Shown here: positions 1 through 64,000 of the stretch, in pieces
Numbering within the stretch: the first letter of the stretch is position 1
How the letters are laid out: every line of letters begins with the position of its first letter
Assembly: GCF_002868845.1 (NCBI RefSeq)
Contig: NZ_PKUB01000038.1
Coordinates: 1 to 64,000, forward strand
DNA: 64,000 nt
Direction of reading: 5' to 3'
From: Desulfuromonas sp.
GTDB taxonomy: Bacteria; Desulfobacterota; Desulfuromonadia; Desulfuromonadales; BM501
Notes under the pieces: model-generated
Databases searched by the model: none
What the model was told of the DNA's origin: nothing
Seen by the model: only the letters and a program-made list of their open reading frames with translations
Made by a program: the position numbers and the translations under genes

Positions 1-148
1 GGGTACCGAGATGGTCATGCCCGGCGACAACATCGCCATGAGCGTGAGCCTGATCACCCCGATCGCGATGGACAAGGAACTGCGGTTCGCCATTCGTGAG
101 GGCGGTCGGACCGTCGGCGCCGGCGTCGTCAGTGAAATCATCGAGTAA
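1..148 (+). CDS. tuf: Elongation factor Tu, C-terminal end (partial)
   Basis: The reading frame enters the window at position 2 and ends with TAA at 146-148, giving the last 48 residues of EF-Tu, the GTPase that brings aminoacyl-tRNA to the ribosome. The segment is the end of beta-barrel domain 3 and carries the conserved MPGDN and [13 protein letters not shown] motifs. The rest of the gene is outside the window. It lies 15 nt before rpsJ, the usual tuf-S10 operon junction, so it is probably co-transcribed with the ribosomal genes. Confidence 0.97.
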
Positions 149-163
149 TAGAGGATAGCTTCC

Positions 164-472
164 ATGTCGAGCCAGAAGATCAGAATCCGTTTAAAGGCTT
201 ATGACCACAAACTGCTCGATCAGTCGGTCAGCGAGATTGTTGATACCGCAAAGCGCACTGGCGCTCGGGTCGCTGGGCCCATTCCGCTGCCCACGGTGAT
301 CAACAAGTATTGTGTTCTGCGTGGTCCCCACGTCGATAAAAAGAGCCGTGAGCAGTTCGAGATGCGCACACATAAGCGCCTTCTCGATATTCTTGAGCCG
401 ACCCAGCAGACCGTGGACGCGCTTATGAAGCTCGACCTCTCGGCTGGTGTCGACGTCGAAATCAAGCTCTGA
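164..472 (+). CDS. rpsJ: 30S ribosomal protein S10
   Basis: 102 residues, the normal length for S10, with the typical start [20 protein letters not shown] and the PLPT and [14 protein letters not shown] segments. S10 sits in the head of the small subunit and, in complex with NusB, also takes part in transcription antitermination in well-studied bacteria. It is the first gene of the S10 operon after tuf and is followed by rplC after 29 nt. The stop is TGA. Confidence 0.99.
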
Positions 473-501
473 GACCTTTTCTAAAGTTAAGGGTACGTAC
501 G

Positions 502-1140
502 ATGATAAAGGGAATCTTGGGTAAGAAGCTGGGCATGACCCAGGTCTTTGCCGTGGACGGCCGACGCACCCCGGTGACAGTCGTCGAGGCAGGTCCCTGC
601 GTGGTGTTGCAGAAGAAGACGGTGGAGAGCGACGGTTACGAAGCACTCCAGATCGGTTTCGGGGCCAAGAAAACCCACCGGACCAACAAGCCGGAAATGG
701 GCCATTTCAAAAAGGCCGGCAAGGGCGCATTCGCCTTTCTGCGTGAACTTAAAGGCGAGGACCTGGACCAGTACAAGGTCGGGGACGAGATTACCTGCGA
801 TCAGATGTTCGACGCCGGTGATATTGTCGATGTGACCGCTACGAGCAAGGGCAAGGGCTTTCAGGGGGTCATCAAGCGCTGGGGTTTCGCCGGCGGTCGA
901 TCCACTCACGGCTCCAAGTTCCACCGCGCCCCCGGAGCCATCGGATGCAGTGCTTGGCCTGCCCGAGTTTTTAAGGGCAAGAAGATGGCCGGTCAGATGG
1001 GCAACGAGCGGGTGACCATTCAGAATCTGCAGGTCGTTGAGGTCCGCGCAGAGCAGAACCTGATTTTGGTCAAAGGGGCAATCCCCGGGCCGAAGAACGG
1101 CATGGTGATGATCCGCCGCGGGGTTAAAGTCGCGGGCTAG
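502..1140 (+). CDS. rplC: 50S ribosomal protein L3
   Basis: 212 residues, close to the usual 205-210. It starts [15 protein letters not shown] and contains the long loop with [14 protein letters not shown] and [20 protein letters not shown], which in known ribosomes reaches the peptidyl transferase centre. L3 is an early-assembly protein of the large subunit. It is the second gene of the S10 operon and ends with TAG. Confidence 0.99.
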
Positions 1141-1170
1141 CCCTGATAATACCGACCTGGGAGAAGGACC

Positions 1171-1791
1171 ATGGCAAAAATCGCAGTCTATGACACAAAT
1201 AACAAGCAGGTTTCCGAGCGCGAGTTGGCCGATTCGGTCTTCAATGCGGACGTCCGAGGCTACCTGATCCACGACATGGTGCGCTACCAGTTGGCGGCTC
1301 GCCGTCAGGGTACTGCTCAGGTCAAGAACCGCAGTGCGGTCGCTGGTGGCGGTAAGAAGCCGTACAAGCAGAAGGGAACCGGTAATGCCCGTCAGGGTAC
1401 GGTCCGTGCGCCCCACTTTGTTGGCGGCGGCGTGGCCTTCGGCCCCTCTACGCGGGACTACAGCTTCAAGCTTAACCGCAAGGTCAAGCTGGCTGCTCTT
1501 AAGAGCGCTCTCTCCGTGCGCTTCAAGGAAGAGCGGATGACCGTGCTCAATGCCCTCGATTTGGAGAAAATCAGCACCAAGGGGTTCAATGAGGTGCTCG
1601 GACGATTCGATGTTTCCAACGTTCTAGTCGTCATCGAGGAGGCAGACTCCAAGGTGGAGCTCTCCGCCCGCAACTTGCCTTTTGTCAAGGTGTTGCGCGC
1701 CGAGGGAGTCAACGTCTACGACGTGATGAAATACAAGAACCTGATTCTCACCGAGGGAGCCGTTTCGCGGCTGGAAGGAGCATTGGGCTGA
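1171..1791 (+). CDS. rplD: 50S ribosomal protein L4
   Basis: 206 residues, normal for L4. The extended loop that lines the exit tunnel is visible ([16 protein letters not shown] and the following VGGGVAFGP). In Escherichia coli L4 also represses its own operon; no matching leader can be examined because the operon start is outside the window. Its stop TGA overlaps the rplW start (ATGA), so the two genes are probably translationally coupled. Confidence 0.99.
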
Positions 1792-2078
1792 TGAAACCGC
1801 TGCATCAAATCATCAAAAAGCCGCTGGTCACCGAAAAGACCAACTTGCAGAAAGAGGCCGGCCAGCAGGTGGCCTTCGAAGTCGCTGTCGATGCCAATAA
1901 GATCGAGATCAGGCAGGCCATCGAGAAAGCGTTCGATGTCAAGGTCGAGAAGGTCAACACCGCCCTCATCGCAGGCAAGGTGAAACGTGTTGGTCGCCGA
2001 TTCGGCAAGCGTTCCAACTACAAGAAGGCCTATGTCACCCTCGCAGAGGGAAGCAATATAGACTTCTTCGGAGTTTAG
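1791..2078 (+). CDS. rplW: 50S ribosomal protein L23
   Basis: 95 residues, normal for L23. It carries the typical KPLVTEKT start and the VEVANKIEIRQAIE-like and VNTALIAGKVKR segments. L23 lies at the exit of the peptide tunnel and is the docking site of trigger factor and SRP. The start ATG overlaps the rplD stop. The stop is TAG. Confidence 0.99.
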   Translation: MKPLHQIIKKPLVTEKTNLQKEAGQQVAFEVAVDANKIEIRQAIEKAFDVKVEKVNTALIAGKVKRVGRRFGKRSNYKKAYVTLAEGSNIDFFGV

Positions 2079-2112
2079 CGGACTGTAATCAAAGCCTTAC
2101 GGAGTTACGATA

Positions 2113-2937
2113 ATGGCTATCAAAAAGTATAAGCCGACCTCGCCGTGTCGGCGTGGGATGACCTCTTCCACATTCGAGGAAATCACCACATCGACCCCTG
2201 AGAAATCCCTGCTTGAGCCCATCAAGAATTCTGGCGGGCGCAACAACTACGGGCGCATCACCAAGCGGGCCACCGGCGGGGGGCACAAGCGCAAGTACCG
2301 GGTCATCGACTTCAAACGGGACAAGAAGGATATCCCGGCGCAGGTGGTGACCATCGAGTACGATCCCAACCGTTCGGCGCGCATCGCACTGCTGAATTAC
2401 GCCGACGGAGAGAAGCGCTACATTCTCGCCCCGGTCGGGATTCAGGTGGGCGACCCCGTGGTGGCCAGCGAGCAGGCTGATATCAAGCCCGGCAATGCTC
2501 TGGCGATCCGCTCCATTCCTCTGGGCACCTGGGTGCACAACGTGGAGATGAAGGTCGGCAAGGGCGTGCAGCTCGCTCGTAGCGCCGGTACCTACGCCAT
2601 GATCGCGGCCAAGGAGGGCAAGTACGCCCAGCTGCGCATGCCTTCGGGCGAGGTTCGCCTGATTCACCAGGACTGCTGCGCCAGTATCGGGCAGGTGGGC
2701 AACGCAGACCATGAGAACGTCAAAATCGGCAAGGCTGGCCGGAATCGCTGGCTTGGCAAGAGACCTCAGAGTCGTGGCGTGGCGATGAACCCAGTCGACC
2801 ACCCTCACGGCGGCGGTGAGGGGCGCAGCTCGGGCGGCCGGCATCCGGTCACTACCTGGGGCGTTCCGACCAAAGGTTACAAGACCCGTTCCAACAAGCG
2901 TACCGACCGCTTCATTGTGCGGCGGCGGAAGAAATAA
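2113..2937 (+). CDS. rplB: 50S ribosomal protein L2
   Basis: 274 residues, the usual length. L2 is needed for subunit association and peptidyl transferase activity. The conserved [14 protein letters not shown] motif is present, with the family's key histidine at about residue 230, followed by the basic tail (FIVRRRKK). It sits in its standard place between rplW and rpsS. Confidence 0.99.
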
Positions 2938-2964
2938 GAGATTTTTCGATAAGAGGAGACGGCA

Positions 2965-3243
2965 GTGGCGAGATCGATCAAAAAAGGGCCGTACATCCAG
3001 GAGAGCCTCCTGCGCAAAGTCGACATGGAGGGGGGCGCCAGTTCCAAGAAGGTCATCAAGACCTGGTCCCGGCGTTCCACCATCATCCCCGAGTTTGTCG
3101 GACACACCTTCGCCGTCCATAACGGCAAGAAGTTTATCCCGGTTTTCGTTACCGAAAACATGGTGGGGCACAAGTTGGGGGAGTTCGCTCCGACCCGCAC
3201 CTACTACGGGCACGGTTACGACAAAAAGACTAAGAGAAAATAG
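2965..3243 (+). CDS. rpsS: 30S ribosomal protein S19
   Basis: 92 residues, normal for S19. It starts at GTG 2965, preceded by AGAGGAG with good spacing; the product begins with the usual [10 protein letters not shown]19 binds the head of 16S rRNA with S13 near the A and P sites. The conserved [10 protein letters not shown] and [13 protein letters not shown] motifs are present. Stop TAG. Confidence 0.98.
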
Positions 3244-3269
3244 CATTTGCGCTTAAGGAGTTATAGTCC

Positions 3270-3602
3270 ATGGAAGCCAGAGCCAAACTGAGATATGCGA
3301 GGCTTTCCCCGCAGAAGACCCGCTTAGCTGTGGACATGGTGCGTGGTAAGGGAGTTCAGGACGCCTTGAACATCCTTCGCTTTTCGCCCCAGAAAGCCGC
3401 CGCTGTCGTGTCCAAGCTGGTGAGCAGCGCCGTGGCCAATGCGGAACAAAAGGGGGTCTCCGATATTGACCGACTTTATGTCAAAGTCGTCACTGTCGAC
3501 CAGGGACCGGCGCTCAAGCGCTTTCTTCCCCGGGCGCAGGGCCGCGCTACGAAGATCCGCAAGCCGACTAGTCACATTACAGTCATTCTTGACGAAAAAT
3601 AA
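3270..3602 (+). CDS. rplV: 50S ribosomal protein L22
   Basis: 110 residues, normal for L22. Residues about 80-95 hold the tunnel-lining hairpin (GPALKRFLPRAQGRA), the region where macrolide-resistance changes occur in other bacteria. The gene lies between rpsS and rpsC with a clear Shine-Dalgarno sequence (AAGGAG) upstream. Confidence 0.99.
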   Translation: MEARAKLRYARLSPQKTRLAVDMVRGKGVQDALNILRFSPQKAAAVVSKLVSSAVANAEQKGVSDIDRLYVKVVTVDQGPALKRFLPRAQGRATKIRKPTSHITVILDEK

Positions 3603-3630
3603 AAAGTAGTTTGCCTGAGGAGGTGATAGT

Positions 3631-4266
3631 TTGGGCCAGAAAGTTCATCCAATAGGATTCCGCTTGGGAATCAACCGGACCTGGGACTCCAAGTGGTACG
3701 CCGAGTCGGATTACTCCGAACTGCTCCACGAGGACATCAAACTCAGGGCATACCTCAAGAAGCGGCTGTACCACGCGGGCATTTCGAAAATTGAGATGGA
3801 GCGCGCGGCCAACAAGGCCAAGATCAACATCTTCGCAGCCCGTCCCGGTATTATTATCGGCAAGAAGGGTTCGGAGGTGGAGGCTCTGAAAGCGGAGCTG
3901 GCCAAACTCACCGATAAAGAGGTCTTTATTAACATTCAGGAAGTTCGCAAGCCTGAGGTTGATGCCCAACTTGTCGCTGAGAGCGTCGCTTTGCAGCTCG
4001 AACGCCGGGTGGCCTTCCGCCGCGCCATGAAGAAGAGCGTGAGCATGGCCCTCAAGTTCGGCGCCAAGGGGATCAAGATCAACTGTGCAGGCCGACTCGG
4101 CGGTGCCGAGATGAGCCGCACAGAATGGTATCGCGAGGGGCGGGTGCCCCTGCACACCCTGCGTGCCGATATCGACTACGGATTCGCCGAGGCCAAGACC
4201 ACCTACGGGATTATTGGCGTCAAGGTGCTTATCTTCAAGGGCGAAGTGCTTGCCAAAGAAAAGTAA
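3631..4266 (+). CDS. rpsC: 30S ribosomal protein S3
   Basis: 211 residues, normal for S3. It begins at TTG 3631 after AGGAGG; translation from there gives the standard [13 protein letters not shown] start. The KH domain motif ([15 protein letters not shown]) is at about residues 70-85 and the C-terminal domain has [22 protein letters not shown] in two parts. S3 is part of the mRNA entry tunnel of the 30S subunit. Confidence 0.98.
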
Positions 4267-4291
4267 AGAGTTTGTATAGGAGTGTCCGCTT

Positions 4292-4717
4292 ATGTTAATG
4301 CCCAAGAAGGTTAAGCATAGGAAACAGTTCAAGGGGCGCATGAAGGGGGCTGCCGATCGAGGGACCGAACTCAACTTCGGTGACTTCGGGTTGCAGGCCA
4401 CCGCCTGCGGTTGGCTCTCCTCTCGGCAGATCGAGGCCGCCCGTCGTGCCATGACCCGTTACATCAAGCGTGGCGGGACCATCTGGATCCGGGTCTTCCC
4501 GGACAAATCCCTGACGAGTAAGCCCGCAGAAACCCGCATGGGCAAGGGCAAGGGGTCCCCGGAGAGTTGGGTCGCCGTCATTCGCCCCGGCAATGTGCTT
4601 TACGAGATGCAGGGTGTCGAAGAAGAAGTGGCCCGTGAGGCGTTTCGCCTTGCCGCCCACAAGCTCCCCATGAAGACCAAGTTCGTGACCAGGGAGGAAT
4701 CTACACATGAAGGCTAG
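4292..4717 (+). CDS. rplP: 50S ribosomal protein L16
   Basis: 141 residues, normal for L16. The ATG at 4292 gives the family-typical [16 protein letters not shown] start; the ATG at 4298 would remove two conserved residues. L16 helps position A-site tRNA in the large subunit. The end overlaps rpmC by 11 nt, which suggests translational coupling. Stop TAG. Confidence 0.98.
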
Positions 4718-4895
4718 CGAACTCAAGGATCTCAGCGTAGAGGAGTTGCAGAAGAAATCCGACGAGTTGAGCCAGGAGATGTTCAATCTGAGATTTCAGA
4801 TGCACACCGGGCACTTGGAGAACACTGCCCGGATCTCCCAGGCCCGCAAGGATATCGCACGGGTGAAAACCCTACTGAGGGAAAAGCTGGGATAG
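4707..4895 (+). CDS. rpmC: 50S ribosomal protein L29
   Basis: 62 residues, normal for L29, a two-helix protein near the exit tunnel. The start ([17 protein letters not shown]) and the FNLRFQ motif are typical. It overlaps the end of rplP. Its start is preceded by AGGGAGG inside rplP. Stop TAG. Confidence 0.98.
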
Positions 4896-4916
4896 CGAGG
4901 ATTGGCGAGGACAGAT

Positions 4917-5183
4917 ATGGCGATTGAGCGTGGAAAACGGAAGGCCCGTGTCGGGATCGTGGTCAGTGACAAGATGGACAAGACCATCGTGGTCAAGGTC
5001 TATCGACTGGTCAAGCATCCTGTCTACAAGAAATACATCAAGCGTCGGGTGACCTGCAAGGCGCACGACGAGCAGAACCTGTGCGGCGTCGGCGACAAGG
5101 TCCTCATCACTGAGACCCGCCCGTTGTCTCGCGACAAGCGTTGGCGGGTCCGTGAGATCCTTGAAAAGAACGTAATTGTTTAG
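4917..5183 (+). CDS. rpsQ: 30S ribosomal protein S17
   Basis: S17 is an early 16S rRNA-binding protein with an OB fold; the [15 protein letters not shown] segment is diagnostic. I prefer ATG 4917 (88 residues): GAGG at 4907-4910 gives 6 nt spacing. The in-frame TTG at 4902 would add five residues but has GCGAGG only one base upstream, which is too close. The gene follows rpmC by about 20 nt and ends with TAG. Confidence 0.95.
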
Positions 5184-5195
5184 GAGATATAACCC

Positions 5196-5564
5196 ATGAT
5201 TCAGATGCAGACGATGCTTGATGCGGCGGACAACTCCGGCGCTCGGAAACTCCGCTGCATTAAAGTGCTCGGCGGCTCCAAGCGTAAATATGCCGGCCTT
5301 GGCGACATCGTCGTCTGTTCCGTCAAGGAAGCCCTGCCCAACTCCAAAGTGAAGAAGGGCGACGTGGTGCGCGCCGTCATCGTCAGGACGGCCAAAGAAG
5401 TACCCCGTCCCGACGGGTCGTTTATCCGCTTTGACAAGAACTCGGCCGTGGTGGTGAGCGCCGCCGGCGAGCCCGTCGGAACGCGAATCTTCGGTCCGGT
5501 CGCCCGTGAACTTCGGGCACGCCGGTTCATGAAGATTGTGTCCCTGGCACCCGAAGTTCTCTAA
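5196..5564 (+). CDS. rplN: 50S ribosomal protein L14
   Basis: 122 residues, the standard length for L14. It starts [19 protein letters not shown] and ends in the conserved [15 protein letters not shown]14 forms part of an intersubunit bridge and contacts translation factors and RsfS. First gene of what is classically the spc operon, though here no terminator separates it from rpsQ. Confidence 0.99.
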
Positions 5565-5590
5565 TACAGCACACTGGGAGAGATTCAGCG

Positions 5591-5920
5591 ATGGCCGCGA
5601 AGAAACTTCATGTCAAAAAAGATGACATGGTGATGATCATAGCGGGCAAGGAGAAGGGTAAGACCGGCAAGGTCTCCCGGGTCCTGGCCGACAAGGGTCG
5701 CCTTGTGGTGGAGGGCCTCAACATGGTCAAACGCCACACCCGGCCCACCCAGGCCAATCAGGAGGGCGGAATCATTGAGAAAGAAGCCCCCCTGAGCGCC
5801 TCCAACGTCCTGCTGCTGTGCGGTTCCTGCGACAAGCCTGTTCGCACCGGCACCCGCGTTCTGGAAGATGGTAGCAAGGCCCGCTTCTGCAAGAAGTGCA
5901 ACGAGATAGTGGATAAGTAA
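5591..5920 (+). CDS. rplX: 50S ribosomal protein L24 with zinc ribbon
   Basis: 109 residues. A KOW domain is at the N-terminus (MVMIIAGKEKGKTGKV), followed at about residues 77-104 by a four-cysteine zinc-ribbon extension (CGSC ... CKKC). L24 starts assembly of the large subunit. The zinc ribbon is a known variant of L24 in many bacteria, but is absent from the E. coli protein. Confidence 0.97.
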   Translation: MAAKKLHVKKDDMVMIIAGKEKGKTGKVSRVLADKGRLVVEGLNMVKRHTRPTQANQEGGIIEKEAPLSASNVLLLCGSCDKPVRTGTRVLEDGSKARFCKKCNEIVDK

Positions 5921-5932
5921 CGGAGGATTTCC

Positions 5933-6472
5933 ATGGCCCGATTGCTGGAAAAATTCAAGTCCGAGCTGGTTCCCCAGCTTCAGAAGGACCTGCAGTTGAA
6001 GAACGTGATGGAAGTTCCTCGCGTTGAGAAGGTTGTAGTCAACATGGGCCTCGGGGAAGCCATCCAGAACATTAAAGTGCTGGAGTCGGCCGTTGAGGAG
6101 TTGGGGTTTATTACCGGGCAGAAGGCGGTAATCACCAAGGCCAAGAAATCTGTCGCCCAGTTCAAGCTGCGCGAGGGGATGCCTATCGGTTGCATGGTCA
6201 CCCTGCGCCGCGATAGGGCCTACGAGTTTCTCGACAGGCTGATCAACGTTGGCCTGACCCGCGTTCGCGACTTCAAGGGGATTTCGCCCAAGGCCTTTGA
6301 CGGCCGCGGTAACTACACCCTGGGGATTCGGGAACAGTTGATCTTCCCCGAGATCGACCTCGATAAGATCGACAAGGTCAAGGGCCTGAACGTGACGATC
6401 GTCACAACCGCCCGGACCGACGAAGAGGGGCGCGCGTTGCTGGGTTCCCTCGGCATGCCGTTCAGGAAATAG
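5933..6472 (+). CDS. rplE: 50S ribosomal protein L5
   Basis: 179 residues, normal for L5, which binds 5S rRNA and touches P-site tRNA. Conserved segments seen are [33 protein letters not shown] and [16 protein letters not shown]. Good Shine-Dalgarno (GGAGG) upstream; 12 nt after rplX. Stop TAG. Confidence 0.99.
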
Positions 6473-6496
6473 CCGGAAGGATAGCGGAGGAGAACC

Positions 6497-6682
6497 GTGG
6501 CAAAGACATCAATGAAAATCAAGGCCGCCCGGCCTCAGAAGTTCAAGGTCAGGAAGTACAACCGCTGCCCCATCTGCGGACGTCCCCGGGCCTACTATCG
6601 GAAGTTTGACATGTGCAGGATCTGCTTGCGCAAGTATTCGTCGGAGGGGAAAGTCCCCGGCGTGATCAAATCGAGCTGGTAA
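6497..6682 (+). CDS. rpsN: 30S ribosomal protein S14, zinc-binding type
   Basis: 61 residues starting at GTG 6497 behind GGAGGAG. This is the short, zinc-binding (C+) form of S14: Cys24, Cys27, Cys40 and Cys43 form the CPIC...CRIC zinc site. The zinc-free paralogue found in zinc-starved bacteria is about 100 residues and is not in this window. S14 assembles late in the 30S head. Confidence 0.98.
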
Positions 6683-6704
6683 CGAAGAAAGAGGAGTTGC
6701 ATCC

Positions 6705-7103
6705 ATGGCAATGACCGATCCGATCGCGGATATGCTGACTCGCATTCGCAACGCGGGGATGGCTAAGCACCCGAAGATGGACATGCCTTCGTCCAACCTC
6801 AAGGTGGCCGTGGCCACGGTGCTTAAGGATCTTGGCTATATCAAGAATTACAAGACCATCAGCGACGACAAACAGGGCGTGCTGCGGATCTACCTCAAGT
6901 TCGACAGCGACGAGAGGCACGTCATTCATGAGATCAAGCGGGCCTCCACTCCCGGTCGCAGGCTTTACGTGGGCAAGGACGAGATCCCCAGGGTGAAGAA
7001 CGGCCTTGGTTGCGCAATTCTCTCTACCCCCAAAGGTGTCATGGACGATGTGTCCGCCCGTAAAGCTGAGGTGGGCGGAGAGGTTCTCTGCACTGTCTGG
7101 TAA
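6705..7103 (+). CDS. rpsH: 30S ribosomal protein S8
   Basis: 132 residues, normal for S8. It starts [17 protein letters not shown] and ends with [20 protein letters not shown]8 binds the central domain of 16S rRNA and in E. coli represses the spc operon by binding near the rplE start; I did not find a convincing equivalent of that site here. Confidence 0.99.
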
Positions 7104-7133
7104 GACGGAAAGTCTTAAGGAGTATATAATACG

Positions 7134-7670
7134 ATGTCCAGAATTGGGAAAAAACCCGTGGAAATCCCCTCGGGGGTCAAGGTGGGCCTGGACGGAAACA
7201 CCCTCACTGTGCAGGGTCCCAAGGGCAATCTGAGCAGGGAACTCCCTTCTCGGGCCCTGGTCGAGGTGGAGGCTGACCAGATTCTGATCCGGCCCAACCC
7301 GGAAGAGCGGACCACCGCTATACAGGGGTTGACCCGGAGCCTCATCGCCAACATGGTCGAAGGGGTCTCGAAGGGATTCGAGAAGGTCCTGGAGATCAAC
7401 GGCGTCGGTTATCGTGCAGAGCTCAAGGGAAAGGCTCTGAACCTCGCCCTTGGTTACTCTCACCCCATCGAGTACCCGTTGCCCGAGGGGGTAAGCGCCG
7501 AGGTCGAACCGAAGGCCAACCGGATCACGGTGCGCGGAATCGACAAGGAGATGGTCGGAGCCACTGCGGCGAAAATCCGCTCCTTTCGCAGTCCCGAGCC
7601 GTACAAGGGCAAGGGCATCAAATATCTCGACGAGCGGATTATCCGCAAGGCCGGCAAGACTGGCAAGTAA
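7134..7670 (+). CDS. rplF: 50S ribosomal protein L6
   Basis: 178 residues, normal for L6. It starts MSRIGKKPVEIPSGV and ends with PEPYKGKGIKYLDERIIRK, both diagnostic. L6 binds near the sarcin-ricin loop and supports factor binding. It is in the standard place between rpsH and rplR, with AAGGAG upstream. Confidence 0.99.
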   Translation: MSRIGKKPVEIPSGVKVGLDGNTLTVQGPKGNLSRELPSRALVEVEADQILIRPNPEERTTAIQGLTRSLIANMVEGVSKGFEKVLEINGVGYRAELKGKALNLALGYSHPIEYPLPEGVSAEVEPKANRITVRGIDKEMVGATAAKIRSFRSPEPYKGKGIKYLDERIIRKAGKTGK

Positions 7671-7699
7671 TTGTCGAATAAAGGGCAAGGAGAAAGATT

Positions 7700-8068
7700 G
7701 TGAGCGTCGCAAAAGAGAGGCGTCAGGCACGCATCAAGCGGCAGGTGCGGGTACGGTTCAAGGTGCAGGGCTCCGAGGAGAGACCCCGGCTTTGCGTCTT
7801 CCGCAGCGCCAAGCATATCTACGCCCAGATCATCGAGGATGTCACTGGAAAGACTCTGGTCTCCAGCTCGACCATCTCCAAGGGGGTCGGCGAAGAGCTG
7901 AAGTACACTGGCAACGTTGAGGCGGCCAAAGCGGTGGGCGAATCCATCGCTAAGAAAGCCCTGGAAAAGAACATCAAACAGGTGGTCTTCGACCGCAACG
8001 GTTTTCTCTACCACGGCCGCGTCAAGGCGCTCGCCGATGCGGCCAGAGAAGCTGGCCTGTCTTTCTAG
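7700..8068 (+). CDS. rplR: 50S ribosomal protein L18
   Basis: 122 residues starting at GTG 7700 behind AAGGAG. L18 binds 5S rRNA with L5. The end [25 protein letters not shown] is the conserved C-terminal region. Stop TAG, then the rpsE Shine-Dalgarno follows directly. Confidence 0.98.
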
Positions 8069-8084
8069 TCAAAGGAGGATGTCT

Positions 8085-8582
8085 TTGCTTCGCATCGATC
8101 CCAATGAGCTGAATTTGAACGACCGGGTGATCCACATCAACCGCTGTTCCAAGGTCGTCAAAGGTGGTCGCCGTTTCAGCTTCTCCGCCCTTGTGGTGGT
8201 GGGCGACGGCCAAGGTAACGTCGGCTTCGGCCTTGGTAAGGCCAAGGAGGTTCCCGAGGCCATCCGTAAGGGCGTTGAGAAGGCTAGAAAGAGCCTGATC
8301 AGTGTTCCGCTCAAGGGGAGCACCATTCCCTTTGACGTGGTGGGCAAGTTCGGCGCCGGCAAGGTGCTGCTCAAGTCCGCATCGGAAGGTACCGGCGTTA
8401 TTGCCGGCGGCCCCGTCCGCGCCGTCCTTGAGGTGGCCGGTGTCGGAGACATCCTGTCCAAGTGCCTTGGCTCAAACAACCCCCACAATGTGGTCAAAGC
8501 GACCCTGAATGCCCTTGGACAGCTCAAGAGCGCCGAAGAAATCATGGCGCGTCGTGGGATCAAGGCAGAAGAGGTCGCCTGA
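8085..8582 (+). CDS. rpsE: 30S ribosomal protein S5
   Basis: S5 lies at the mRNA entry tunnel and affects decoding fidelity; the double-stranded RNA-binding and C-terminal domains are present ([28 protein letters not shown]). I prefer TTG 8085 (165 residues, [10 protein letters not shown]): AGGAGG at 8073-8078 then has 6 nt spacing. The ATG at 8079 directly abuts the same Shine-Dalgarno and would have no spacer, so it is an unlikely start. Confidence 0.93.
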
Positions 8583-8607
8583 GTTAGGGGCGGACAAGGA
8601 GACGAAG

Positions 8608-8787
8608 ATGGCCGAACAAATCAAGGTTACCCTGAAAAAGAGCGGCATCGGCCGCAAAGCATATTTTACCCGAGTGCTCAAGGGACTGGGGCTCACCAAG
8701 CTTCACAAGACCGTGGTTCTGCAGGACACCCCGGAGATCCGGGGTATGGTCCGCAAAGTGGCCCACATGGTCTCGGTCGAAGAGTGA
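8608..8787 (+). CDS. rpmD: 50S ribosomal protein L30
   Basis: 59 residues, normal for L30. The ATG at 8608 gives [15 protein letters not shown], matching the family start, with AAGGAG upstream. The conserved [20 protein letters not shown] region is present. L30 is a small protein of the large subunit and sits between rpsE and rplO as usual. Confidence 0.97.
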
Positions 8788-8807
8788 TTCGATAGGGGAA
8801 GAGGGAC

Positions 8808-9248
8808 ATGGATCTGAGCAATCTCACACCGGCAATCGGTTCGACAAAAAACAGGAAACGGATCGGCCGCGGCCATGGCTCCGGGACCGGCAAAACTTCC
8901 GGCAAAGGCCACAAGGGGCAGAACTCCCGCAGCGGCGGGGGCGTCAAGCCTGGCTTCGAGGGCGGACAGATGCCCCTGCAGCGGCGCCTGCCCAAACGCG
9001 GCTTTACCCCCCTTAACAAGAAGGTCTACGCACTGGTTAACCTGCGCGACCTCGAGGCCTTCGAGGCCGGGTCGGTGGTTGACACCGCCGCCCTGGGCCA
9101 AGCCGGCCTGATCAACAAGGTGTACGATGGCGTGAAAATTCTGGGCGACGGTGACCTCACCAAGGCTCTGACCGTCAAGGCCCACAAATTCAGCAAGTCG
9201 GCCCTTGAGAAGATTGAGGCTGCCGGCGGCAAGGGCGAGGTCCTCTAA
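8808..9248 (+). CDS. rplO: 50S ribosomal protein L15
   Basis: 146 residues, normal for L15. The glycine- and basic-rich N-terminal tail ([22 protein letters not shown]) and the later [17 protein letters not shown] motif are diagnostic. L15 is needed late in 50S assembly. The secY start follows after one base. Confidence 0.98.
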
Positions 9249-9249
9249 A

Positions 9250-10560
9250 TTGATCGCAAGCATCCAAAACATCTTCAGCATCCCGGAACTGCGGCGGCGC
9301 CTTCTTTTCACCCTTGGCATGCTTGCGGTCTATCGCATTGGCTGTCATGTGCCGACCCCCGGGGTTGACGCCCAGGTTCTCGCCAAGTTCTTCGAGGGAA
9401 CCCAGGGGACCCTGCTCGGTCTGGTGAGCGCATTTACCGGCGGCGCGCTTGAGCGCATGACGGTCTTTGCCCTGGGTATCATGCCCTACATCAGCGCCTC
9501 GATTATCCTGCAGCTGCTCACCGTGGTCTTCGAACCGGTCGAGCGGCTGGCCAAGGAGGGGGAACAGGGGCGCAAGACGATCACCAAATGGACCCGCTAC
9601 GGAACCATCATTCTGTCGGTGGTTCAGGGGACGGGCATCGCCGTCGGGTTGCAGACCATGCGCGGCCCTGCCGGTGAACTGGTCGTTCCCGATCAGGGGG
9701 TTGGTTTCATCCTGCTGACCGTGATCACGCTGACAGCCGGTACCGCTTTTATCATGTGGCTCGGCGAGCAGATCACCGAGCGCGGCATCGGCAACGGCAT
9801 TTCGCTGATTATCTTCGCAGGCATCGTGGCCAACATGCCCGCGGCGCTGGTTAACTCCATCCGGCTTCTGCGCACCGGCGCCCTGTCGCCCTTCGTGATG
9901 ATCATCATCCTGCTCGTCATGGTGGCGGTCGTGGCGGCGATTATTTTCATGGAACGGGCCCAGAGGCGGGTCCCCATTCACTACGCCAAGCGCGTGGTGG
10001 GGATGCGCAACTACGGCGGCCAATCCAGCCACCTGCCCCTGAAAATCAACATGAGCGGCGTTATTCCGCCCATCTTCGCCAGTTCCATCATCATGTTCCC
10101 GGCGACCGTGGCGAACCTTGTCGATGTGCCCTGGGTGCAAACCGTTGCCTCGATGATGACCCCCAGTCATTGGCTCTACAACGTTTTATTCGTTGCATTC
10201 ATTGTCTTTTTCTGCTATTTCTACACGGCTGTCACATTCAACCCCGCAGACGTGGCGGAAAACGTCAAGAAACAGGGGGGCTACATTCCCGGTATCCGCC
10301 CGGGCAATGCGACGGCCGAGTACCTCGACACCGTGCTCAGCCGATTGACTTTTGCCGGGGCGATTTACGTCTCGGCCGTGTGCGTGCTCCCGACGATCCT
10401 CATCGGGCAGTTCAGCGTGCCCTTCTATTTCGGAGGCACCTCGCTGCTGATCGTCGTTGGGGTCGGACTCGACCTGGCTTCCCAGATCGAGGCGCACCTG
10501 ATTTCTCGATCCTATGAAGGATTTATGAAAGGCGTCACCATCAAAGGGCGGCGCGGATAG
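9250..10560 (+). CDS. secY: Protein translocase subunit SecY
   Basis: 436 residues from TTG 9250, the central ten-helix channel of the Sec translocon in the inner membrane. GAGG at 9237-9240 gives 9 nt spacing to the TTG and the product starts [16 protein letters not shown], as in related SecY proteins; an upstream in-frame start would run inside rplO. Conserved pieces include [26 protein letters not shown] and [14 protein letters not shown]. It is co-transcribed with the ribosomal genes; adk follows after 17 nt. Stop TAG. Confidence 0.97.
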
Positions 10561-10577
10561 TTTACGAGGGACTTGTT

Positions 10578-11225
10578 ATGAAGTTGATTCTGCTCGGCCC
10601 CCCCGGCGCCGGCAAGGGGACCCAGGCCAAGATGCTGACCGAGCGGTTCCGGATTCCGCAGATTTCCACTGGCGATATTCTGCGAGGCGCCGTTAAAGAG
10701 GGGACTCCCATGGGGGTCAAGGCAAAGTCCTACATGGATGCCGGAGGGTTGGTTCCCGATGAGGTCGTTGTGGGGATTGTCCGCGAGCGGCTCCAGAAGG
10801 ACGACTGCGCTACCGGGTTCATCCTCGACGGCTTCCCCCGTACCGTTGGTCAGGCCGACGCCCTCAAGGGCACGCTTCAGGACCTCGACAAGGATCTCGA
10901 CGCGGTTCTCGCTCTGGAGGTTGACGCCGAGGCCCTGGTCGAACGACTGACCGGTCGGCGGACTTGCCGCGAGTGCGGACAGGGTTTCCATGTCAAGTTC
11001 GACCCTCCTGCCGAGGAGGGCAAGTGCGACAGCTGCGGCGGTGACCTGATTCAGCGCGATGATGATCAGGAGTCGACAATTCGAAAGCGTCTTCATGTTT
11101 ATGATGAGCAGACCGCGCCACTTATCGCCTACTACGGCGAGGGGGGGCTGCTGACGTGCATCGACGGCATGCAGGAGATCGGTTCCGTTCAGGAAAAACT
11201 CCTGTCGGCCCTCCAGGCCAGCTGA
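10578..11225 (+). CDS. adk: Adenylate kinase, zinc-binding long form
   Basis: 215 residues. It interconverts ATP and AMP with 2 ADP in the cytosol. The P-loop GPPGAGKGTQA is at residues 7-17 and the LID domain has four cysteines (Cys130, 133, 150, 153) of the zinc-binding type. Its position between secY and map is the common arrangement in this ribosomal cluster. The stop TGA is followed after one base by the map GTG start. Confidence 0.98.
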   Translation: MKLILLGPPGAGKGTQAKMLTERFRIPQISTGDILRGAVKEGTPMGVKAKSYMDAGGLVPDEVVVGIVRERLQKDDCATGFILDGFPRTVGQADALKGTLQDLDKDLDAVLALEVDAEALVERLTGRRTCRECGQGFHVKFDPPAEEGKCDSCGGDLIQRDDDQESTIRKRLHVYDEQTAPLIAYYGEGGLLTCIDGMQEIGSVQEKLLSALQAS

Positions 11226-11226
11226 G

Positions 11227-11973
11227 GTGATCGTTCTCAAGTCCCGCGAAGAAATCGATCGCATGCGGGACGCCGGGGGGATGGTCGCTGAGATTCTGGA
11301 GATCCTCCGGGAGAGGGTGGCGCCCGGCGTTACCACTGCCGAGCTGGACCGGATTGCCGAAGCCGAATGCATCAGGCGCAAGGCCAAGCCGGCATTCAAG
11401 GGATACGGTGGGTTTCCGTTTACCATCTGTTCCTCGCCTAACGAGCAGGTGGTTCACGGGTTCGCGAATGAGCAGCCCCTGCGCGAGGGGGACATCCTGA
11501 GCATCGACTTCGGGGTGATCTACAAGGGGTTTTACGGCGACGCGGCCGTGACCCTTCCGGTCGGCTACATCGACCGCGACAAGCAGCATCTGCTGCGGGT
11601 CACTGAGGAATCGCTCCAAAAGGCTATCGCTGCGGCGGTCGTCGGCGGCAGGCTCAGCGACATTTCCCACGCGGTTCAGAGCCACGCGGAGAAAGAAGGG
11701 TTCAGCGTGGTCCGCGAGTTTGTCGGCCACGGCATCGGTCGGCAACTCCACGAGGCGCCGCAGATCCCCAACTTCGGCCCTGCGGGTCAGGGGCCACGGC
11801 TCAAGGCCGGAATGACCCTGGCCATCGAGCCGATGATCAACGCCGGCGGGCCGGGGGTCAAGATACTCAAGGACGGCTGGACCGCGGTGACCCTCGACGG
11901 AAAGGCTTCGGCCCACTTCGAGCACACTGTGGCCGTTACCGAGGCGGGGCCCGAGATCCTGACCCTGGGTTGA
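11227..11973 (+). CDS. map: Methionine aminopeptidase, type I
   Basis: 248 residues from GTG 11227. It removes the N-terminal methionine from new proteins. All five metal ligands of the family are seen: Asp94, Asp105, His168 (in GHGIG), Glu201 (in IEPM) and Glu232 (in HFEHTVAV). It is a short type I enzyme without a zinc-finger N-terminal extension. Closely linked to adk and probably co-transcribed. Confidence 0.98.
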
Positions 11974-12070
11974 TAGAATTTCCGGGCTTACGCTCTGCGG
12001 GGCCGGTCCGGCGAGGTTTTTATTTTGTTTTCAAGGTCAAATTCATCGCTTCACGCAAAGGAACGCATCC
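11974..12070 (+). other. Gap between map and rpmJ
   Basis: This 97-nt gap is AT-richer than its surroundings (a TTTTTATTTTGTTTTC stretch near 12017-12032) and is the place where many bacteria carry infA. No infA-like frame is present. The stretch may hold a promoter for the alpha-operon part, but I see no convincing -35/-10 pair. Confidence 0.4.
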
Positions 12071-12184
12071 ATGAAAGTCCGAGCTTCGGTCAAGGCCATC
12101 TGCGACAAGTGCAAGGTCATCAAGCGCAAGGGGATCGTCCGGATCATCTGTGAAAACCCCAAGCATAAGCAGAGACAGGGATAA
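12071..12184 (+). CDS. rpmJ: 50S ribosomal protein L36, zinc-binding
   Basis: 37 residues, the smallest ribosomal protein. It starts [15 protein letters not shown] and has the zinc ligands Cys11, Cys14, Cys27 and His32. The stop is TAA at 12182-12184. It lies just before rpsM, its usual place. Confidence 0.96.
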
Positions 12185-12205
12185 CGGGATTAGGAGGATC
12201 AGACA

Positions 12206-12574
12206 TTGGCACGCATTGCAGGTATCGATTTACCGAGGAATAAGCGGATAGAGATTGCACTTACCTATATCTATGGCATCGGACGCTCCTCGTCTCAGAG
12301 CATTCTGGGAAAAGCCGGGGTCGACCGGAGCACCCGGTCGGACGATCTGACCGAGGCCGAAGTCGCCAAGATCCGCGAGATCATCGACCGGGAAGAGAAG
12401 GTCGAGGGCGATCTGCGTCGCGAGATTTCCATGAACATCAAGCGACTGATGGACCTCGGCGCCTATCGCGGGCTGCGCCATCGCAGCGGGCTGCCGGTGC
12501 GGGGGCAGAAGACGAAGACCAACGCCCGTACCCGCAAGGGACCCCGCAAAACCGTGGCCGGTAAGAAGAAATAA
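12206..12574 (+). CDS. rpsM: 30S ribosomal protein S13
   Basis: 122 residues from TTG 12206 behind AGGAGG; the product starts [20 protein letters not shown] in full agreement with S13. The basic tail [18 protein letters not shown] contacts P-site tRNA in known structures. First of the run rpsM-rpsK-rpsD-rpoA-rplQ. Confidence 0.98.
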
Positions 12575-12585
12575 TTGGAGGAACG

Positions 12586-12981
12586 ATGGCTAAGCCAGGC
12601 AAAAGAGTCGTTAGGAAAAAGACGGAAAAGAAGAACGTCGCCAATGGGATCGCCCACATCCAGGCGACCTTTAACAACACCATTATCACCATTACCGACG
12701 TTAACGGCAACGTGATCTCCTGGGCTACTGCCGGGGGCAAGGGTTTCAAGGGCTCGCGCAAGAGCACCCCCTTCGCCGCCCAGATGGCCGCCGAGGATGC
12801 CGCCAAGCGGGCGCAAGAGCACGGCATGCGCTCCGTAGAGGTTCGGGTCAAAGGACCGGGTTCCGGTCGCGAGTCGGCGCTGCGCGCTTTGTCCTCAGTC
12901 GGCCTCGGCATCAGCGTGATCAAGGATGTCACCCCGATTCCTCACAACGGCTGCCGCCCGCCCAAGCGCAGAAGAGTCTAA
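12586..12981 (+). CDS. rpsK: 30S ribosomal protein S11
   Basis: 131 residues, normal for S11. Conserved segments are [31 protein letters not shown] and the tail [17 protein letters not shown]11 lines the platform of the 30S subunit where mRNA leaves. GGAGG upstream; 11 nt after rpsM. Confidence 0.99.
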
Positions 12982-13001
12982 CCCCATAAGGAGGAAGAAC
13001 G

Positions 13002-13631
13002 TTGGCTAGATATAGTGGTCCCGTCTGCCGGCAGTGCCGGAGGGAGAACATGAAGCTGTTCCTGAAAGGGGACAGATGCTATACCGATAAGTGTGCCGTC
13101 GAGCGGCGCAACTACGCGCCCGGCCAGCACGGCCAGGGCCGCATCAAGGTGTCCGATTACGGCACCCAGTTGCGCGAGAAGCAGCGCGTGAAGCGCACCT
13201 ACGGCCTGCTGGAGAAACAGTTCCGCAGCTACTTCCAGAAGGCCGACCGCATGAAGGGGGTCACCGGCGAGAACCTGCTGGTCCTTCTCGAGCGGCGCCT
13301 CGACAGCATCATCTACCGCACCGGTTTCGGCACCTCCCGCGCCGAATCCCGCATGCTGGTCCGCCAGGGGCACTTCCTGGTCAACGGGCGCAAGGTCAAC
13401 GTCCCCTCCTATCTTGTGCGTCCCGGGGATACCGTTGAACTGCGTGAGAAGAGCCAGAAGGTGGCCCGCATCAACGAGGCCCTCGACGGGGTCATGCGGC
13501 GGGGCGTTCCCTCCTGGGTGGAGCTTGACCGGACCGCCTTCAAGGGAACCGTCAAGACCCTGCCGGTGCGCGCTGAGATGACCACTCCGGCCTTCCAGGA
13601 ACACCTCATCGTCGAGCTCTACTCCAAGTAG
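13002..13631 (+). CDS. rpsD: 30S ribosomal protein S4, zinc-binding
   Basis: 209 residues from TTG 13002 behind GGAGGAAG. S4 starts 30S assembly. The N-terminal cysteines (CRQC near residue 9-12, then C-x4-C in RCYTDKC) form the zinc site of the C+ type. The S4 RNA-binding domain is at about residues 98-160 ([26 protein letters not shown]). Stop TAG. Confidence 0.98.
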
Positions 13632-13675
13632 CCTAGGGAGCAGTCGGCGAAACCACAACCACGGAGGGAGACCGA

Positions 13676-14692
<1,017 letters not shown>

Positions 14693-14738
14693 TCGACCTG
14701 CTCTTCGATAGGATAGAGAGAGAAAGGACCAGAACAAG

Positions 14739-15236
14739 ATGCGCCACAATAAATCCGGAAGACGGCTCGGCCGCAACTCCAGTCACAGCAAAGCCATGAT
14801 GCGGAACATGGTCACCTCCCTGCTCTATCTCGGGCAGATCAAGACCACCGACGCCCGGGCCAAGGAACTGCGCAAGCTCGCCGAGAAGATGATTACCCTC
14901 GGCAAGCGCGGCGACCTCCATGCCCGCCGCCAGGCCCTGCAGGTGATCATGGACCGCAAGGTCGTCGGCAAGCTCTTCGAAATGGTGGCTCCCCGCTACA
15001 AGGATCGCCCCGGCGGCTACACCCGCATCATCAAGCTGGGTCACCGCGCCGGCGACAACGCCTCCCTCTCCCTGATCGAACTGGTCGAAGAGGAGTTCAC
15101 CGCAAAGCCGAAGAAGAAGGCTCCCGCGCCGGCCAAGGCCGCGGCTCCCGCACCGGTCGTCGAAGAGGCCCCGGTCGAGGAGGCTGCCGCCGAAGAGGCC
15201 CCCGCCGCCGAAGCCGAGGACAAGAAAGAAGAGTAA
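14739..15236 (+). CDS. rplQ: 50S ribosomal protein L17 with Ala/Glu-rich tail
   Basis: 165 residues. Residues 1 to about 117 are a normal L17 ([39 protein letters not shown]). The remaining roughly 48 residues are a low-complexity Ala/Pro/Glu/Lys tail, longer than in E. coli (127 residues in total). Similar tails occur on L17 in some other bacteria. It ends the ribosomal cluster and is followed by a strong terminator. Confidence 0.97.
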
Positions 15237-15268
15237 CACCGGAGACAACCCCGGACAGAGCGATTTAA

Positions 15269-15298
15269 GGGCAGGAAGCGCAGCTTCCTGCCCTTTTT
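15269..15298 (+). terminator. Intrinsic terminator of the ribosomal cluster
   Basis: A perfect 10-bp stem (GGGCAGGAAG / CTTCCTGCCC) with a 5-nt loop at 15269-15293 is followed by TTTTT at 15294-15298. It lies 32 nt after the rplQ stop and marks the end of the ribosomal operon. Confidence 0.92.
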
Positions 15299-15435
15299 GT
15301 ATTGGGGGGACTTGAGGGCCAAAGGGTCTTCAACCCTCAAGGCGAGGCGATGGTCCTCCGGCCGTTTCGGCCGCCCCGTCCTGGGGCGGTTGGGGCGACC
15401 CGCTTAAATGTTTTCAGGTGAGCACTGATCTTCTG

Positions 15436-15541
15436 CTCCCTTCTTCCCGGGGGAGACACTGGTCGAAGGCCGGACGAGGGGGGCTCGGGGGCGATGATGC
15501 CGCCGCCCCCGCCTTGACTCTCTCCCCCGGGGAGAGGGAAG
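15436..15541. repeat. Imperfect inverted repeat, nested
   Basis: CTCCCTTCTTCCCGGGGGAG near 15436-15455 and TCTCCCCCGGGGAGAGGGAA at 15521-15540 are near reverse complements. Between them GGGGGCG (about 15487-15493) and CGCCCCC (about 15504-15510) form an inner stem. The whole could fold as one long structure. No transposase or target-site duplication is recognisable. Confidence 0.5.
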
Positions 15542-15586
15542 TCCGTTAGGCAAAAGCGGAAGATTGATGCTGGTCAAGGAAATGAT

Positions 15587-15613
15587 TTGAAAACGTCGTT
15601 TAATTCTGATAAT
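15587..15613 (+). promoter_or_regulatory. Candidate sigma-70 promoter of the surface locus
   Basis: TTGAAA (15587-15592) and GATAAT (15608-15613) are separated by 15 nt, shorter than the optimum of 17. They lie in the only AT-rich part of this intergenic region. A second weaker -35 (TTGACC, 15640-15645) lacks a good -10. If correct, the transcript has a leader of about 300 nt. Confidence 0.3.
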
Positions 15614-15916
15614 AATGACCCACTTTAATGCTTTTTGATTTGACCTGTTTTGGGAATGCTTGGATTTATGGAGGAAACCCTGTCCCCCCTTCGGTGGGAT
15701 AAACCCCTTCCCTTATTCAAAGCGACCCTCAATAAAGGCCCGTGATCCCTGGTGGATCGCCCCTGCGCCGGAAACGGCCGTGGCTTCCTGTCCCAGGGAG
15801 GGACAGGTCCTTCCATCCACCCCATGCGACCTTGCCTGGGGCCGGGAGGAAAACGCAATGCTCACTGGTATGGACATATACATCCCCGCTCTGCCCCTCG
15901 AGGAGGAGAACATCCG

Positions 15917-18900
15917 ATGTTGAAGACAGACACGTCGCGCCGCCTGACCCTGTGCCTGCCGCTGTTCGCTCTGCTGGTCGCTTTCGGACTGCTGCTGGCC
16001 CCCTGCGGGGCGGCCCTGGCCGTCACGACCGGCCAGGTTGCGGGGATCACCGTGGATCCCGCCTCCGGGCTGGAGACCGGCGAGGACGGCACGACCGCAA
16101 CCTTCACCGTCGTTCTCGACGCGGCGCCGACTTTTGGCGGAAATGTCTACCTGACCGTCGCCAGCACGGACCCCACCGAGGGGGTGGCCTCCCCCGCCCT
16201 GCTGACCTTCACACCGAGTGACTGGGACACCCCCCAGACGGTGACCGTGACCGGATTCAACGACAACATGGTCGACGGGGACGTGACCTACTCGGTCACG
16301 GTGTCAGTCGGGCCTAACACGGACAACGTGCCCTCCGACACGTCCTACAGCGAGGTGGCCCCCGTCTCCGTTGAGCTGACCAACATCGACGTCGGCGCGC
16401 CGGTGGTCCTTCTCGGGCCCGTCTCGGGCGACACCGCCGAGGACGGCACGGCGGCGACCTTCGAGGTGGTCCTCGGCCAGGAGCCGACGGCGGACGTGTT
16501 CGTCGGCCTGTCGAGTTCCGACCTGTCCGAGGGGACGGTCGCCCCGGCGAGCCTGACCTTTACTTCCAGCGACTGGGACGCCCCCCAGACGGTGACCGTG
16601 ACCGGGGTGGACGACGCAGAGGCCGACGGCGACGTGGAGTTCACCATCGTGACCGCCGTGACCGTCTCCGGTGATCCGGCCTACGACGGCCGGAATCCCG
16701 GCGATGTCACCGTGGTAAACCGCGACGACGAGACCGCAGCAATCCGGGTCAGCGCCATCTCCGGAGACACCGCCGAGGACGGCACCGCGGCGACCTTCAC
16801 CGTGGTGCTGAGCAAGGCGCCGGTGTGCGATCCCGTGCCGGTTAACATGAGTGCGAGGGCGCCGCAGAGGCTCCAGGCTCACCCGGGGTGCGTGGTGGAG
16901 ATTCCCCTCTCCGTTTCGGACACGACCGAGGGGGACCTGGGTGACGTCACCTCCCTGACCTTTTCCGATGCTGATTGGAATGTCCCCCAGACGGTGACCG
17001 TGACCGGTTTGGACGATGCCGAGGTCGACGGCGACGTCGCCTACACGGTCGACCTCGGCCCGGCGAGCGCGGACGACCCGGACTACAACGACCTCGACCC
17101 GGACGACGTGGCTGTGACCAACCTCGACGACGAGGCGAACCCGGTCGTGATCACCCCCCTTTCCCTGACTGTCGGGGAGGACGGCACCAGCGCGACCTTT
17201 ACCGTGGTGCTGACCGAGAGCCCCGCCATTCGATTGGACCTCAACCTGTCGAGCTCGGACCCCGCCGAGGGGACGGTCTCCCCGGAGGTCCTGATCTTCT
17301 CCACTGGCAACTGGAACAGGCCCCAGACCGTGACCGTAACGGGGGTCGACGATTTCGAGGTCGACGGCGACGTGGCGTTCACCGTGGTCACTGAACCGCT
17401 GGTTGCCCCATTTGGCCAGTTTGTTACTGAGCCCCTCGCCGATTTCGACCCCCTCGACGTGACCGTGACGAACCTGGACGACGATGTGCCCGGAATCGTG
17501 GTGGGGGAGATCTCCGGAGACACCACCTAGGACGGGGTGACGGCGGAGTTCACCGTGGTGCTCAAGGTCGCCCCGACGGCGGCCGTGACCATCGACGTGT
17601 CGAGTTCCGACCTCTCCGAGGGGACCGTCGACGTCTCGCAGCTGACCTTTACCAGCGATGACTGGGACATCCCCAAGACGGTGATCGTGACCGGGGTAGA
17701 CGACGCCCTCTCCGACGGCAAGCGGGTTTACACCATCGTCCTCGATCCGGGCGGATCGACCGATGTTGTCTATGCCGCCATTGACCCCGCCGAGGTGGCG
17801 GTGAACAACCTCGACAACGAGCCCTTCCCCGGCATCACGGTGGGCGCCCTTTCCGGCGACACCTCCGAGGGAGGCACTTCGGCGACCTTCACCGTCGTCC
17901 TCGACACCGAGCCCTCCGCCGAGGTGACCGTGGCCGTGACCAGCCTCGACACCAGCGAGGGGACGGTCGACGTCCCGAGCCTGACCTTCACCCCCGAGAA
18001 CTGGGACACCCCACGGGAGGTGACGGTGACCGGGGTGGACGATACCTTCAAGGACGGGGACGTGACCTACGACGTGCGCCTCGACCCGGCGGTCTCCGAC
18101 GACAATGCCTACGCCGGCATCGACCCCGACGACGTCTCGGTGACCAACGCCGACGACGAAGTGGCCGGGGTCACCCTGGGGAACGGGACTTTCGGCATAA
18201 TTGCGGACGCCTCCGGCGAAGGGAGCGAGCCGGGCTCCGCCGTGAGGCTGACTTTCCTTAACAATGCCTGGGGCACCACTGAGAACCCCTTCCTCGGCAC
18301 TGACTTCACCGTGGTCCTCGACTCGGCGCCGACGGCGGACGTGACCATCACCATCGCGAGTTCGGACCCCACAGAGGGGACGGTCTTACCGACGGAGCTG
18401 ACCTTCACCCCCGGGAACGGGACCGTCCCCCAGACGGTGACCGTGACCGGGGTGGACGACGATGTCCTCGACGGCGACGTGACCTACACCCTCACGCTCA
18501 CGGCCGCCTCGGGCGATGCGAACTACGACAATTTATTCCTTCCGGACGTCACCGTGACTAACCAGGACAACGAGCTGTCCGGGGTCACCCTCACTCCCAT
18601 CACCGGCGACACCGGGGAAGACGGCACGACGGCGACCTTCACCGTGGCCCTCGACACCGCGCCGACGGAGCCCGTGACCATTGGCGTGACGAGCTCGGAC
18701 ACCACCGAGGGGACGGTCTCCCCGGAAGAGTTGACCTTCACCGCCGCCGACTGGTCCACTTCCCAGACAGTGACCGTGACCGGCGCAGACGATGCCATTG
18801 CCGACGGGGACGTAGCCTACACGATCATCCTCGCCCCGGCGGTTTCCATGGATCCGGCTTACGGCGGGATCGACCCCGCCGACGTTCTCGTGACCAACGT

Positions 18901-21900
18901 CGACGACGAAGCGCCCGGCCTCATGCCGGGGATCTCCGTCGGCGCAATCTCCGGGGACACCTCGGAGGAGGGCGCGACGGCGACCTTCACCGTGGTTCTC
19001 GACACCGCGCCCTCTGAGGACGTGACGATCGGGGTGACGAGCAACGACCTGACCGAGGGGACCGTCGACAAGGCGACCTTGACCTTCACCTCCAGCAACT
19101 GGGACACCCCCCAGACGGTGACCGTGACCGGGGTGGCCGACGCCCTCGATGACGGCAACATCGATTACAAGGTGATCCTCGCCCCGGCGGTCTCGCTTGA
19201 TGCGGCCTACGCCGGGATCGACCCCGCCGACGTGGGGTTGACCAACCGGGACGCCGCCGCAGAGCTCATCACCGTCGGCCCCGTCTCCGGCGACACCGCC
19301 GAGGACGGCACCCAGGCGACCTTCACCGTGGTCCTCGGCCAGGCGCCGACGGCGGACGTGAGCATCGCCCTGTCGAGCTCGGACCTCTCCGAGGGGATCG
19401 TCTCCCCCGCGGAGCTGACCTTCACTCCTGCGAACTGGGAAACCCCCCAGACGGTGACCGTGACCGGCGTGGACGACACCGTCGATGACGGCGACGTGGC
19501 CTTCACGATCGTGACGGCCCCTGCGGTCTCGGCAGACACGGCCTTCTCCGGGCGGGACACCGCCGATGTGGAGCTGGCCAACGTCGACGACGAAATCATC
19601 GAAATCGTCGCGAGCGCCGTCTCCGGCGATACCAAAGAGGACGGCACGACGGCGACCTTCACTGTGGTCCTCGGCACGACCCCGACGGCGGAGGTGACCG
19701 TGGCGGTGTCGAGCTCTGACACCTCGGAGGGGACGGTCTTACCGGCGAGCCTGACCTTCACCCCGACCAACGCCCTCACCCCCCAGACCGTGACGGTCAC
19801 CGGGGTCGACGACACCGTGGACGACGACGACACGGCCTACACGGTCGTCCTCGCCGCGGCCTCCTCGTCTGATACGGACTACAATACTCTCGACCCGGAC
19901 GACGTGGCGGTGACCAACCTCGACGACGACACCGCCGGGATCACCGTCGGAGCCGTCTCCGGCGACACCGCAGAGGACGGCACGACAGCGACCTTCACCG
20001 TGGTCCTGGACACGGTCCCGACGGCGAACGTGACCGTGGCGGTGTCGAGTTCCAACACGGCCGAGGGGACGGTCTCCCCGACGAGCCTGATCTTCACCCC
20101 GGCCAACGCCCTTTCCCCCCAGACCGTGACCGTCACCGGGGCGGACGACGACCTCGACGACGGCGACGTGGACTACACGGTCGTCCTTGCCGCAGCCGTC
20201 TCGACCGACGGGAAATACAACACCGTCGATCCCTCCGACGTTCCGGCGACCAACCTGGACGACGACGAGACCCCGGTGGTGACCGCCGCACAGTCCTTCA
20301 GCGTGGCCGAGAACAGCGCGGCGACGACCTCCGTCGGCACCGCCGCCGCCACCGACGGCGACGCCGGCACGACTTTCCAGGCCTGGACCATCACCACCAA
20401 CGCCAACCCGGACGGTGACGCCGACCTTGCCTTCGCCATCGATCCTGCGACCGGCGCGATCACCGTCAACGACGCCGGCGACCTCGACCGGGAGACGAAC
20501 GCCAGCCTGACCGTCTCGGTGACCGTCTCCGACGGCGCCAACACCTCGGCTCCCGAGACGCTTACCGTCAACATCACCGACGTCAACGACGTCGCCCCGG
20601 AGGTGACCGCGGCCCAGACCTTCACGGTGCCGGAGAACAGCCCGCAGGCGACAGCCGTCGGCACCGCCGCCGCCACCGACGGCGACACCAGCCCCACGAC
20701 CTTCCAGGGCTGGGCGATCACCGTCAACCCCAACCCGGACGGCGACAGCGATCTGGCCTTCGCCATCGACCCGGCGACGGGCGCCATCACCGTCAACGAT
20801 CCGGGCGACCTCGACTACGAGAGCAACCCCAGTCTGACCGTCTCCCTGACCGTCTCCGACGGGGTCAACACCTCTGCGGCCCAGACCGCCGTCGTGAACC
20901 TGACCGAGGTTAACGACGCGCCGACCATCGACAGCGCCGTTCCGGCCGCGGCGACGGAGAACGTGGAATACAGCTACACGCCGGCCGTCACCGATCCCGA
21001 CGGGCCGGGGGCGACCTGGAGCGTCCTCGCCGCGGACACCTGCGGCGGCGCCTTCGCCGCCGGTATCTACGCCTTCACCCCCGGCGACGACCCGCCGGCC
21101 GACTGCGTCGTGTCGGTGCAGGTCTGTGACGGCGGCACTCCCGAGGAGTGCGCCGAGCAGAGCGCCGCGGTGACCATCACCGCGGTCAACGACGCCCCGA
21201 TCATCGGCAGCGCTGTGCCGGCCGCGGCGACGGAGAACGTGGAATACAGCTACACGCCGGCCGTCACCGACCCCGACGGGCCGGGGGCGAACTGGAGCGT
21301 GCTTGGCGACGACACTTGCGGCGGCGCCTTCGCCGCCGGCAGCTACGCCTTCACCCCCGGAGACGACCCGGCGGCCGACTGCCTGGTTTCGATCCGGGTC
21401 TGCGACGGCGGCACCCCCGAGGAGTGCGCCGAGCAGAGCGGCGCGGTGACCATCACCGCGGTCAATGACGCGCCGACCATCGACAGCGCGCCTCCGGCCG
21501 CGGCGACGGAGAACGTGGAATACAGCTACACGCCGGCCGTCACCGATCCCGACGGGCACGGCACGACCTGGAGCGTCCTCGCCGCCGACACCTGCGGCGG
21601 CGCCTTCGCCGCCGGCAGCTACGCCTTCACCCCCGGAGACGCCCCGGCGACCGACTGCCTGGTTTCGATCCGGGTCTGCGACGGCGGCACCCCCGAGGAG
21701 TGTGGCGAGCAGAGCGGCACCGTGACCATCACCGCGGTCAACGACGCGCCGGTGGCGACGGACGACGGCATCTCCATCCGGGAGGACAACAGCATCACCT
21801 TTTCGCCCCTGGGTAACGACTTTGACGTGGACGGCGACGTCCTGACCATCGTGGCGGTCACCAACCCTGCCCACGGTCGCGTGACCGACAACGGGAACCG

Positions 21901-23518
21901 CACCGTCACCTATACCCCTGCGCCCAACTACAACGGCTCCGACACCTTCTCCTATACGAACAGCGACGGGAAGGCGACCGACAGCGCCACGGCGAGCATC
22001 ACCGTTGCCGCCGTCAACGACCCGCCAGTCATCACCGGGCAGAACGCCGCTTTCACCGTACCCCAGGGCGGCAGCTTCACCTTCGATATTTCCGACCTTG
22101 ACGTGGTTGACCCCGACGACACCGTCTTCACCCTCGGGGTTCGGCCCGGACTGCACTATACCGTCAACGGCAACACGGTCACCGCCGCCAACAGTTATTT
22201 CGGCACCCTGAGGGTCTCCGTGGCCGTCCATGACGGCACCACCGCGAGTTCGCCTTTCGAGGTGATCGTCACCGTCGTCGACGGCAACCCCCCGACCGTC
22301 GCCGCAGATCCGGCAGGCGGAGTCTTCAAGGACGAAGTGAGCGTGGTCCTGACCGCCGAGGACAACGAGGACCCCAACCCGACCATCACCTACAGCCTCG
22401 ACGGCGGCGCTCCGACGACACCCTATGGCGCCGCGCTCACCATCGAGGAGAGCCTGACCCTGCGCTATGCCGCCGAGGACGCCGACGGCAACCGGAGCGA
22501 CACGCAGGAGGCGGTCTTTACCATCGACACCGATTCCCCGGTTATTGTCCTTTCGACCCTGGTCGGCGTCGTCACCACCGAGGAAGTCCTCAACGTCTCG
22601 GGGATCGTCACCGACGATGTGGGGGTGAAGAGCCTGACCGTCAACGGCGAGACGGTTCCCGTCGGCACCGGCGGCAGCTTCAGCACCGCGGTCGCCCTGA
22701 AGGTGGGCGCCAACGAGGTCATCGTGGTCGCCACCGATGCGGTCGACCGGGCGACGACGGAGACCTTCAGCGTCAGCCGGGACACCGGCGCGCCGAAGCT
22801 GGCCGTCACCGCACCGGCCGACGGCAGCGTGGTCGACGGCGCGACCCTCACTGTGACCGGCACCGCCGATGCCGGCGCGACGGTCAGCGTCGCCCTCAAC
22901 GGCGGCGATCCGCTGCTGGCCGAGCGCGACGGGGAGGCCTTCGCCGCCTCCGTTACCCTGAAGCCGGTGCTGAACACCATCGGGGTCGTAGCGGTAGCCG
23001 GCGACAAGGCTAGCGTCGCCAAGCGCACGGTCACCCTGGGAGAGAACCAGCTCAGCCTGACGATCACCGAACCGGCGCAGGACCGGATCGCTTACGGCAA
23101 GAACCTGGCCCTGAAGGGGGTCTTCGACAGCCCCGATCCGGCCTCTGTGGCCATCGCCCTCGGCGAGGAGACCTTCACGCCGGCGCTGAACGGCGAGGGG
23201 GCCTTCACCCAGGCGTTGACCTTCGCCGAGAAGGGGACCTACGCCGTCGTCGTCACCGGGACGGACGCCTCCGGGGAGACCGTCAGCGCGGTGCGCAACG
23301 TCATCTTCGACCCGCCGCCTCTCGGCGACATCGACGGCAACGGTCAGCTTACGACCTGGGATCTGATCCTCATCTCGAAATTTATTCTTGGCGTCGATAC
23401 CCTGACCGAGCGGCAGAAGGTCGCAGCAGACGTCAACGACGACGGAGTGATAACGACTCTGGATATGATAATAATCCGCAAGGTCATTCTTGGCATTGAC
23501 CCGCCTTTTGACTCCTGA
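15917..23518 (+). CDS. Giant secreted multi-repeat protein with C-terminal dockerin; interrupted by in-frame TAG
   Basis: 2533 codons from ATG 15917 (GAGGAGGAG upstream). Residues 1-35 are a Sec signal peptide ending in GAALA. About residues 40-1453 hold 12 Calx-beta-like repeats of about 100-115 residues (GDTAEDGT...TFTVVL...SSD.SEGTV...PQTVTVTGVDD..DGD..YT). Then come two cadherin-like repeats (about 1454-1668), three near-identical 92-residue repeats with paired cysteines (about 1670-1945), a tandem-95/VCBS-like domain, a chitobiase-C-like and Ig-like region, and a type I dockerin (about 2469-2533) with two calcium loops, DIDGNGQLTTWD and DVNDDGVITTLD. Codon 538 is TAG (17528-17530) where all other repeats have Glu, so a normal ribosome would make only a 537-residue N-terminal piece. 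The frame continues for 1995 more codons without another stop. No RTX or LPXTG signal is seen. Substrate or partner unknown; the neighbouring cohesin-like lipoprotein is the obvious candidate partner. Confidence 0.85.
16036..20277 (+). repeat. Twelve tandem Calx-beta-like repeats
   Basis: Twelve divergent copies of a 320-400-nt unit encode the 100-115-residue domain. Copy 3 carries an insertion with two cysteines, and copy 7 has a longer irregular N-terminal part. Such domains are beta-sandwiches that in related proteins bind calcium and stiffen long adhesins. The in-frame TAG is in copy 5. Confidence 0.8.
17528..17530 (+). other. In-frame TAG codon in the giant surface protein
   Basis: The local reading is GDT-T-TAG-D-G. 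In the other copies the codon before D/G-G is Glu (GAG in almost all, GAA in copy 8). One base change, G to T, converts GAG to TAG. The same frame continues to 23518. Confidence 0.95.
20924..21751 (+). repeat. Three direct repeats with 276-bp period
   Basis: The shared word CCGGCCGCGGCGACGGAG starts at 20942, 21218 and 21494, exactly 276 bp apart, and long stretches of the three units are identical. Each encodes 92 residues with the sequence ENVEYSYTPAVTDPDG and a Cys...Cys...Cys pattern. The low divergence suggests recent duplication, and the block is a likely site of copy-number change or assembly collapse. Confidence 0.9.
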
Positions 23519-23588
23519 CCCCGGGATGGAATGAAATGAGCCCCGAGGTTCGCTATGCAACGAATCGACACGACAAGGACGCCACGCC

Positions 23589-24776
23589 ATGAAGCATAAA
23601 GGAATGAAAAAGCTGCTGACCCTCATGATCCTTCTCTGCATCTCCCTCCTCACCGCTTGTGGGGGCGGGGGGGGAGGGGGCGGGGACGGAGACGGCTCCG
23701 GAGACGGGGTTGTCTCCACCGTCACCGGCACCGTCTCCAAGGGCCCCGTGGCCGGCGCGACCGTGGCGATCTACGCCATGGAGGAGACGGGCGCGAAGGG
23801 GGAGTTGCTCGCCGAGGCGACCACCGACCAAGGCGGCGCCTACCTCGCTGAACTCACTGACTACGAAGGCCCGATCCTGGCCGAGGCGAGCGGCGGCAGC
23901 TACCTCGACGAGGGGAGCGGCCAGACGTTGAGCATCCCCGAGGACGCCCCCCTCCGTGCGGTCCACCCGGCGGCCAGCGGGGATGTCACCCTGCATGTGA
24001 GCGGGCTTACCGAGCTGGCGGTGCGGGTCGCCGAGGTCGCTGGCCTCTCCGCCGGGACGGTCGCGGAGGCCTCCGAACAGCTCTCCGAGGTCTTCGGCTT
24101 CGATCTCGTGACGACGGCGCCGGTCGCTCCGGTGGCCGCCGCCCTGGCTGGCGCCAGCGAGGACGAGGTCGACTACGCCCTGACTCTGGCGACCCTCTCC
24201 CAGCTCGCCTTCGACTGGAACCTGGACTTCGATGTCCTCCTTGCCGAGCTGGCCGATGAACTGGCCGCCGAGGGGGTTCTTAGCGCCGCGACCCTGGCCG
24301 GGTTCGACGCGGCGGCCGCAGCACTGCTCGATCCTGAGAACCCGGCCAACGCCACCGGGCTTGCGAGCGCGGCGGGCACCGGGCTGCCCTGGGTGGGGCG
24401 TGTCCCGGCGACCCTGACCCTCTCCGTGGCGGGGGATCTGCCCCCCGGCAGCGTCGGCGGTCTGCAGTTAGTTCTGGTGCTCCCTGAAGAGGCCTTCGCG
24501 GTCTTCGACGGAGAGGGCGCGGCCGCGGTGACCATGGTGGCCGGGAGCGATCCCTTTTCCGCCGCTTTTTACGGCCCCGAGGAAGGGACCATCAGCATGC
24601 TTCTGCTCAGCCTGGAGGGGCTCGGCTCGGGTGAAGTGGCGACGGTTGAGCTCGCCCTGGTGATGGGTGCCGAGGTGGGTGCCGAAGATTTTGCCGCCGA
24701 AGAGGTTCAGGCCTTCGATCCCGCCGGGGTCGAGTTGTCCGGTGTTAGTATCGGCCTGGAGTTGGCGGACGAGTAG
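23589..24776 (+). CDS. Lipoprotein with cohesin-like C-terminal domain
   Basis: 395 residues. The N-terminus is a lipoprotein signal with lipobox LLTAC (Cys24), followed by a poly-Gly/Asp linker. Residues about 40-100 resemble a carboxypeptidase-regulatory-like beta domain (VTGTVSKGPVAGATVAIYAME). The middle part is helical and not recognised. Residues about 275-395 (TLTLSVAGDL..., LQLVLVLPEEAFAVFDG, EEGTISMLLLSLEGLGSGE, VATVELALV) have the length and strand pattern of a cohesin, the partner of dockerins. This last call is by pattern only. It starts 70 nt after the dockerin-bearing gene and probably forms an operon with it, so it could hold the giant protein at the outer membrane. Start ATG 23589; an in-frame ATG at 23604 lacks Shine-Dalgarno spacing. 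Stop TAG. Confidence 0.7.
   Translation: MKHKGMKKLLTLMILLCISLLTACGGGGGGGGDGDGSGDGVVSTVTGTVSKGPVAGATVAIYAMEETGAKGELLAEATTDQGGAYLAELTDYEGPILAEASGGSYLDEGSGQTLSIPEDAPLRAVHPAASGDVTLHVSGLTELAVRVAEVAGLSAGTVAEASEQLSEVFGFDLVTTAPVAPVAAALAGASEDEVDYALTLATLSQLAFDWNLDFDVLLAELADELAAEGVLSAATLAGFDAAAAALLDPENPANATGLASAAGTGLPWVGRVPATLTLSVAGDLPPGSVGGLQLVLVLPEEAFAVFDGEGAAAVTMVAGSDPFSAAFYGPEEGTISMLLLSLEGLGSGEVATVELALVMGAEVGAEDFAAEEVQAFDPAGVELSGVSIGLELADE
23661..23685 (+). other. G-tract in the lipoprotein gene (possible G-quadruplex or slippage site)
   Basis: Four G runs (5, 8, 5 and 4 Gs, separated by single bases) lie directly after the lipobox codon. The run of eight Gs at 23667-23674 is a homopolymer in a coding frame, and the four runs fit the pattern of a G-quadruplex on the coding strand. 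Confidence 0.7.
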
Positions 24777-24806
24777 TTGCTTCAGCCCAGGACTCTTGAT
24801 GAACGA

Positions 24807-24839
24807 GAAGGCAAGGGGTCAGCTCCCTTGCCTTCTTTT
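24807..24839 (+). terminator. Intrinsic terminator after the lipoprotein gene
   Basis: An 11-bp perfect stem (GAAGGCAAGGG / CCCTTGCCTTC, 24807-24817 with 24825-24835) has a 7-nt loop and is followed by TTTT. It separates the surface locus from trpE. Confidence 0.88.
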
Positions 24840-24916
24840 CGTTTTCGGCCCTCCCGGCGCCCTCCGGGCGGTGGTCTCGGCCGGGATTTCGGCCCCGACA
24901 CGGGGGACGGCCAACC

Positions 24917-24946
24917 TTGACGGTTCCCGTTCGTTTGTGCTAGCCT
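24917..24946 (+). promoter_or_regulatory. Candidate promoter of the trp operon
   Basis: TTGACG (24917-24922), 18 nt, then TAGCCT (24941-24946) preceded by TGC (extended -10). The predicted start of transcription is about 20 nt before the trpE ATG, leaving no room for a Trp leader peptide or attenuator. Confidence 0.5.
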
Positions 24947-24972
24947 TACGCACTTTTGCGCCTGGAGTTTCG

Positions 24973-26454
24973 ATGGTTTTCCCGACCCTTCAAGAATTCG
25001 TCGCCCTGACCGAAAAGGGCAACCTTATCCCCGTTTACAGGGAGATCCTCGCGGACATGGAGACACCCGTCTCCGCCTTCCGCAAGATCGACGACGGGGA
25101 GACCTCCTTTCTCCTCGAAAGTATCGAGGGGGGGGAGAAATGGGCCCGTTTCTCCTTTCTGGGCAGCGGACCCGGCAAGGTCTTTCGCTGCAGGGACAAC
25201 CATTTCGAGATCCTGGAAAACGGCCGGGCCGTCGCCGGAGGCGAGTGCGCCGACCCGCTCGACGAACTGCGCGCCTTTCTCGCGCCTTACCGCCCGGTTC
25301 AGACCGAGGGGCTGCCCCGCTTCTTCGGGGGCGCCGTCGGCTACCTCGGCTACGACATGGTTCGCTTCATCGAGGACCTGCCCGATGCCAACCCCCGGGA
25401 GATCGGCGCCTTCGACGCCTGTTTTCTCCTTACCGAGAAACTGCTGATCTTCGACAACATGCGCCAGAAGATCAAGGTTGTCTGCAACGTCCACCTCCGC
25501 GACGGGGACGACCCGGAGAGCGCCTACCGGAGGGCGACCGAGGAGATAGAGGCGCTCATCGCACAACTGCGCTTGCCTCTGCCCCGTCTCGGGGGGGACG
25601 CCGATGTTGGCGAACCCGAGTTGACACCCAACTTCTCCAAGGCCGGCTTCATGGAGGCCGTGGAGAAGTGCAAGGAGTACGTCCGGGCCGGTGACATCAT
25701 CCAGGTGGTTCTCTCCCAGCGACTCTCCGGCCCCCTCGCCGGGGTCGATCCCTATGACATCTACCGGGCCCTGCGCACGATCAACCCGTCCCCCTACATG
25801 TTCTTCCTGCGCTTCGGGGAGACCCTCGTTGTCGGCGCCTCCCCCGAGGTGCTGGTGCGCAAGGAGGGGACCCGGGTGGAGGTGCGGCCCATCGCCGGGA
25901 CCCGGCCCAGGGGCGCCTCCTCCGAGGAGGACCTGCGCCTGGAGCAGGAACTGCTGGCCGACCCCAAGGAGCGGGCCGAGCACATCATGCTCGTCGACCT
26001 GGGGCGCAACGACCTCGGAAGGGTGTGCCACACCGGCAGCGTGGAGGTGAGCGAGCTGATGATCGTCGAGCGCTACTCCCACGTCATGCACATCGTCTCC
26101 AACGTCCGCGGAATCCTCGACGCCGAGCGCGACGCCATCGATGTCTTTCGGGCCACCTTCCCGGCGGGGACCCTCTCCGGCGCCGCCAAGGTGAGGGCAA
26201 TGGAGATCATCGACGAGCTCGAGCCGTGCCGCCGGGAGGTCTACGGCGGGGCGGTCGGTTACCTTTCCTTCTCCGGCAACATGGACATGGCCATCGCCAT
26301 CCGCACCCTGGTGGTTCAGGGCGACAGGATCCACCTGCAGGCCGGCGCCGGCATCGTGGCCGACTCGGACCCCGAGGCGGAGTACGAGGAGACCCTCAAC
26401 AAGGCCCGCGGGGTGGTCAAGGCCATCGAGATGGCGCGTGAGGGACTCGACTGA
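24973..26454 (+). CDS. trpE: Anthranilate synthase component I
   Basis: 493 residues. It converts chorismate to anthranilate, using ammonia from TrpG, the first step of tryptophan synthesis. The chorismate-binding domain has [31 protein letters not shown] and the C-terminal [14 protein letters not shown] motif. ATG 24973 is chosen because upstream starts would run into the lipoprotein gene and its terminator. Its TGA overlaps the trpG ATG by one base, which suggests coupled translation of the two subunits. Confidence 0.97.
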
Positions 26455-27020
26455 TGCTGTTGATGATCGATAACTACGACTCCTTCACCTACAACCTGGT
26501 TCAGTACCTGAGGGAACTGGGAGCGGAGGTGGAGGTTCACCGCAACGACAAGATCAGCGTCGGGGAGATCGAGAAGAAGGCTCCGCGGCGCCTCGTGGTC
26601 TCGCCGGGACCTTGCTCGCCCGCCGAGGCCGGAATCTCGGTGGAGGCGGTGCGGCGTCTGGCGGGCAAAATCCCGCTCCTCGGGGTCTGCCTTGGACACC
26701 AGTCGATCGGCCACGCCTTCGGCGGGCGCGTGGTGCGCGCCGCGAACCTGATGCACGGCAAGACCAGCCCGATCCACCACGACGGCAAGGGCCTCTTCGC
26801 GGGCCTGTCCAACCCCTTCGAGGCGACCCGCTACCACTCCCTGATCGTTGAGCGGGAGAGCCTCCCCGAATCCCTGCGGGTCACGGCCTGGACGGAGGAG
26901 GAGGAAATCATGGGCTTCGAGCACCGGGAGTTGCCCGTGTGGGGGGTGCAGTTCCACCCCGAGTCGATCCTGAGTCTCGAGGGGAAGGCGTTGCTGAAGA
27001 ATTTTCTTGAAATGACGTAG
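26454..27020 (+). CDS. trpG: Anthranilate synthase component II (glutamine amidotransferase)
   Basis: 188 residues. A class I glutamine amidotransferase supplying ammonia to TrpE, and possibly also to aminodeoxychorismate synthase. The catalytic triad is visible: Cys79 in GVCLGHQ, and His168 and Glu170 in QFHPES. No fusion to trpD. It overlaps trpE by one base. Stop TAG. Confidence 0.97.
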
Positions 27021-27085
27021 GGTCAGGAGCCGGGAGCCAGGATAAATATGGTTTTGGCTCCTCGATTCAGGATACGGGGGGTAGA

Positions 27086-28135
27086 ATGATCAAAGAGGCG
27101 ACAGCCAGGATCGTGGAGAAGCAGGATCTCTCCGAGGCGGAGATGATCGAGGTCATGGACCAGATCATGGGCGGCGAGGCGACGGACGCCCAGATCGGCG
27201 CCTTTATCACCGCCCTGCGCATGAAGGGAGAGACGGTTGCCGAGATCACCGGGGCCGCCCGGGTGATGCGCGACCGGGCCACCCCGATCCGGGTCGGCAA
27301 GGCGGTCGACCTCGACCGGGAAGACATCAACCTCGACCGGGAGACGATCCTCGATACCTGCGGGACGGGGGGGAGCGGCACCAAGAGCTTCAACATCTCC
27401 ACCACGGTGGCCTTCGTGGTCGCAGCCTGCGGCGGCAAGGTGGCCAAGCACGGCAACCGGAGCGTCTCCTCGGCCTGCGGCAGCGCCGACGTGCTGGAGA
27501 AGCTGGGCGTCAACCTGAACGTGACGCCGGAGACGGTGGAGCGCTGCATCGCCGAGGTCGGGGTCGGCTTTCTCTTCGCGCCGGCCCTGCACGGTGCGAT
27601 GAGACACGCCATCGGGCCGCGCAGGGAGATCGGCATCCGCACGGTCTTCAACATCCTCGGCCCCCTGACCAATCCTGCCGGGGCCGACCGGCAGGTGCTG
27701 GGAGTCTACCAGGAGGATCTGGTCGAGGTCATGGCGAACGTCCTGGTGGAACTCGGCTGTCGCAAGGGATTCGTCGTTCACGGCATGGACGGCATGGACG
27801 AGGTCACCCTTACCGGGCCGACCCGGGTCGGCGAGATCAGGGACGGGGCGGTGACGCTCTCCACCGTGGAGCCGGAGGACTTCGGCCTGACCCGCTGCAA
27901 GCTTTCCGACCTTCAGGGGGGCGATGCGACCCGGAACGCGGCCATCGTCCGGGCGATCCTCGATGGGGAGAAGGGGCCGCGCAGGGACGTGGTCCTGCTC
28001 AACAGCGCTTTCGCCCTGGTCGCAGCCGACCTCGCGCCCGACCTGCCCGCCGCCCTGGAGCGGGCAGCTTCGGCTATCGACAGCGGCGAGGCTCTCGCCA
28101 GGCTCGAGGGGCTGGCCCGGGTGACGAACGGATAA
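27086..28135 (+). CDS. trpD: Anthranilate phosphoribosyltransferase
   Basis: 349 residues, usual length. It joins anthranilate to phosphoribosyl pyrophosphate. The diphosphate-binding loop [15 protein letters not shown], the KHGNRSVSS motif and [11 protein letters not shown] are present. It follows trpG by 65 nt, a gap that has a short imperfect hairpin (GAGCC...GGCTC) but no T-run. Confidence 0.98.
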
Positions 28136-28162
28136 AATCAGCTGGAATCTGTAAGCTTGAAA

Positions 28163-28190
28163 CTTGCAGCTTACAGCTTGCAGCTTACAG
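28163..28190 (+). repeat. 14-bp tandem repeat, two copies
   Basis: CTTGCAGCTTACAG occurs twice in a row in the 68-nt gap between trpD and trpC, with further related AGCTT/CTTACAG pieces on both sides. It is probably a simple intergenic repeat. Confidence 0.75.
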
Positions 28191-28203
28191 CCAGGTTCTT
28201 ATT

Positions 28204-28992
28204 ATGATTCTCGACGACATTCTCGAACACAAGCGCTTTGAGGTGGCCGAGGCCAAGGCCCGTACCCCCCTGTCCGAACTGGAGGGACGCCTTGATGGCC
28301 TGGAGCCGACACGGGGCTTCGCGGCGGCCCTGCGCGGGCAGGCCGACAGGGGTACAGCGGTCATCGCCGAAGTCAAGAAAGGTTCCCCCTCCAAGGGGAT
28401 CATCCGCGCCGATTTCGACCCGGTGGCCATCGCCCGCAGTTACCTCGCCGGGGGGGCGGCCTGCCTGTCGGTGCTCACCGACCGGAAATTCTTCTTTGGC
28501 GACCTGGACTACCTGGGGCAGATTCGCCGGGAGGTGCCGCTGCCCCTGCTGCGCAAGGACTTCGTCGTCGATCCCTACCAGATCGTCGAGGCCAGGGCCT
28601 TCGGCGCCGACGCGGTGCTCCTTATCGCCGCGGCCCTGGAAGAGAGTGAGCTGAAGGCCTTCGCCGGGCTGGCCCGGGACCTGGGGCTGGACGTTCTTCT
28701 CGAAGTTCACGACGAGGCGGAGTTGGAGGTCGCCCTGCGGGTGCCGGTGGAGCTTGTCGGCATCAACAACCGCAACCTGCGGACCTTCGCCACCGACCTT
28801 GCGACCACCGAGAGGCTCCTGCCCCGCATCCCGGCCGCGCGCCTGGTGGTCTCCGAAAGCGGCATCGGCTGCCGGTCAGACATCCTGCGCCTCCAGAAGG
28901 CCGGAGCCGGCGCCTTTCTCGTCGGCGAGAGCCTGATGCGGCAGGACGACGTGGCGGGCACGCTCCGGGAATTGCTGGGCGAAGAGGGTTAG
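28204..28992 (+). CDS. trpC: Indole-3-glycerol phosphate synthase
   Basis: 262 residues, a monofunctional TIM-barrel enzyme that closes the indole ring. The conserved EVKKGSPSKGIIRADFDP, LLRKDFVVDPYQI, GINNRNL and VSESGI motifs are present. It is not fused to trpF, which is a separate gene further down. Stop TAG. Confidence 0.98.
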   Translation: MILDDILEHKRFEVAEAKARTPLSELEGRLDGLEPTRGFAAALRGQADRGTAVIAEVKKGSPSKGIIRADFDPVAIARSYLAGGAACLSVLTDRKFFFGDLDYLGQIRREVPLPLLRKDFVVDPYQIVEARAFGADAVLLIAAALEESELKAFAGLARDLGLDVLLEVHDEAELEVALRVPVELVGINNRNLRTFATDLATTERLLPRIPAARLVVSESGIGCRSDILRLQKAGAGAFLVGESLMRQDDVAGTLRELLGEEG

Positions 28993-29088
28993 TCTCGGGG
29001 AAGCCGGGCCACCGAAAGGGGCCACAGGCATCCAGAGGGCATTGTTTTCAGGGCCTTTCGGGCCAGACAGGTTTGGAGAGGAGAACCG

Positions 29089-30441
29089 ATGGACACCAAG
29101 ATTCTGCTGCCGGAAGACCGGATCCCGAAAGAGTGGTACAACATCATCCCCGACATGCCCGGCCCGCTGGCGCCGGTCATCCACCCCGGGACCATGCAGC
29201 CGGTCGCCCCGGACGACCTGCTGCCCCTCTTTCCGATGGGTCTCATAGAGCAGGAGGTCTCGACCCAGCGCTGGATCGAGATTCCCGAGGAGGTGCGCGA
29301 GATCTACAGGCTCTGGCGTCCCTCGCCCCTCTTCCGCGCCCATCGTCTGGAGAAGGCCCTCGGCACCCCGGCGAAGATCTACTACAAGTACGAAGGGGGC
29401 TCGCCGGCCGGATCCCACAAGCCGAACAGCGCCATACCTCAGGCCTACTACAACAAGGTCGCTGGCACGAAGCGCATCGCCACCGAAACCGGCGCCGGCC
29501 AGTGGGGCTCGTCCATCTCCCTGGCCTGCCAGATGTTCGGCCTCGAGTGCACCGTCTACATGGTCAAGGTCTCCTTCAAACAGAAGCCGTACCGCAAGAG
29601 CATGATGCAGCTCTGGGGCTCCGATGTCATCGCCTCGCCGTCAGAGCGCACCAACGCCGGCAGGGCGATTTTGGCCGAAGACCCGGAGAGCAACGGCTCC
29701 CTCGGCATCGCCATCAGCGAGGCGGTGGAGGATGCCGCCACCCGGGAGGACACCCGGTACGCCCTGGGAAGCGTGCTCAACCATGTTTGCCTGCACCAGA
29801 CAGTCATCGGCCTGGAGACCAAGGAGCAGATGGCCCTGGCCGGCGACTATCCCGACGTCGTCATCGGCTGCCACGGAGGCGGCTCCAACTTCGCCGGCAT
29901 CGCCTTCCCCTTCATCTCCGACAAGGCGGCCGGCAGGGACGTGCGGGTGTTGGCCCTGGAGCCGGCGAGCTGCCCGACCCTCTCCCGCGGGACCTATGCC
30001 TTCGACTACGGGGACACCGCCAAGATGGCCCCCGTGTCGAAGATGTACACCCTCGGCCACGACTTCATGCCCCCCGGCATCCACGCCGGGGGCCTGCGCT
30101 ACCACGGCGCCTCGCCGTTGGTTTCGCAGCTGGTCCATGCGGGCGTCGTCGAGGCCAAGGCGGTGCACCAGCTCGCCTGCTTCGAGGCGGCGGTCCTCTT
30201 CTCCCGAAGCGAGGGGATCATCCCGGCGCCCGAGTCGAGTCACGCCATCCGCGGAGCGGTCGACGAGGCGCTGCTGGCCAAGGAGGAGGGGAAGGAAAAG
30301 ACGATCCTCTTCAACCTCTCGGGCCACGGCCACGTCGACATGGCCGCCTACGACGATTACTTTGCCGATCTGCTCACCGACTACGATTACCCCGAGGCCG
30401 CGATCGAGGAGTCGCTGGCCCAGCTGCCCAAGGTGGAGTAG
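29089..30441 (+). CDS. trpB2: TrpB2-type tryptophan synthase beta-like protein
   Basis: 450 residues, a PLP-dependent enzyme of the TrpB2 branch, which is longer and only distantly related to the canonical TrpB encoded 2 kb downstream. The PLP lysine is Lys111 (GSHKPNSA) and the phosphate-binding loop is [10 protein letters not shown]. TrpB2 proteins can make tryptophan from indole and serine but usually do not pair with TrpA in the normal way; a role in indole salvage or serine deamination has been proposed for the family. The ATG follows GGAGAGGAG. Stop TAG, directly followed by the trpF GTG. Confidence 0.92.
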
Positions 30442-31059
30442 GTGGTCAGGGTCAAAATCTGCGGAATCACCAACGTCGAAGACGCCCTGAATGCAGCCGC
30501 CAGCGGGGCGGACGCTCTCGGCTTCGTCTTCTTCGCCAAGAGTCCGCGGCATGTCACTCCCGAGGCGGCCCGGGCGATCATCGCCGAGTTGCCCCCCTTC
30601 GTCTCCACGGTGGGCCTGTTCGTCAACGAGGAACCCGAGCGGGTGCGCCGGACCGTCGAGTTCTGCGGGCTCGACGTGGTGCAACTGCACGGCGACGAGG
30701 GGCCTGATGCCTGCCGCGTCGCCGGTGCGCGGACCGTCAAGGCGCTGCGCCTGATGGACGCCTCGAGCCTTGAGGGCGCCGAAGACTTCCCGGTCAGCGC
30801 CCTGCTTCTCGACGCCTGGGTCCCCGGCATCTACGGCGGGACGGGAGAGACCTGCAGCTGGGAACTGGCGGCTCTGGCCGCACGACAGCACCGGACCATC
30901 CTTGCCGGCGGGCTGAACCCCGGCAACGTGGCGGCCGCCGTATCGGCGGTCCAGCCCTACGGCGTGGACGTCTCCAGCGGCGTCGAATCCTCTCCGGGGC
31001 GCAAGGACCAGGACATGGTGGCTGCTTTTATCCGCAACGCCAAGAAGATGACGGAGTAG
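30442..31059 (+). CDS. trpF: Phosphoribosylanthranilate isomerase
   Basis: 205 residues from GTG 30442, immediately after the trpB2 stop. It carries out the Amadori rearrangement before TrpC. The family start [12 protein letters not shown] and the later LNPGNV and [13 protein letters not shown](RKD) motifs are present. Stop TAG; trpB follows after 2 nt. Confidence 0.97.
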
Positions 31060-31061
31060 AC

Positions 31062-32255
31062 ATGTACCGATATCCCGACCCGCGGGGCCACTTCGGCCAG
31101 TTCGGCGGCCGCTACGTGGCCGAGACGCTGATCCCGGCCCTTCAGGAACTGGAGCAGGCTTACCGCGAGGCGCAGGCGGACCCCGGTTTTCAGCAGGAGT
31201 TCGAAGGCTACCTGAAGCATTACGTCGGGCGGCCCAGCCCCCTGTACTATGCCGAGCGCCTGTCCGGGCACCTGGGCGGGGCCAAAATCTACCTCAAGCG
31301 CGAGGACCTCAACCACACCGGGGCCCACAAGGTCAACAACACCGTCGGCCAGGCTCTGCTGGCGCGGCGGATGGGGAAGAAGAAGGTGATCGCCGAAACC
31401 GGCGCGGGCCAGCACGGGGTGGCCACCGCCACCGTGGCGGCCCTGTTCGGCATGGAGTGCGAGGTCTTCATGGGGACCGAGGACATCCGGCGCCAGGCCC
31501 TCAACGTCTTTCGCATGAAGCTGCTCGGGGCCAAGGTCCACGGGGTGACCAGTGGCACGGCGACCCTCAAGGACGCCATGAACGACGCCCTGCGCCACTG
31601 GGTCACCCACGTGCGCGATACCTTCTACGTCATCGGTACGGTGGCGGGCCCTCACCCTTATCCTGAGATGGTGCGGGATTTTCAGGCGGTCATCGGCCGG
31701 GAGACCCGGGAGCAGATCCTGGCCGCCGAGGGGCGCCTGCCCGACGTGGCGCTGGCCTGCATCGGCGGCGGCTCCAACGCTATGGGGATGTTCTACCCCT
31801 TTATCGACGACGAAGAGGTGCGTCTGCTCGGCGTCGAGGCCGCAGGGCTCGGGGTGGACACGGGCAAGCACGCGGCCAGCATCGGCGCCGGCGAGGTCGG
31901 GGTGCTGCACGGCAACAAGACTTTTCTGCTCCAGGACGACGAGGGGCAGATCGAGCACGCCCATTCGATCTCCGCCGGCCTCGACTACCCGGGGGTCGGC
32001 CCCGAGCACGCACACCTGCACGAGATCGGCCGCGCCGAATACGTCTCGGTCACTGACGCCGAAGCCCTGGACGCCTTTCGGCTGCTCACCGAACTGGAGG
32101 GGATCATCCCGGCTCTGGAGAGCGCCCACGCGGTGGCCCAGGTAATGAAGCTCGCTCCCTCCCTTGGCAAGGACGCCGTTGTGGTCGTCTGTCTGTCGGG
32201 GCGTGGGGACAAGGACATCCACACCGTGGCCGAGGCCATCGGGGTGGAACTTTAA
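31062..32255 (+). CDS. trpB: Tryptophan synthase beta chain
   Basis: 397 residues, canonical TrpB1. It condenses indole with serine. The PLP lysine is Lys90 in HTGAHKVNN, and the phosphate loop is GGGSNAMG. Start [13 protein letters not shown] is typical. Its partner gene trpA is not next to it but 2.7 kb downstream, after three unrelated genes. Confidence 0.98.
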
Positions 32256-32349
32256 AGGACGCAGGGGCAGCTGTCAGGTGTCATCCTGAGGGCTCACGAT
32301 GTCTGAGCCCGCCTCCTGAATCCTGAAGCCTGCTAGATGAAAGGAAAAG

Positions 32350-33618
32350 ATGAAATTCACCGAACTGAACCTGCCTGCGGAGGTCCTGAAGGGGGTCTCG
32401 GAGGTCGGTTTCACCGACCTGACCCCGGTGCAGGAACAATCGATTCCCCTGGCCCTGGCGGGCAAGGACGTGGCCGCCCAGGCCCAGACCGGCACCGGGA
32501 AAACCGCCGCCTTTCTGATCTCACTCTTTACCCACCTGCTCAAGAGCGGGAAGCGCACCAGCAACAACCCCCGGGCTCTCGTCATGGCGCCGACCCGGGA
32601 GCTGGTGGTGCAGATCTGCGAGGACGCCAAGGGGCTCGGCGCCCACTGCCCCCTCAAGGTGCAGGCGATCTTCGGCGGCATGGACTACGACAAGCAGCGC
32701 CAGGCTCTGAAGGACGGGGTCGATGTCATTGTCGCGACCCCGGGGCGGCTTATCGACTACGCCAAGCAGCGGGTCTTCACCTTCGACCGCATCGAGGCGC
32801 TGGTTATCGACGAGGCCGACCGCATGTTCGACATGGGCTTCATCAAGGACCTGCGCTACATCATGCGCAAACTGCCCCCCTTCGACAAGCGCCAGACAAT
32901 GCTTTTTTCCGCCACCCTTTCCCACCGGGTGATGGAGCTCGCCTACGAGTTCATGGACCTGGCCGAGAAGGTCAGCATCGAACCTGAGCAGGTCACCGCC
33001 GAGCGGGTCGAGCAGGTCCTCTACCACGCCGGACGCCGCGAGAAGTTCCCCCTGCTGCTCGGGCTCCTCAAGAAGGAGGAAGGGGTCGAGCGGGTGCTGG
33101 TCTTCGTCAACACCAAGCGCGAGGCCGAGCACCTGACCGATCGCCTCAAGGCCAACGAGTTCAAGGCCGCGGTCATCTCCGGCGACATCCCCCAGAACAA
33201 GCGGATGCGCATCCTGCAGGACTTCAAGGACGGGCGGCTGACCTTCCTGGTGGCCACCGACGTCGCCTCCCGGGGCATCCACATCGAGGGGGTCACCCAC
33301 GTCATCAACTACGACCTGCCCCAGGACTCGGAGGACTATGTGCATCGCATCGGGCGCACCGCTCGGGCCGGGGCGTTTGGCAAGGCGATCAGTTTCGCCG
33401 ACGAGGACCTGGTCTTTCACCTCCCCGAGATCGAGGAATTCATCGGGCGCAAGATCCCGAGCACGTTTCCCGAGGACGACGATTTTTTCTGGGACTACAA
33501 GCGTACATCTCCTCCCCGTAAGAAGCTCAAGAAGCCGGTCGGCCAGGAGAAGCCCGGCGGGGCGGGAAGGCGCCGCCGTCCCCCCCGGCGGCCGAGCGGC
33601 GGCGGTCACAGGAAATAG
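32350..33618 (+). CDS. DEAD-box RNA helicase, RhlB/RhlE-like
   Basis: 422 residues. All helicase motifs are seen in order: Q motif (FTDLTPVQEQSIP), AQTGTGKT, PTRELVVQ, ATPGRLIDY, DEADRMFDMGFIKDLR, SATLS, then VFVNTKREA, ATDVASRGIHIEGV and HRIGRTARAG. The DEADRM.D.GFIKD.R stretch is like E. coli RhlB. The C-terminus is a basic RG/P-rich tail. It probably unwinds RNA in decay or ribosome assembly. It sits between trpB and trpA, preceded by a 94-nt gap with a 7-bp hairpin (GGGCTCA / TGAGCCC). Stop TAG. Confidence 0.95.
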   Translation: MKFTELNLPAEVLKGVSEVGFTDLTPVQEQSIPLALAGKDVAAQAQTGTGKTAAFLISLFTHLLKSGKRTSNNPRALVMAPTRELVVQICEDAKGLGAHCPLKVQAIFGGMDYDKQRQALKDGVDVIVATPGRLIDYAKQRVFTFDRIEALVIDEADRMFDMGFIKDLRYIMRKLPPFDKRQTMLFSATLSHRVMELAYEFMDLAEKVSIEPEQVTAERVEQVLYHAGRREKFPLLLGLLKKEEGVERVLVFVNTKREAEHLTDRLKANEFKAAVISGDIPQNKRMRILQDFKDGRLTFLVATDVASRGIHIEGVTHVINYDLPQDSEDYVHRIGRTARAGAFGKAISFADEDLVFHLPEIEEFIGRKIPSTFPEDDDFFWDYKRTSPPRKKLKKPVGQEKPGGAGRRRRPPRRPSGGGHRK

Positions 33619-33687
33619 AAGGGGCGCGGTGAAGGCGTCGAGGGGGGCCGAAGGCAGGCCGGGCGATCCATTGCCCGGGAGATCGGA

Positions 33688-34212
33688 ATGCTGAAAAAGC
33701 TTGCCGGCCTGCTGGCGTGTCTCGGCATCGCCTTCGGGGCGATGATGCTGTTTACGGCGGAGAGGTCCTTCGAAGTGGACAACCGCCAGGTCGTTGCCCA
33801 TCCGGCCGCTTCGGTCTGGGCGGTGCTTGCCGATGTGGATCGCTGGCCCGCATGGTGGCCTGGGGTCGAGGAGGCACGTCTCGAGTCCGGGTGGCGGCCG
33901 GGCGCGGCCCTCGCACTGGTACTCAAGGGGACCCCTGAAAGGCGGCCGGCCCGGATCGAGGCGGTTGTTGCCGGGCGACGGATGTCATGGGTGCGGGACG
34001 GAGTCTTGGGAAGCCTCACCCGCACCTCCCTTGATTTGGAACCGCTCGGCGGGGAGACCCGGGTGACGCTGAAGAGCACTATTCACGGGCCCCAGGCTTT
34101 CATGGCCGGTCTCACCGGCAAGGAGGAATTCGCCATGTACCACCGCGCCGTGCTGACCCGCCTGGAGCTCCGTCTCGACGGCGGCGGGCCGGTTTCGGGA
34201 GGGACGCCTTAG
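33688..34212 (+). CDS. SRPBCC-fold protein with N-terminal membrane segment
   Basis: 174 residues. An N-terminal hydrophobic stretch (about residues 5-22) is followed by a START/SRPBCC-like domain (VVAHPAASVWAVLADVDRWPAWWPGVEEARLE), a fold that binds hydrophobic ligands. The ligand is not known. Its TAG overlaps the GTG of the next gene by one base, so the two are likely co-translated. Confidence 0.75.
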   Translation: MLKKLAGLLACLGIAFGAMMLFTAERSFEVDNRQVVAHPAASVWAVLADVDRWPAWWPGVEEARLESGWRPGAALALVLKGTPERRPARIEAVVAGRRMSWVRDGVLGSLTRTSLDLEPLGGETRVTLKSTIHGPQAFMAGLTGKEEFAMYHRAVLTRLELRLDGGGPVSGGTP

Positions 34213-34892
34213 TGCTGGGGGCCGACCTGCCCGGGCTTCACGGGTGCCGCAAGTGCCCGCGCCTGGTCCGCTATATCGAGACCCTGGCGCCCAAGCGGGC
34301 CTATCGGCGGGAAGACTACTGGAACGCGCCGGTGCCCGGTTTCGGAGATCCCCGGGCGAGGGTCTGCCTGGTCGGGCTGGCTCCCGGGGCTCATGGCGCC
34401 AATCGCACCGGACGGCCCTTTACCGGTGACGGCGCCGGGGATTTTATGTACCCCCTGCTGCACCGGGCCGGGTATGCCAGCCAGGCTGAGGCAAACGACG
34501 CCGCCGACGGCCTTCAGCTGCGGGACCTTTATATCAGCAACGCCGTCAAGTGCGTCCCCCCTGGCAATAAGCCGGAGCTGGCCGAGTTCGAGAACTGCCG
34601 CCCCTTTCTGGAGGCGGAACTGAACCACCTCTGCCGGCTGCGGGTGGTCATCCTCCTGGGACAGGGGGCCTTTACCAGTTACCTTCGCATGCTTCGGGCC
34701 CAGGGGGTCATCGGCCGCCTCGCCGATTACCCCTTTGCCCACGGGGCCAGCTATCGGCCCGCTCGCGGGCCGCAGTTGGTGGCCAGTTATCATACGAGCC
34801 GCTATAATGTCCAGACGGGTCGCATGACCGAGGGGATGTTTCTGGACCTGCTCTCGCAGGTTCGCCGGTTGGCCGCGGCGGAAAGCGGTTGA
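34212..34892 (+). CDS. Family 5 uracil-DNA glycosylase (UDGb type)
   Basis: 226 residues from GTG 34212. Motif 1 is GLAPGAHGANRTGRPFTGD and motif 2 is SYHTSRYNVQTGR, the hallmarks of family 5 (UDGb). Four cysteines (12, 15, 114, 129) match the iron-sulfur cluster site. These enzymes remove uracil and some other deaminated bases from DNA. Motif 2 has HTS where many members have HPS. It overlaps the SRPBCC gene by one base and lies just before trpA. Confidence 0.88.
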   Translation: MLGADLPGLHGCRKCPRLVRYIETLAPKRAYRREDYWNAPVPGFGDPRARVCLVGLAPGAHGANRTGRPFTGDGAGDFMYPLLHRAGYASQAEANDAADGLQLRDLYISNAVKCVPPGNKPELAEFENCRPFLEAELNHLCRLRVVILLGQGAFTSYLRMLRAQGVIGRLADYPFAHGASYRPARGPQLVASYHTSRYNVQTGRMTEGMFLDLLSQVRRLAAAESG

Positions 34893-34948
34893 ACGGGACG
34901 GCCTTTTCAATTAAGCTGAAATTTTTTAGTTAGACTAGAGGGTAATGC

Positions 34949-35755
34949 ATGGGACGCATCAAAGCGATCTTTGAAAGACTGCGCCAGGAGGGGGAGACCG
35001 CACTGGTGCCTTTTCTGACTGCCGGGGACCCGGATCTGGCGACCACCGAGGCTCTTATCCACAGCCTGGTGGAGAACGGGGCCGACCTGATCGAGCTCGG
35101 ATTTCCCTTCTCCGACCCGATGGCCGACGGCCCCACCATCCAGGCGGCATCGGAGAGGGCTCTTGCGGCCGGGACGACCCTGTCTGCGATCCTGGATATG
35201 ATCGCCCGGGTGCGCCTCCACACCAACGTTCCCATCGTGCTGATGGGTTACTTCAATCCCTTGTTCCGTTACGGCCCCGAGCGATTCGCCGCCGATGCCG
35301 CGGCGGCGGGCGTGGACGGCCTGCTGCTGGTCGATCTTCCCCCCGAGGAAGCTGGGGAGATTCACAGTTCCCTGCAGGCCGAAGGAGTCGACTTGATCAC
35401 CCTGCTCGCCCCCACCACGCCGCCGGAGCGCGCGGCGCGCCTGGCCGCCGTCAGCGAGGGATACCTTTATTTCGTCTCCATGACGGGGGTCACCGGGGCC
35501 CAGCGGGTCGATGCCGGCGCCATCGGCGAGGAAGTCGGCCGGCTGAGGGCCCAGAGCCCGGTTCCGGTGGCCGTGGGATTCGGGATCTCGACTCCGGCCG
35601 ACGCCGCGGCGGTGGCCAGCTTCGCCGATGCTGTGGTGGTGGGCAGCGCCCTGGTGAAGATCATCGAGGCACACGGCACCTCGGCACAATTGCTGCCCGA
35701 GGTGGGGCGTTTCGTCCGATCCCTGAAGGAGGCCATCGTCGGCAAGGGTGACTGA
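34949..35755 (+). CDS. trpA: Tryptophan synthase alpha chain
   Basis: 268 residues, usual length. It splits indole-3-glycerol phosphate and passes indole to TrpB. The catalytic Glu49 and Asp60 are in the standard numbering (ELGFPFSDPMADGPTIQAAS). It is separated from trpB by three genes and has a short AT-rich stretch upstream (34904-34940) that may carry its own promoter, although no clear -35/-10 pair is visible. Confidence 0.98.
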   Translation: MGRIKAIFERLRQEGETALVPFLTAGDPDLATTEALIHSLVENGADLIELGFPFSDPMADGPTIQAASERALAAGTTLSAILDMIARVRLHTNVPIVLMGYFNPLFRYGPERFAADAAAAGVDGLLLVDLPPEEAGEIHSSLQAEGVDLITLLAPTTPPERAARLAAVSEGYLYFVSMTGVTGAQRVDAGAIGEEVGRLRAQSPVPVAVGFGISTPADAAAVASFADAVVVGSALVKIIEAHGTSAQLLPEVGRFVRSLKEAIVGKGD

Positions 35756-35894
35756 TCTCTCCCCGGGCAATGCCCGCTGAAGTTTGACCTGTCGGTGAAG
35801 GACCATGTTCCGCCCCCGGAGCGATCGTGGGGCGTATTTTGACCGGGCCACCACAAAGAGGTGACTCGAAATTTTTAAAAGACGAGGTTACGAT

Positions 35895-36743
35895 ATGGGC
35901 TGGTTTCAAAAAAAGAAGGCGCCCATCGCGCCCGCGGAAAAGAAAAACGTCCAGATGCCCGAAGGGGTTTGGACAAAGTGCAAGAACTGCAACTAGATCA
36001 TCTACACCAAGGAGATCGAGCGCAACCTGAAGGTCTGCCCCAAGTGCGACTACCACTTTCGCATTGACGCCCGTGAACGCATCGCCCTGGTGCTCGACGA
36101 GGGCTCTTTCGTGGAAATGGACGCCGCCATGCAGTCCGTTGACTTTCTCGACTTCAAGGACTCCAAGAAGTACAAGGACCGGATCAAGGCCTCGGTGAAA
36201 AAAGCCGGCGGCGGCGACGCCGTGATTTGCGGGGAGGGGACCCGGGAGGGGATGCCGGTTGCGGTCGGGGTGTTCGACTTCTCCTTCATGGGGGGGAGCA
36301 TGGGGTCGGTGGTCGGCGAGAAGCTCACCCGTGCCATCGAGGCGGGGATCGAGAAGAAGATTCCGGTGATCGTCTTTTCCTCCTCCGGGGGGGCCCGCAT
36401 GCAGGAGAGCATCCTTTCCCTGATGCAGATGGCAAAGACCAGCGCCGCCCTGGCTAAGCTCAAGAAACTCGGGGTTCCCTTCATCTCTGTCCTCACCGAT
36501 CCCACCACGGGGGGAGTGACGGCCAGCTTCGCGATGCTCGGAGACATCAACATGGCCGAGCCCCGGGCCCTGATCGGTTTCGCCGGCCCGCGGGTCATTG
36601 AGCAGACCATTCGCCAGAAATTGCCGGAAGGGTTCCAGCGCTCGGAGTATCTCCTGGAGCACGGCATGGTGGACATGATCGTCCCCCGCCAGGAGATGAA
36701 GGCCCGCCTTTCCCAGATCCTGCGCATTTTCACCAAGTCCTGA
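35895..36743 (+). CDS. accD: Acetyl-CoA carboxylase carboxyltransferase beta subunit; interrupted by in-frame TAG
   Basis: 282 amino-acid positions from ATG 35895 (GAGG at 35884-35887, 7 nt spacing). AccD with AccA transfers carboxyl from biotin to acetyl-CoA in fatty-acid synthesis. The N-terminal zinc finger has Cys29 and Cys32 (KCKNC) and a CPKC pair near 51-54. Codon 34, between the two Cys pairs, is TAG (35994-35996); E. coli AccD has Gln at this place. After it the frame continues perfectly through [37 protein letters not shown] and [18 protein letters not shown] to TGA. The first start after the TAG is GTG 36090, which would lose the zinc finger. accD is normally essential and no other copy is in the window. 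Followed 4 nt later by folC. Confidence 0.93.
35994..35996 (+). other. In-frame TAG codon in accD
   Basis: The reading is C-N-TAG-I-I-Y, where relatives have Gln or an acidic residue between the CxxC and the hydrophobic strand. One base change from GAG or CAG would give TAG. No frameshift is present on either side. Confidence 0.95.
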
Positions 36744-36747
36744 GGCG

Positions 36748-38073
36748 GTGGATTTTCGGCAGAGCCTGGAATACCTCTACGGCCTTCAGCGGTTCGGGAT
36801 CAAGCTCGGCCTGGATAACATCCGGGCCCTGCTTGAGCGCCTTGGGCATCCCGAGTCGGGCTACGGCATCGTTCATGTGGGGGGGACAAACGGCAAGGGA
36901 TCGGTCAGCGCCTGCCTGGCGGAGGTTCTTCGGCAGGCGGGATGCCGGGTCGGTCTTTACACTTCCCCCCATCTGCATTCCTTCACCGAGCGCATCCGAA
37001 TAGACGGCGTCCCCGCCGCGGAAGAGGAGGTGGCGCGGCTCACCGACATGCTCCGGGAGCGCGCCGCGGATATCCCCGCCACATTTTTCGAGTTCACCAC
37101 CGCCCTGGCCCTCTGGCACTTTCAGCAGCGGAAGGTCGATTTCGCCGTCCTCGAGGTGGGGATGGGGGGGCGTCTCGACGCCACCAATGCCGTCTTGCCG
37201 CGAGTGAGCGTCATTACCTCCATCTGCCGAGACCACGCCGAGCACCTGGGGGCCGACCTGGCCGCCATCGCCGTAGAGAAGGCGGGCATCATCAAGGAGG
37301 GGATCCCCGTCGTTCTCGGGCGCCAGGAGCCCGCGGCGCTCGAGGTCCTTCTGGAACGGGCCCGCCGGCAAAAGGCTCCGGCCTATCTCCTGGGGCGGGA
37401 TTTTACATCCGGTCCCGCCGCAGGCGGGTTTGCCTACCGGGGACTCGAACTCGCCATGGACGGACTGCATCCCGGTCTGGCCGGCGCCCATCAGCGCCAG
37501 AATCTGGCCCTGGCCTTGGCGGCGGCCGAAGTGCTGCGGCGGCAGGGCGAACGAATTTCCGAGGCCGCCCTGCGTGGCGGGGTCGAGGGGGTCCGTTGGC
37601 CCGGTCGGCTGGAATGGTGGGATGGCCGGGATGGCCGGGATGTGCTGCTCGACGGCGCCCACAACGAGGGGGGAGCCCGGGCCCTGGCCGAATACCTCGC
37701 CGAACTCGGCGCGGCAAAGGTGCGCTGGGTGGTGGGCATCAAGGGAGTCCGCCAGGTGGGGGACATCCTCGGTCCCGTTCTGCCCCATGTGGACGCCCTC
37801 TACTGCACGGAGCCCCCGGCCGAGGAGACGGTCCCCCGTCAGAGGCTGGCCGAGGAGGCGGCCCGGGCCGGGGTTCCCGCGAAGGTTTATGCCTCGCCAG
37901 AGGCGGCCCTGGACGCGGCTCTGGCCGAGCGCGGCGAGGGGGAGGTCGTCCTGGTGGCTGGCTCCCTCTTCCTTGTGGCCGCGGCACGGGAGCACCTGCG
38001 CCGTCGCGCCGCTGACGGCGAGGTTTCGAAAGACGATTACGCCCCTTCGGCGGGGCTTTCTGAGACTGTGTGA
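36748..38073 (+). CDS. folC: Folylpolyglutamate synthase / dihydrofolate synthase
   Basis: 441 residues from GTG 36748. It adds glutamate to (dihydro)folate or dihydropteroate, with ATP. The P-loop HVGGTNGKGSVSA, the YTSPHLHSFTERIRI motif and EVGMGGRLDATN are diagnostic. It follows accD by 4 nt, the common accD-folC pairing, and overlaps lptD by 4 nt (GTGTGATG junction). Confidence 0.96.
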   Translation: MDFRQSLEYLYGLQRFGIKLGLDNIRALLERLGHPESGYGIVHVGGTNGKGSVSACLAEVLRQAGCRVGLYTSPHLHSFTERIRIDGVPAAEEEVARLTDMLRERAADIPATFFEFTTALALWHFQQRKVDFAVLEVGMGGRLDATNAVLPRVSVITSICRDHAEHLGADLAAIAVEKAGIIKEGIPVVLGRQEPAALEVLLERARRQKAPAYLLGRDFTSGPAAGGFAYRGLELAMDGLHPGLAGAHQRQNLALALAAAEVLRRQGERISEAALRGGVEGVRWPGRLEWWDGRDGRDVLLDGAHNEGGARALAEYLAELGAAKVRWVVGIKGVRQVGDILGPVLPHVDALYCTEPPAEETVPRQRLAEEAARAGVPAKVYASPEAALDAALAERGEGEVVLVAGSLFLVAAAREHLRRRAADGEVSKDDYAPSAGLSETV

Positions 38074-40175
38074 TGCGATTTTTGCTGTGGAGCATAACGG
38101 GCGGCCTTGTCCTTCTGCTGGGGTTGACCCTTCCGGTGGCGGACGCCGCTGCCCTGGAAGTGGTCGAAGGCATGGAGGCGGGCGGGGCGGTGACCCTCGA
38201 GGCGGACCAGCTCTCCCTCGACGAGAGTACCTCGACCTACCAGGCGACGGGGCAGGTGCGCCTGACGAAGGGGGTTGTCACCCTCGAGGCCGACCAATTG
38301 CAATGGAACTCAGCCACCGGGACGGCGACCGCCCGCGGCGGGGTTCGCCTGGCCGAGCCCCAGGGTGTCCTGGAGGGGGAGGCCTTGACCGTCGATCTCG
38401 AGTCCGGCAGCGGCCGTCTTGAGCAAGGGCGGGTGACCCTCCGGGATTCCAATTTTCACATCGCCGGGGAGGACATCGAACGGCTGGGGGAGGATACCTA
38501 CCGCATCCGGCGGGGCACCTTCACCACCTGCGAGGGCGCGGTGCCCTCCTGGAAGTTCGGAGCGGGCGAGTTCAACGTCACCCTCGAGGGTTACGCCCGG
38601 GCCAAGCACCTGCTTTTGTATCTGCGGGACATACCGGTCCTTTACGTTCCCTATCTCATCTACCCCGCCAAGCAGGAGCGGCAATCGGGGTTTCTGCTGC
38701 CCCGCTACGGCTACTCCCAGAAGCGGGGGACCTCCCTGTCCCTGGCCTACTACAAGACCTTCGGCCCGCACCGGGATGCCACCTTCTATCTCGACTACCT
38801 CTCCGACCTGGGGGTCGGGAAGGGCCTCGAGTTCCGCTATCTTCAGGGGGACGAGGGGGCCGGCACCCTGTACGGTTATCATGTGAACGGCCTCAAGGGG
38901 GAGAAGGCCCGGTATGCCCTCGAGTGGAAGCATTCCGGCCCGTTGCCCGGAGAGGGTTGGTTTTCCGCCGACGTTGAGCACGTAAGCAGCCGGGACTATT
39001 TTATGGATTTCGGCGAGGAGGCTGAGGAGTATACTCGCGACCAGGCCCAGTCTGTGGTCTATGCCAGTCGTCATTGGGCCAAGCTCAACCTGGCCGGTCA
39101 GTTCAAATACACAAAGGATCTGGAACAGGGCAGCGACCAGACCCTCCAGCGTCTGCCCGAGGTGCGTCTGGTCCAAGTGCGCAGGCGCCTTGGGGAAACA
39201 CCCCTTTACCTTCAGTTCGACGGGGCAAGCACCTACTTTTGGCGCGAAGAGGGGGAGAGGGGAGAGAGGCTCGACCTGCGTCCGGCCCTGTCCGCCGTGT
39301 TCCGGCCCGGAAGGGTTCTCGAGTTTGTTCCCGAGGTGGGCTACAGGGAACGGGTCTACTGGGCCTCCTCGGGTTTCGAGCGCAAGGGATTGCCAGATGT
39401 CTCCGCCCGCCTTTCCTCCCGCCTCTCTCGTGTCTACGCCCCGGAATGGAAGACCGTAAAGAGGCTCCAGCACAGTGTAGAGCCTGACGTCCTTTATCTC
39501 TACATTCCCTCCAGCGACCAGAGTCGATTGCCCCAGTTCGACACCGTGGACGACATCGCCTCGGAGAACACCATCAGCTACGGGATTACCAACCGTCTCA
39601 CCGCCCGCTACGAGGACCCCGACGGAGCGCCCCGTTATCACGAGGTTTTCTACCTGCGCCTCTCCCAGGATTATGACCTGCGCGAGTCCCGCAGGAACCT
39701 TCTCAACCCCCAGGATAACTTGCGCCCCTTTTCCGCCCTGCGCGGAGAGTTGATTCTGCGTCCCAACCGCTGGAGTTTTCTCGATCTGGACGGACGCTTC
39801 AACCCCTATTCTGAAAACAGCGGCTTCACCGATATGAATGCCCGGGGCAAGCTTCAGGACGGGGCCGGAAATGCCCTGTCCCTTGAATACCGTTATCGGG
39901 AGAAGGACCTGGAGTACCTGGGCGGCAAGCTCGAGCTGACCTGGCTCCAGCCTCTTTACCTGGGCCTTCGTCACCGCTTCAACCTGGAAGAGCGGCGCCG
40001 GCTGGAGAACGTTGTCGACCTGGAGTTCCGGGCCCAGTGCTGGAGCGTCCGCCTGAGCATCCGGGATCGTCTGGAGGACAGGGAGTACCTTGTCTCTTTC
40101 GCCCTGGCCGGGCTCGGCAAGGTGGCCCGTTTCGGGGGAACACTCAGCCAGGGGGACGAAGAGGGCCTCGAATAA
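38070..40175 (+). CDS. lptD: LPS-assembly protein LptD
   Basis: 701 residues. An N-terminal signal sequence (to about residue 26) is followed by an OstA/LptA-like periplasmic domain (ALEVVEGMEAGGAVTLEADQ) and a large C-terminal beta-barrel (VPYLIYPAKQERQSGFLLPRYGYS). LptD inserts lipopolysaccharide into the outer leaflet of the outer membrane. One Cys near residue 152 (TTCEG) and one near the end (AQCWSV) could form the disulfide known from the family. Its presence shows a Gram-negative envelope. A terminator follows. Confidence 0.93.
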   Translation: MMRFLLWSITGGLVLLLGLTLPVADAAALEVVEGMEAGGAVTLEADQLSLDESTSTYQATGQVRLTKGVVTLEADQLQWNSATGTATARGGVRLAEPQGVLEGEALTVDLESGSGRLEQGRVTLRDSNFHIAGEDIERLGEDTYRIRRGTFTTCEGAVPSWKFGAGEFNVTLEGYARAKHLLLYLRDIPVLYVPYLIYPAKQERQSGFLLPRYGYSQKRGTSLSLAYYKTFGPHRDATFYLDYLSDLGVGKGLEFRYLQGDEGAGTLYGYHVNGLKGEKARYALEWKHSGPLPGEGWFSADVEHVSSRDYFMDFGEEAEEYTRDQAQSVVYASRHWAKLNLAGQFKYTKDLEQGSDQTLQRLPEVRLVQVRRRLGETPLYLQFDGASTYFWREEGERGERLDLRPALSAVFRPGRVLEFVPEVGYRERVYWASSGFERKGLPDVSARLSSRLSRVYAPEWKTVKRLQHSVEPDVLYLYIPSSDQSRLPQFDTVDDIASENTISYGITNRLTARYEDPDGAPRYHEVFYLRLSQDYDLRESRRNLLNPQDNLRPFSALRGELILRPNRWSFLDLDGRFNPYSENSGFTDMNARGKLQDGAGNALSLEYRYREKDLEYLGGKLELTWLQPLYLGLRHRFNLEERRRLENVVDLEFRAQCWSVRLSIRDRLEDREYLVSFALAGLGKVARFGGTLSQGDEEGLE

Positions 40176-40207
40176 GGACAGTCTTTCCCCCGTTGTGTCT
40201 TTTCGTT

Positions 40208-40243
40208 CCGCCGTACCGCATGATGTGGGATGGCGGTTTTTTT
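40208..40243 (+). terminator. Intrinsic terminator after lptD
   Basis: CCGCC (40208-40212) pairs with GGCGG (40232-40236), extended inwards by CC/GG and CA/TG pairs with a mismatch and wobbles, and is followed by seven Ts (40237-40243). Confidence 0.8.
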
Positions 40244-40244
40244 G

Positions 40245-40276
40245 TTGACATTGGGTCTTTCTTATATTAGTTATAG
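40245..40276 (+). promoter_or_regulatory. Candidate promoter of the ComEA-like gene
   Basis: A perfect TTGACA (40245-40250) directly follows the lptD terminator. Downstream is AT-rich (TATATTAGTTATAG, 40263-40276), but the best -10 look-alikes are 12-14 or 20-21 nt away, so the exact -10 is unclear. Confidence 0.4.
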
Positions 40277-40337
40277 TTCACCAATTAGCGCTGGCAAATA
40301 TTTGCCGGCAACCTTTTCATCCACAGGAGGGAGAAAA

Positions 40338-40637
40338 ATGAAACAGCTGATCTGCATGTGTGTTATGTTGCTTCTGGCGGCTCTCGCCGGCCCGGCGGCT
40401 TCTTTCGCCGCCCCCCAGAAGTCCGAGGTCGTTGAGTCGATCGCGACCCTCAACGTCAATGCCGCCGGCGCCGAAGAACTGGAAAGCCTGCCGGGCATCG
40501 GCAAGGTGACGGCAGAGCGGATTGTCGCCTACCGCTCCGAGCACGGGGATTTCGCGACTCCCGATGACCTGGTCCATGTCAAGGGGATCGGTGAGAAGAC
40601 CCTCGAGAAGATCAGGTATCTGGTCTCGGTAAAATAG
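40338..40637 (+). CDS. Small exported helix-hairpin-helix protein, ComEA-like
   Basis: 99 residues from ATG 40338 (AGGAGGGAG upstream). A signal peptide (MKQLICMCVMLLLAALAG) is followed by two helix-hairpin-helix motifs (LNVNAAGAEELESLPGIGKV and DDLVHVKGIGEKTLEKI). Such short ComEA-like proteins bind DNA in the periplasm and often take part in DNA uptake. No other competence genes are near. Stop TAG. Confidence 0.85.
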   Translation: MKQLICMCVMLLLAALAGPAASFAAPQKSEVVESIATLNVNAAGAEELESLPGIGKVTAERIVAYRSEHGDFATPDDLVHVKGIGEKTLEKIRYLVSVK

Positions 40638-40683
40638 TCAGGCTCCGCTTCCCGGGGCTCAGGAGGTCCTTTTTTTTGTTCCC

Positions 40684-41073
40684 ATGACTGAGGCAGGATT
40701 CACCTGGAAATCGCTTTTGCCCCAAAGATGGTCCCTCTTTCCGGTTCTTCTCGTTCTGGTTTTGATCGGGTTGGCTCTGTTCGGCGACAAGGGGGTCCTG
40801 CGGGCCCTGCAGGCCGGTCGCCAGCGCGATGCCCTTCAACGTGAGGTGCAGGGGGGGGAAGAGGCCAACGACGCCTTGCGCCGCGAGATCGAGGCGCTGC
40901 GTTCCGATCGTCGGCACATCGAGAGCATTGCGCGCAGGGAGTTGGGAATGGTCAAAGAGGATGAACTTGTTTACCAGTTCTCCTCGGGTAAGAAGGATCT
41001 CGAGAAGGGGCAGGGCGGTTCCCACGCTTCGAAGAGTCCCGGTGGCCCAAAGGAAAGTCCGCAGGAGGATTGA
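40684..41073 (+). CDS. ftsB: Septum formation initiator, FtsB/DivIC family
   Basis: 129 residues. One transmembrane segment (about residues 18-35) is followed by a coiled coil (LREVQGGEEANDALRREIEALR region) and a short motif (IARRELGMVKEDELVYQF) typical of FtsB/DivIC. These proteins link early and late divisome proteins. The last 30 residues are a Lys/Gly/Ser/Pro-rich tail. A terminator follows. Confidence 0.87.
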   Translation: MTEAGFTWKSLLPQRWSLFPVLLVLVLIGLALFGDKGVLRALQAGRQRDALQREVQGGEEANDALRREIEALRSDRRHIESIARRELGMVKEDELVYQFSSGKKDLEKGQGGSHASKSPGGPKESPQED

Positions 41074-41137
41074 CCGGCCCGTAATTGGTCAACCTCCTCC
41101 CCTTGAATTCCGTTTGATTATGTTTTTCATTGCAATG

Positions 41138-41164
41138 AGCCCCGGCCCCGGCCGGGGCTTTTTT
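41138..41164 (+). terminator. Intrinsic terminator after ftsB
   Basis: AGCCCCGG (41138-41145) and CCGGGGCT (41152-41159) form an 8-bp stem with a 6-nt loop, followed by a T run to 41164. Confidence 0.9.
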
Positions 41165-41179
41165 CGTCCCGCCCTTTTC

Positions 41180-41209
41180 TTGACAGCCGCGCTCAAGAGG
41201 GGATAACAT
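41180..41209 (+). promoter_or_regulatory. Sigma-70 promoter of the argS operon
   Basis: Perfect TTGACA (41180-41185), with GATAAC at 16 nt (41202-41207) or TAACAT at 18 nt (41204-41209) as the -10. It lies between the ftsB terminator and the small Cys-rich gene, leaving a leader of about 30 nt. Confidence 0.65.
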
Positions 41210-41247
41210 ACAGCGCTATTTTGGCCGAAAAATCTCTGGAGGGTCCC

Positions 41248-41430
41248 ATGACCTGCGACGCCCGCAAGATTTGCCCCCTCTGTGCCTGGCGCGCCAACTG
41301 CGTCAAGCGTTTTTCCATGGGCGACGACTCCACCCTGCACTGCCCGGATTTTAGCGAGGACGTCGCCCTGCGCAAGGCGAAGGGCATGCAACCCACCGAT
41401 GCGGAAGATTCCGCGGAAAACGCCGATTGA
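41248..41430 (+). CDS. Small cysteine-rich protein of unknown function
   Basis: 60 residues from ATG 41248 (GGAGGG at 41238-41243). It has four cysteines near the N-terminal half in the order C-x5-CPLCAW-x4-C, then a fifth in LHCPDF; this could bind a metal or an iron-sulfur cluster. The C-terminal half is acidic. I do not recognise the family. It has its own good promoter, and its TGA is 2 nt before the argS ATG, so it is probably in an operon with argS. Confidence 0.7.
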
Positions 41431-41432
41431 TT

Positions 41433-43118
41433 ATGAAAGATCGTTTGAGAACCGTCATTGAGCAGGCCCTTCAGACCTGCTATCGCCAACAGACCCTTCA
41501 CTCCGGAGTGATCCCCGAGTTCACCCTGGAAGTCCCCGGCAATCCGGAGCACGGTGATTTTGCCACCAACGCGGCGATGCTCCTGGCCCGCGCCGAAAAG
41601 AAGCCGCCCCGCAAGATCGCCGAGGCCCTGGTGGACGCCCTGGGGCCCGGGGACGGTTTCTGGGACCGGGTCGAAATCGCCGGTCCCGGGTTTGTCAACT
41701 TCTTCCTTTCCCGGCGCTGCTGGTACGGGGTGCTCGACGATGTATTTCGGGGCGGAAGCGAGTACGGGCGCGGTCGGTTCGGTGAGGGACGAAAGGTCCA
41801 GGTGGAATTCGTCAGCGCCAATCCCACCGGCCCCCTCCACATCGGCCACGGGCGGGGCGCGGCGGTGGGCGACTGTCTCTGCCGCCTCCTCAATGCGACC
41901 GGCTGGGATGTGACCCGCGAGTTCTACTACAACGATGCCGGCGCCCAGATCACCAACCTGGCGCTGTCGGTGCAGGCGCGCTGCCGCGGCATCGAGGCGG
42001 ACGACCCGAGCTGGCCGGCCGACGGCTACCAGGGGGACTACATCCGCGACGTCGCCAGCGCCTACCTCGCCGGCGAGGCGGTCGTGGCCGGTGATCAGCA
42101 GGTCTCCGCAGCCGCCGACCCCGACGACCTTGAAGCGATCCGCCGCTTTGCCGTTGCCTACCTGCGCCGTGAGCAGGACCAAGACCTGGCCGCCTTCGAC
42201 GTGCGCTTCGACAGGTATTTCCTCGAGTCAAGTCTTTACGCCGAGGGGCGTGTCGAAGCCGTGGTCCGGCGGCTCACCGAGCAGGGGCACACCTACGAGG
42301 CGGACGGCGCCCTGTGGCTGCGCACCACTGACTTCGGCGACGACAAGGACCGGGTCATGCGCAAGGCGAACGGCAGCTACACCTACTTCGTTCCCGACGT
42401 TGCCTATCACCTCGGTAAGTGGGAACGGGGCTTTACCCGGGTCGTGAACGAGCAGGGCTCTGACCACCACAGCACCGTGACCCGTGTGCGGGCCTGGCTG
42501 CAGGGGCTCGAAGCCGGCATCCCCAAGGGCTGGCCCGACTACGTGCTGCACCAGATGGTGACCGTGCTGCGTGGCGGCGAGGAGGTCAAGATATCCAAGC
42601 GCGCCGGCAGCTACGTCACCCTGCGCGACCTGATCGACGAGGTCGGCCGCGACGCCACCCGCTTCTTCTTCCTCATGCGTCGCACCGACGCCCAGCTGAC
42701 TTTCGACCTCGACCTGGCCAAGGAACAGAGTTCCGACAATCCCGTCTACTACGTGCAGTATGCCCACGCCCGGGTCTGCAGCGTCAATCGCAACGCCGCA
42801 GAGGCGGGAGTGGCGGTGCCCGGCCTTGGCGAGGTCGACTTCGACAAGCTGCTCCTCGACGAGGAGCTGGCTCTGGCTAGGCGCCTTGCCCGTTATCCGG
42901 AGACGGTTGAGGGCGCCGCCCGCAGCCTTGAGCCGCACCGCGTTGTCTTCTACCTGCAGGAGTTGGCTGCCCAGTTCCACAGCTACTACAACCTCCACCG
43001 GGTCCTCGGGGAGGACCTCGAGACGAGCCGGGCTCGGCTCTACCTGGTGAATACCATTCGCACCGTCCTTGCAAACGCCTTGACCCTGCTGGGGGTGTCC
43101 GCCCCCGAGCAGATGTAG
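41433..43118 (+). CDS. argS: Arginyl-tRNA synthetase
   Basis: 561 residues, usual length. It charges tRNA-Arg. The HIGH motif ([12 protein letters not shown]) and a KMSKS-like motif ([12 protein letters not shown]) are present, with the Arg-specific N-terminal Add-1 domain and a C-terminal DALR domain ([17 protein letters not shown]). ATG 41433 is preferred; the TTG at 41427 overlaps the preceding stop and adds only two residues. Stop TAG. Confidence 0.97.
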
Positions 43119-43133
43119 CTGGGGAGTATCGCC

Positions 43134-43802
43134 ATGGTAAAACGGGTCGTCACGCGCAGCGAGCGACGCATGGAGAGGAAGAGCGCACTGGTCCTGCTGG
43201 GGCTGATCCTCGCCGTTTCCCTTGTGAGTTTCGGCCTCGGGGTTCTGGTGGGTCAAAGCGGCCATCCCGAAGTTCCCGCCCCTCCGCCTGCCGCCGAGCG
43301 GGAACGCGTACCGGTGGAGAAAAAGGCGCCGCAGGCCGTGGCCCCCGCGGAGAAGCCTGCGCCGGCCAAGCCTGCCAACGCAGGGCTGACCTTTTTCGAC
43401 ACCCTGCCTCAGGGGCAGCAGCCTCCTCTGGGCAGCGGAATCAACCTCCCCCCCCAGGGAAGCGGCGTCAAGAAGCCCACAGCCGCGGAGTCATCCCGGA
43501 CCGAATCGCCGGCTGTTCCTAAGGTGGTCTCCACCAGGGCCGTCGAGGATGCCGGGACGGCCCCCGATGGAGACTACGTCGTGCAGGTTGCCTCCTTCCG
43601 CAAAGCCGAGGAGGCCCACAAGCTCAGCCAACGTCTTCTCGGTGGCGGTTATGCGGCCTATACCCAGGAGGCCGACCTCGGCGAAAAGGGAACCTGGCAT
43701 CGGGTTCTGGTCGGCCCCTTCGCCAAGACCGACGATGCGGTTCGGACCGTTGAACGACTTCAGAAGCAGGACAAGCTCTCCGGTATCGTCAAAAAGCGCT
43801 GA
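43134..43802 (+). CDS. SPOR-domain membrane protein
   Basis: 222 residues. An N-terminal transmembrane segment (about residues 20-38) is followed by a Pro/Ala-rich periplasmic linker and a C-terminal SPOR domain (DGDYVVQVASFRKAEEAHKLSQRL ... HRVLVGPFAKTDDAVRTVERL, shown here in parts). SPOR domains bind denuded peptidoglycan at the division site. It follows argS by 15 nt. Function likely in cell division or envelope maintenance. Confidence 0.88.
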   Translation: MVKRVVTRSERRMERKSALVLLGLILAVSLVSFGLGVLVGQSGHPEVPAPPPAAERERVPVEKKAPQAVAPAEKPAPAKPANAGLTFFDTLPQGQQPPLGSGINLPPQGSGVKKPTAAESSRTESPAVPKVVSTRAVEDAGTAPDGDYVVQVASFRKAEEAHKLSQRLLGGGYAAYTQEADLGEKGTWHRVLVGPFAKTDDAVRTVERLQKQDKLSGIVKKR

Positions 43803-43907
43803 GGACATCAGGGCGCCGGCAGCCGCGGTTGAGTTTGCCGTTCGCCCGGGCGGCGATTCGCCTTTTCGATCCCATCGGCAGGCTCCGGAAGAAGGCGAAA
43901 AAATGTC

Positions 43908-43936
43908 TTGACTTTGCCCGGCCATCTGGGTAAATT
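43908..43936 (+). promoter_or_regulatory. Promoter of the tRNA genes
   Basis: TTGACT (43908-43913), 17 nt spacer, TAAATT (43931-43936). The first tRNA base is 14 nt after the -10, a short leader typical for tRNA genes. Confidence 0.7.
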
Positions 43937-43949
43937 TCCAAGTCCCTGA

Positions 43950-44026
<77 letters not shown>

Positions 44027-44071
44027 AGGTGTCACGATCTCCCCCGGGGGAGGTCTGCTTCATACATCCAC

Positions 44072-44148
44072 GGCGGTGTAGCTCAGTTGGTTAGAGCATG
44101 CGGCTCATATCCGCAGTGTCCGGAGTTCGAATCTCTGCACCGCCACCA
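44072..44148 (+). tRNA. tRNA with CAT anticodon, probably elongator tRNA-Met
   Basis: 77 nt with CCA encoded. The acceptor stem GGCGGTG/CACCGCC is fully paired, and the anticodon loop is CTCATAT. A CAT anticodon fits elongator Met or, after lysidine modification, Ile2. Bases 4 and 5 are G and G, not the C4/C5 that E. coli TilS looks for, which favours Met. The tilS gene lies just downstream. A 14-nt perfect palindrome (44039-44052) separates it from tRNA-fMet. Confidence 0.85.
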
Positions 44149-44153
44149 TTTCG

Positions 44154-44195
44154 ACGCAAAACCCTCTCCGGTTTCCGGAGGGGGTTTTGCGTTTG
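44154..44195 (+). terminator. Terminator after the tRNA genes
   Basis: An 18-bp stem (44154-44171 with 44175-44192, one G-T wobble) with a TTT loop. The right arm includes GGGTTTTGCG and is followed by TTTG. It lies 6 nt after the tRNA and 30 nt before tilS. Confidence 0.8.
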
Positions 44196-44225
44196 TGCCC
44201 CGCGCCTCCCATCCCTGAAAGCGCC

Positions 44226-45605
44226 ATGATCGAGACGGTTCGTGGGAAACTGCTGGAAGAAGGCCTGGTCTCCGCCGGAGACCGGGTCCTTGTTGCGGTT
44301 TCCGGCGGAGCCGATTCGGTGGCCCTGCTGCACTTGCTTCATTCCCTTGGCCATCAACTCGACCTTGTCCTGTCCGTCGCTCACCTCGATCACGGAATTC
44401 GCCCAGAAAGCGTTGACGACGCCGATTTCGTGCGCCGTCTCTGTCGTGACCTGGACGTTTCCCTGACTGTCGAGAGGGTGGATCTCCCCAGCCTCGCACG
44501 GGAGCGGCGTCAGGGGCTGGAGGAGGCTGCCCGGGATGTGCGCCGCAGCTTTCTGCTGGAAGTGGCGGGACGGGAGGGGAGCGCTGCGATCGCTCTCGGG
44601 CACCACCGGGGGGATCAGGCCGAAACCTTTCTTCACCGCCTGGTGAGAGGGAGTGGAACCACCGGTCTGGCGGCCATGCAGCCGAAGAGCGGCCCCTTCA
44701 TTCGCCCCCTGTTGGAAGTGTCGAAGGCCCAGATTCTAGACTATCTCGCCCGGCACGGCCTCGGCCACGTCGAAGACGGCAGCAATGCTGATCTTGCCTT
44801 GACCCGCAATCGAATCCGCCATGAACTTCTGCCCCTTTTGAGGCAGTTCAATCCCCGGATCGAAGAGCACTTTGCCCGGCTCAGCAAGCGCTTGGCCGGG
44901 GAGGAGGATTTCTGGCGCGGCGAGGAACTGCGGGCCCTGGAGCGGGTCGGCCGCGTCGAGGCCGGCGAACTCTGGCTGGAGCGGGAGGGTCTTCTGGCCC
45001 TTCACCCCGCACTGCGCAGTCGGGTGCTGCGCCGTGCCCTGGCGCAGGTGCGCGGGAGTTCCATGGGGATCTGCGCCGCGCACATCGAAGCCCTGGATGA
45101 GGTCCTGTCCGGCCGGCGCCCCCAGGCCGAATGCCACCTGCCGGGGGCTTGGGCAGCTCGCCGCTACGACCGGCTGTGGTTGCGACGGAGTCCTCCCGGG
45201 CCAGCACCGGTCGTTTCACTGTCCATTCCCGGCCCGGGGCGCTATCGCCTGCCGGATGGCAATGAACTGGCCGTCAGTCTGGAGGACGGTGCTTGGGGCG
45301 AAGGCCGTGATGCCGTTGAATTCGCCGCCGCGAAGGTTTCCTTCCCCCTTCTGGTTCGGACCGTTCGCCCCGGCGACCGGTTCCGTCCCTCGGGGATGGA
45401 GGGCAGGAAAAAGCTCAAGGATTTCTTTGTCGATGAGAAGGTCGATACCGAGGCGCGCGGCCGGATTCTCCTGGTAGAGGCATTCGGAGAAATCTTGTGG
45501 GTCGCGGGGGTGAGGCGATGCGAGGGAGCCCGCCCCGAGGACGCTTCAGGCACTGTGTTGAGGATGGTCTTGAACCGTCAGGGAGTTTCGACAATTCGGT
45601 TGTGA
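44226..45605 (+). CDS. tilS: tRNA(Ile)-lysidine synthetase
   Basis: 459 residues from ATG 44226. It converts the anticodon C34 of tRNA-Ile2 to lysidine so that it reads AUA. The PP-loop (SGGADSVALLH) is at about residues 25-35, followed by HLDHGIRPES and GHHRGDQAETFLHRLVRGS. A C-terminal substrate-binding domain (TVRPGDRFRPSGMEGRKKLK) is present. An in-frame GTG at 44187 lies within the terminator and is less likely. Gene order tilS-ftsH is common. Confidence 0.95.
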   Translation: MIETVRGKLLEEGLVSAGDRVLVAVSGGADSVALLHLLHSLGHQLDLVLSVAHLDHGIRPESVDDADFVRRLCRDLDVSLTVERVDLPSLARERRQGLEEAARDVRRSFLLEVAGREGSAAIALGHHRGDQAETFLHRLVRGSGTTGLAAMQPKSGPFIRPLLEVSKAQILDYLARHGLGHVEDGSNADLALTRNRIRHELLPLLRQFNPRIEEHFARLSKRLAGEEDFWRGEELRALERVGRVEAGELWLEREGLLALHPALRSRVLRRALAQVRGSSMGICAAHIEALDEVLSGRRPQAECHLPGAWAARRYDRLWLRRSPPGPAPVVSLSIPGPGRYRLPDGNELAVSLEDGAWGEGRDAVEFAAAKVSFPLLVRTVRPGDRFRPSGMEGRKKLKDFFVDEKVDTEARGRILLVEAFGEILWVAGVRRCEGARPEDASGTVLRMVLNRQGVSTIRL

Positions 45606-45628
45606 AATCACGGGGTTTGTGATAGATT
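45600..45628 (+). promoter_or_regulatory. Candidate promoter of ftsH
   Basis: TTGTGA (45600-45605), 17 nt, TAGATT (45623-45628), overlapping the tilS stop. About 70 nt upstream of the ftsH GTG. Both boxes match only 4 of 6, so this is weak. Confidence 0.3.
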
Positions 45629-45706
45629 TCGTTCTGGTCAACGTGCCGTCGCAGTTTTTAATGGGGGCTGGCGCGACCGCAAAAACTACCGGCTTTAGGG
45701 GGAAAT

Positions 45707-47581
45707 GTGAATCAGTTCTATAAAAATCTCGCGCTGTGGCTGGTCATCTCACTGGTGATGATCCTGCTTTTCAACATGATGACCCAGAAGGACCGCGATC
45801 AGGTGCCCATCACCTACACGGCTTTCCTGGAAGCCGTGGATGAGGGGAAGGTCCGCGAGGTTACGGTCCAGGGCTCTACCGTCGAGGGGAAGTATCAGGA
45901 CGATGAGTCGTTCAAAACCTACACGCCCGAAGACCCCAGCTTGATCGTCGAGCTTCGCGAGAAGGGGGTTGTCATTCAGGCCAAACCCCAGGAGGACCGG
46001 AGCTTCTGGTTTACCCTGATGGTCTCATGGGGGCCGATCCTTCTTTTGATCGGGGTCTGGATCTTCTTCATGCGGCAGATGCAGTCCGGCGGCGGAAAGG
46101 CGATGAGTTTCGGCAAGAGCAAGGCCAAGCTCCTCTCCGAAACCCAGGGGCAAGTCACTTTCAAGGATGTAGCCGGTATTGACGAGGCCAAGGACGAGTT
46201 GGAAGAGATCGTCTCTTACCTCAAGGATCCAAAGAAGTTTACCCGCCTCGGCGGGCGCATTCCCAAGGGGGTGTTGTTGGTCGGTTCGCCCGGAACCGGC
46301 AAGACCCTTCTGGCCCGGGCCATCGCAGGGGAGGCGGGGGTGCCCTTCTTCTCCATCTCGGGCTCCGATTTCGTGGAGATGTTCGTCGGGGTCGGCGCGA
46401 GCCGGGTCCGGGATCTCTTCGTCCAGGGCAAGAAAAACGCTCCCTGCATCATCTTCATTGACGAGATCGACGCTGTCGGCCGCCACCGCGGCGCCGGTCT
46501 GGGCGGCGGCCATGACGAGCGGGAGCAGACCCTCAATCAGTTGTTGGTCGAGATGGACGGCTTCGAGTCGAACGAGGGGGTGATCCTTATCGCCGCCACC
46601 AACCGTCCCGATGTCCTCGACCCGGCTCTGCTGCGCCCCGGGCGATTCGATCGGCAGGTGGTGGTGCCCCGTCCCGATATCAAGGGGCGGTCCAAGATCC
46701 TTCAGGTTCACGCGCGCAAGGTGCCCCTCGATCCGAGCGTCGATCTTGAGGTGGTTGCCAAGGGGACTCCCGGCTTCTCCGGCGCGGATCTTGCCAACTT
46801 GGTGAACGAGGCGGCCCTGCTTGCGGCGCGGCGGAGCAAGACCCAGGTGGAGAACGAGGATCTGGATGCGGCCAAGGACAAGGTGATGATGGGTGCCGAG
46901 CGACGCTCCATGGTCATCACCGAGGAAGAGAAGAAAGTCACCGCCTACCACGAGGCCGGCCATGCCCTGGTGGCGATGTTCATCCCCGGGGCCGACCCGG
47001 TTCACAAGGTGTCCATCATCCCTCGCGGCAGGGCCATGGGGGTAACCATGTACCTGCCCGAGGAGGAGAAGTACAACGAGACCAAGGAGGGGCTGCACAC
47101 CAAGATCTGTACCCTGCTCGGCGGGCGGGTGGCCGAAGAACTGAGCTTCTCGACCATTACCAGCGGCGCGAGCAACGATCTGGAGCGGGCGACGGCTATC
47201 GCCCGCAAGATGGTCTGCGAGTGGGGGATGAGCGACAAAATCGGCCCGGTGACCTTCGGCGAGAAAGAAGGGGAGGTCTTCCTGGGGCGCGACATGGGAC
47301 ACGTCAAAAACTACAGCGAGGCGACGGCCATCGAGATCGATGGCGAGATTCGCGACATCGTGAAGGCCAACTACGACCGCACCCGCGACATCCTCACTGC
47401 CCACAAGGACAGCCTGGTCGAGGTGTCCGAGGCCCTGCTGGAGCGGGAAAACCTGGACGGTGCGGAGATCCGCCGGATGGTCTTCGGCGAAGCGTCTGCA
47501 GCATCGGGAGACGGCGGCGGCGAAACCGTGGCGCCCGGTGCCGGTCCCTGCGTCGAAGAATCCGTTTCCCCGACGGAATAG
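45707..47581 (+). CDS. ftsH: ATP-dependent zinc metalloprotease FtsH
   Basis: 624 residues from GTG 45707 (AGGGGGAA upstream). Two transmembrane segments (about 8-25 and 103-122) flank a periplasmic domain. The AAA+ domain has Walker A GSPGTGKT (193-200), Walker B IIFIDEID and the pore motif FVG; the zinc site HEAGH is at about 415-419. It degrades membrane and regulatory proteins. Stop TAG immediately followed by folP. Confidence 0.98.
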
Positions 47582-48799
47582 ATGGCCTTCACGCCGCGCC
47601 TTCTCTGTATCGAGGACGAGCGCCAGGGACACCGGGAAATCCTTCGGATCGGAGCCGACCCCTCCGGAGCCGAGCGCATGGCCGCCAAGATGGTGCGGAC
47701 CCTGATCAAGATCCAGGGGGTTTCCTGTCGGGCGGCCAATATCCTCAAACAGGAGATGCTTGCAATCGGCGGGGATGCGGCCGTGGCAAGGGGCAGTGTG
47801 TCCTGCGCCATTCCCGAGACCGACGTTATTCTCATCGGGTCCCTCAAGACGCTCCGCCAGTTGTGCCGGCGCCTGCCCAGTCAACCTTTCGGTCTGGCGG
47901 AACTCGCTGCTGACATCGGTCGGTTGCTGCAGCGCCTGGATCATCCCCCGCTGCATCTCGAGGGGCGATCATGCCGGTTGAGCCTGCAGAGGCCGCTGGT
48001 CATGGGGATCTTGAACGTCACCCCCGACTCCTTCTCCGACGGCGGATGCTTCGCCTCCCCGGAGCGGGCCCTGCAAAGGGCCCGTCAGATGGTGGAGGAA
48101 GGGGCCGATATCATTGACGTCGGCGGGGAGAGCACCCGTCCCGGGGCGCCGCCCGTGGCTCTCGATGAGGAGCTGGACCGGGTGGTCCCGATCGTGAAGG
48201 CCCTGCGCCGGGATCTCGATGTTCCCGTCTCCGTCGATACCACCAAAGCCGTCGTGGCCCGGGAGGCTGTTGCCGCAGGTGCCGAATTCGTCAACGATGT
48301 CAGCGGTCTTCGCTTTGATCCCGAGATGGCGGAGACGGTTGCGCGAGGCGGTGCTGGGCTGTTCCTGATGCATACCCGGGGGCGTCCCGAGCAGATGCAA
48401 AGTGACACGCGCTACGGCGACCTGCTCGGGGAGATATGCGACTACCTGGAGCATAGTCTGAAGCTGGCCCGGGAGGCGGGGGTGTCGGAGAGCAAGATCG
48501 CCCTCGACCCCGGCATCGGTTTCGGCAAGGACCTCGAGGGAAACCTGGAAATCCTACGCCGCCTCGGCGAGTTGCGGGCTCTGGGACGACCGATTCTGCT
48601 GGGAACGTCGCGCAAGAGTTTTGTCGGCACGGTGCTCGGCCGCAAGGAGCCCGGGGATCGCCTCTCCGGGACGCTGGCCACCGTCGCTCTCGGCGTGGCC
48701 CAAGGCGCCCGGATTTTCCGGGTCCATGACGTGGGGCCGGCCCGGGAGGCGGCGCTGATGGCCTCGGCGGTCTGCTGGCAGGAACAGGCCGGGGAGTGA
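47582..48799 (+). CDS. folP: Dihydropteroate synthase with N-terminal extension
   Basis: 405 residues. The C-terminal part (about 135-400) is a normal DHPS TIM barrel (GILNVTPDSFSDGG, DIIDVGGESTRPGA, LDPGIGFGKDLEGNLE, GTSRKSFVG), joining pterin diphosphate with p-aminobenzoate. The first ~130 residues are an extension absent from E. coli FolP; similar long forms occur in Geobacter-like bacteria. It starts right after the ftsH stop. Confidence 0.95.
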   Translation: MAFTPRLLCIEDERQGHREILRIGADPSGAERMAAKMVRTLIKIQGVSCRAANILKQEMLAIGGDAAVARGSVSCAIPETDVILIGSLKTLRQLCRRLPSQPFGLAELAADIGRLLQRLDHPPLHLEGRSCRLSLQRPLVMGILNVTPDSFSDGGCFASPERALQRARQMVEEGADIIDVGGESTRPGAPPVALDEELDRVVPIVKALRRDLDVPVSVDTTKAVVAREAVAAGAEFVNDVSGLRFDPEMAETVARGGAGLFLMHTRGRPEQMQSDTRYGDLLGEICDYLEHSLKLAREAGVSESKIALDPGIGFGKDLEGNLEILRRLGELRALGRPILLGTSRKSFVGTVLGRKEPGDRLSGTLATVALGVAQGARIFRVHDVGPAREAALMASAVCWQEQAGE

Positions 48800-48915
48800 C
48801 GCAGGATTCGAACCGGCTGGGTGGTTCGAGGCAGCTGCCGGATGAGCAGGATGCGGAGAGATTGCCCGGACCGAATCGGCCGGGCGGGGTTGATTCTGAC
48901 TGAGGCCTGGGTGCG

Positions 48916-49704
48916 ATGAGCGGACTGCTCGACTTTCTCAAAGACTTCCGGTGGCTGCTCGACCTGCTCGACATCGCCTTGGTCGCCTACATCATCTATC
49001 GCATCATCCTGCTCATCAAGTGGACCCGCGCCGTCCAGATGCTCCTCGGCCTGGCGGTTATCCTGATCGTCTACGTGATCTCCCAGGCGACGGGGCTCTA
49101 CACCCTGCGCTGGCTGCTGGACAACTTCCTCTCCTCCATCATTCTGGTCATCATCGTCATCTTCCAGAGTGATATCCGCCGCGCCCTCATGCACGTGGGG
49201 CGCAATCCCTTTTTTGCCGATCTCTCCTATCGCGAGGAGACCGAGGTCATGGAGGAGCTGGTCAGGGCCAGCGTCAACATGGCCAACAAGCGCATCGGCG
49301 CCCTGATCGTCATCGAGCGCGAGACCGGCCTCAAGGATTTTCTCGAGGTCGGGGTGGAGATCGACGCCAAAGTCTCCAGCGACCTGATCGCTTCCATTTT
49401 TCTGCCGTACTCACCCATTCACGACGGAGCCCTGGTCATCCAGCAGGGCCGCCTCAAGCGGGCCGGCTGTTTTCTGCCCCTGACCCAGAATCCCAATGTC
49501 AGCAAGGCCCTCGGCACCCGGCACCGGGCTGCCATCGGCCTGACCGAACTGGTCGATGCGGTGGCCATCGTCGTGTCGGAGGAGACGGGCAAGATCTCGG
49601 TGGTGGTCGGGGGACGCATCACCCGGGATCTCGACTCCACAACCCTGAAGCGGGTTTTGAAGCGGCTGCTCGAGCCCCGCCCCGCCAAGAAGAAGAGTAC
49701 CTGA
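48916..49704 (+). CDS. cdaA: Diadenylate cyclase CdaA (c-di-AMP synthase)
   Basis: 262 residues. Three N-terminal transmembrane segments (about 17-37, 40-57, 72-83) precede a DAC domain with DGA (170-172) and RHR (202-204) catalytic motifs. It makes the second messenger cyclic di-AMP from two ATP. The operon order cdaA-cdaR-glmM is the same as in Firmicutes, where these proteins act together. The 116-nt gap upstream has a small hairpin (TCGAACC / GGTTCGA, 48808-48829) but no clear promoter. Confidence 0.95.
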   Translation: MSGLLDFLKDFRWLLDLLDIALVAYIIYRIILLIKWTRAVQMLLGLAVILIVYVISQATGLYTLRWLLDNFLSSIILVIIVIFQSDIRRALMHVGRNPFFADLSYREETEVMEELVRASVNMANKRIGALIVIERETGLKDFLEVGVEIDAKVSSDLIASIFLPYSPIHDGALVIQQGRLKRAGCFLPLTQNPNVSKALGTRHRAAIGLTELVDAVAIVVSEETGKISVVVGGRITRDLDSTTLKRVLKRLLEPRPAKKKST

Positions 49705-49706
49705 CC

Positions 49707-50390
49707 ATGCTCAAGCTACTGACCGAAAACTGGCTGCTGAAACTGCTGTCCCTCGTCTTCGCCCTGGTGATGTGGTTTTTCGTCATGGGGGAGCAGAACC
49801 TTGAGGTCGGTTATGCAGTGCAGCTCGAACTGCAGAACGTTCCTTCGGGGATGATGGTCTCCAACGAGGTGCCCCGCCTGGTCGATGTGCGCATCAGCGG
49901 TCCACGCACAATACTGGCAAATCTGAGCCCGGCCGATATCGGGATCTCCGTTGACCTGAAGGATCTGCAACCGGGCCTGACCTCCTTCAAGCGCTTGGAG
50001 GAGCGTCTCAATATTCCCCGCGCTCTGAAGGTCACCCGGCTCTCGCCCTCCTTCGTTGATGTGAAGCTGGAGCGGGTCAAGGAAAAGTCGGTTCCGATCC
50101 GGGTTGTTCTGGCGGGGGCCCCCGCCGAGGGCTTTCAGGTCATCTCGGTGCGGACCGAGCCGAAATCGGCAACGGTGCTGGGTGCCGAGAGTGAGCTGAA
50201 GGATGTGGCCGAGGTGGTTACCGAAGTTGTGGATCTGGCACAAGTCAGGGAGAGTTTCACCCTCATGGTCCCCTTCAACTACGAAGGGCGCTATACCTCC
50301 CTAAAGGAACAAAAGACGGCGGAGGTTCAGGTGACTATTGAGTCGGTCGAACCAGTCGATCCGGGAGAACAAGGAGGGAAAATCGAGTGA
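49707..50390 (+). CDS. cdaR: YbbR-domain protein, CdaA regulator
   Basis: 227 residues. One N-terminal transmembrane segment (about 10-28) and two YbbR-type beta repeats (about 36-115 and 125-215; [17 protein letters not shown] and [18 protein letters not shown]). In Firmicutes CdaR binds CdaA and changes its activity. It begins 2 nt after cdaA, and its TGA overlaps the glmM start. Confidence 0.9.
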
Positions 50391-51760
50391 TGAAAAAGAA
50401 GCTTTTTGGCACCGACGGGGTCAGGGGCGTGGCCAACATCCACCCCATGACCACCGAGATGGCCATGCAGTTGGGGCGTGCCGCGGGCTACGTGTTCAAG
50501 AAGGAAAATAAGCGGCACCGGGTGGTCATTGGCAAGGACACCCGGCTTTCGGGATACATGATCGAGAATGCCCTGGCCGCCGGCATCTGCTCCATGGGGG
50601 TCGATGTCCTCCAGGTCGGCCCACTGCCGACGCCGGGGATCGCCTTCATCACCTCCTCCATGCGCGCCGACGCCGGGGTGGTGATCTCCGCTTCCCACAA
50701 TCCCTACCAGGACAACGGGATCAAGTTCTTCTCCCGGGACGGGTTCAAGCTTCCCGATGAAACCGAGCTGGAGATCGAGGAACTGATCTTCTCCCACAAG
50801 ATCGATTCGTTGCGTCCTACGGCTGCGGAGGTGGGCAAGGCTTTTCGCATCGACGACGCCCAGGGGCGCTATGTCGTCTTTCTCAAACATGCATTTCCCC
50901 GAGACCTCGACCTGACAGGGTTGCGCATCGTTCTGGATTGCGCCAACGGGGCGGCCTACAAGGTGGCGCCGGCGGTTCTCGAGGAACTCGGTGCCGAGGT
51001 CATCCGCTTCGGGATTTCCCCCAACGGCACCAACATCAATTCCGGCTGCGGTTCCCTTTATCCCAATGTGATCGCCGAGGCGGTCCAGGAGTACCGGGCG
51101 GACCTGGGCATGGCCCTCGACGGGGATGCGGACCGGGTGATTTTCGTCGACGAGTTCGGCAGTGAAGTCGACGGCGACCACATCATGGCTATCTGTGCAA
51201 CGCGCATGCTGGCCGAGAAGCGACTGCACAAAAACACTCTCGTGGCCACGGTGATGAGTAACATGGGCCTTGATATCGCTCTTCGCAAGGCAGGGGGCAA
51301 GGTTGTCAAAACGGCGGTCGGCGACCGCTACGTGGTGGAAGAGATGCGCCGCCACGGCTATAATCTCGGTGGAGAGCAGTCGGGGCACATGATTTTCCTC
51401 GACCACAATACCACCGGCGACGGGATGATCTCCGCCCTGCAACTTCTTGCCATCATGCAGCAGACCGGAAAACCCCTCTCTGAATTGGCCAGGGTGATGG
51501 TCGCTCTGCCCCAGGTGCTGGTCAACGTGCGGGTGGCCGAACGCCGTGATCTCAAGGAAGTTCCCGAGGTGCAAAAGGTTATTGAGGCTGCTGAAAAGAA
51601 GCTCGGTTCCGAAGGCCGGGTTCTGGTGCGCTACTCGGGGACTGAACCGCTGTTGAGGGTCATGCTGGAGGGCCAGGACAAGTACCAGGTCACCGAGTTG
51701 GCTCACGAGATCGGGTTGGCCATCGAAAAGCACATGGGCGGCAAGAGGGAGGGTAAGTAG
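50390..51760 (+). CDS. glmM: Phosphoglucosamine mutase
   Basis: 456 residues from ATG 50390 (TGATG overlap with cdaR); GTG 50387 is also possible and sits at slightly better spacing from GGAGGG. It turns glucosamine-6-phosphate into glucosamine-1-phosphate for peptidoglycan and LPS. The active-site Ser102 is in [13 protein letters not shown], the metal loop is DGDADR, and the substrate motif is GGEQSGH. In other bacteria GlmM binds and restrains CdaA. Stop TAG. Confidence 0.96.
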
Positions 51761-51762
51761 CC

Positions 51763-52488
51763 GTGGCTATGCTGGGAGTCAATGTGGACCATGTCGCCAC
51801 CGTGCGCCAGGCCCGGGGGACCGTGGAGCCAGACCCGGTGACCGCCGCCGCCCTGGCGGAACTGGCCGGGGCCGACAGCATCACCGTCCATCTTCGCGAA
51901 GACCGGCGCCACATCCAGGATCGGGACGTGGAGCTGTTGCGGCAGACGGTCAAGACGCGGCTCAACCTGGAGATGGCGGCTACCGAGGAGATGGTGGCGA
52001 TTGCCCTGCGGGTGCGGCCGGACTGCGTCACCCTCGTGCCGGAGAAGCGGGAGGAGCTGACCACCGAGGGTGGGCTTGACGTCCTTCAGCACCGCGCCCA
52101 CCTTCAGGAGGCGATCGGGCGGATGCGCGCGGAGGGGCTGCCGGTCAGTCTGTTCGTCGATCCCGACCCGGCTCAGATCCGGGCAGCCCGGGACGTGGAG
52201 GCGGACCTGGTGGAGATCCACACCGGGACCTATTGCGATGCTCCCGGGGCGGCGGAGCGCTCCGCCGAACTGGCCAAGCTGGAGGCGGCGATCCGGGAGG
52301 GCCGTGGGCAGGGCCTGGGAGTCAACGCCGGGCACGGCCTCGACTACCGCAACATTCAGCCCGTGGTCGCCCTCGGCGGGGTGGAGGAATTCAATATCGG
52401 TCACAGCATCGTATCCCGGGCCGTCCTGGTCGGCTTGGAGCGCGCCGTGGGGGAGATGCTGGGTCTCGTTCGGGGCGGAGTGTTTTGA
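51763..52488 (+). CDS. pdxJ: Pyridoxine 5'-phosphate synthase
   Basis: 241 residues from GTG 51763 (ATG 51769 is an alternative start). It makes pyridoxine phosphate from deoxyxylulose phosphate and aminoacetone phosphate, the last step of the DXP-dependent vitamin B6 pathway. The N-terminal [26 protein letters not shown] and [11 protein letters not shown] motifs are diagnostic. It overlaps acpS by 4 nt; the pair pdxJ-acpS is widely conserved. Confidence 0.97.
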
Positions 52489-52871
52489 GCCCCATCGCCG
52501 GCCACGGCGTGGACCTGGCCCGGATCGAGCGGTTTCGCCGTTTTTTGGCCGAAGGCAAGACGGGTGTTATCGACCGCATCTTTACGGAGGGGGAGAAGGC
52601 CTACGCCCTGGCCCGGAAGGACCCGGCCCCTTTTCTGGCGGTGCGCTTCGCTGCCAAGGAAGCTTTTCTCAAGGCCCTCGGTCTCGGCTTGCGGGATGGC
52701 CTCAGCTGGCAGGACATGGAAGTGGTGAAGGACGAGCTGGGCTGTCCGTCGCTGCACCTTTCCGGGCGGGCCGCCGAAATATTCCGCGAGCGGTCCCTGC
52801 TGGCCGTTCATCTCTCCTACAGCCACGAGGGCCAGTACGGCATGGCCAGCGTCATCCTGGAGGGAGCATGA
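52485..52871 (+). CDS. acpS: Holo-[acyl-carrier-protein] synthase
   Basis: 128 residues from TTG 52485, which overlaps the pdxJ stop (TTGA). It transfers the phosphopantetheine arm to acyl carrier protein. The signature [12 protein letters not shown] at the N-terminus and [12 protein letters not shown] at about residues 50-61 are present. Overlaps the next gene by 4 nt (ATGA). Confidence 0.94.
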
Positions 52872-54442
52872 GACTGGTCACAGCGGACCAGATGCGCGAA
52901 CTGGACCGGCGCACCATCGAGGAGGTCGGGATCCCCGGCGTCGTACTCATGGAGAATGCCGGGCGCGGCGCCGCAGAGCATCTCTGCCGGCGCTTCGCGT
53001 CCCTGAAGCCGGGGCCCGTTCTGGTCCTTGCGGGCAAGGGGAATAACGGCGGCGACGGCTACGTCATCGCCCGCCACCTGCTTGATCGGGGCTGGCAGGT
53101 TCGCACCGTGGTGCTCGCCTCGGCCGAGTCTGTCGGCGCAGATGCCGGCGTCAACTTGCGGGCACTGCGCAACAGCGGCGGAGACATTGACTTCGCCGAG
53201 GACGAGGGGGCACTACGGGCGGCTCTTGATAAAGGCCGGGGGGACACCCTCGTGGTCGATGCCCTGCTCGGGACCGGCTTGACCTCGGAAGTCCGCGGCG
53301 CCTACGCCCTGGCCATCGACTGGATCAACGACTCCGGTGCCCAGGTCCTGGCGGTCGACATCCCTTCGTGGCTCGACGGAAGCACGGGGTGTATCCTCGG
53401 TCGGGCGGTACGGGCTGACAGCACGGTCACATTCGCCTTCGCCAAGGTCGGTCACGCGGTTTTCCCGGGCGCCGGGCTGTGCGGAGAACTGCTTACGGTC
53501 GACATCGGCATTCCCGCCACCGTGGCCGATGGCGCGGGGGACGCCCTGCTTCTCGTGGAGAGCGCCGAGGCGGCAGCCCTGTTGCCGCCCCGACCGTTCT
53601 CCGGGCACAAGGGGACCTTCGGCCACCTGTTGGTGGTGGCAGGTTCCACCGGAAAATCAGGCGCTGCGGCGCTGACCGCCGAGGGCGGGCTGCGGGCCGG
53701 GGCGGGGCTGGTGACCTTGGCCTGCCCGGCAGGGGTGCACGGGGTTCTCGAGACCAAGCTCACCGAGGCCATGACCGCTCCCCTGCCGGAGGTGGACGGG
53801 GCGGTCAGTCTTCAGGCACTGCAGGCGCTTCGCTTTCACTGGGCCGGCAAGGAGGCTGTCGCTCTCGGTCCCGGCCTGGGGCAGACCGAAGAGGTCCGGG
53901 ACCTGGTGCGACGCCTGGTCCGGGAATGTCCCCTGCCTCTGGTTGTGGATGCCGACGGGATCAACGCTCTGGCGCCAGATCCTTCCCCTCTCGGGGAGCG
54001 CAGCGGCCGGCCGGCGGTCCTGACCCCCCACCCGGGAGAGATGGCCCGCCTGACTGGCGGCACCGTGGCCGAGGTCGAGGCGGACCGCCTTGGCGTCTCC
54101 CGGGATTTTGCCCGGCAGTACGGGGTGGTGCTGGTTCTCAAAGGGGCGCGGACCGTGGTCGCATTTCCCGACGGCAGGGTTCGCATCAACGGCAGCGGCA
54201 ACCCGGGGCTTGCCAGCGGCGGCATGGGGGACGTGTTGACCGGGGTGATCGGGGGCCTGCTTGCCCAGGGCATGAAGGTTGAAGAGGCGGCCACCCTCGG
54301 GGTTTTTCTGCACGGCCTGGCCGCCGACCGCATCCTGTCCCGCATGGGCGATGCCGGGATGCTGGCCGGCGATCTGCTGGCGGAAATTCCTGCCGCCCGA
54401 AAGCAACTACTCATCCATGGAGGGAAGCATGCGCAAAGCTAA
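52868..54442 (+). CDS. nnr: Bifunctional NAD(P)HX epimerase / dehydratase
   Basis: 524 residues. The N-terminal part (about 1-215) is the NAD(P)HX epimerase (GNNGGDGYVIARHL, VDALLGTGL) and the C-terminal part (about 225-510) the ADP-dependent dehydratase (GHKGTFGHLLVVAGS, LTPHPGEMARL, GSGNPGLASGGMGDVLTG). Together they repair hydrated NAD(P)H. ATG 52868 overlaps the acpS stop. The end overlaps the CBS-domain gene. Confidence 0.95.
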   Translation: MRLVTADQMRELDRRTIEEVGIPGVVLMENAGRGAAEHLCRRFASLKPGPVLVLAGKGNNGGDGYVIARHLLDRGWQVRTVVLASAESVGADAGVNLRALRNSGGDIDFAEDEGALRAALDKGRGDTLVVDALLGTGLTSEVRGAYALAIDWINDSGAQVLAVDIPSWLDGSTGCILGRAVRADSTVTFAFAKVGHAVFPGAGLCGELLTVDIGIPATVADGAGDALLLVESAEAAALLPPRPFSGHKGTFGHLLVVAGSTGKSGAAALTAEGGLRAGAGLVTLACPAGVHGVLETKLTEAMTAPLPEVDGAVSLQALQALRFHWAGKEAVALGPGLGQTEEVRDLVRRLVRECPLPLVVDADGINALAPDPSPLGERSGRPAVLTPHPGEMARLTGGTVAEVEADRLGVSRDFARQYGVVLVLKGARTVVAFPDGRVRINGSGNPGLASGGMGDVLTGVIGGLLAQGMKVEEAATLGVFLHGLAADRILSRMGDAGMLAGDLLAEIPAARKQLLIHGGKHAQS

Positions 54443-54878
54443 GGACATCATGACAAAAGCGGTTCACACGGTGACCGAAGAGACGGGGGTGGAGGAATTG
54501 GCTCGCCTCTTTCAGGAAAAGGGCGTCAGCGCCCTGCCTGTTGTCGACGACGCCGGGGGGCTGCGGGGGGTGGTTACGGAAACCGATCTGGTCGCCCAGG
54601 ACAAGCCCCTCCACATCCCGACGGTGATTTCACTTTTCGACTGGGTTCTTTACCTGGAGAGCGAAAAGAGTTTCCGCGAGGAGGTCAAACGCATTACCGC
54701 CCAAAAGGTTGGCGATATTTGCTCCCGGGACGTGGCCACCTGTACGCCTGAGACTTCGGTGAGCGCCATCGCCGAACTGATGGTGGAAAAGAAGGCCCAC
54801 CTCATCCCGGTGGTCGAGGGAAAGAAGCTGGTCGGGGTGGTGGCCAGGTTGGACATCATTCGCGCCATGGGCGCCTAG
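54429..54878 (+). CDS. CBS-domain protein
   Basis: 149 residues from ATG 54429 (GGAGGG at 54419-54424, 4 nt spacing); it overlaps the end of nnr by 14 nt. It consists of two CBS motifs (KDIMTKAVHTVTEETG, VSALPVVDDAGGLRGVVTETD and DICSRDVATCTPETS, AHLIPVVEGKKLVGVVARLD), a pair that usually binds adenine nucleotides. No attached catalytic domain. Target unknown. Stop TAG. Confidence 0.9.
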   Translation: MRKAKDIMTKAVHTVTEETGVEELARLFQEKGVSALPVVDDAGGLRGVVTETDLVAQDKPLHIPTVISLFDWVLYLESEKSFREEVKRITAQKVGDICSRDVATCTPETSVSAIAELMVEKKAHLIPVVEGKKLVGVVARLDIIRAMGA

Positions 54879-54881
54879 GCC

Positions 54882-55373
54882 ATGCGGCAGTGGGCCCATG
54901 AAACGGCATCGCCGGAAGAGACGCGCCGTCTCGGGCAACTGCTTGGTGAGCTGATAGCCGGGCCGCAACGCATTTATCTGCGCGGTGACCTGGGCGCGGG
55001 CAAGACCTGCTTTGTTCAGGGGCTGGCCCGGGGCCTCGGGGTTTCTCCCGCTGAACCCGTCACCAGTCCCTCTTACACCCTCATGAATGCGTATAGCGGT
55101 CGTCTGCAGCTTTTTCACTTCGACCTCTATCGCCTCGCCCATCCCGAGGACCTGGAAGACTTGGACTTGACCGAGTATCTGCACGGAACCGGGGTGGCGG
55201 TGGTGGAGTGGGCGGAGCGGATGCCCGGTTCGGACCAGGAAGGCCTCATGGTCGATTTGGAATACGAGGATGAATGTGCCCGGAGTCTGATCTTCCGGGC
55301 GCGGGGGGTGGGGGCGGAGAGCTTGCTGGAGCAACTGGCGTCCCATTGGACGCAGGGGAGAGCTGCGCAATGA
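54882..55373 (+). CDS. tsaE: tRNA threonylcarbamoyladenosine ATPase TsaE
   Basis: 163 residues. The P-loop is GDLGAGKTCF and the downstream SPSYTLMNAY and HFDLYRL motifs are typical. TsaE drives the complex that adds threonylcarbamoyl to A37 of ANN-reading tRNAs. It starts 3 nt after the CBS gene and overlaps lpdA by 4 nt. Confidence 0.95.
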   Translation: MRQWAHETASPEETRRLGQLLGELIAGPQRIYLRGDLGAGKTCFVQGLARGLGVSPAEPVTSPSYTLMNAYSGRLQLFHFDLYRLAHPEDLEDLDLTEYLHGTGVAVVEWAERMPGSDQEGLMVDLEYEDECARSLIFRARGVGAESLLEQLASHWTQGRAAQ

Positions 55374-56785
55374 AAGAGTTCGATGTTGCCATTGTCGGGG
55401 CCGGCCCCGGCGGATACGTGGCCGCCATTCGCGCCGCCCAGGCGGGCGCTTGCGTTTGCCTGATCGAGGACGACGAGGTCGGCGGGACCTGCCTGAATCG
55501 GGGGTGCATTCCGACCAAGGCTCTCTACAGTACCGCCCGTCTGATGCACCATATCCGTTCGGCGGGCGAGCACGGCATTCGGGTTGGCGAGCTTGGATTC
55601 GATTTTCCCCAGGCCGCCCGTCGCAAGGACCAGGTGGTGGAGAAGCTGGTCCGCGGGGTGGAACAACTTCTCAAGGGACACGGGGTCGAGGTCTTCCGCG
55701 GCCGCGCCTCCCTCGAGGGCGAGGGGAGGATTCGCATCCGCAGGGCCGAGGTCGTGGGGCATATCCGGGCCAGGCGTATCATCCTCGCCACGGGGTCACT
55801 CCCTGCCCGTCCGAAGGGCCTTCCCGTGGACGGGAAAAATGTTTTGACCAGCAATGAAATTCTTGCTATGAAGGATCTGCCCCGCAGCCTGCTTGTTGTC
55901 GGCGGCGGTTATATCGGGTGCGAGTTTGCCAGTATTTTTAGCGCCTTTGGCACCAAGGTCACCGTTGTCGAGTTGTTGCCGACTCTGCTGGGCCATACCG
56001 ACCGGCTGGCCGTGCGGGAAGTGGAGAAGTCCCTGCGAGAGGCCGGGGTTGCCGTTCACACAGGGACGGCCGTCGAGGCTCTGGACGTGGTCGAGGGAGG
56101 GGTCAAGGTTCGCCTCGGCGGCGGTGAGAGTCTGGTTGTCGAGAAGGCTCTGGTGGCCGTTGGCCGGGTGCCCAACAGTCATGGCCTCGGTCTCGAGGAG
56201 TCTGGCGTTCGCCTCGAAAATGGCGCCGTGGCTGTGGATGACCGCATGGCGACATCCGCCGAAGGGGTTTATGCCATCGGGGATGTCACCGGGGGGATTC
56301 AACTGGCTCACGTGGCCTCCTACCAGGCCGGGGTGGCCGTCACCAATGCCCTGGGGGGGGATGCCCGGGCCGACTACCGTGTCGTTCCCAGCACTCTTTT
56401 CACCCTTCCCGAAATCGGCCAGGTCGGCTTGAGCGAGGCCGCCTGCAAGGAGAAGGGGATCGAGACCCGGGTCGGGCGATTCGCCTACCAGGCATCGAGC
56501 AAGGCTCTGTGTGCCGGAGAGGTGCGGGGGTCGGTGCAGGTCGTGTCTGACCGGGGGGATGGAAAAATTCTCGGGGCTGCGGTCGTCGGGGACGAGGCGT
56601 CGACCCTGATCGCCGAGGTCGCTGCCGCCATGAGCGGCTGGATGACCGCCGTCGAACTCGGGGAGGTGATCCATTCCCATCCCACCCTGCCGGAGATGAT
56701 AAAAGAGGCCGCCGAGGACACAGCAGGGCGCGCCGTGCACAAGGTGGGGCGTAAAGCGGGACGGGCCCCGGCAAAGAAGGCATGA
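55370..56785 (+). CDS. lpdA: Dihydrolipoyl dehydrogenase
   Basis: 471 residues. FAD-dependent E3 component of 2-oxoacid dehydrogenase complexes. The FAD motif VGAGPGGYVAA, redox-active Cys41 and Cys46 (GGTCLNRGCIPTK), NAD motif VVGGGYIGCEFA and active-site HSHPTLPE are present. A pyruvate dehydrogenase E1 gene pair starts 6 kb downstream, which could use this E3. A basic Ala/Lys tail ends the protein. Confidence 0.95.
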   Translation: MKEFDVAIVGAGPGGYVAAIRAAQAGACVCLIEDDEVGGTCLNRGCIPTKALYSTARLMHHIRSAGEHGIRVGELGFDFPQAARRKDQVVEKLVRGVEQLLKGHGVEVFRGRASLEGEGRIRIRRAEVVGHIRARRIILATGSLPARPKGLPVDGKNVLTSNEILAMKDLPRSLLVVGGGYIGCEFASIFSAFGTKVTVVELLPTLLGHTDRLAVREVEKSLREAGVAVHTGTAVEALDVVEGGVKVRLGGGESLVVEKALVAVGRVPNSHGLGLEESGVRLENGAVAVDDRMATSAEGVYAIGDVTGGIQLAHVASYQAGVAVTNALGGDARADYRVVPSTLFTLPEIGQVGLSEAACKEKGIETRVGRFAYQASSKALCAGEVRGSVQVVSDRGDGKILGAAVVGDEASTLIAEVAAAMSGWMTAVELGEVIHSHPTLPEMIKEAAEDTAGRAVHKVGRKAGRAPAKKA

Positions 56786-56839
56786 TGAAACTGCGGCCGC
56801 CTCGGCGTCCGGTTCAGGCAAAAGGAGGAATCCAAAACC

Positions 56840-58072
56840 ATGGCATTGGTTGTGCAGAAATACGGCGGAACGTCCGTCGGGTCGATTGAAAAGATTCGCA
56901 ATGTCGCCCGGCGGGTGGCCAAAACCTACGACGAAGGCAACGACGTTGTCGTGGTCGTCTCCGCCATGGCCGGGGAGACCAACAAACTGGTGGCCCTGGC
57001 CAACGAGATATCCGAATTTCCCAGCGAGCGCGAATATGACGTGCTTGTATCCACCGGCGAGCAGGTGACCATTGCCCTGCTCTCCATGTGCCTGCAGTCG
57101 ATGGGCTACAAGGCCAAAAGCTATCTCGGTCATCAGATCGCGATTCGCACCGACAACACCTTCTCCAAGGCGCGCATCGAGAAGATCGAAGACAAAAAGG
57201 TGCGCGAAGACCTGAAGAAGGGAACCATCATCGTGGTGGCCGGCTTCCAGGGGGCGGACAAGGAAGGGAACATCACCACTTTCGGCCGGGGCGGTTCCGA
57301 TACCTCTGCGGTGGCCGTTGCTGCCGGGCTCAAGGCCGATGTCTGCGAGATCTACACCGATGTGGACGGGGTTTACACCACCGATCCCCGCATCGTTCCA
57401 GAAGCCTCGAAAATTGAGAAGGTCTCCTACGATGAGATGTTGGAGATGGCTTCTCTCGGGGCGAAGATTTTGCAGATCCGCTCTGTGGAGTTCGCCAAGA
57501 AATACGGCGTGGTGGTCCACGTTCGTTCCAGTTTTAACGACAATCTAGGGACCCTGGTGATGAAGGAGGATGCTGATATGGAGACCGTTCTGGTTTCAGG
57601 AATTACGTTCAACAAGGATGAGGCCAAGATTTCGGTGATGCGGGTTCCCGACAAGCCGGGGATCGCCGCTCAGCTCTTCTCCCCCTTGTCCCACGCCAAC
57701 ATCACCGTGGACATGATCATTCAGAATGTCTCCCACGAGGGGTTCACTGACATGACCTTCACCGTTCCCAAGGCCGATTTCAAAAAGGCCCTCAAGATCG
57801 TCGAGGAGAATGCCAGGGAGATCGGCGCCGGCGGCGTGTAGAGCGACGAGGATATCGCCAAGGTCTCCGTCGTCGGGGTCGGCATGCGTTCCCACTCGGG
57901 TGTCGCCAGCAAGATGTTCCAGACCCTGTCTCAGGAGGGGGTCAACATTCAGATGATCTCCACCAGCGAGATCAAGGTTTCGTGCGTCGTCGACGCCAAG
58001 TACACCGAACTTGCCGTGCGCGTCCTGCACGAGGCTTTCGGTTTGGCGAAGAAAGACGTGAAGCCCGAGTAG
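56840..58072 (+). CDS. lysC: Aspartate kinase; interrupted by in-frame TAG
   Basis: 410 amino-acid positions, the usual length of a monofunctional aspartokinase. It phosphorylates aspartate, the first step to Lys, Thr, Met and diaminopimelate. The kinase domain (about 1-240) has [22 protein letters not shown] and [14 protein letters not shown]1 is about 265-330 and ACT2 about 345-400 ([20 protein letters not shown] and [12 protein letters not shown]). Codon 334, in the linker between the ACT domains, is TAG (57839-57841), and the frame then continues to a normal end at TAG 58070-58072. Without readthrough the product would lose ACT2, which related enzymes need for folding and feedback control. 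ATG 56840 follows AAAGGAGGAA. Confidence 0.93.
57839..57841 (+). other. In-frame TAG codon in lysC
   Basis: The reading is [15 protein letters not shown]. The residue is in the variable linker between the two ACT domains, where GAG, CAG or AAG would be normal. The first in-frame start after it is ATG 57884, inside ACT2 and without a Shine-Dalgarno sequence. Confidence 0.95.
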
Positions 58073-58125
58073 TTCATCCTGCCGGGGGAGAAGCCATCCC
58101 CGCGACTCAATGAAGGTGTGGTGCC

Positions 58126-59697
58126 ATGAACCTGATCCGACTGTACGACACGACCCTGAGGGACGGGACCCAGGCCGAGGATGTTTCCTTCCTGGTGGCC
58201 GACAAGATTCGCATCGCCCAGAAGTTGGACGAACTGGGGATTCACTACATCGAGGGCGGCTGGCCCGGATCCAACCCCAAGGACATCGCCTTTTTCAAGG
58301 AGATCAAGAAAGTCTCCCTGAACCAGGCCAAAATCGCAGCATTCGGTTCCACCCGGAGGGCGAAGTCGACGCCGGACAAGGACAACAATATCCAGACCCT
58401 GATCCAGGCCGACCCGGACACGGTCACCATCTTCGGCAAGACCTGGGACTTTCACGTCCGCGAAGCCTTGCGCATCAGTCTCGAGGAGAACCTGGAACTC
58501 ATCAACGACTCCCTGGAGTATTTGAAGAGCCACGTGGGCGAGGTCGTCTACGACGCCGAGCACTTCTTCGACGGGTACAAGGCCAACCCCGAGTACGCCA
58601 TCAAGACCCTGCAGGCGGCCCAGGAGGCCAAGGTCGACTGCATTGTGCTGTGCGACACCAACGGCGGCACCATGCCCTATGAAATCCCCGGCATCATCGC
58701 CGAGGTGCAAAAGACCATCTCCACTCCCCTTGGAATCCATACCCACAACGATGGCGAGTGTGCCGTGGCCAACTCCCTGGTGGCGGTGGACTGCGGCATC
58801 GTTCATATCCAGGGGACCATCAACGGTTTCGGCGAGCGCTGCGGCAATGCCAACCTGTGCTCCATCATTCCCGCTCTGCGCCTCAAAATGGGCAAGGAAT
58901 GCGTCACCGACGAACAACTGCAGCGGCTGCGCGAGATTTCCCGCACCATCTACGAGCTGGCCAACCTGGTCCCCAACAAACACCAGGCCTATGTCGGCAA
59001 CTCCGCTTTCGCCCACAAGGGGGGGGTTCACGTTTCGGCCATTCAGCGCCATCCCGAAACCTACGAGCACATTCGGCCGGAACGGGTGGGGAACGTCACC
59101 CGGGTCCTGGTTTCCGATCTCTCCGGGCGCGCCAACATCCTGGCCAAGGCCGAGCAGTTCAACATCAACCTCGACAGCAAAGACCCCGTCACCCTGGAGA
59201 TCCTCGAGGACATCAAGGAGATGGAGAACAAGGGCTACCAGTTCGAGGGGGCCGAGGCCTCCTTCGACCTGCTCATGCGCCGCGCCCTGGGGACCCTCCG
59301 CCACTACTTCTCGGTCATCGGCTTCCGGGTCATCGACACCAAGAGGCACGAGGACGAGATACCCATGTCCGAAGCCACGGTGCAGGTCAAGGTCGGGGGC
59401 AAGATCGAACACACCGCCGCAGAGGGACACGGTCCGGTCAATGCTCTGGACAACGCCCTGCGCAAGGCCCTGGAAAACTTCTACCCCCAACTCAAGCAGA
59501 TGCGCCTGCTCGACTACAAGGTCAGGGTCCTGCCAGCCGGCAAGGGGACGGCTTCGATTACCCGGGTTCTGATCGAGTCCGGGGACAAGACATCCCGCTG
59601 GGGAACGGTGGGGGTGAGTGACAACATCATCGACGCCTCCTATCAAGCCCTGGTCGATGCCCTGCACTACAAGCTTCTTAAGGACCAGGAGAGCTGA
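58126..59697 (+). CDS. cimA: Citramalate synthase
   Basis: 523 residues. It condenses pyruvate and acetyl-CoA to citramalate, an entry to isoleucine that does not need threonine; this route is used by Geobacter. The HMGL-like barrel has [17 protein letters not shown] and [14 protein letters not shown], and the C-terminal regulatory domain has [19 protein letters not shown], typical of the long CimA/LeuA-like enzymes. The length and the [10 protein letters not shown] start favour citramalate synthase over 2-isopropylmalate synthase. ATG 58126 follows AAGG. Confidence 0.92.
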
Positions 59698-59699
59698 AA

Positions 59700-60251
59700 T
59701 TGACGTCTCCCCGCGGGACGACCCTGCTGGTGTTTATTCTTTTGTCCCTGTTTGCCTGGATCGGCGGCCGGGGGACCTTCCAAAGTGAAGGTCCCCCGGC
59801 TTTTTTCGTGGAACCACAGGGTGAGGTATGGGTGAAATTTAGGGAGGGGTTTCCTTCGCAAGGAATTCACCAAATTTCTGACGGTTCGTCGATCCGAAGC
59901 GTCATTAAAGTGACGGGTCTTCCCCTGGCGTTCGACATCGTTGGGGATCCCTGCCTGGACTTCCCCCTGCAAGCGGGGGCGACCCTGGATATCCGAGTCG
60001 TGGAAGGGGAAATTGTCGCAGTTAAGAGGGGTTGGATGAGTGCGACAGAGCGTATCGCTCTCAATATCCCCTTGCATCCCGAACGCATGACACTGGAGGA
60101 CTGGGAGGCATTGCCCGGAATAGGGGAGAGTCTGGCCCGAAGGATCGAAGAGGATCGTCAAAAAAATGGCGATTTCGGCGCCCTTGAGGGGGTAAAAAGG
60201 GTTAAGGGGGTCGGCCCTAAGCGCCTTGAACGCTGGAAAATGTATTTTTAA
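59700..60251 (+). CDS. Membrane-anchored SLBB/helix-hairpin-helix protein, ComEA-like
   Basis: 183 residues from TTG 59700, 2 nt after the cimA stop. An N-terminal hydrophobic segment (LLVFILLSLFAWIGG), an SLBB-like beta-grasp region (FFVEPQGEVWVKF ... HQISDGSSIRSVIKVTG) and a C-terminal helix-hairpin-helix (WEALPGIGESLARRI, VKRVKGVGPKRLERW). A possible periplasmic DNA-binding protein. A strong terminator-like hairpin lies at codons 23-36 of this frame. GTG 59832 (GAGG at 59823-59826) is an alternative start that avoids the hairpin but loses the membrane anchor and part of the SLBB region. Confidence 0.75.
   Translation: MTSPRGTTLLVFILLSLFAWIGGRGTFQSEGPPAFFVEPQGEVWVKFREGFPSQGIHQISDGSSIRSVIKVTGLPLAFDIVGDPCLDFPLQAGATLDIRVVEGEIVAVKRGWMSATERIALNIPLHPERMTLEDWEALPGIGESLARRIEEDRQKNGDFGALEGVKRVKGVGPKRLERWKMYF
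59768..59806 (+). terminator. Terminator-like hairpin inside the ComEA-like gene
   Basis: A perfect 13-bp stem (CCGGGGGACCTTC / GAAGGTCCCCCGG; 59768-59780 with 59787-59799), 6-nt loop, then C and six Ts (59801-59806). It is the strongest such structure in the window and lies about 70 nt after the cimA stop, within the next open frame. Confidence 0.9.
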
Positions 60252-60429
60252 CAAATTGTTTTAATTGTGTAAAGGCTCGATATTGTTTCAAAAAATGGAA
60301 TAAGGAGGGTTTGGCTCGGGGGTTTTTCCTTCCGGCGGCAAGATCTGGCACGACATGTGTAGTTGTTAACGATGAAACAGACAACAAAGATCATCTGTTG
60401 CCGAATAACATATCAAAGGGGGAAAAATC
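60252..60429 (+). other. Intergenic region before the zinc-ribbon gene
   Basis: 178 nt, AT-rich at both ends. It contains AAGGAGGG at 60302-60308 without a following gene and a sigma-54-like element at 60346. No other structure is seen. Confidence 0.5.
60346..60361 (+). promoter_or_regulatory. Possible sigma-54 promoter
   Basis: TGGCACG (60346-60352) is a perfect -24 box, but the -12 part reads GTGTA instead of TTGCA, with GT in place of the key GC. It lies 68 nt before the zinc-ribbon ATG. Weak candidate. Confidence 0.3.
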
Positions 60430-60585
60430 ATGAAATGTCCCAAATGCCGAGGCAGAATGTACGCCGAGAAGTACTATGATTTCGTTCGCTCTTTCGATGC
60501 TTGGAAATGTTGCGCCTGCGGGGAGGTGGTCGACCCCACAATCCTGACCAACAGAGCCCGCAACCACAACCTTTTCCTCGGGTGA
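60430..60585 (+). CDS. Small zinc-ribbon protein
   Basis: 51 residues from ATG 60430, preceded by AAAGGGGGAAA. Two Cys pairs (CPKC at residues 3-6 and CCACG with Cys28 and Cys30 or Cys27) could hold a zinc ion. There are many aromatic and basic residues between them. It stands alone, between a weak sigma-54-like element and a good terminator. Function unknown; it might bind nucleic acid or a protein. Confidence 0.75.
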   Translation: MKCPKCRGRMYAEKYYDFVRSFDAWKCCACGEVVDPTILTNRARNHNLFLG

Positions 60586-60629
60586 TCTGAACCTGTCAGG
60601 GATGCCCCACGTACAATACCATTGATGCG

Positions 60630-60664
60630 AAGCGCCGGGTCCTGTCCCGGCGCTTTCAGTTTTT
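60630..60664 (+). terminator. Terminator after the zinc-ribbon gene
   Basis: AAGCGCCGGG (60630-60639) and CCCGGCGCTT (60646-60655) form a 10-bp stem with a 6-nt loop, followed by TCAGTTTTT. It could also serve the minus-strand fadJ-like gene in part, as that gene ends nearby at 60739. Confidence 0.75.
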
Positions 60665-60738
60665 CAGGAATAAAAACGCTCCCTTCGTTTCAAATATTCA
60701 CACGGTTCAAACCGCGGACCCAGGGTCTTGGCGAGTTT

Positions 60739-62769
60739 TTACAGAGACAGAACGACTCCCTGTAGGCCCCGGTTGTCCGCCCAGCGACAGGGTCCTCCAA
60801 GGAACGGCGGAAAACCGGCTCCGAAGACCATTCCGGTATCGACGTCCTCCGGGGCGATGGCCACCTGTTCCTCCAGACAGCGGCCCGCCTCGTTGAGTAT
60901 GAGGTAAAGCAGCCTCTCTACGTCCTCTCCAGTGGCTTCTCTTTCGGGGCGCAGGCCAAGCAGAATGTCGGCCTCCGGGTTCGATCCCGCGCTGTGCTCT
61001 CCGTGGTAGAGGTAAAAACCCGCCCCCCCTTTCTTGCCGACAAGGCCGCTTTCGACAGCCCGCTCCAGCAAGGGGCAGGTTGCCAGGTATGGAAAGGCCC
61101 CTGCGAGTGTTGTCCCCACCTCCGCGGCGATATCGATTCCTACTTCGTCAATGAGGCGGAAAGGCCCCATGGGCAGTCCGAAGTCCTTGACCCTTTTGTC
61201 CAGGGAGACCCGTTCCACCCCCGCTTCGGCCAGCATAACGGCTTCCAGGAGGTAGGCGACAAGCAGGCGGTTGACCAGGAACCCTGGGCGGTCGGCGACA
61301 ATGATAGGGGTTTTCCCAAGCCTCACGGCCGTTGCGAAGAGGGTGGCAGCGGTCTGTTCCGAGGTCTGTTCACCGCGGACCACTTCCACCAGCGGCATGC
61401 GGTCAACGGGGTTGAAGAAATGCAGGCCCCCGACCCGCTGAGGGCGGGCTGAAACTTTCTGCAGCTCAGTGACCGAGAGGGCTGAGGTGTTAGTCGCTAT
61501 CAGGGATGCTTCCGAAAGCGTTTCCTCTACCTCCTTAAGGACCGCCTGTTTCACCCCCATGTTCTCGACCACCGCCTCGACCACGAGATCGACACCCTCG
61601 AACTCCCGGTAGCTGGTTGTTACGGTGATGAAACCCATGTTTTTAATAACCGCCTCCTCCCCCAGGCCTTTCTTTGCGAATTTGCGGGTGAAAATCTCCC
61701 GGGCGTGGTCCAACCCCTTCTCCACAGCCTCGGGGCGGATGTCCTTGAGGATGACGGAGATTTTTTTCGAGGCGATAAGCTGGGCGATGCCCCCCCCCAT
61801 GACTCCGGCTCCGAGGACGGCCGCCTTGCGAATTTCCAGTGGTTCGGCTGCAAGCTCCGCCCCCTTCTTGGGGCGCTGGGACAGATGGTAGACGTTGATG
61901 AGGTTCTTGCACTCGGGGGTGATGATCAGGCGTCCGAGTTCCAGGGCCTCCAGTTCCAAGCCCTGTTTCAGGGGCATGCCGAGACCCTTGCGCATGACCT
62001 CCAGGGCTTTCAGGGGGGCGGGGTAGTGGCGCCCTATCTTTTGTCGGAGATTCTTTTCTGCAACCCTGAACAGGAGCGCTCGTCCCGGGGCGGTCCTTTC
62101 AAGGAGAAGGTTTCGCAGCCCTCCCCGTTTTGTTTTTCGGGCAGCCTCAATCCGTCGCCTGTCGTTGGCCGCTTCGCGGACCAACTCCGTTGCCCGCTCC
62201 AGCAGACGGTCCTTGGGGACAACGGCATCGACCAGGCCGGTTCGGGACGCCTCTTCAGCGCCCATCGTTCGGCCGCTGAGCACCATGTCGAGGGCCTTCT
62301 GGACGGAGATCAGCCGGGGCAGGCGCTGGGTGCCGCCGAAGCCCGGCAGGATCCCCAGGCGGGTCTCTGGCAGGGCGATGGCCGCGTCGTCAGCGGCAAC
62401 GCGCCCGTGGCAGGCCAGGGCGAATTCAGTGCCCCCCCCCATGCAGTGGCCGTGAATGGCGGCTACCACCGGAAAGGGCAGGGCGGCCCAGCGGTCGAAG
62501 ATGCGCTGCCCTTCCCGGGCCAGGGCGGTCCCTGCCGCCGGGTCGGTGACACCTTCGATGGCCCCGATGTCGGCCCCGGCGATAAATCCACCCTTTTTTG
62601 CGCTGAGAACGAGCGCGCCCTGCAGGTCCCTGCGGGCGGCCAGCTCTCCTGCGATGGAATCGAACTCGGCGAGGAAGGCGGCATTGAGGATGTTGACCTT
62701 TTCCTCCGGCGCGTCCAGGGTGACCCGGGCGATGCCTTCTTCTACGGTGATGAGGATATGACGGCCCAT
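60739..62769 (-). CDS. fadJ: 3-hydroxyacyl-CoA dehydrogenase / enoyl-CoA hydratase (FadJ/FadB-like)
   Basis: 676 residues, the only clear minus-strand gene. The N-terminal crotonase domain (about 1-190) has the oxyanion pieces KKGGFIAGADI and CMGGGTEFALAC. The C-terminal 3-hydroxyacyl-CoA dehydrogenase has the NAD motif GAGVMGGGIAQ (about 316-326), GLHFFNPVDRMPLVEV and FLVNRLLVAYL. It performs two steps of fatty-acid beta-oxidation. No thiolase gene is adjacent. Start ATG with GGGAGGAG upstream on the minus strand. Divergent from pdhA. Confidence 0.93.
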   Translation of the reverse strand: MGRHILITVEEGIARVTLDAPEEKVNILNAAFLAEFDSIAGELAARRDLQGALVLSAKKGGFIAGADIGAIEGVTDPAAGTALAREGQRIFDRWAALPFPVVAAIHGHCMGGGTEFALACHGRVAADDAAIALPETRLGILPGFGGTQRLPRLISVQKALDMVLSGRTMGAEEASRTGLVDAVVPKDRLLERATELVREAANDRRRIEAARKTKRGGLRNLLLERTAPGRALLFRVAEKNLRQKIGRHYPAPLKALEVMRKGLGMPLKQGLELEALELGRLIITPECKNLINVYHLSQRPKKGAELAAEPLEIRKAAVLGAGVMGGGIAQLIASKKISVILKDIRPEAVEKGLDHAREIFTRKFAKKGLGEEAVIKNMGFITVTTSYREFEGVDLVVEAVVENMGVKQAVLKEVEETLSEASLIATNTSALSVTELQKVSARPQRVGGLHFFNPVDRMPLVEVVRGEQTSEQTAATLFATAVRLGKTPIIVADRPGFLVNRLLVAYLLEAVMLAEAGVERVSLDKRVKDFGLPMGPFRLIDEVGIDIAAEVGTTLAGAFPYLATCPLLERAVESGLVGKKGGAGFYLYHGEHSAGSNPEADILLGLRPEREATGEDVERLLYLILNEAGRCLEEQVAIAPEDVDTGMVFGAGFPPFLGGPCRWADNRGLQGVVLSL

Positions 62770-62802
62770 GGCTCCTCCCGGTGAGGGTTGATATATATTT
62801 TA

Positions 62803-62830
62803 ATGATATCGCATGCCTGAGAGTGGGCAA
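62803..62830 (-). promoter_or_regulatory. Candidate promoter of the fadJ-like gene
   Basis: On the minus strand TTGCCC (62830-62825), 16 nt, TATCAT (62808-62803). The start of transcription would be about 27 nt before the ATG. The sequence around the -10 is strongly AT-rich. Confidence 0.4.
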
Positions 62831-62947
62831 GGGGGAACGGCCGGTTTTGTCCGAAGGCCGGGGCCTGCTTGCCATCCGAGGCGTAGTTGTTAGTATTTAA
62901 TGGGTTTACACAAGGATTGCCCTACATAACGGATCGGTCAAATAGAG

Positions 62948-63934
62948 ATGAAAGCGAAGACGGAAAGGGCCCGGCTCGAGCCGCGGGAACTGCTGGCCAT
63001 GTATCGTGACATGGTACGTATCCGGGAGTTCGAGGAGGCCTGTCCCAAGCTCTACAGCCAGGGCAAGATGGGGGGGTTCCTGCACCTTTACAGCGGTCAG
63101 GAAGCCGTCGCCGTCGGGGTGGCCCATGCCATTCACAGCGACGACTACATGATCGGCGCCTACCGGGAACACGGCCTGCTCCTTGCCAAGGGAGCCCACC
63201 CCGGCGGGGTTATGGCCGAGCTTTTCGGGAAGGCTACGGGGGTGAGCAAGGGCAAGGGCGGGTCGATGCACCTCTGCGATGCCGAGAGGCGGTTTCTGGG
63301 CGGTTACGGCATTGTCGGAGGGCATCTGCCCATAGCGGTCGGCATCGGATATTCCATCTTCTATCGGCAGGGCGACGAGGTGGTGGTCTGCCTGTTCGGA
63401 GACGGCGCAACCAATCAGGGGGTCTTTCACGAAGCCATGAACATGGCCGCCCTGTACCGGGTGCCGGTGGTTTTCCTCTGCGAGAACAACGGCTACGGCA
63501 TCGGCACGAGCGGTTTGCGGGCCAGTGCCGTGGAGCAGCTGTATAAAAAAAGCTGCGCCTACGAGACCCCCGGTGTCAAGGTGGACGGGATGGACGTCCT
63601 GGCCGTCTACGAAACGGTTCGCCGGGCGGTGCAGCGAGCCCGGGAGGGGGAGGGGCCGAGTTACATCGAGGCCCTGACCTACCGCTTCCGAGGGCACTCG
63701 ATCTCGGACCCGGGGACCTACCGCAGCGAGCAGGAGAAGAAGATCTGGCTGGAGCGCGATCCCATTCCAAACTTCGCCGCATGGCTGATCTCGGAGGGCC
63801 ACGCAAACCGTGGGGAAGTCGAGGATATCGATGCCGAGCAGAGGGAGGTGATTGCCGAGGCGGTCCGCTTCGCGGAGCAGAGCCCTGATCCCGATCTCTC
63901 AGAGTTGTGGACCGACGTCTACGTCGAATCCTGA
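62948..63934 (+). CDS. pdhA: Pyruvate dehydrogenase E1 component, alpha subunit
   Basis: 328 residues. With E1 beta it decarboxylates pyruvate using thiamine diphosphate. The TPP motif GDGATNQGVFHEAMNMAALY...ENN (in two parts) and the FRGHSISDPGTYR phosphorylation-loop-like region are present. It is followed 14 nt later by the E1 beta gene. The 178-nt region upstream shared with the divergent fadJ-like gene has TTTACA at 62905 but no matching -10 at the right distance. Confidence 0.93.
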   Translation: MKAKTERARLEPRELLAMYRDMVRIREFEEACPKLYSQGKMGGFLHLYSGQEAVAVGVAHAIHSDDYMIGAYREHGLLLAKGAHPGGVMAELFGKATGVSKGKGGSMHLCDAERRFLGGYGIVGGHLPIAVGIGYSIFYRQGDEVVVCLFGDGATNQGVFHEAMNMAALYRVPVVFLCENNGYGIGTSGLRASAVEQLYKKSCAYETPGVKVDGMDVLAVYETVRRAVQRAREGEGPSYIEALTYRFRGHSISDPGTYRSEQEKKIWLERDPIPNFAAWLISEGHANRGEVEDIDAEQREVIAEAVRFAEQSPDPDLSELWTDVYVES

Positions 63935-63947
63935 ACGGGGGAAAGCC

Positions 63948-64000
63948 ATGCCAGAAATGACCTGTCGCGAGGCCCTGAACCAGGCGTTGCGTGAAGAAAT
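63948..64000 (+). CDS. pdhB: Pyruvate dehydrogenase E1 component, beta subunit (partial)
   Basis: The first 17 codons are visible (MPEMTCREALNQALREE), matching the typical E1 beta start TYREALNQAL(R/D)EEM. ATG 63948 has GGGGGAAAG upstream. The gene runs out of the window. Confidence 0.88.
   Translation, partial: MPEMTCREALNQALREE

Follow-up and report, generated by a model that had tools for sequence, protein, structure and literature searches.

A hairpin followed by a U tract lies within the first codons of a comEA-like gene located immediately downstream of cimA, and the two elements are maintained in relatives throughout the class by selection on the RNA. From comparison of the sequences, we estimate at about 65% the probability that the hairpin is an intrinsic terminator, placed inside comEA, which would end most lysC-cimA transcripts, with comEA being made only by read-through. 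The window analyzed is a stretch of 64,000 nucleotides from Desulfuromonas sp. (contig NZ_PKUB01000038.1); the features discussed are collected in Table 1.

Table 1. Features of the lysC-cimA-comEA region and of the hairpin, in window coordinates.
Feature	Position	Strand	Details
lysC (aspartate kinase), first part	56840..57841	+	NF005155 541.6 bits, first 333 codons
cimA, (R)-citramalate synthase	58126..59697	+	TIGR00977 784.5 bits, cut-off 450
AGGAG, Shine-Dalgarno-like	59687..59691	+	last cimA codons; 8 nt before TTG 59700
comEA-like gene, 183 aa	59700..60251	+	TTG start 2 nt after cimA stop
membrane anchor helix, codons 4-23	59709..59768	+	model; hydrophobic in 122/123 homologues
terminator-like hairpin, in frame	59767..59800	+	14-bp GC-rich perfect stem; linker residues 23-34
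hairpin 5' arm	59767-59780	+	GCCGGGGGACCTTC
hairpin loop, 6 nt	59781-59786	+	read from sequence
hairpin 3' arm	59787-59800	+	GAAGGTCCCCCGGC
U tract T6	59801-59806	+	end of Ala codon and most of two Phe codons
next terminator-like hairpin, same strand	60629..60656	+	downstream of small ORF 60430-60585

The 5' arm begins 70 nt after the cimA stop codon (TGA, 59695-59697). Hairpin and U tract together correspond to codons 23-36 of the 183 of the comEA-like ORF, which stays open across them. A sequence-only reading of this DNA had described a perfect 13-bp stem plus T6: the T6 stands, whereas the perfect stem is of 14 bp, and is further extended by an outer G-U pair (59766/59801). The predicted minimum folding energy (MFE) of the segment 59760-59812 is -35.1 kcal/mol, compared to -19.5 +/- 3.15 for 200 shuffles preserving dinucleotide frequencies (z -4.95), none of which (0/200) was as stable. 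Both strands of the 64-kb window were scanned for stems of at least 11 pairs, with one mismatch, accompanied by a T tract; the comEA hairpin showed 17 pairs with one mismatch, the runner-up 15. In the region 54000-64000, where 16 terminator-like sites were found against 9.9 expected from shuffles, the same hairpin was at the top with 15 pairs, followed by one with 11. The GC-rich stem, the short loop and an adjoining U tract under selection are those of an intrinsic terminator. The strong terminator-like hairpin noticed by the sequence-only reading inside an open frame after cimA is therefore present, as judged by its MFE z-score, its T6 and the highest number of pairs. No Rfam family matched in the region 56000-61000, at E-values up to 1. 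When the RNA model R1 was run against its own genome, the comEA hairpin ranked first (42.9 bits, E 3.3e-7), and six further places scored E 1 or better, including the opposite strand of the same hairpin.

The ORF hosting the hairpin encodes, in this order, a hydrophobic anchor, a linker predicted with low confidence, an SLBB-like domain and an HhH region; the membrane anchor and SLBB region, previously proposed for a frame starting 2 nt after cimA, were thus both found. The ORF matches PF12836 (HhH, 4.2e-10), while its score for NCBIfam TIGR01259 (ComEA), 38.5 bits, misses the cut-off of 152.35. The profile A2, built on 23 homologues, matches the solved ComEA structure 8dss over residues 40-183 (E 1.4e-19). 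In the predicted structure (mean pLDDT 88.9) a helix spans residues 4-23, the strands begin at 43 and the HhH helices at 132, with pLDDT values below 50 at 31-33 and 35-39; the hairpin codons fall in the linker, the least structured part of the model. A Foldseek search performed with this structure also gave 8dss as top match (E 1.6e-6), the superposition over the whole chain being loose (TM-score 0.32/0.45, rmsd 11.9). By profile and model, the ORF 59700-60251 probably encodes a membrane-anchored ComEA homologue, i.e. a DNA-uptake receptor. Elsewhere in the window, at 40458-40613, a 137-aa open frame also matches the ComEA-like protein, over the HhH part only, and is possibly a short ComEA alongside the anchored one.

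Upstream, the lysC frame is interrupted by an in-frame TAG (57839-57841), which precedes the last ACT part, and is then open to about 58072. Relatives show varied sense codons at this site (V 12, Q 9, T 9, E 9, L 8, and others), and the sole stop among 84 lysC alignments, obtained from the fetched loci with duplicates included, is that of the window's own copy. The TAG may be due to a sequencing error, to a real nonsense codon or to a split gene; pyrrolysine at this position was not supported, the PylS profile score being 26.8 bits against a cut-off of 178. Downstream of comEA, a small cysteine-rich ORF (60430-60585), starting with MKCPKC, has no Pfam family over cut-off; similar ORFs are found after cimA even without comEA (e.g. 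in loci L201, L210 and L211).

Of 136 genomes belonging to the order, 135 contain a CimA match at E<=0.001, in a few cases only at the level of related synthases, and 99 contain a match to the comEA-like ORF, shorter HhH-only matches included. In 226 genomes of the class, at least 85% complete, profile matches were found in 222, HhH-only proteins included, and cimA at E<=1e-150 in 218. Loci were fetched from part of the genomes of the order, and 80 more loci, mostly from Desulfuromonadales and Geobacteraceae, were added together with further stretches. The 221 loci produced 147 distinct post-cimA regions; 6 stretches without a recognisable cimA end (5 with comEA, and L212 without it) and 2 that were too short were left out. 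A comEA-like ORF is contained in 124 of the 147 regions, and is absent or partial in the remaining 23. One gene (L078) was left out because of a run of N, and 123 comEA genes were tested.

Selection on the hairpin was evaluated against controls in which codons were shuffled among synonymous positions within each gene. Over the 123 genes, the hairpin segment showed a median MFE of -27.4, against -12.6 in the synonymous shuffles, with z-scores below -2 in 117 genes (median -4.34) and p-values of 0.05 or lower in 118; in 109 genes it was also the most stable segment of the whole gene. The six genes failing at z<-2 (L010, L040, L056, L089, L121 and L190) count against the terminator reading. After reduction by identity, calculated with the linker excluded, z<-2 was observed in 81 of 87 genes at <60%, in 64 of 68 at <50% and in 25 of 27 at <40%. 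Further stretches were analyzed by using a segment picked for best pairing, a choice biased towards low MFE; 28 of their 32 comEA genes, some of which are also among the 123, showed z<-2. The misses are L260, L268, L283 and L286; the segments of L268 and L286 were wrongly picked and are counted as misses, and folding shows hairpins in both.

In 108 of the 123 genes, the best register of the stem pairs codon to codon. At the second codon pair, the facing amino acids are R:P in 69 genes, R:A in 19, H:V in 11 and R:T in 7 (n=123); the codons used are CGG:CCG in 62, CAC:GTG in 11, CGC:GCG in 10, CGT:GCG, containing one G-U, in 7 and CGT:ACG in 6 (n=108). As aligned, facing codons are mostly complementary, and amino acids change in pairs, tracking base pairing. 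The segments are 48 nt long in 90 of the 123 genes, and 7 of these are out of register; the other 83 (81 distinct), of equal length and in register, form the alignment A1. In A1, whose selection favours pairing, 85.7% of 1215 cells are paired, against 62.5% in shuffles and 39-58% in slid registers. All 15 stem pairs are changed on both sides somewhere in the alignment, and the covariation score is 0.650, compared to 0.246 for shuffles and 0.161-0.322 for slid registers.

According to the terminator reading, RNA polymerase would be released at the U tract in codons 23-36 of comEA. Full-length comEA mRNA would consequently be obliged to cross the terminator, and would derive only from polymerases reading through the hairpin. 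The stopped transcript would carry the start of comEA without a stop codon, a non-stop mRNA, and the short anchor peptide made from it would thus be tagged or degraded. Most polymerases would be expected to stop within comEA because of the behaviour of the E. coli terminator tR2: in PMC4824070, its efficiency is near maximum when placed at least 30 bp after a stop codon, and is mostly retained when the terminator sits in a coding region, up to 100 bp from its beginning. A ribosome passing from cimA to comEA and trailing the polymerase closely may increase read-through by covering the 5' arm; EF-P work (PMC5021804) lends support to the view that ribosomes coupled to the polymerase keep intrinsic terminators open.

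An attenuator coupled to translation of the first comEA codons is possible. In its full form, which we regard as doubtful, the main job of the site would be the control of comEA: a ribosome restarting at the comEA start and trailing the polymerase would block the hairpin, and comEA would be transcribed, while under loose coupling, as in starvation, with a fast polymerase or after a failed restart, the hairpin would form and comEA would be off. Such a translation-coupled switch is favoured by a comEA start overlapping or abutting the cimA stop in a fair share of the genes (the start nearest to the stop is at -4 in 25, at -1 in 11 and at -11 in 10 of 121 genes) and by SD-like sites with a duplex energy of -5 or lower in 55 of 119 genes; the anti-SD duplex energy of the AGGAG in the window is -7.4 kcal/mol. 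It is also favoured by the place of the hairpin, which is kept with respect to the comEA codons (at a median of 22 codons from the ORF start) and variable with respect to the cimA stop (46-140 nt, median 68). Against it, translation reduced by only about 10% the efficiency of a terminator located 30 bp into a second ORF, according to PMC4824070, and no conserved alternative pairing was found among the 123 genes. Anti-terminator pairing with the 5' arm gave a mean z of -0.05, with z<-2 in 3 of 123 genes, and pairing of the anchor codons with the 3' arm a mean z of -0.29, with z<-2 in 11 of 123; a conserved anti-terminator formed by the anchor codons was rejected.

A last point in favour of the switch is that comEA genes away from cimA retain the hairpin in all four genomes found with this arrangement (z -4.7 in G140, -4.65 in G231, -2.4 in G194 and -5.1 in G232), with a broken U tract in G194 and a distance of 3.1 kb between cimA and comEA in G231. 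A hairpin in a separated comEA would not be required of a pure cimA terminator and counts against that reading, though the moves may be recent. A fifth genome, G198, was rejected as a case of separated comEA, a cimA end being present on the same contig. In G140 (L251, L252) a phage-type integrase ORF (PF00589, PF13356) now follows cimA, comEA is found on another contig, and a similar short motif occurs near both junctions; insertion of a mobile element between cimA and comEA is possible. That the N-terminal codons of comEA act as a switch throughout the class, the level of the receptor being set by the restart of the ribosome leaving cimA, a gene of the isoleucine pathway, and by its coupling to the polymerase, seems unlikely on the whole; it is likewise only tentatively proposed that the linker of the receptor would have been shaped into a terminator to this end from an early stage of the class.

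It is improbable that the hairpin serves for mRNA 3'-end protection, as an RNase cleavage site or as a pause site, rather than as a terminator. Functions of this kind are in line with the strong stem and poor U tract of some members (e.g. L021, L102 and L103), which count against a terminator and which a pure terminator reading cannot explain. They are at odds with a U tract selected beyond protein and codon use. Where Phe comes after the Ala, its codon is TTT in 82 cases and TTC in 2, compared to 653:215 elsewhere in the genes (Fisher p 8e-8). Once the cases with AAA or AAG facing it in the 5' arm are set aside, the ratio is still 54:1, and the excess of TTT therefore goes beyond pairing alone. 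Similarly, the 8 nt after the arm contain 4.89 T on average, against a synonymous expectation of 4.14, and exceed it in 104 of 123 genes. The U-tract run is of median 4 in embedded and 5 in free terminators, a difference to which no weight was given, its p-value, which ignores kinship, being only 0.04.

Protection, cleavage or pausing also fit poorly with the terminator-like hairpins which are usually found free after cimA where comEA is missing or moved. Such a hairpin, picked by eye, occurs soon after cimA in 17 of 22 regions without comEA; the 23rd region without a full comEA, L117, ends inside the gene and was excluded. A terminator after cimA is thus usually kept where comEA is absent. 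No clear terminator is present near cimA in the other five (L026, L200, L207, L218 and L220), L207 having a terminator-like hairpin 110 nt from cimA; these five count against the terminator reading. In the four genomes with separated genes, cimA is always followed by a terminator-like hairpin (G140, with an MFE z of -3.85, G231, G194 and G232, locus L126).

A DNA palindrome bound by a dimeric protein is very improbable. An inverted repeat at a conserved place would suit it; however, the sequence diverges (57% mean column identity in the A1 segments) and the spacing of the arms varies among genes. Moreover, in the 108 in-register genes, G-U pairs were 155 against 201 expected after permutation, A-C mismatches 54 against 119, and other mismatches 117 against 315. 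As G-U is retained more than A-C, it is the RNA of the + strand that is conserved, and not a palindrome in the DNA.

Finally, a mis-started comEA, with the hairpin in a plain 3' UTR of cimA, is hardly credible in spite of the in-frame GTG at 59832, since in 122 of 123 homologues the 17 codons upstream of the hairpin, read in the coding frame, give a hydrophobic stretch (Kyte-Doolittle averages of 2.19 in this frame, 0.48 and -0.01 in the two others), an in-frame start codon lies at least 30 nt upstream of the hairpin in 121 of 123, the stem is in codon-to-codon register in 108 of 123, and the N terminus is hydrophobic in frame also in comEA genes outside the class, as judged by eye. The earlier suggestion of an operon terminator followed by a mis-started gene is therefore retained for its terminator half and dropped for the other; the comparison of homologues, proposed there as a check, supports the anchor, and does not require starts equivalent to GTG 59832. 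The single exception is L180 (G112), which retains the hairpin and the remaining comEA but whose anchor frame, upstream of the hairpin, is apparently disrupted. Three loci of one genus (L027, L076 and L166) show a second hairpin, from about +11 to +47 after cimA, upstream of the conserved one and near the comEA start.

The distribution of the hairpin was also analyzed in 20 near full-length homologues, taken among the best matches from 11 families in other classes of the phylum. The most stable N-terminal segment showed z<-2 in only 1 of these 20 genes (median -0.2); among 40 members sampled from the class the number was 35 (median -3.7; p 6e-9, ignoring kinship). In 16 of the 20, cimA is found upstream within the fetched stretch, not always adjacent. 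With the hairpin signal almost absent from the 20 outside genes and cimA upstream in 16 of them, the gene neighbourhood would be older than the hairpin, which looks, from these 20 genes, like an innovation of the class.

A single stretch of DNA would thus provide a natural case of a sequence acting as a protein linker and, very likely, as a transcription terminator. In Geobacter and its relatives, obligatory read-through and a natural non-stop mRNA are predicted for a competence-type gene, and the effect of translation on intrinsic termination becomes testable in a native locus. As a warning for annotation, gene starts should not be shifted, nor operons split, at such hairpins.

No paper dealing with cimA together with comEA was found in the open-licence literature, and the available parts of PMC545781 and PMC5065972 contain nothing on a terminator within comEA. 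Terminators inside coding regions are already known, in brfA and arfA. What appears new is a class-wide terminator located in the first codons of a gene that follows an operon, and kept by paired codon changes: we did not find one among the matches listed in searches of open-licence papers, a weak form of absence. The arfA gene of E. coli has a hairpin inside the coding region and gives a non-stop mRNA, and the trp attenuator features a translated leader. The coding-region terminator of Bacillus subtilis brfA works in vivo and gives non-stop products (PMC6881298), and pyrBI is cited as an attenuator in PMC4824070.

At the sequence level, comEA resembles brfA and arfA in having a putative intrinsic terminator in frame within the coding region, and transcripts without a stop codon, which those genes produce, are proposed for comEA as well. 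It differs from them in position: in brfA and arfA, which are single ribosome-rescue genes, the terminator is close to the 3' end, and the shortened product is active, whereas in comEA it occupies codons 23-36 of 183, after a biosynthetic operon. Attenuators of the trp and pyrBI type share with the proposed comEA terminator a location in or near translated RNA, their read-through following the position of the ribosome; unlike them, comEA has neither a separate leader peptide nor a conserved anti-terminator, and what is translated is the downstream protein's own N terminus. The 3' ends reported inside E. coli ORFs, mostly due to Rho or processing, also lie within coding sequence, and no conserved covarying intrinsic terminator is described for them in the available part of PMC7815308. 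Compared to the ComEA proteins of Geobacillus stearothermophilus and Bacillus subtilis (8dss, 8dfk), to which the profile match extends over residues 40-183, the gene described here is distinguished by following cimA and by bearing the hairpin in its linker codons.
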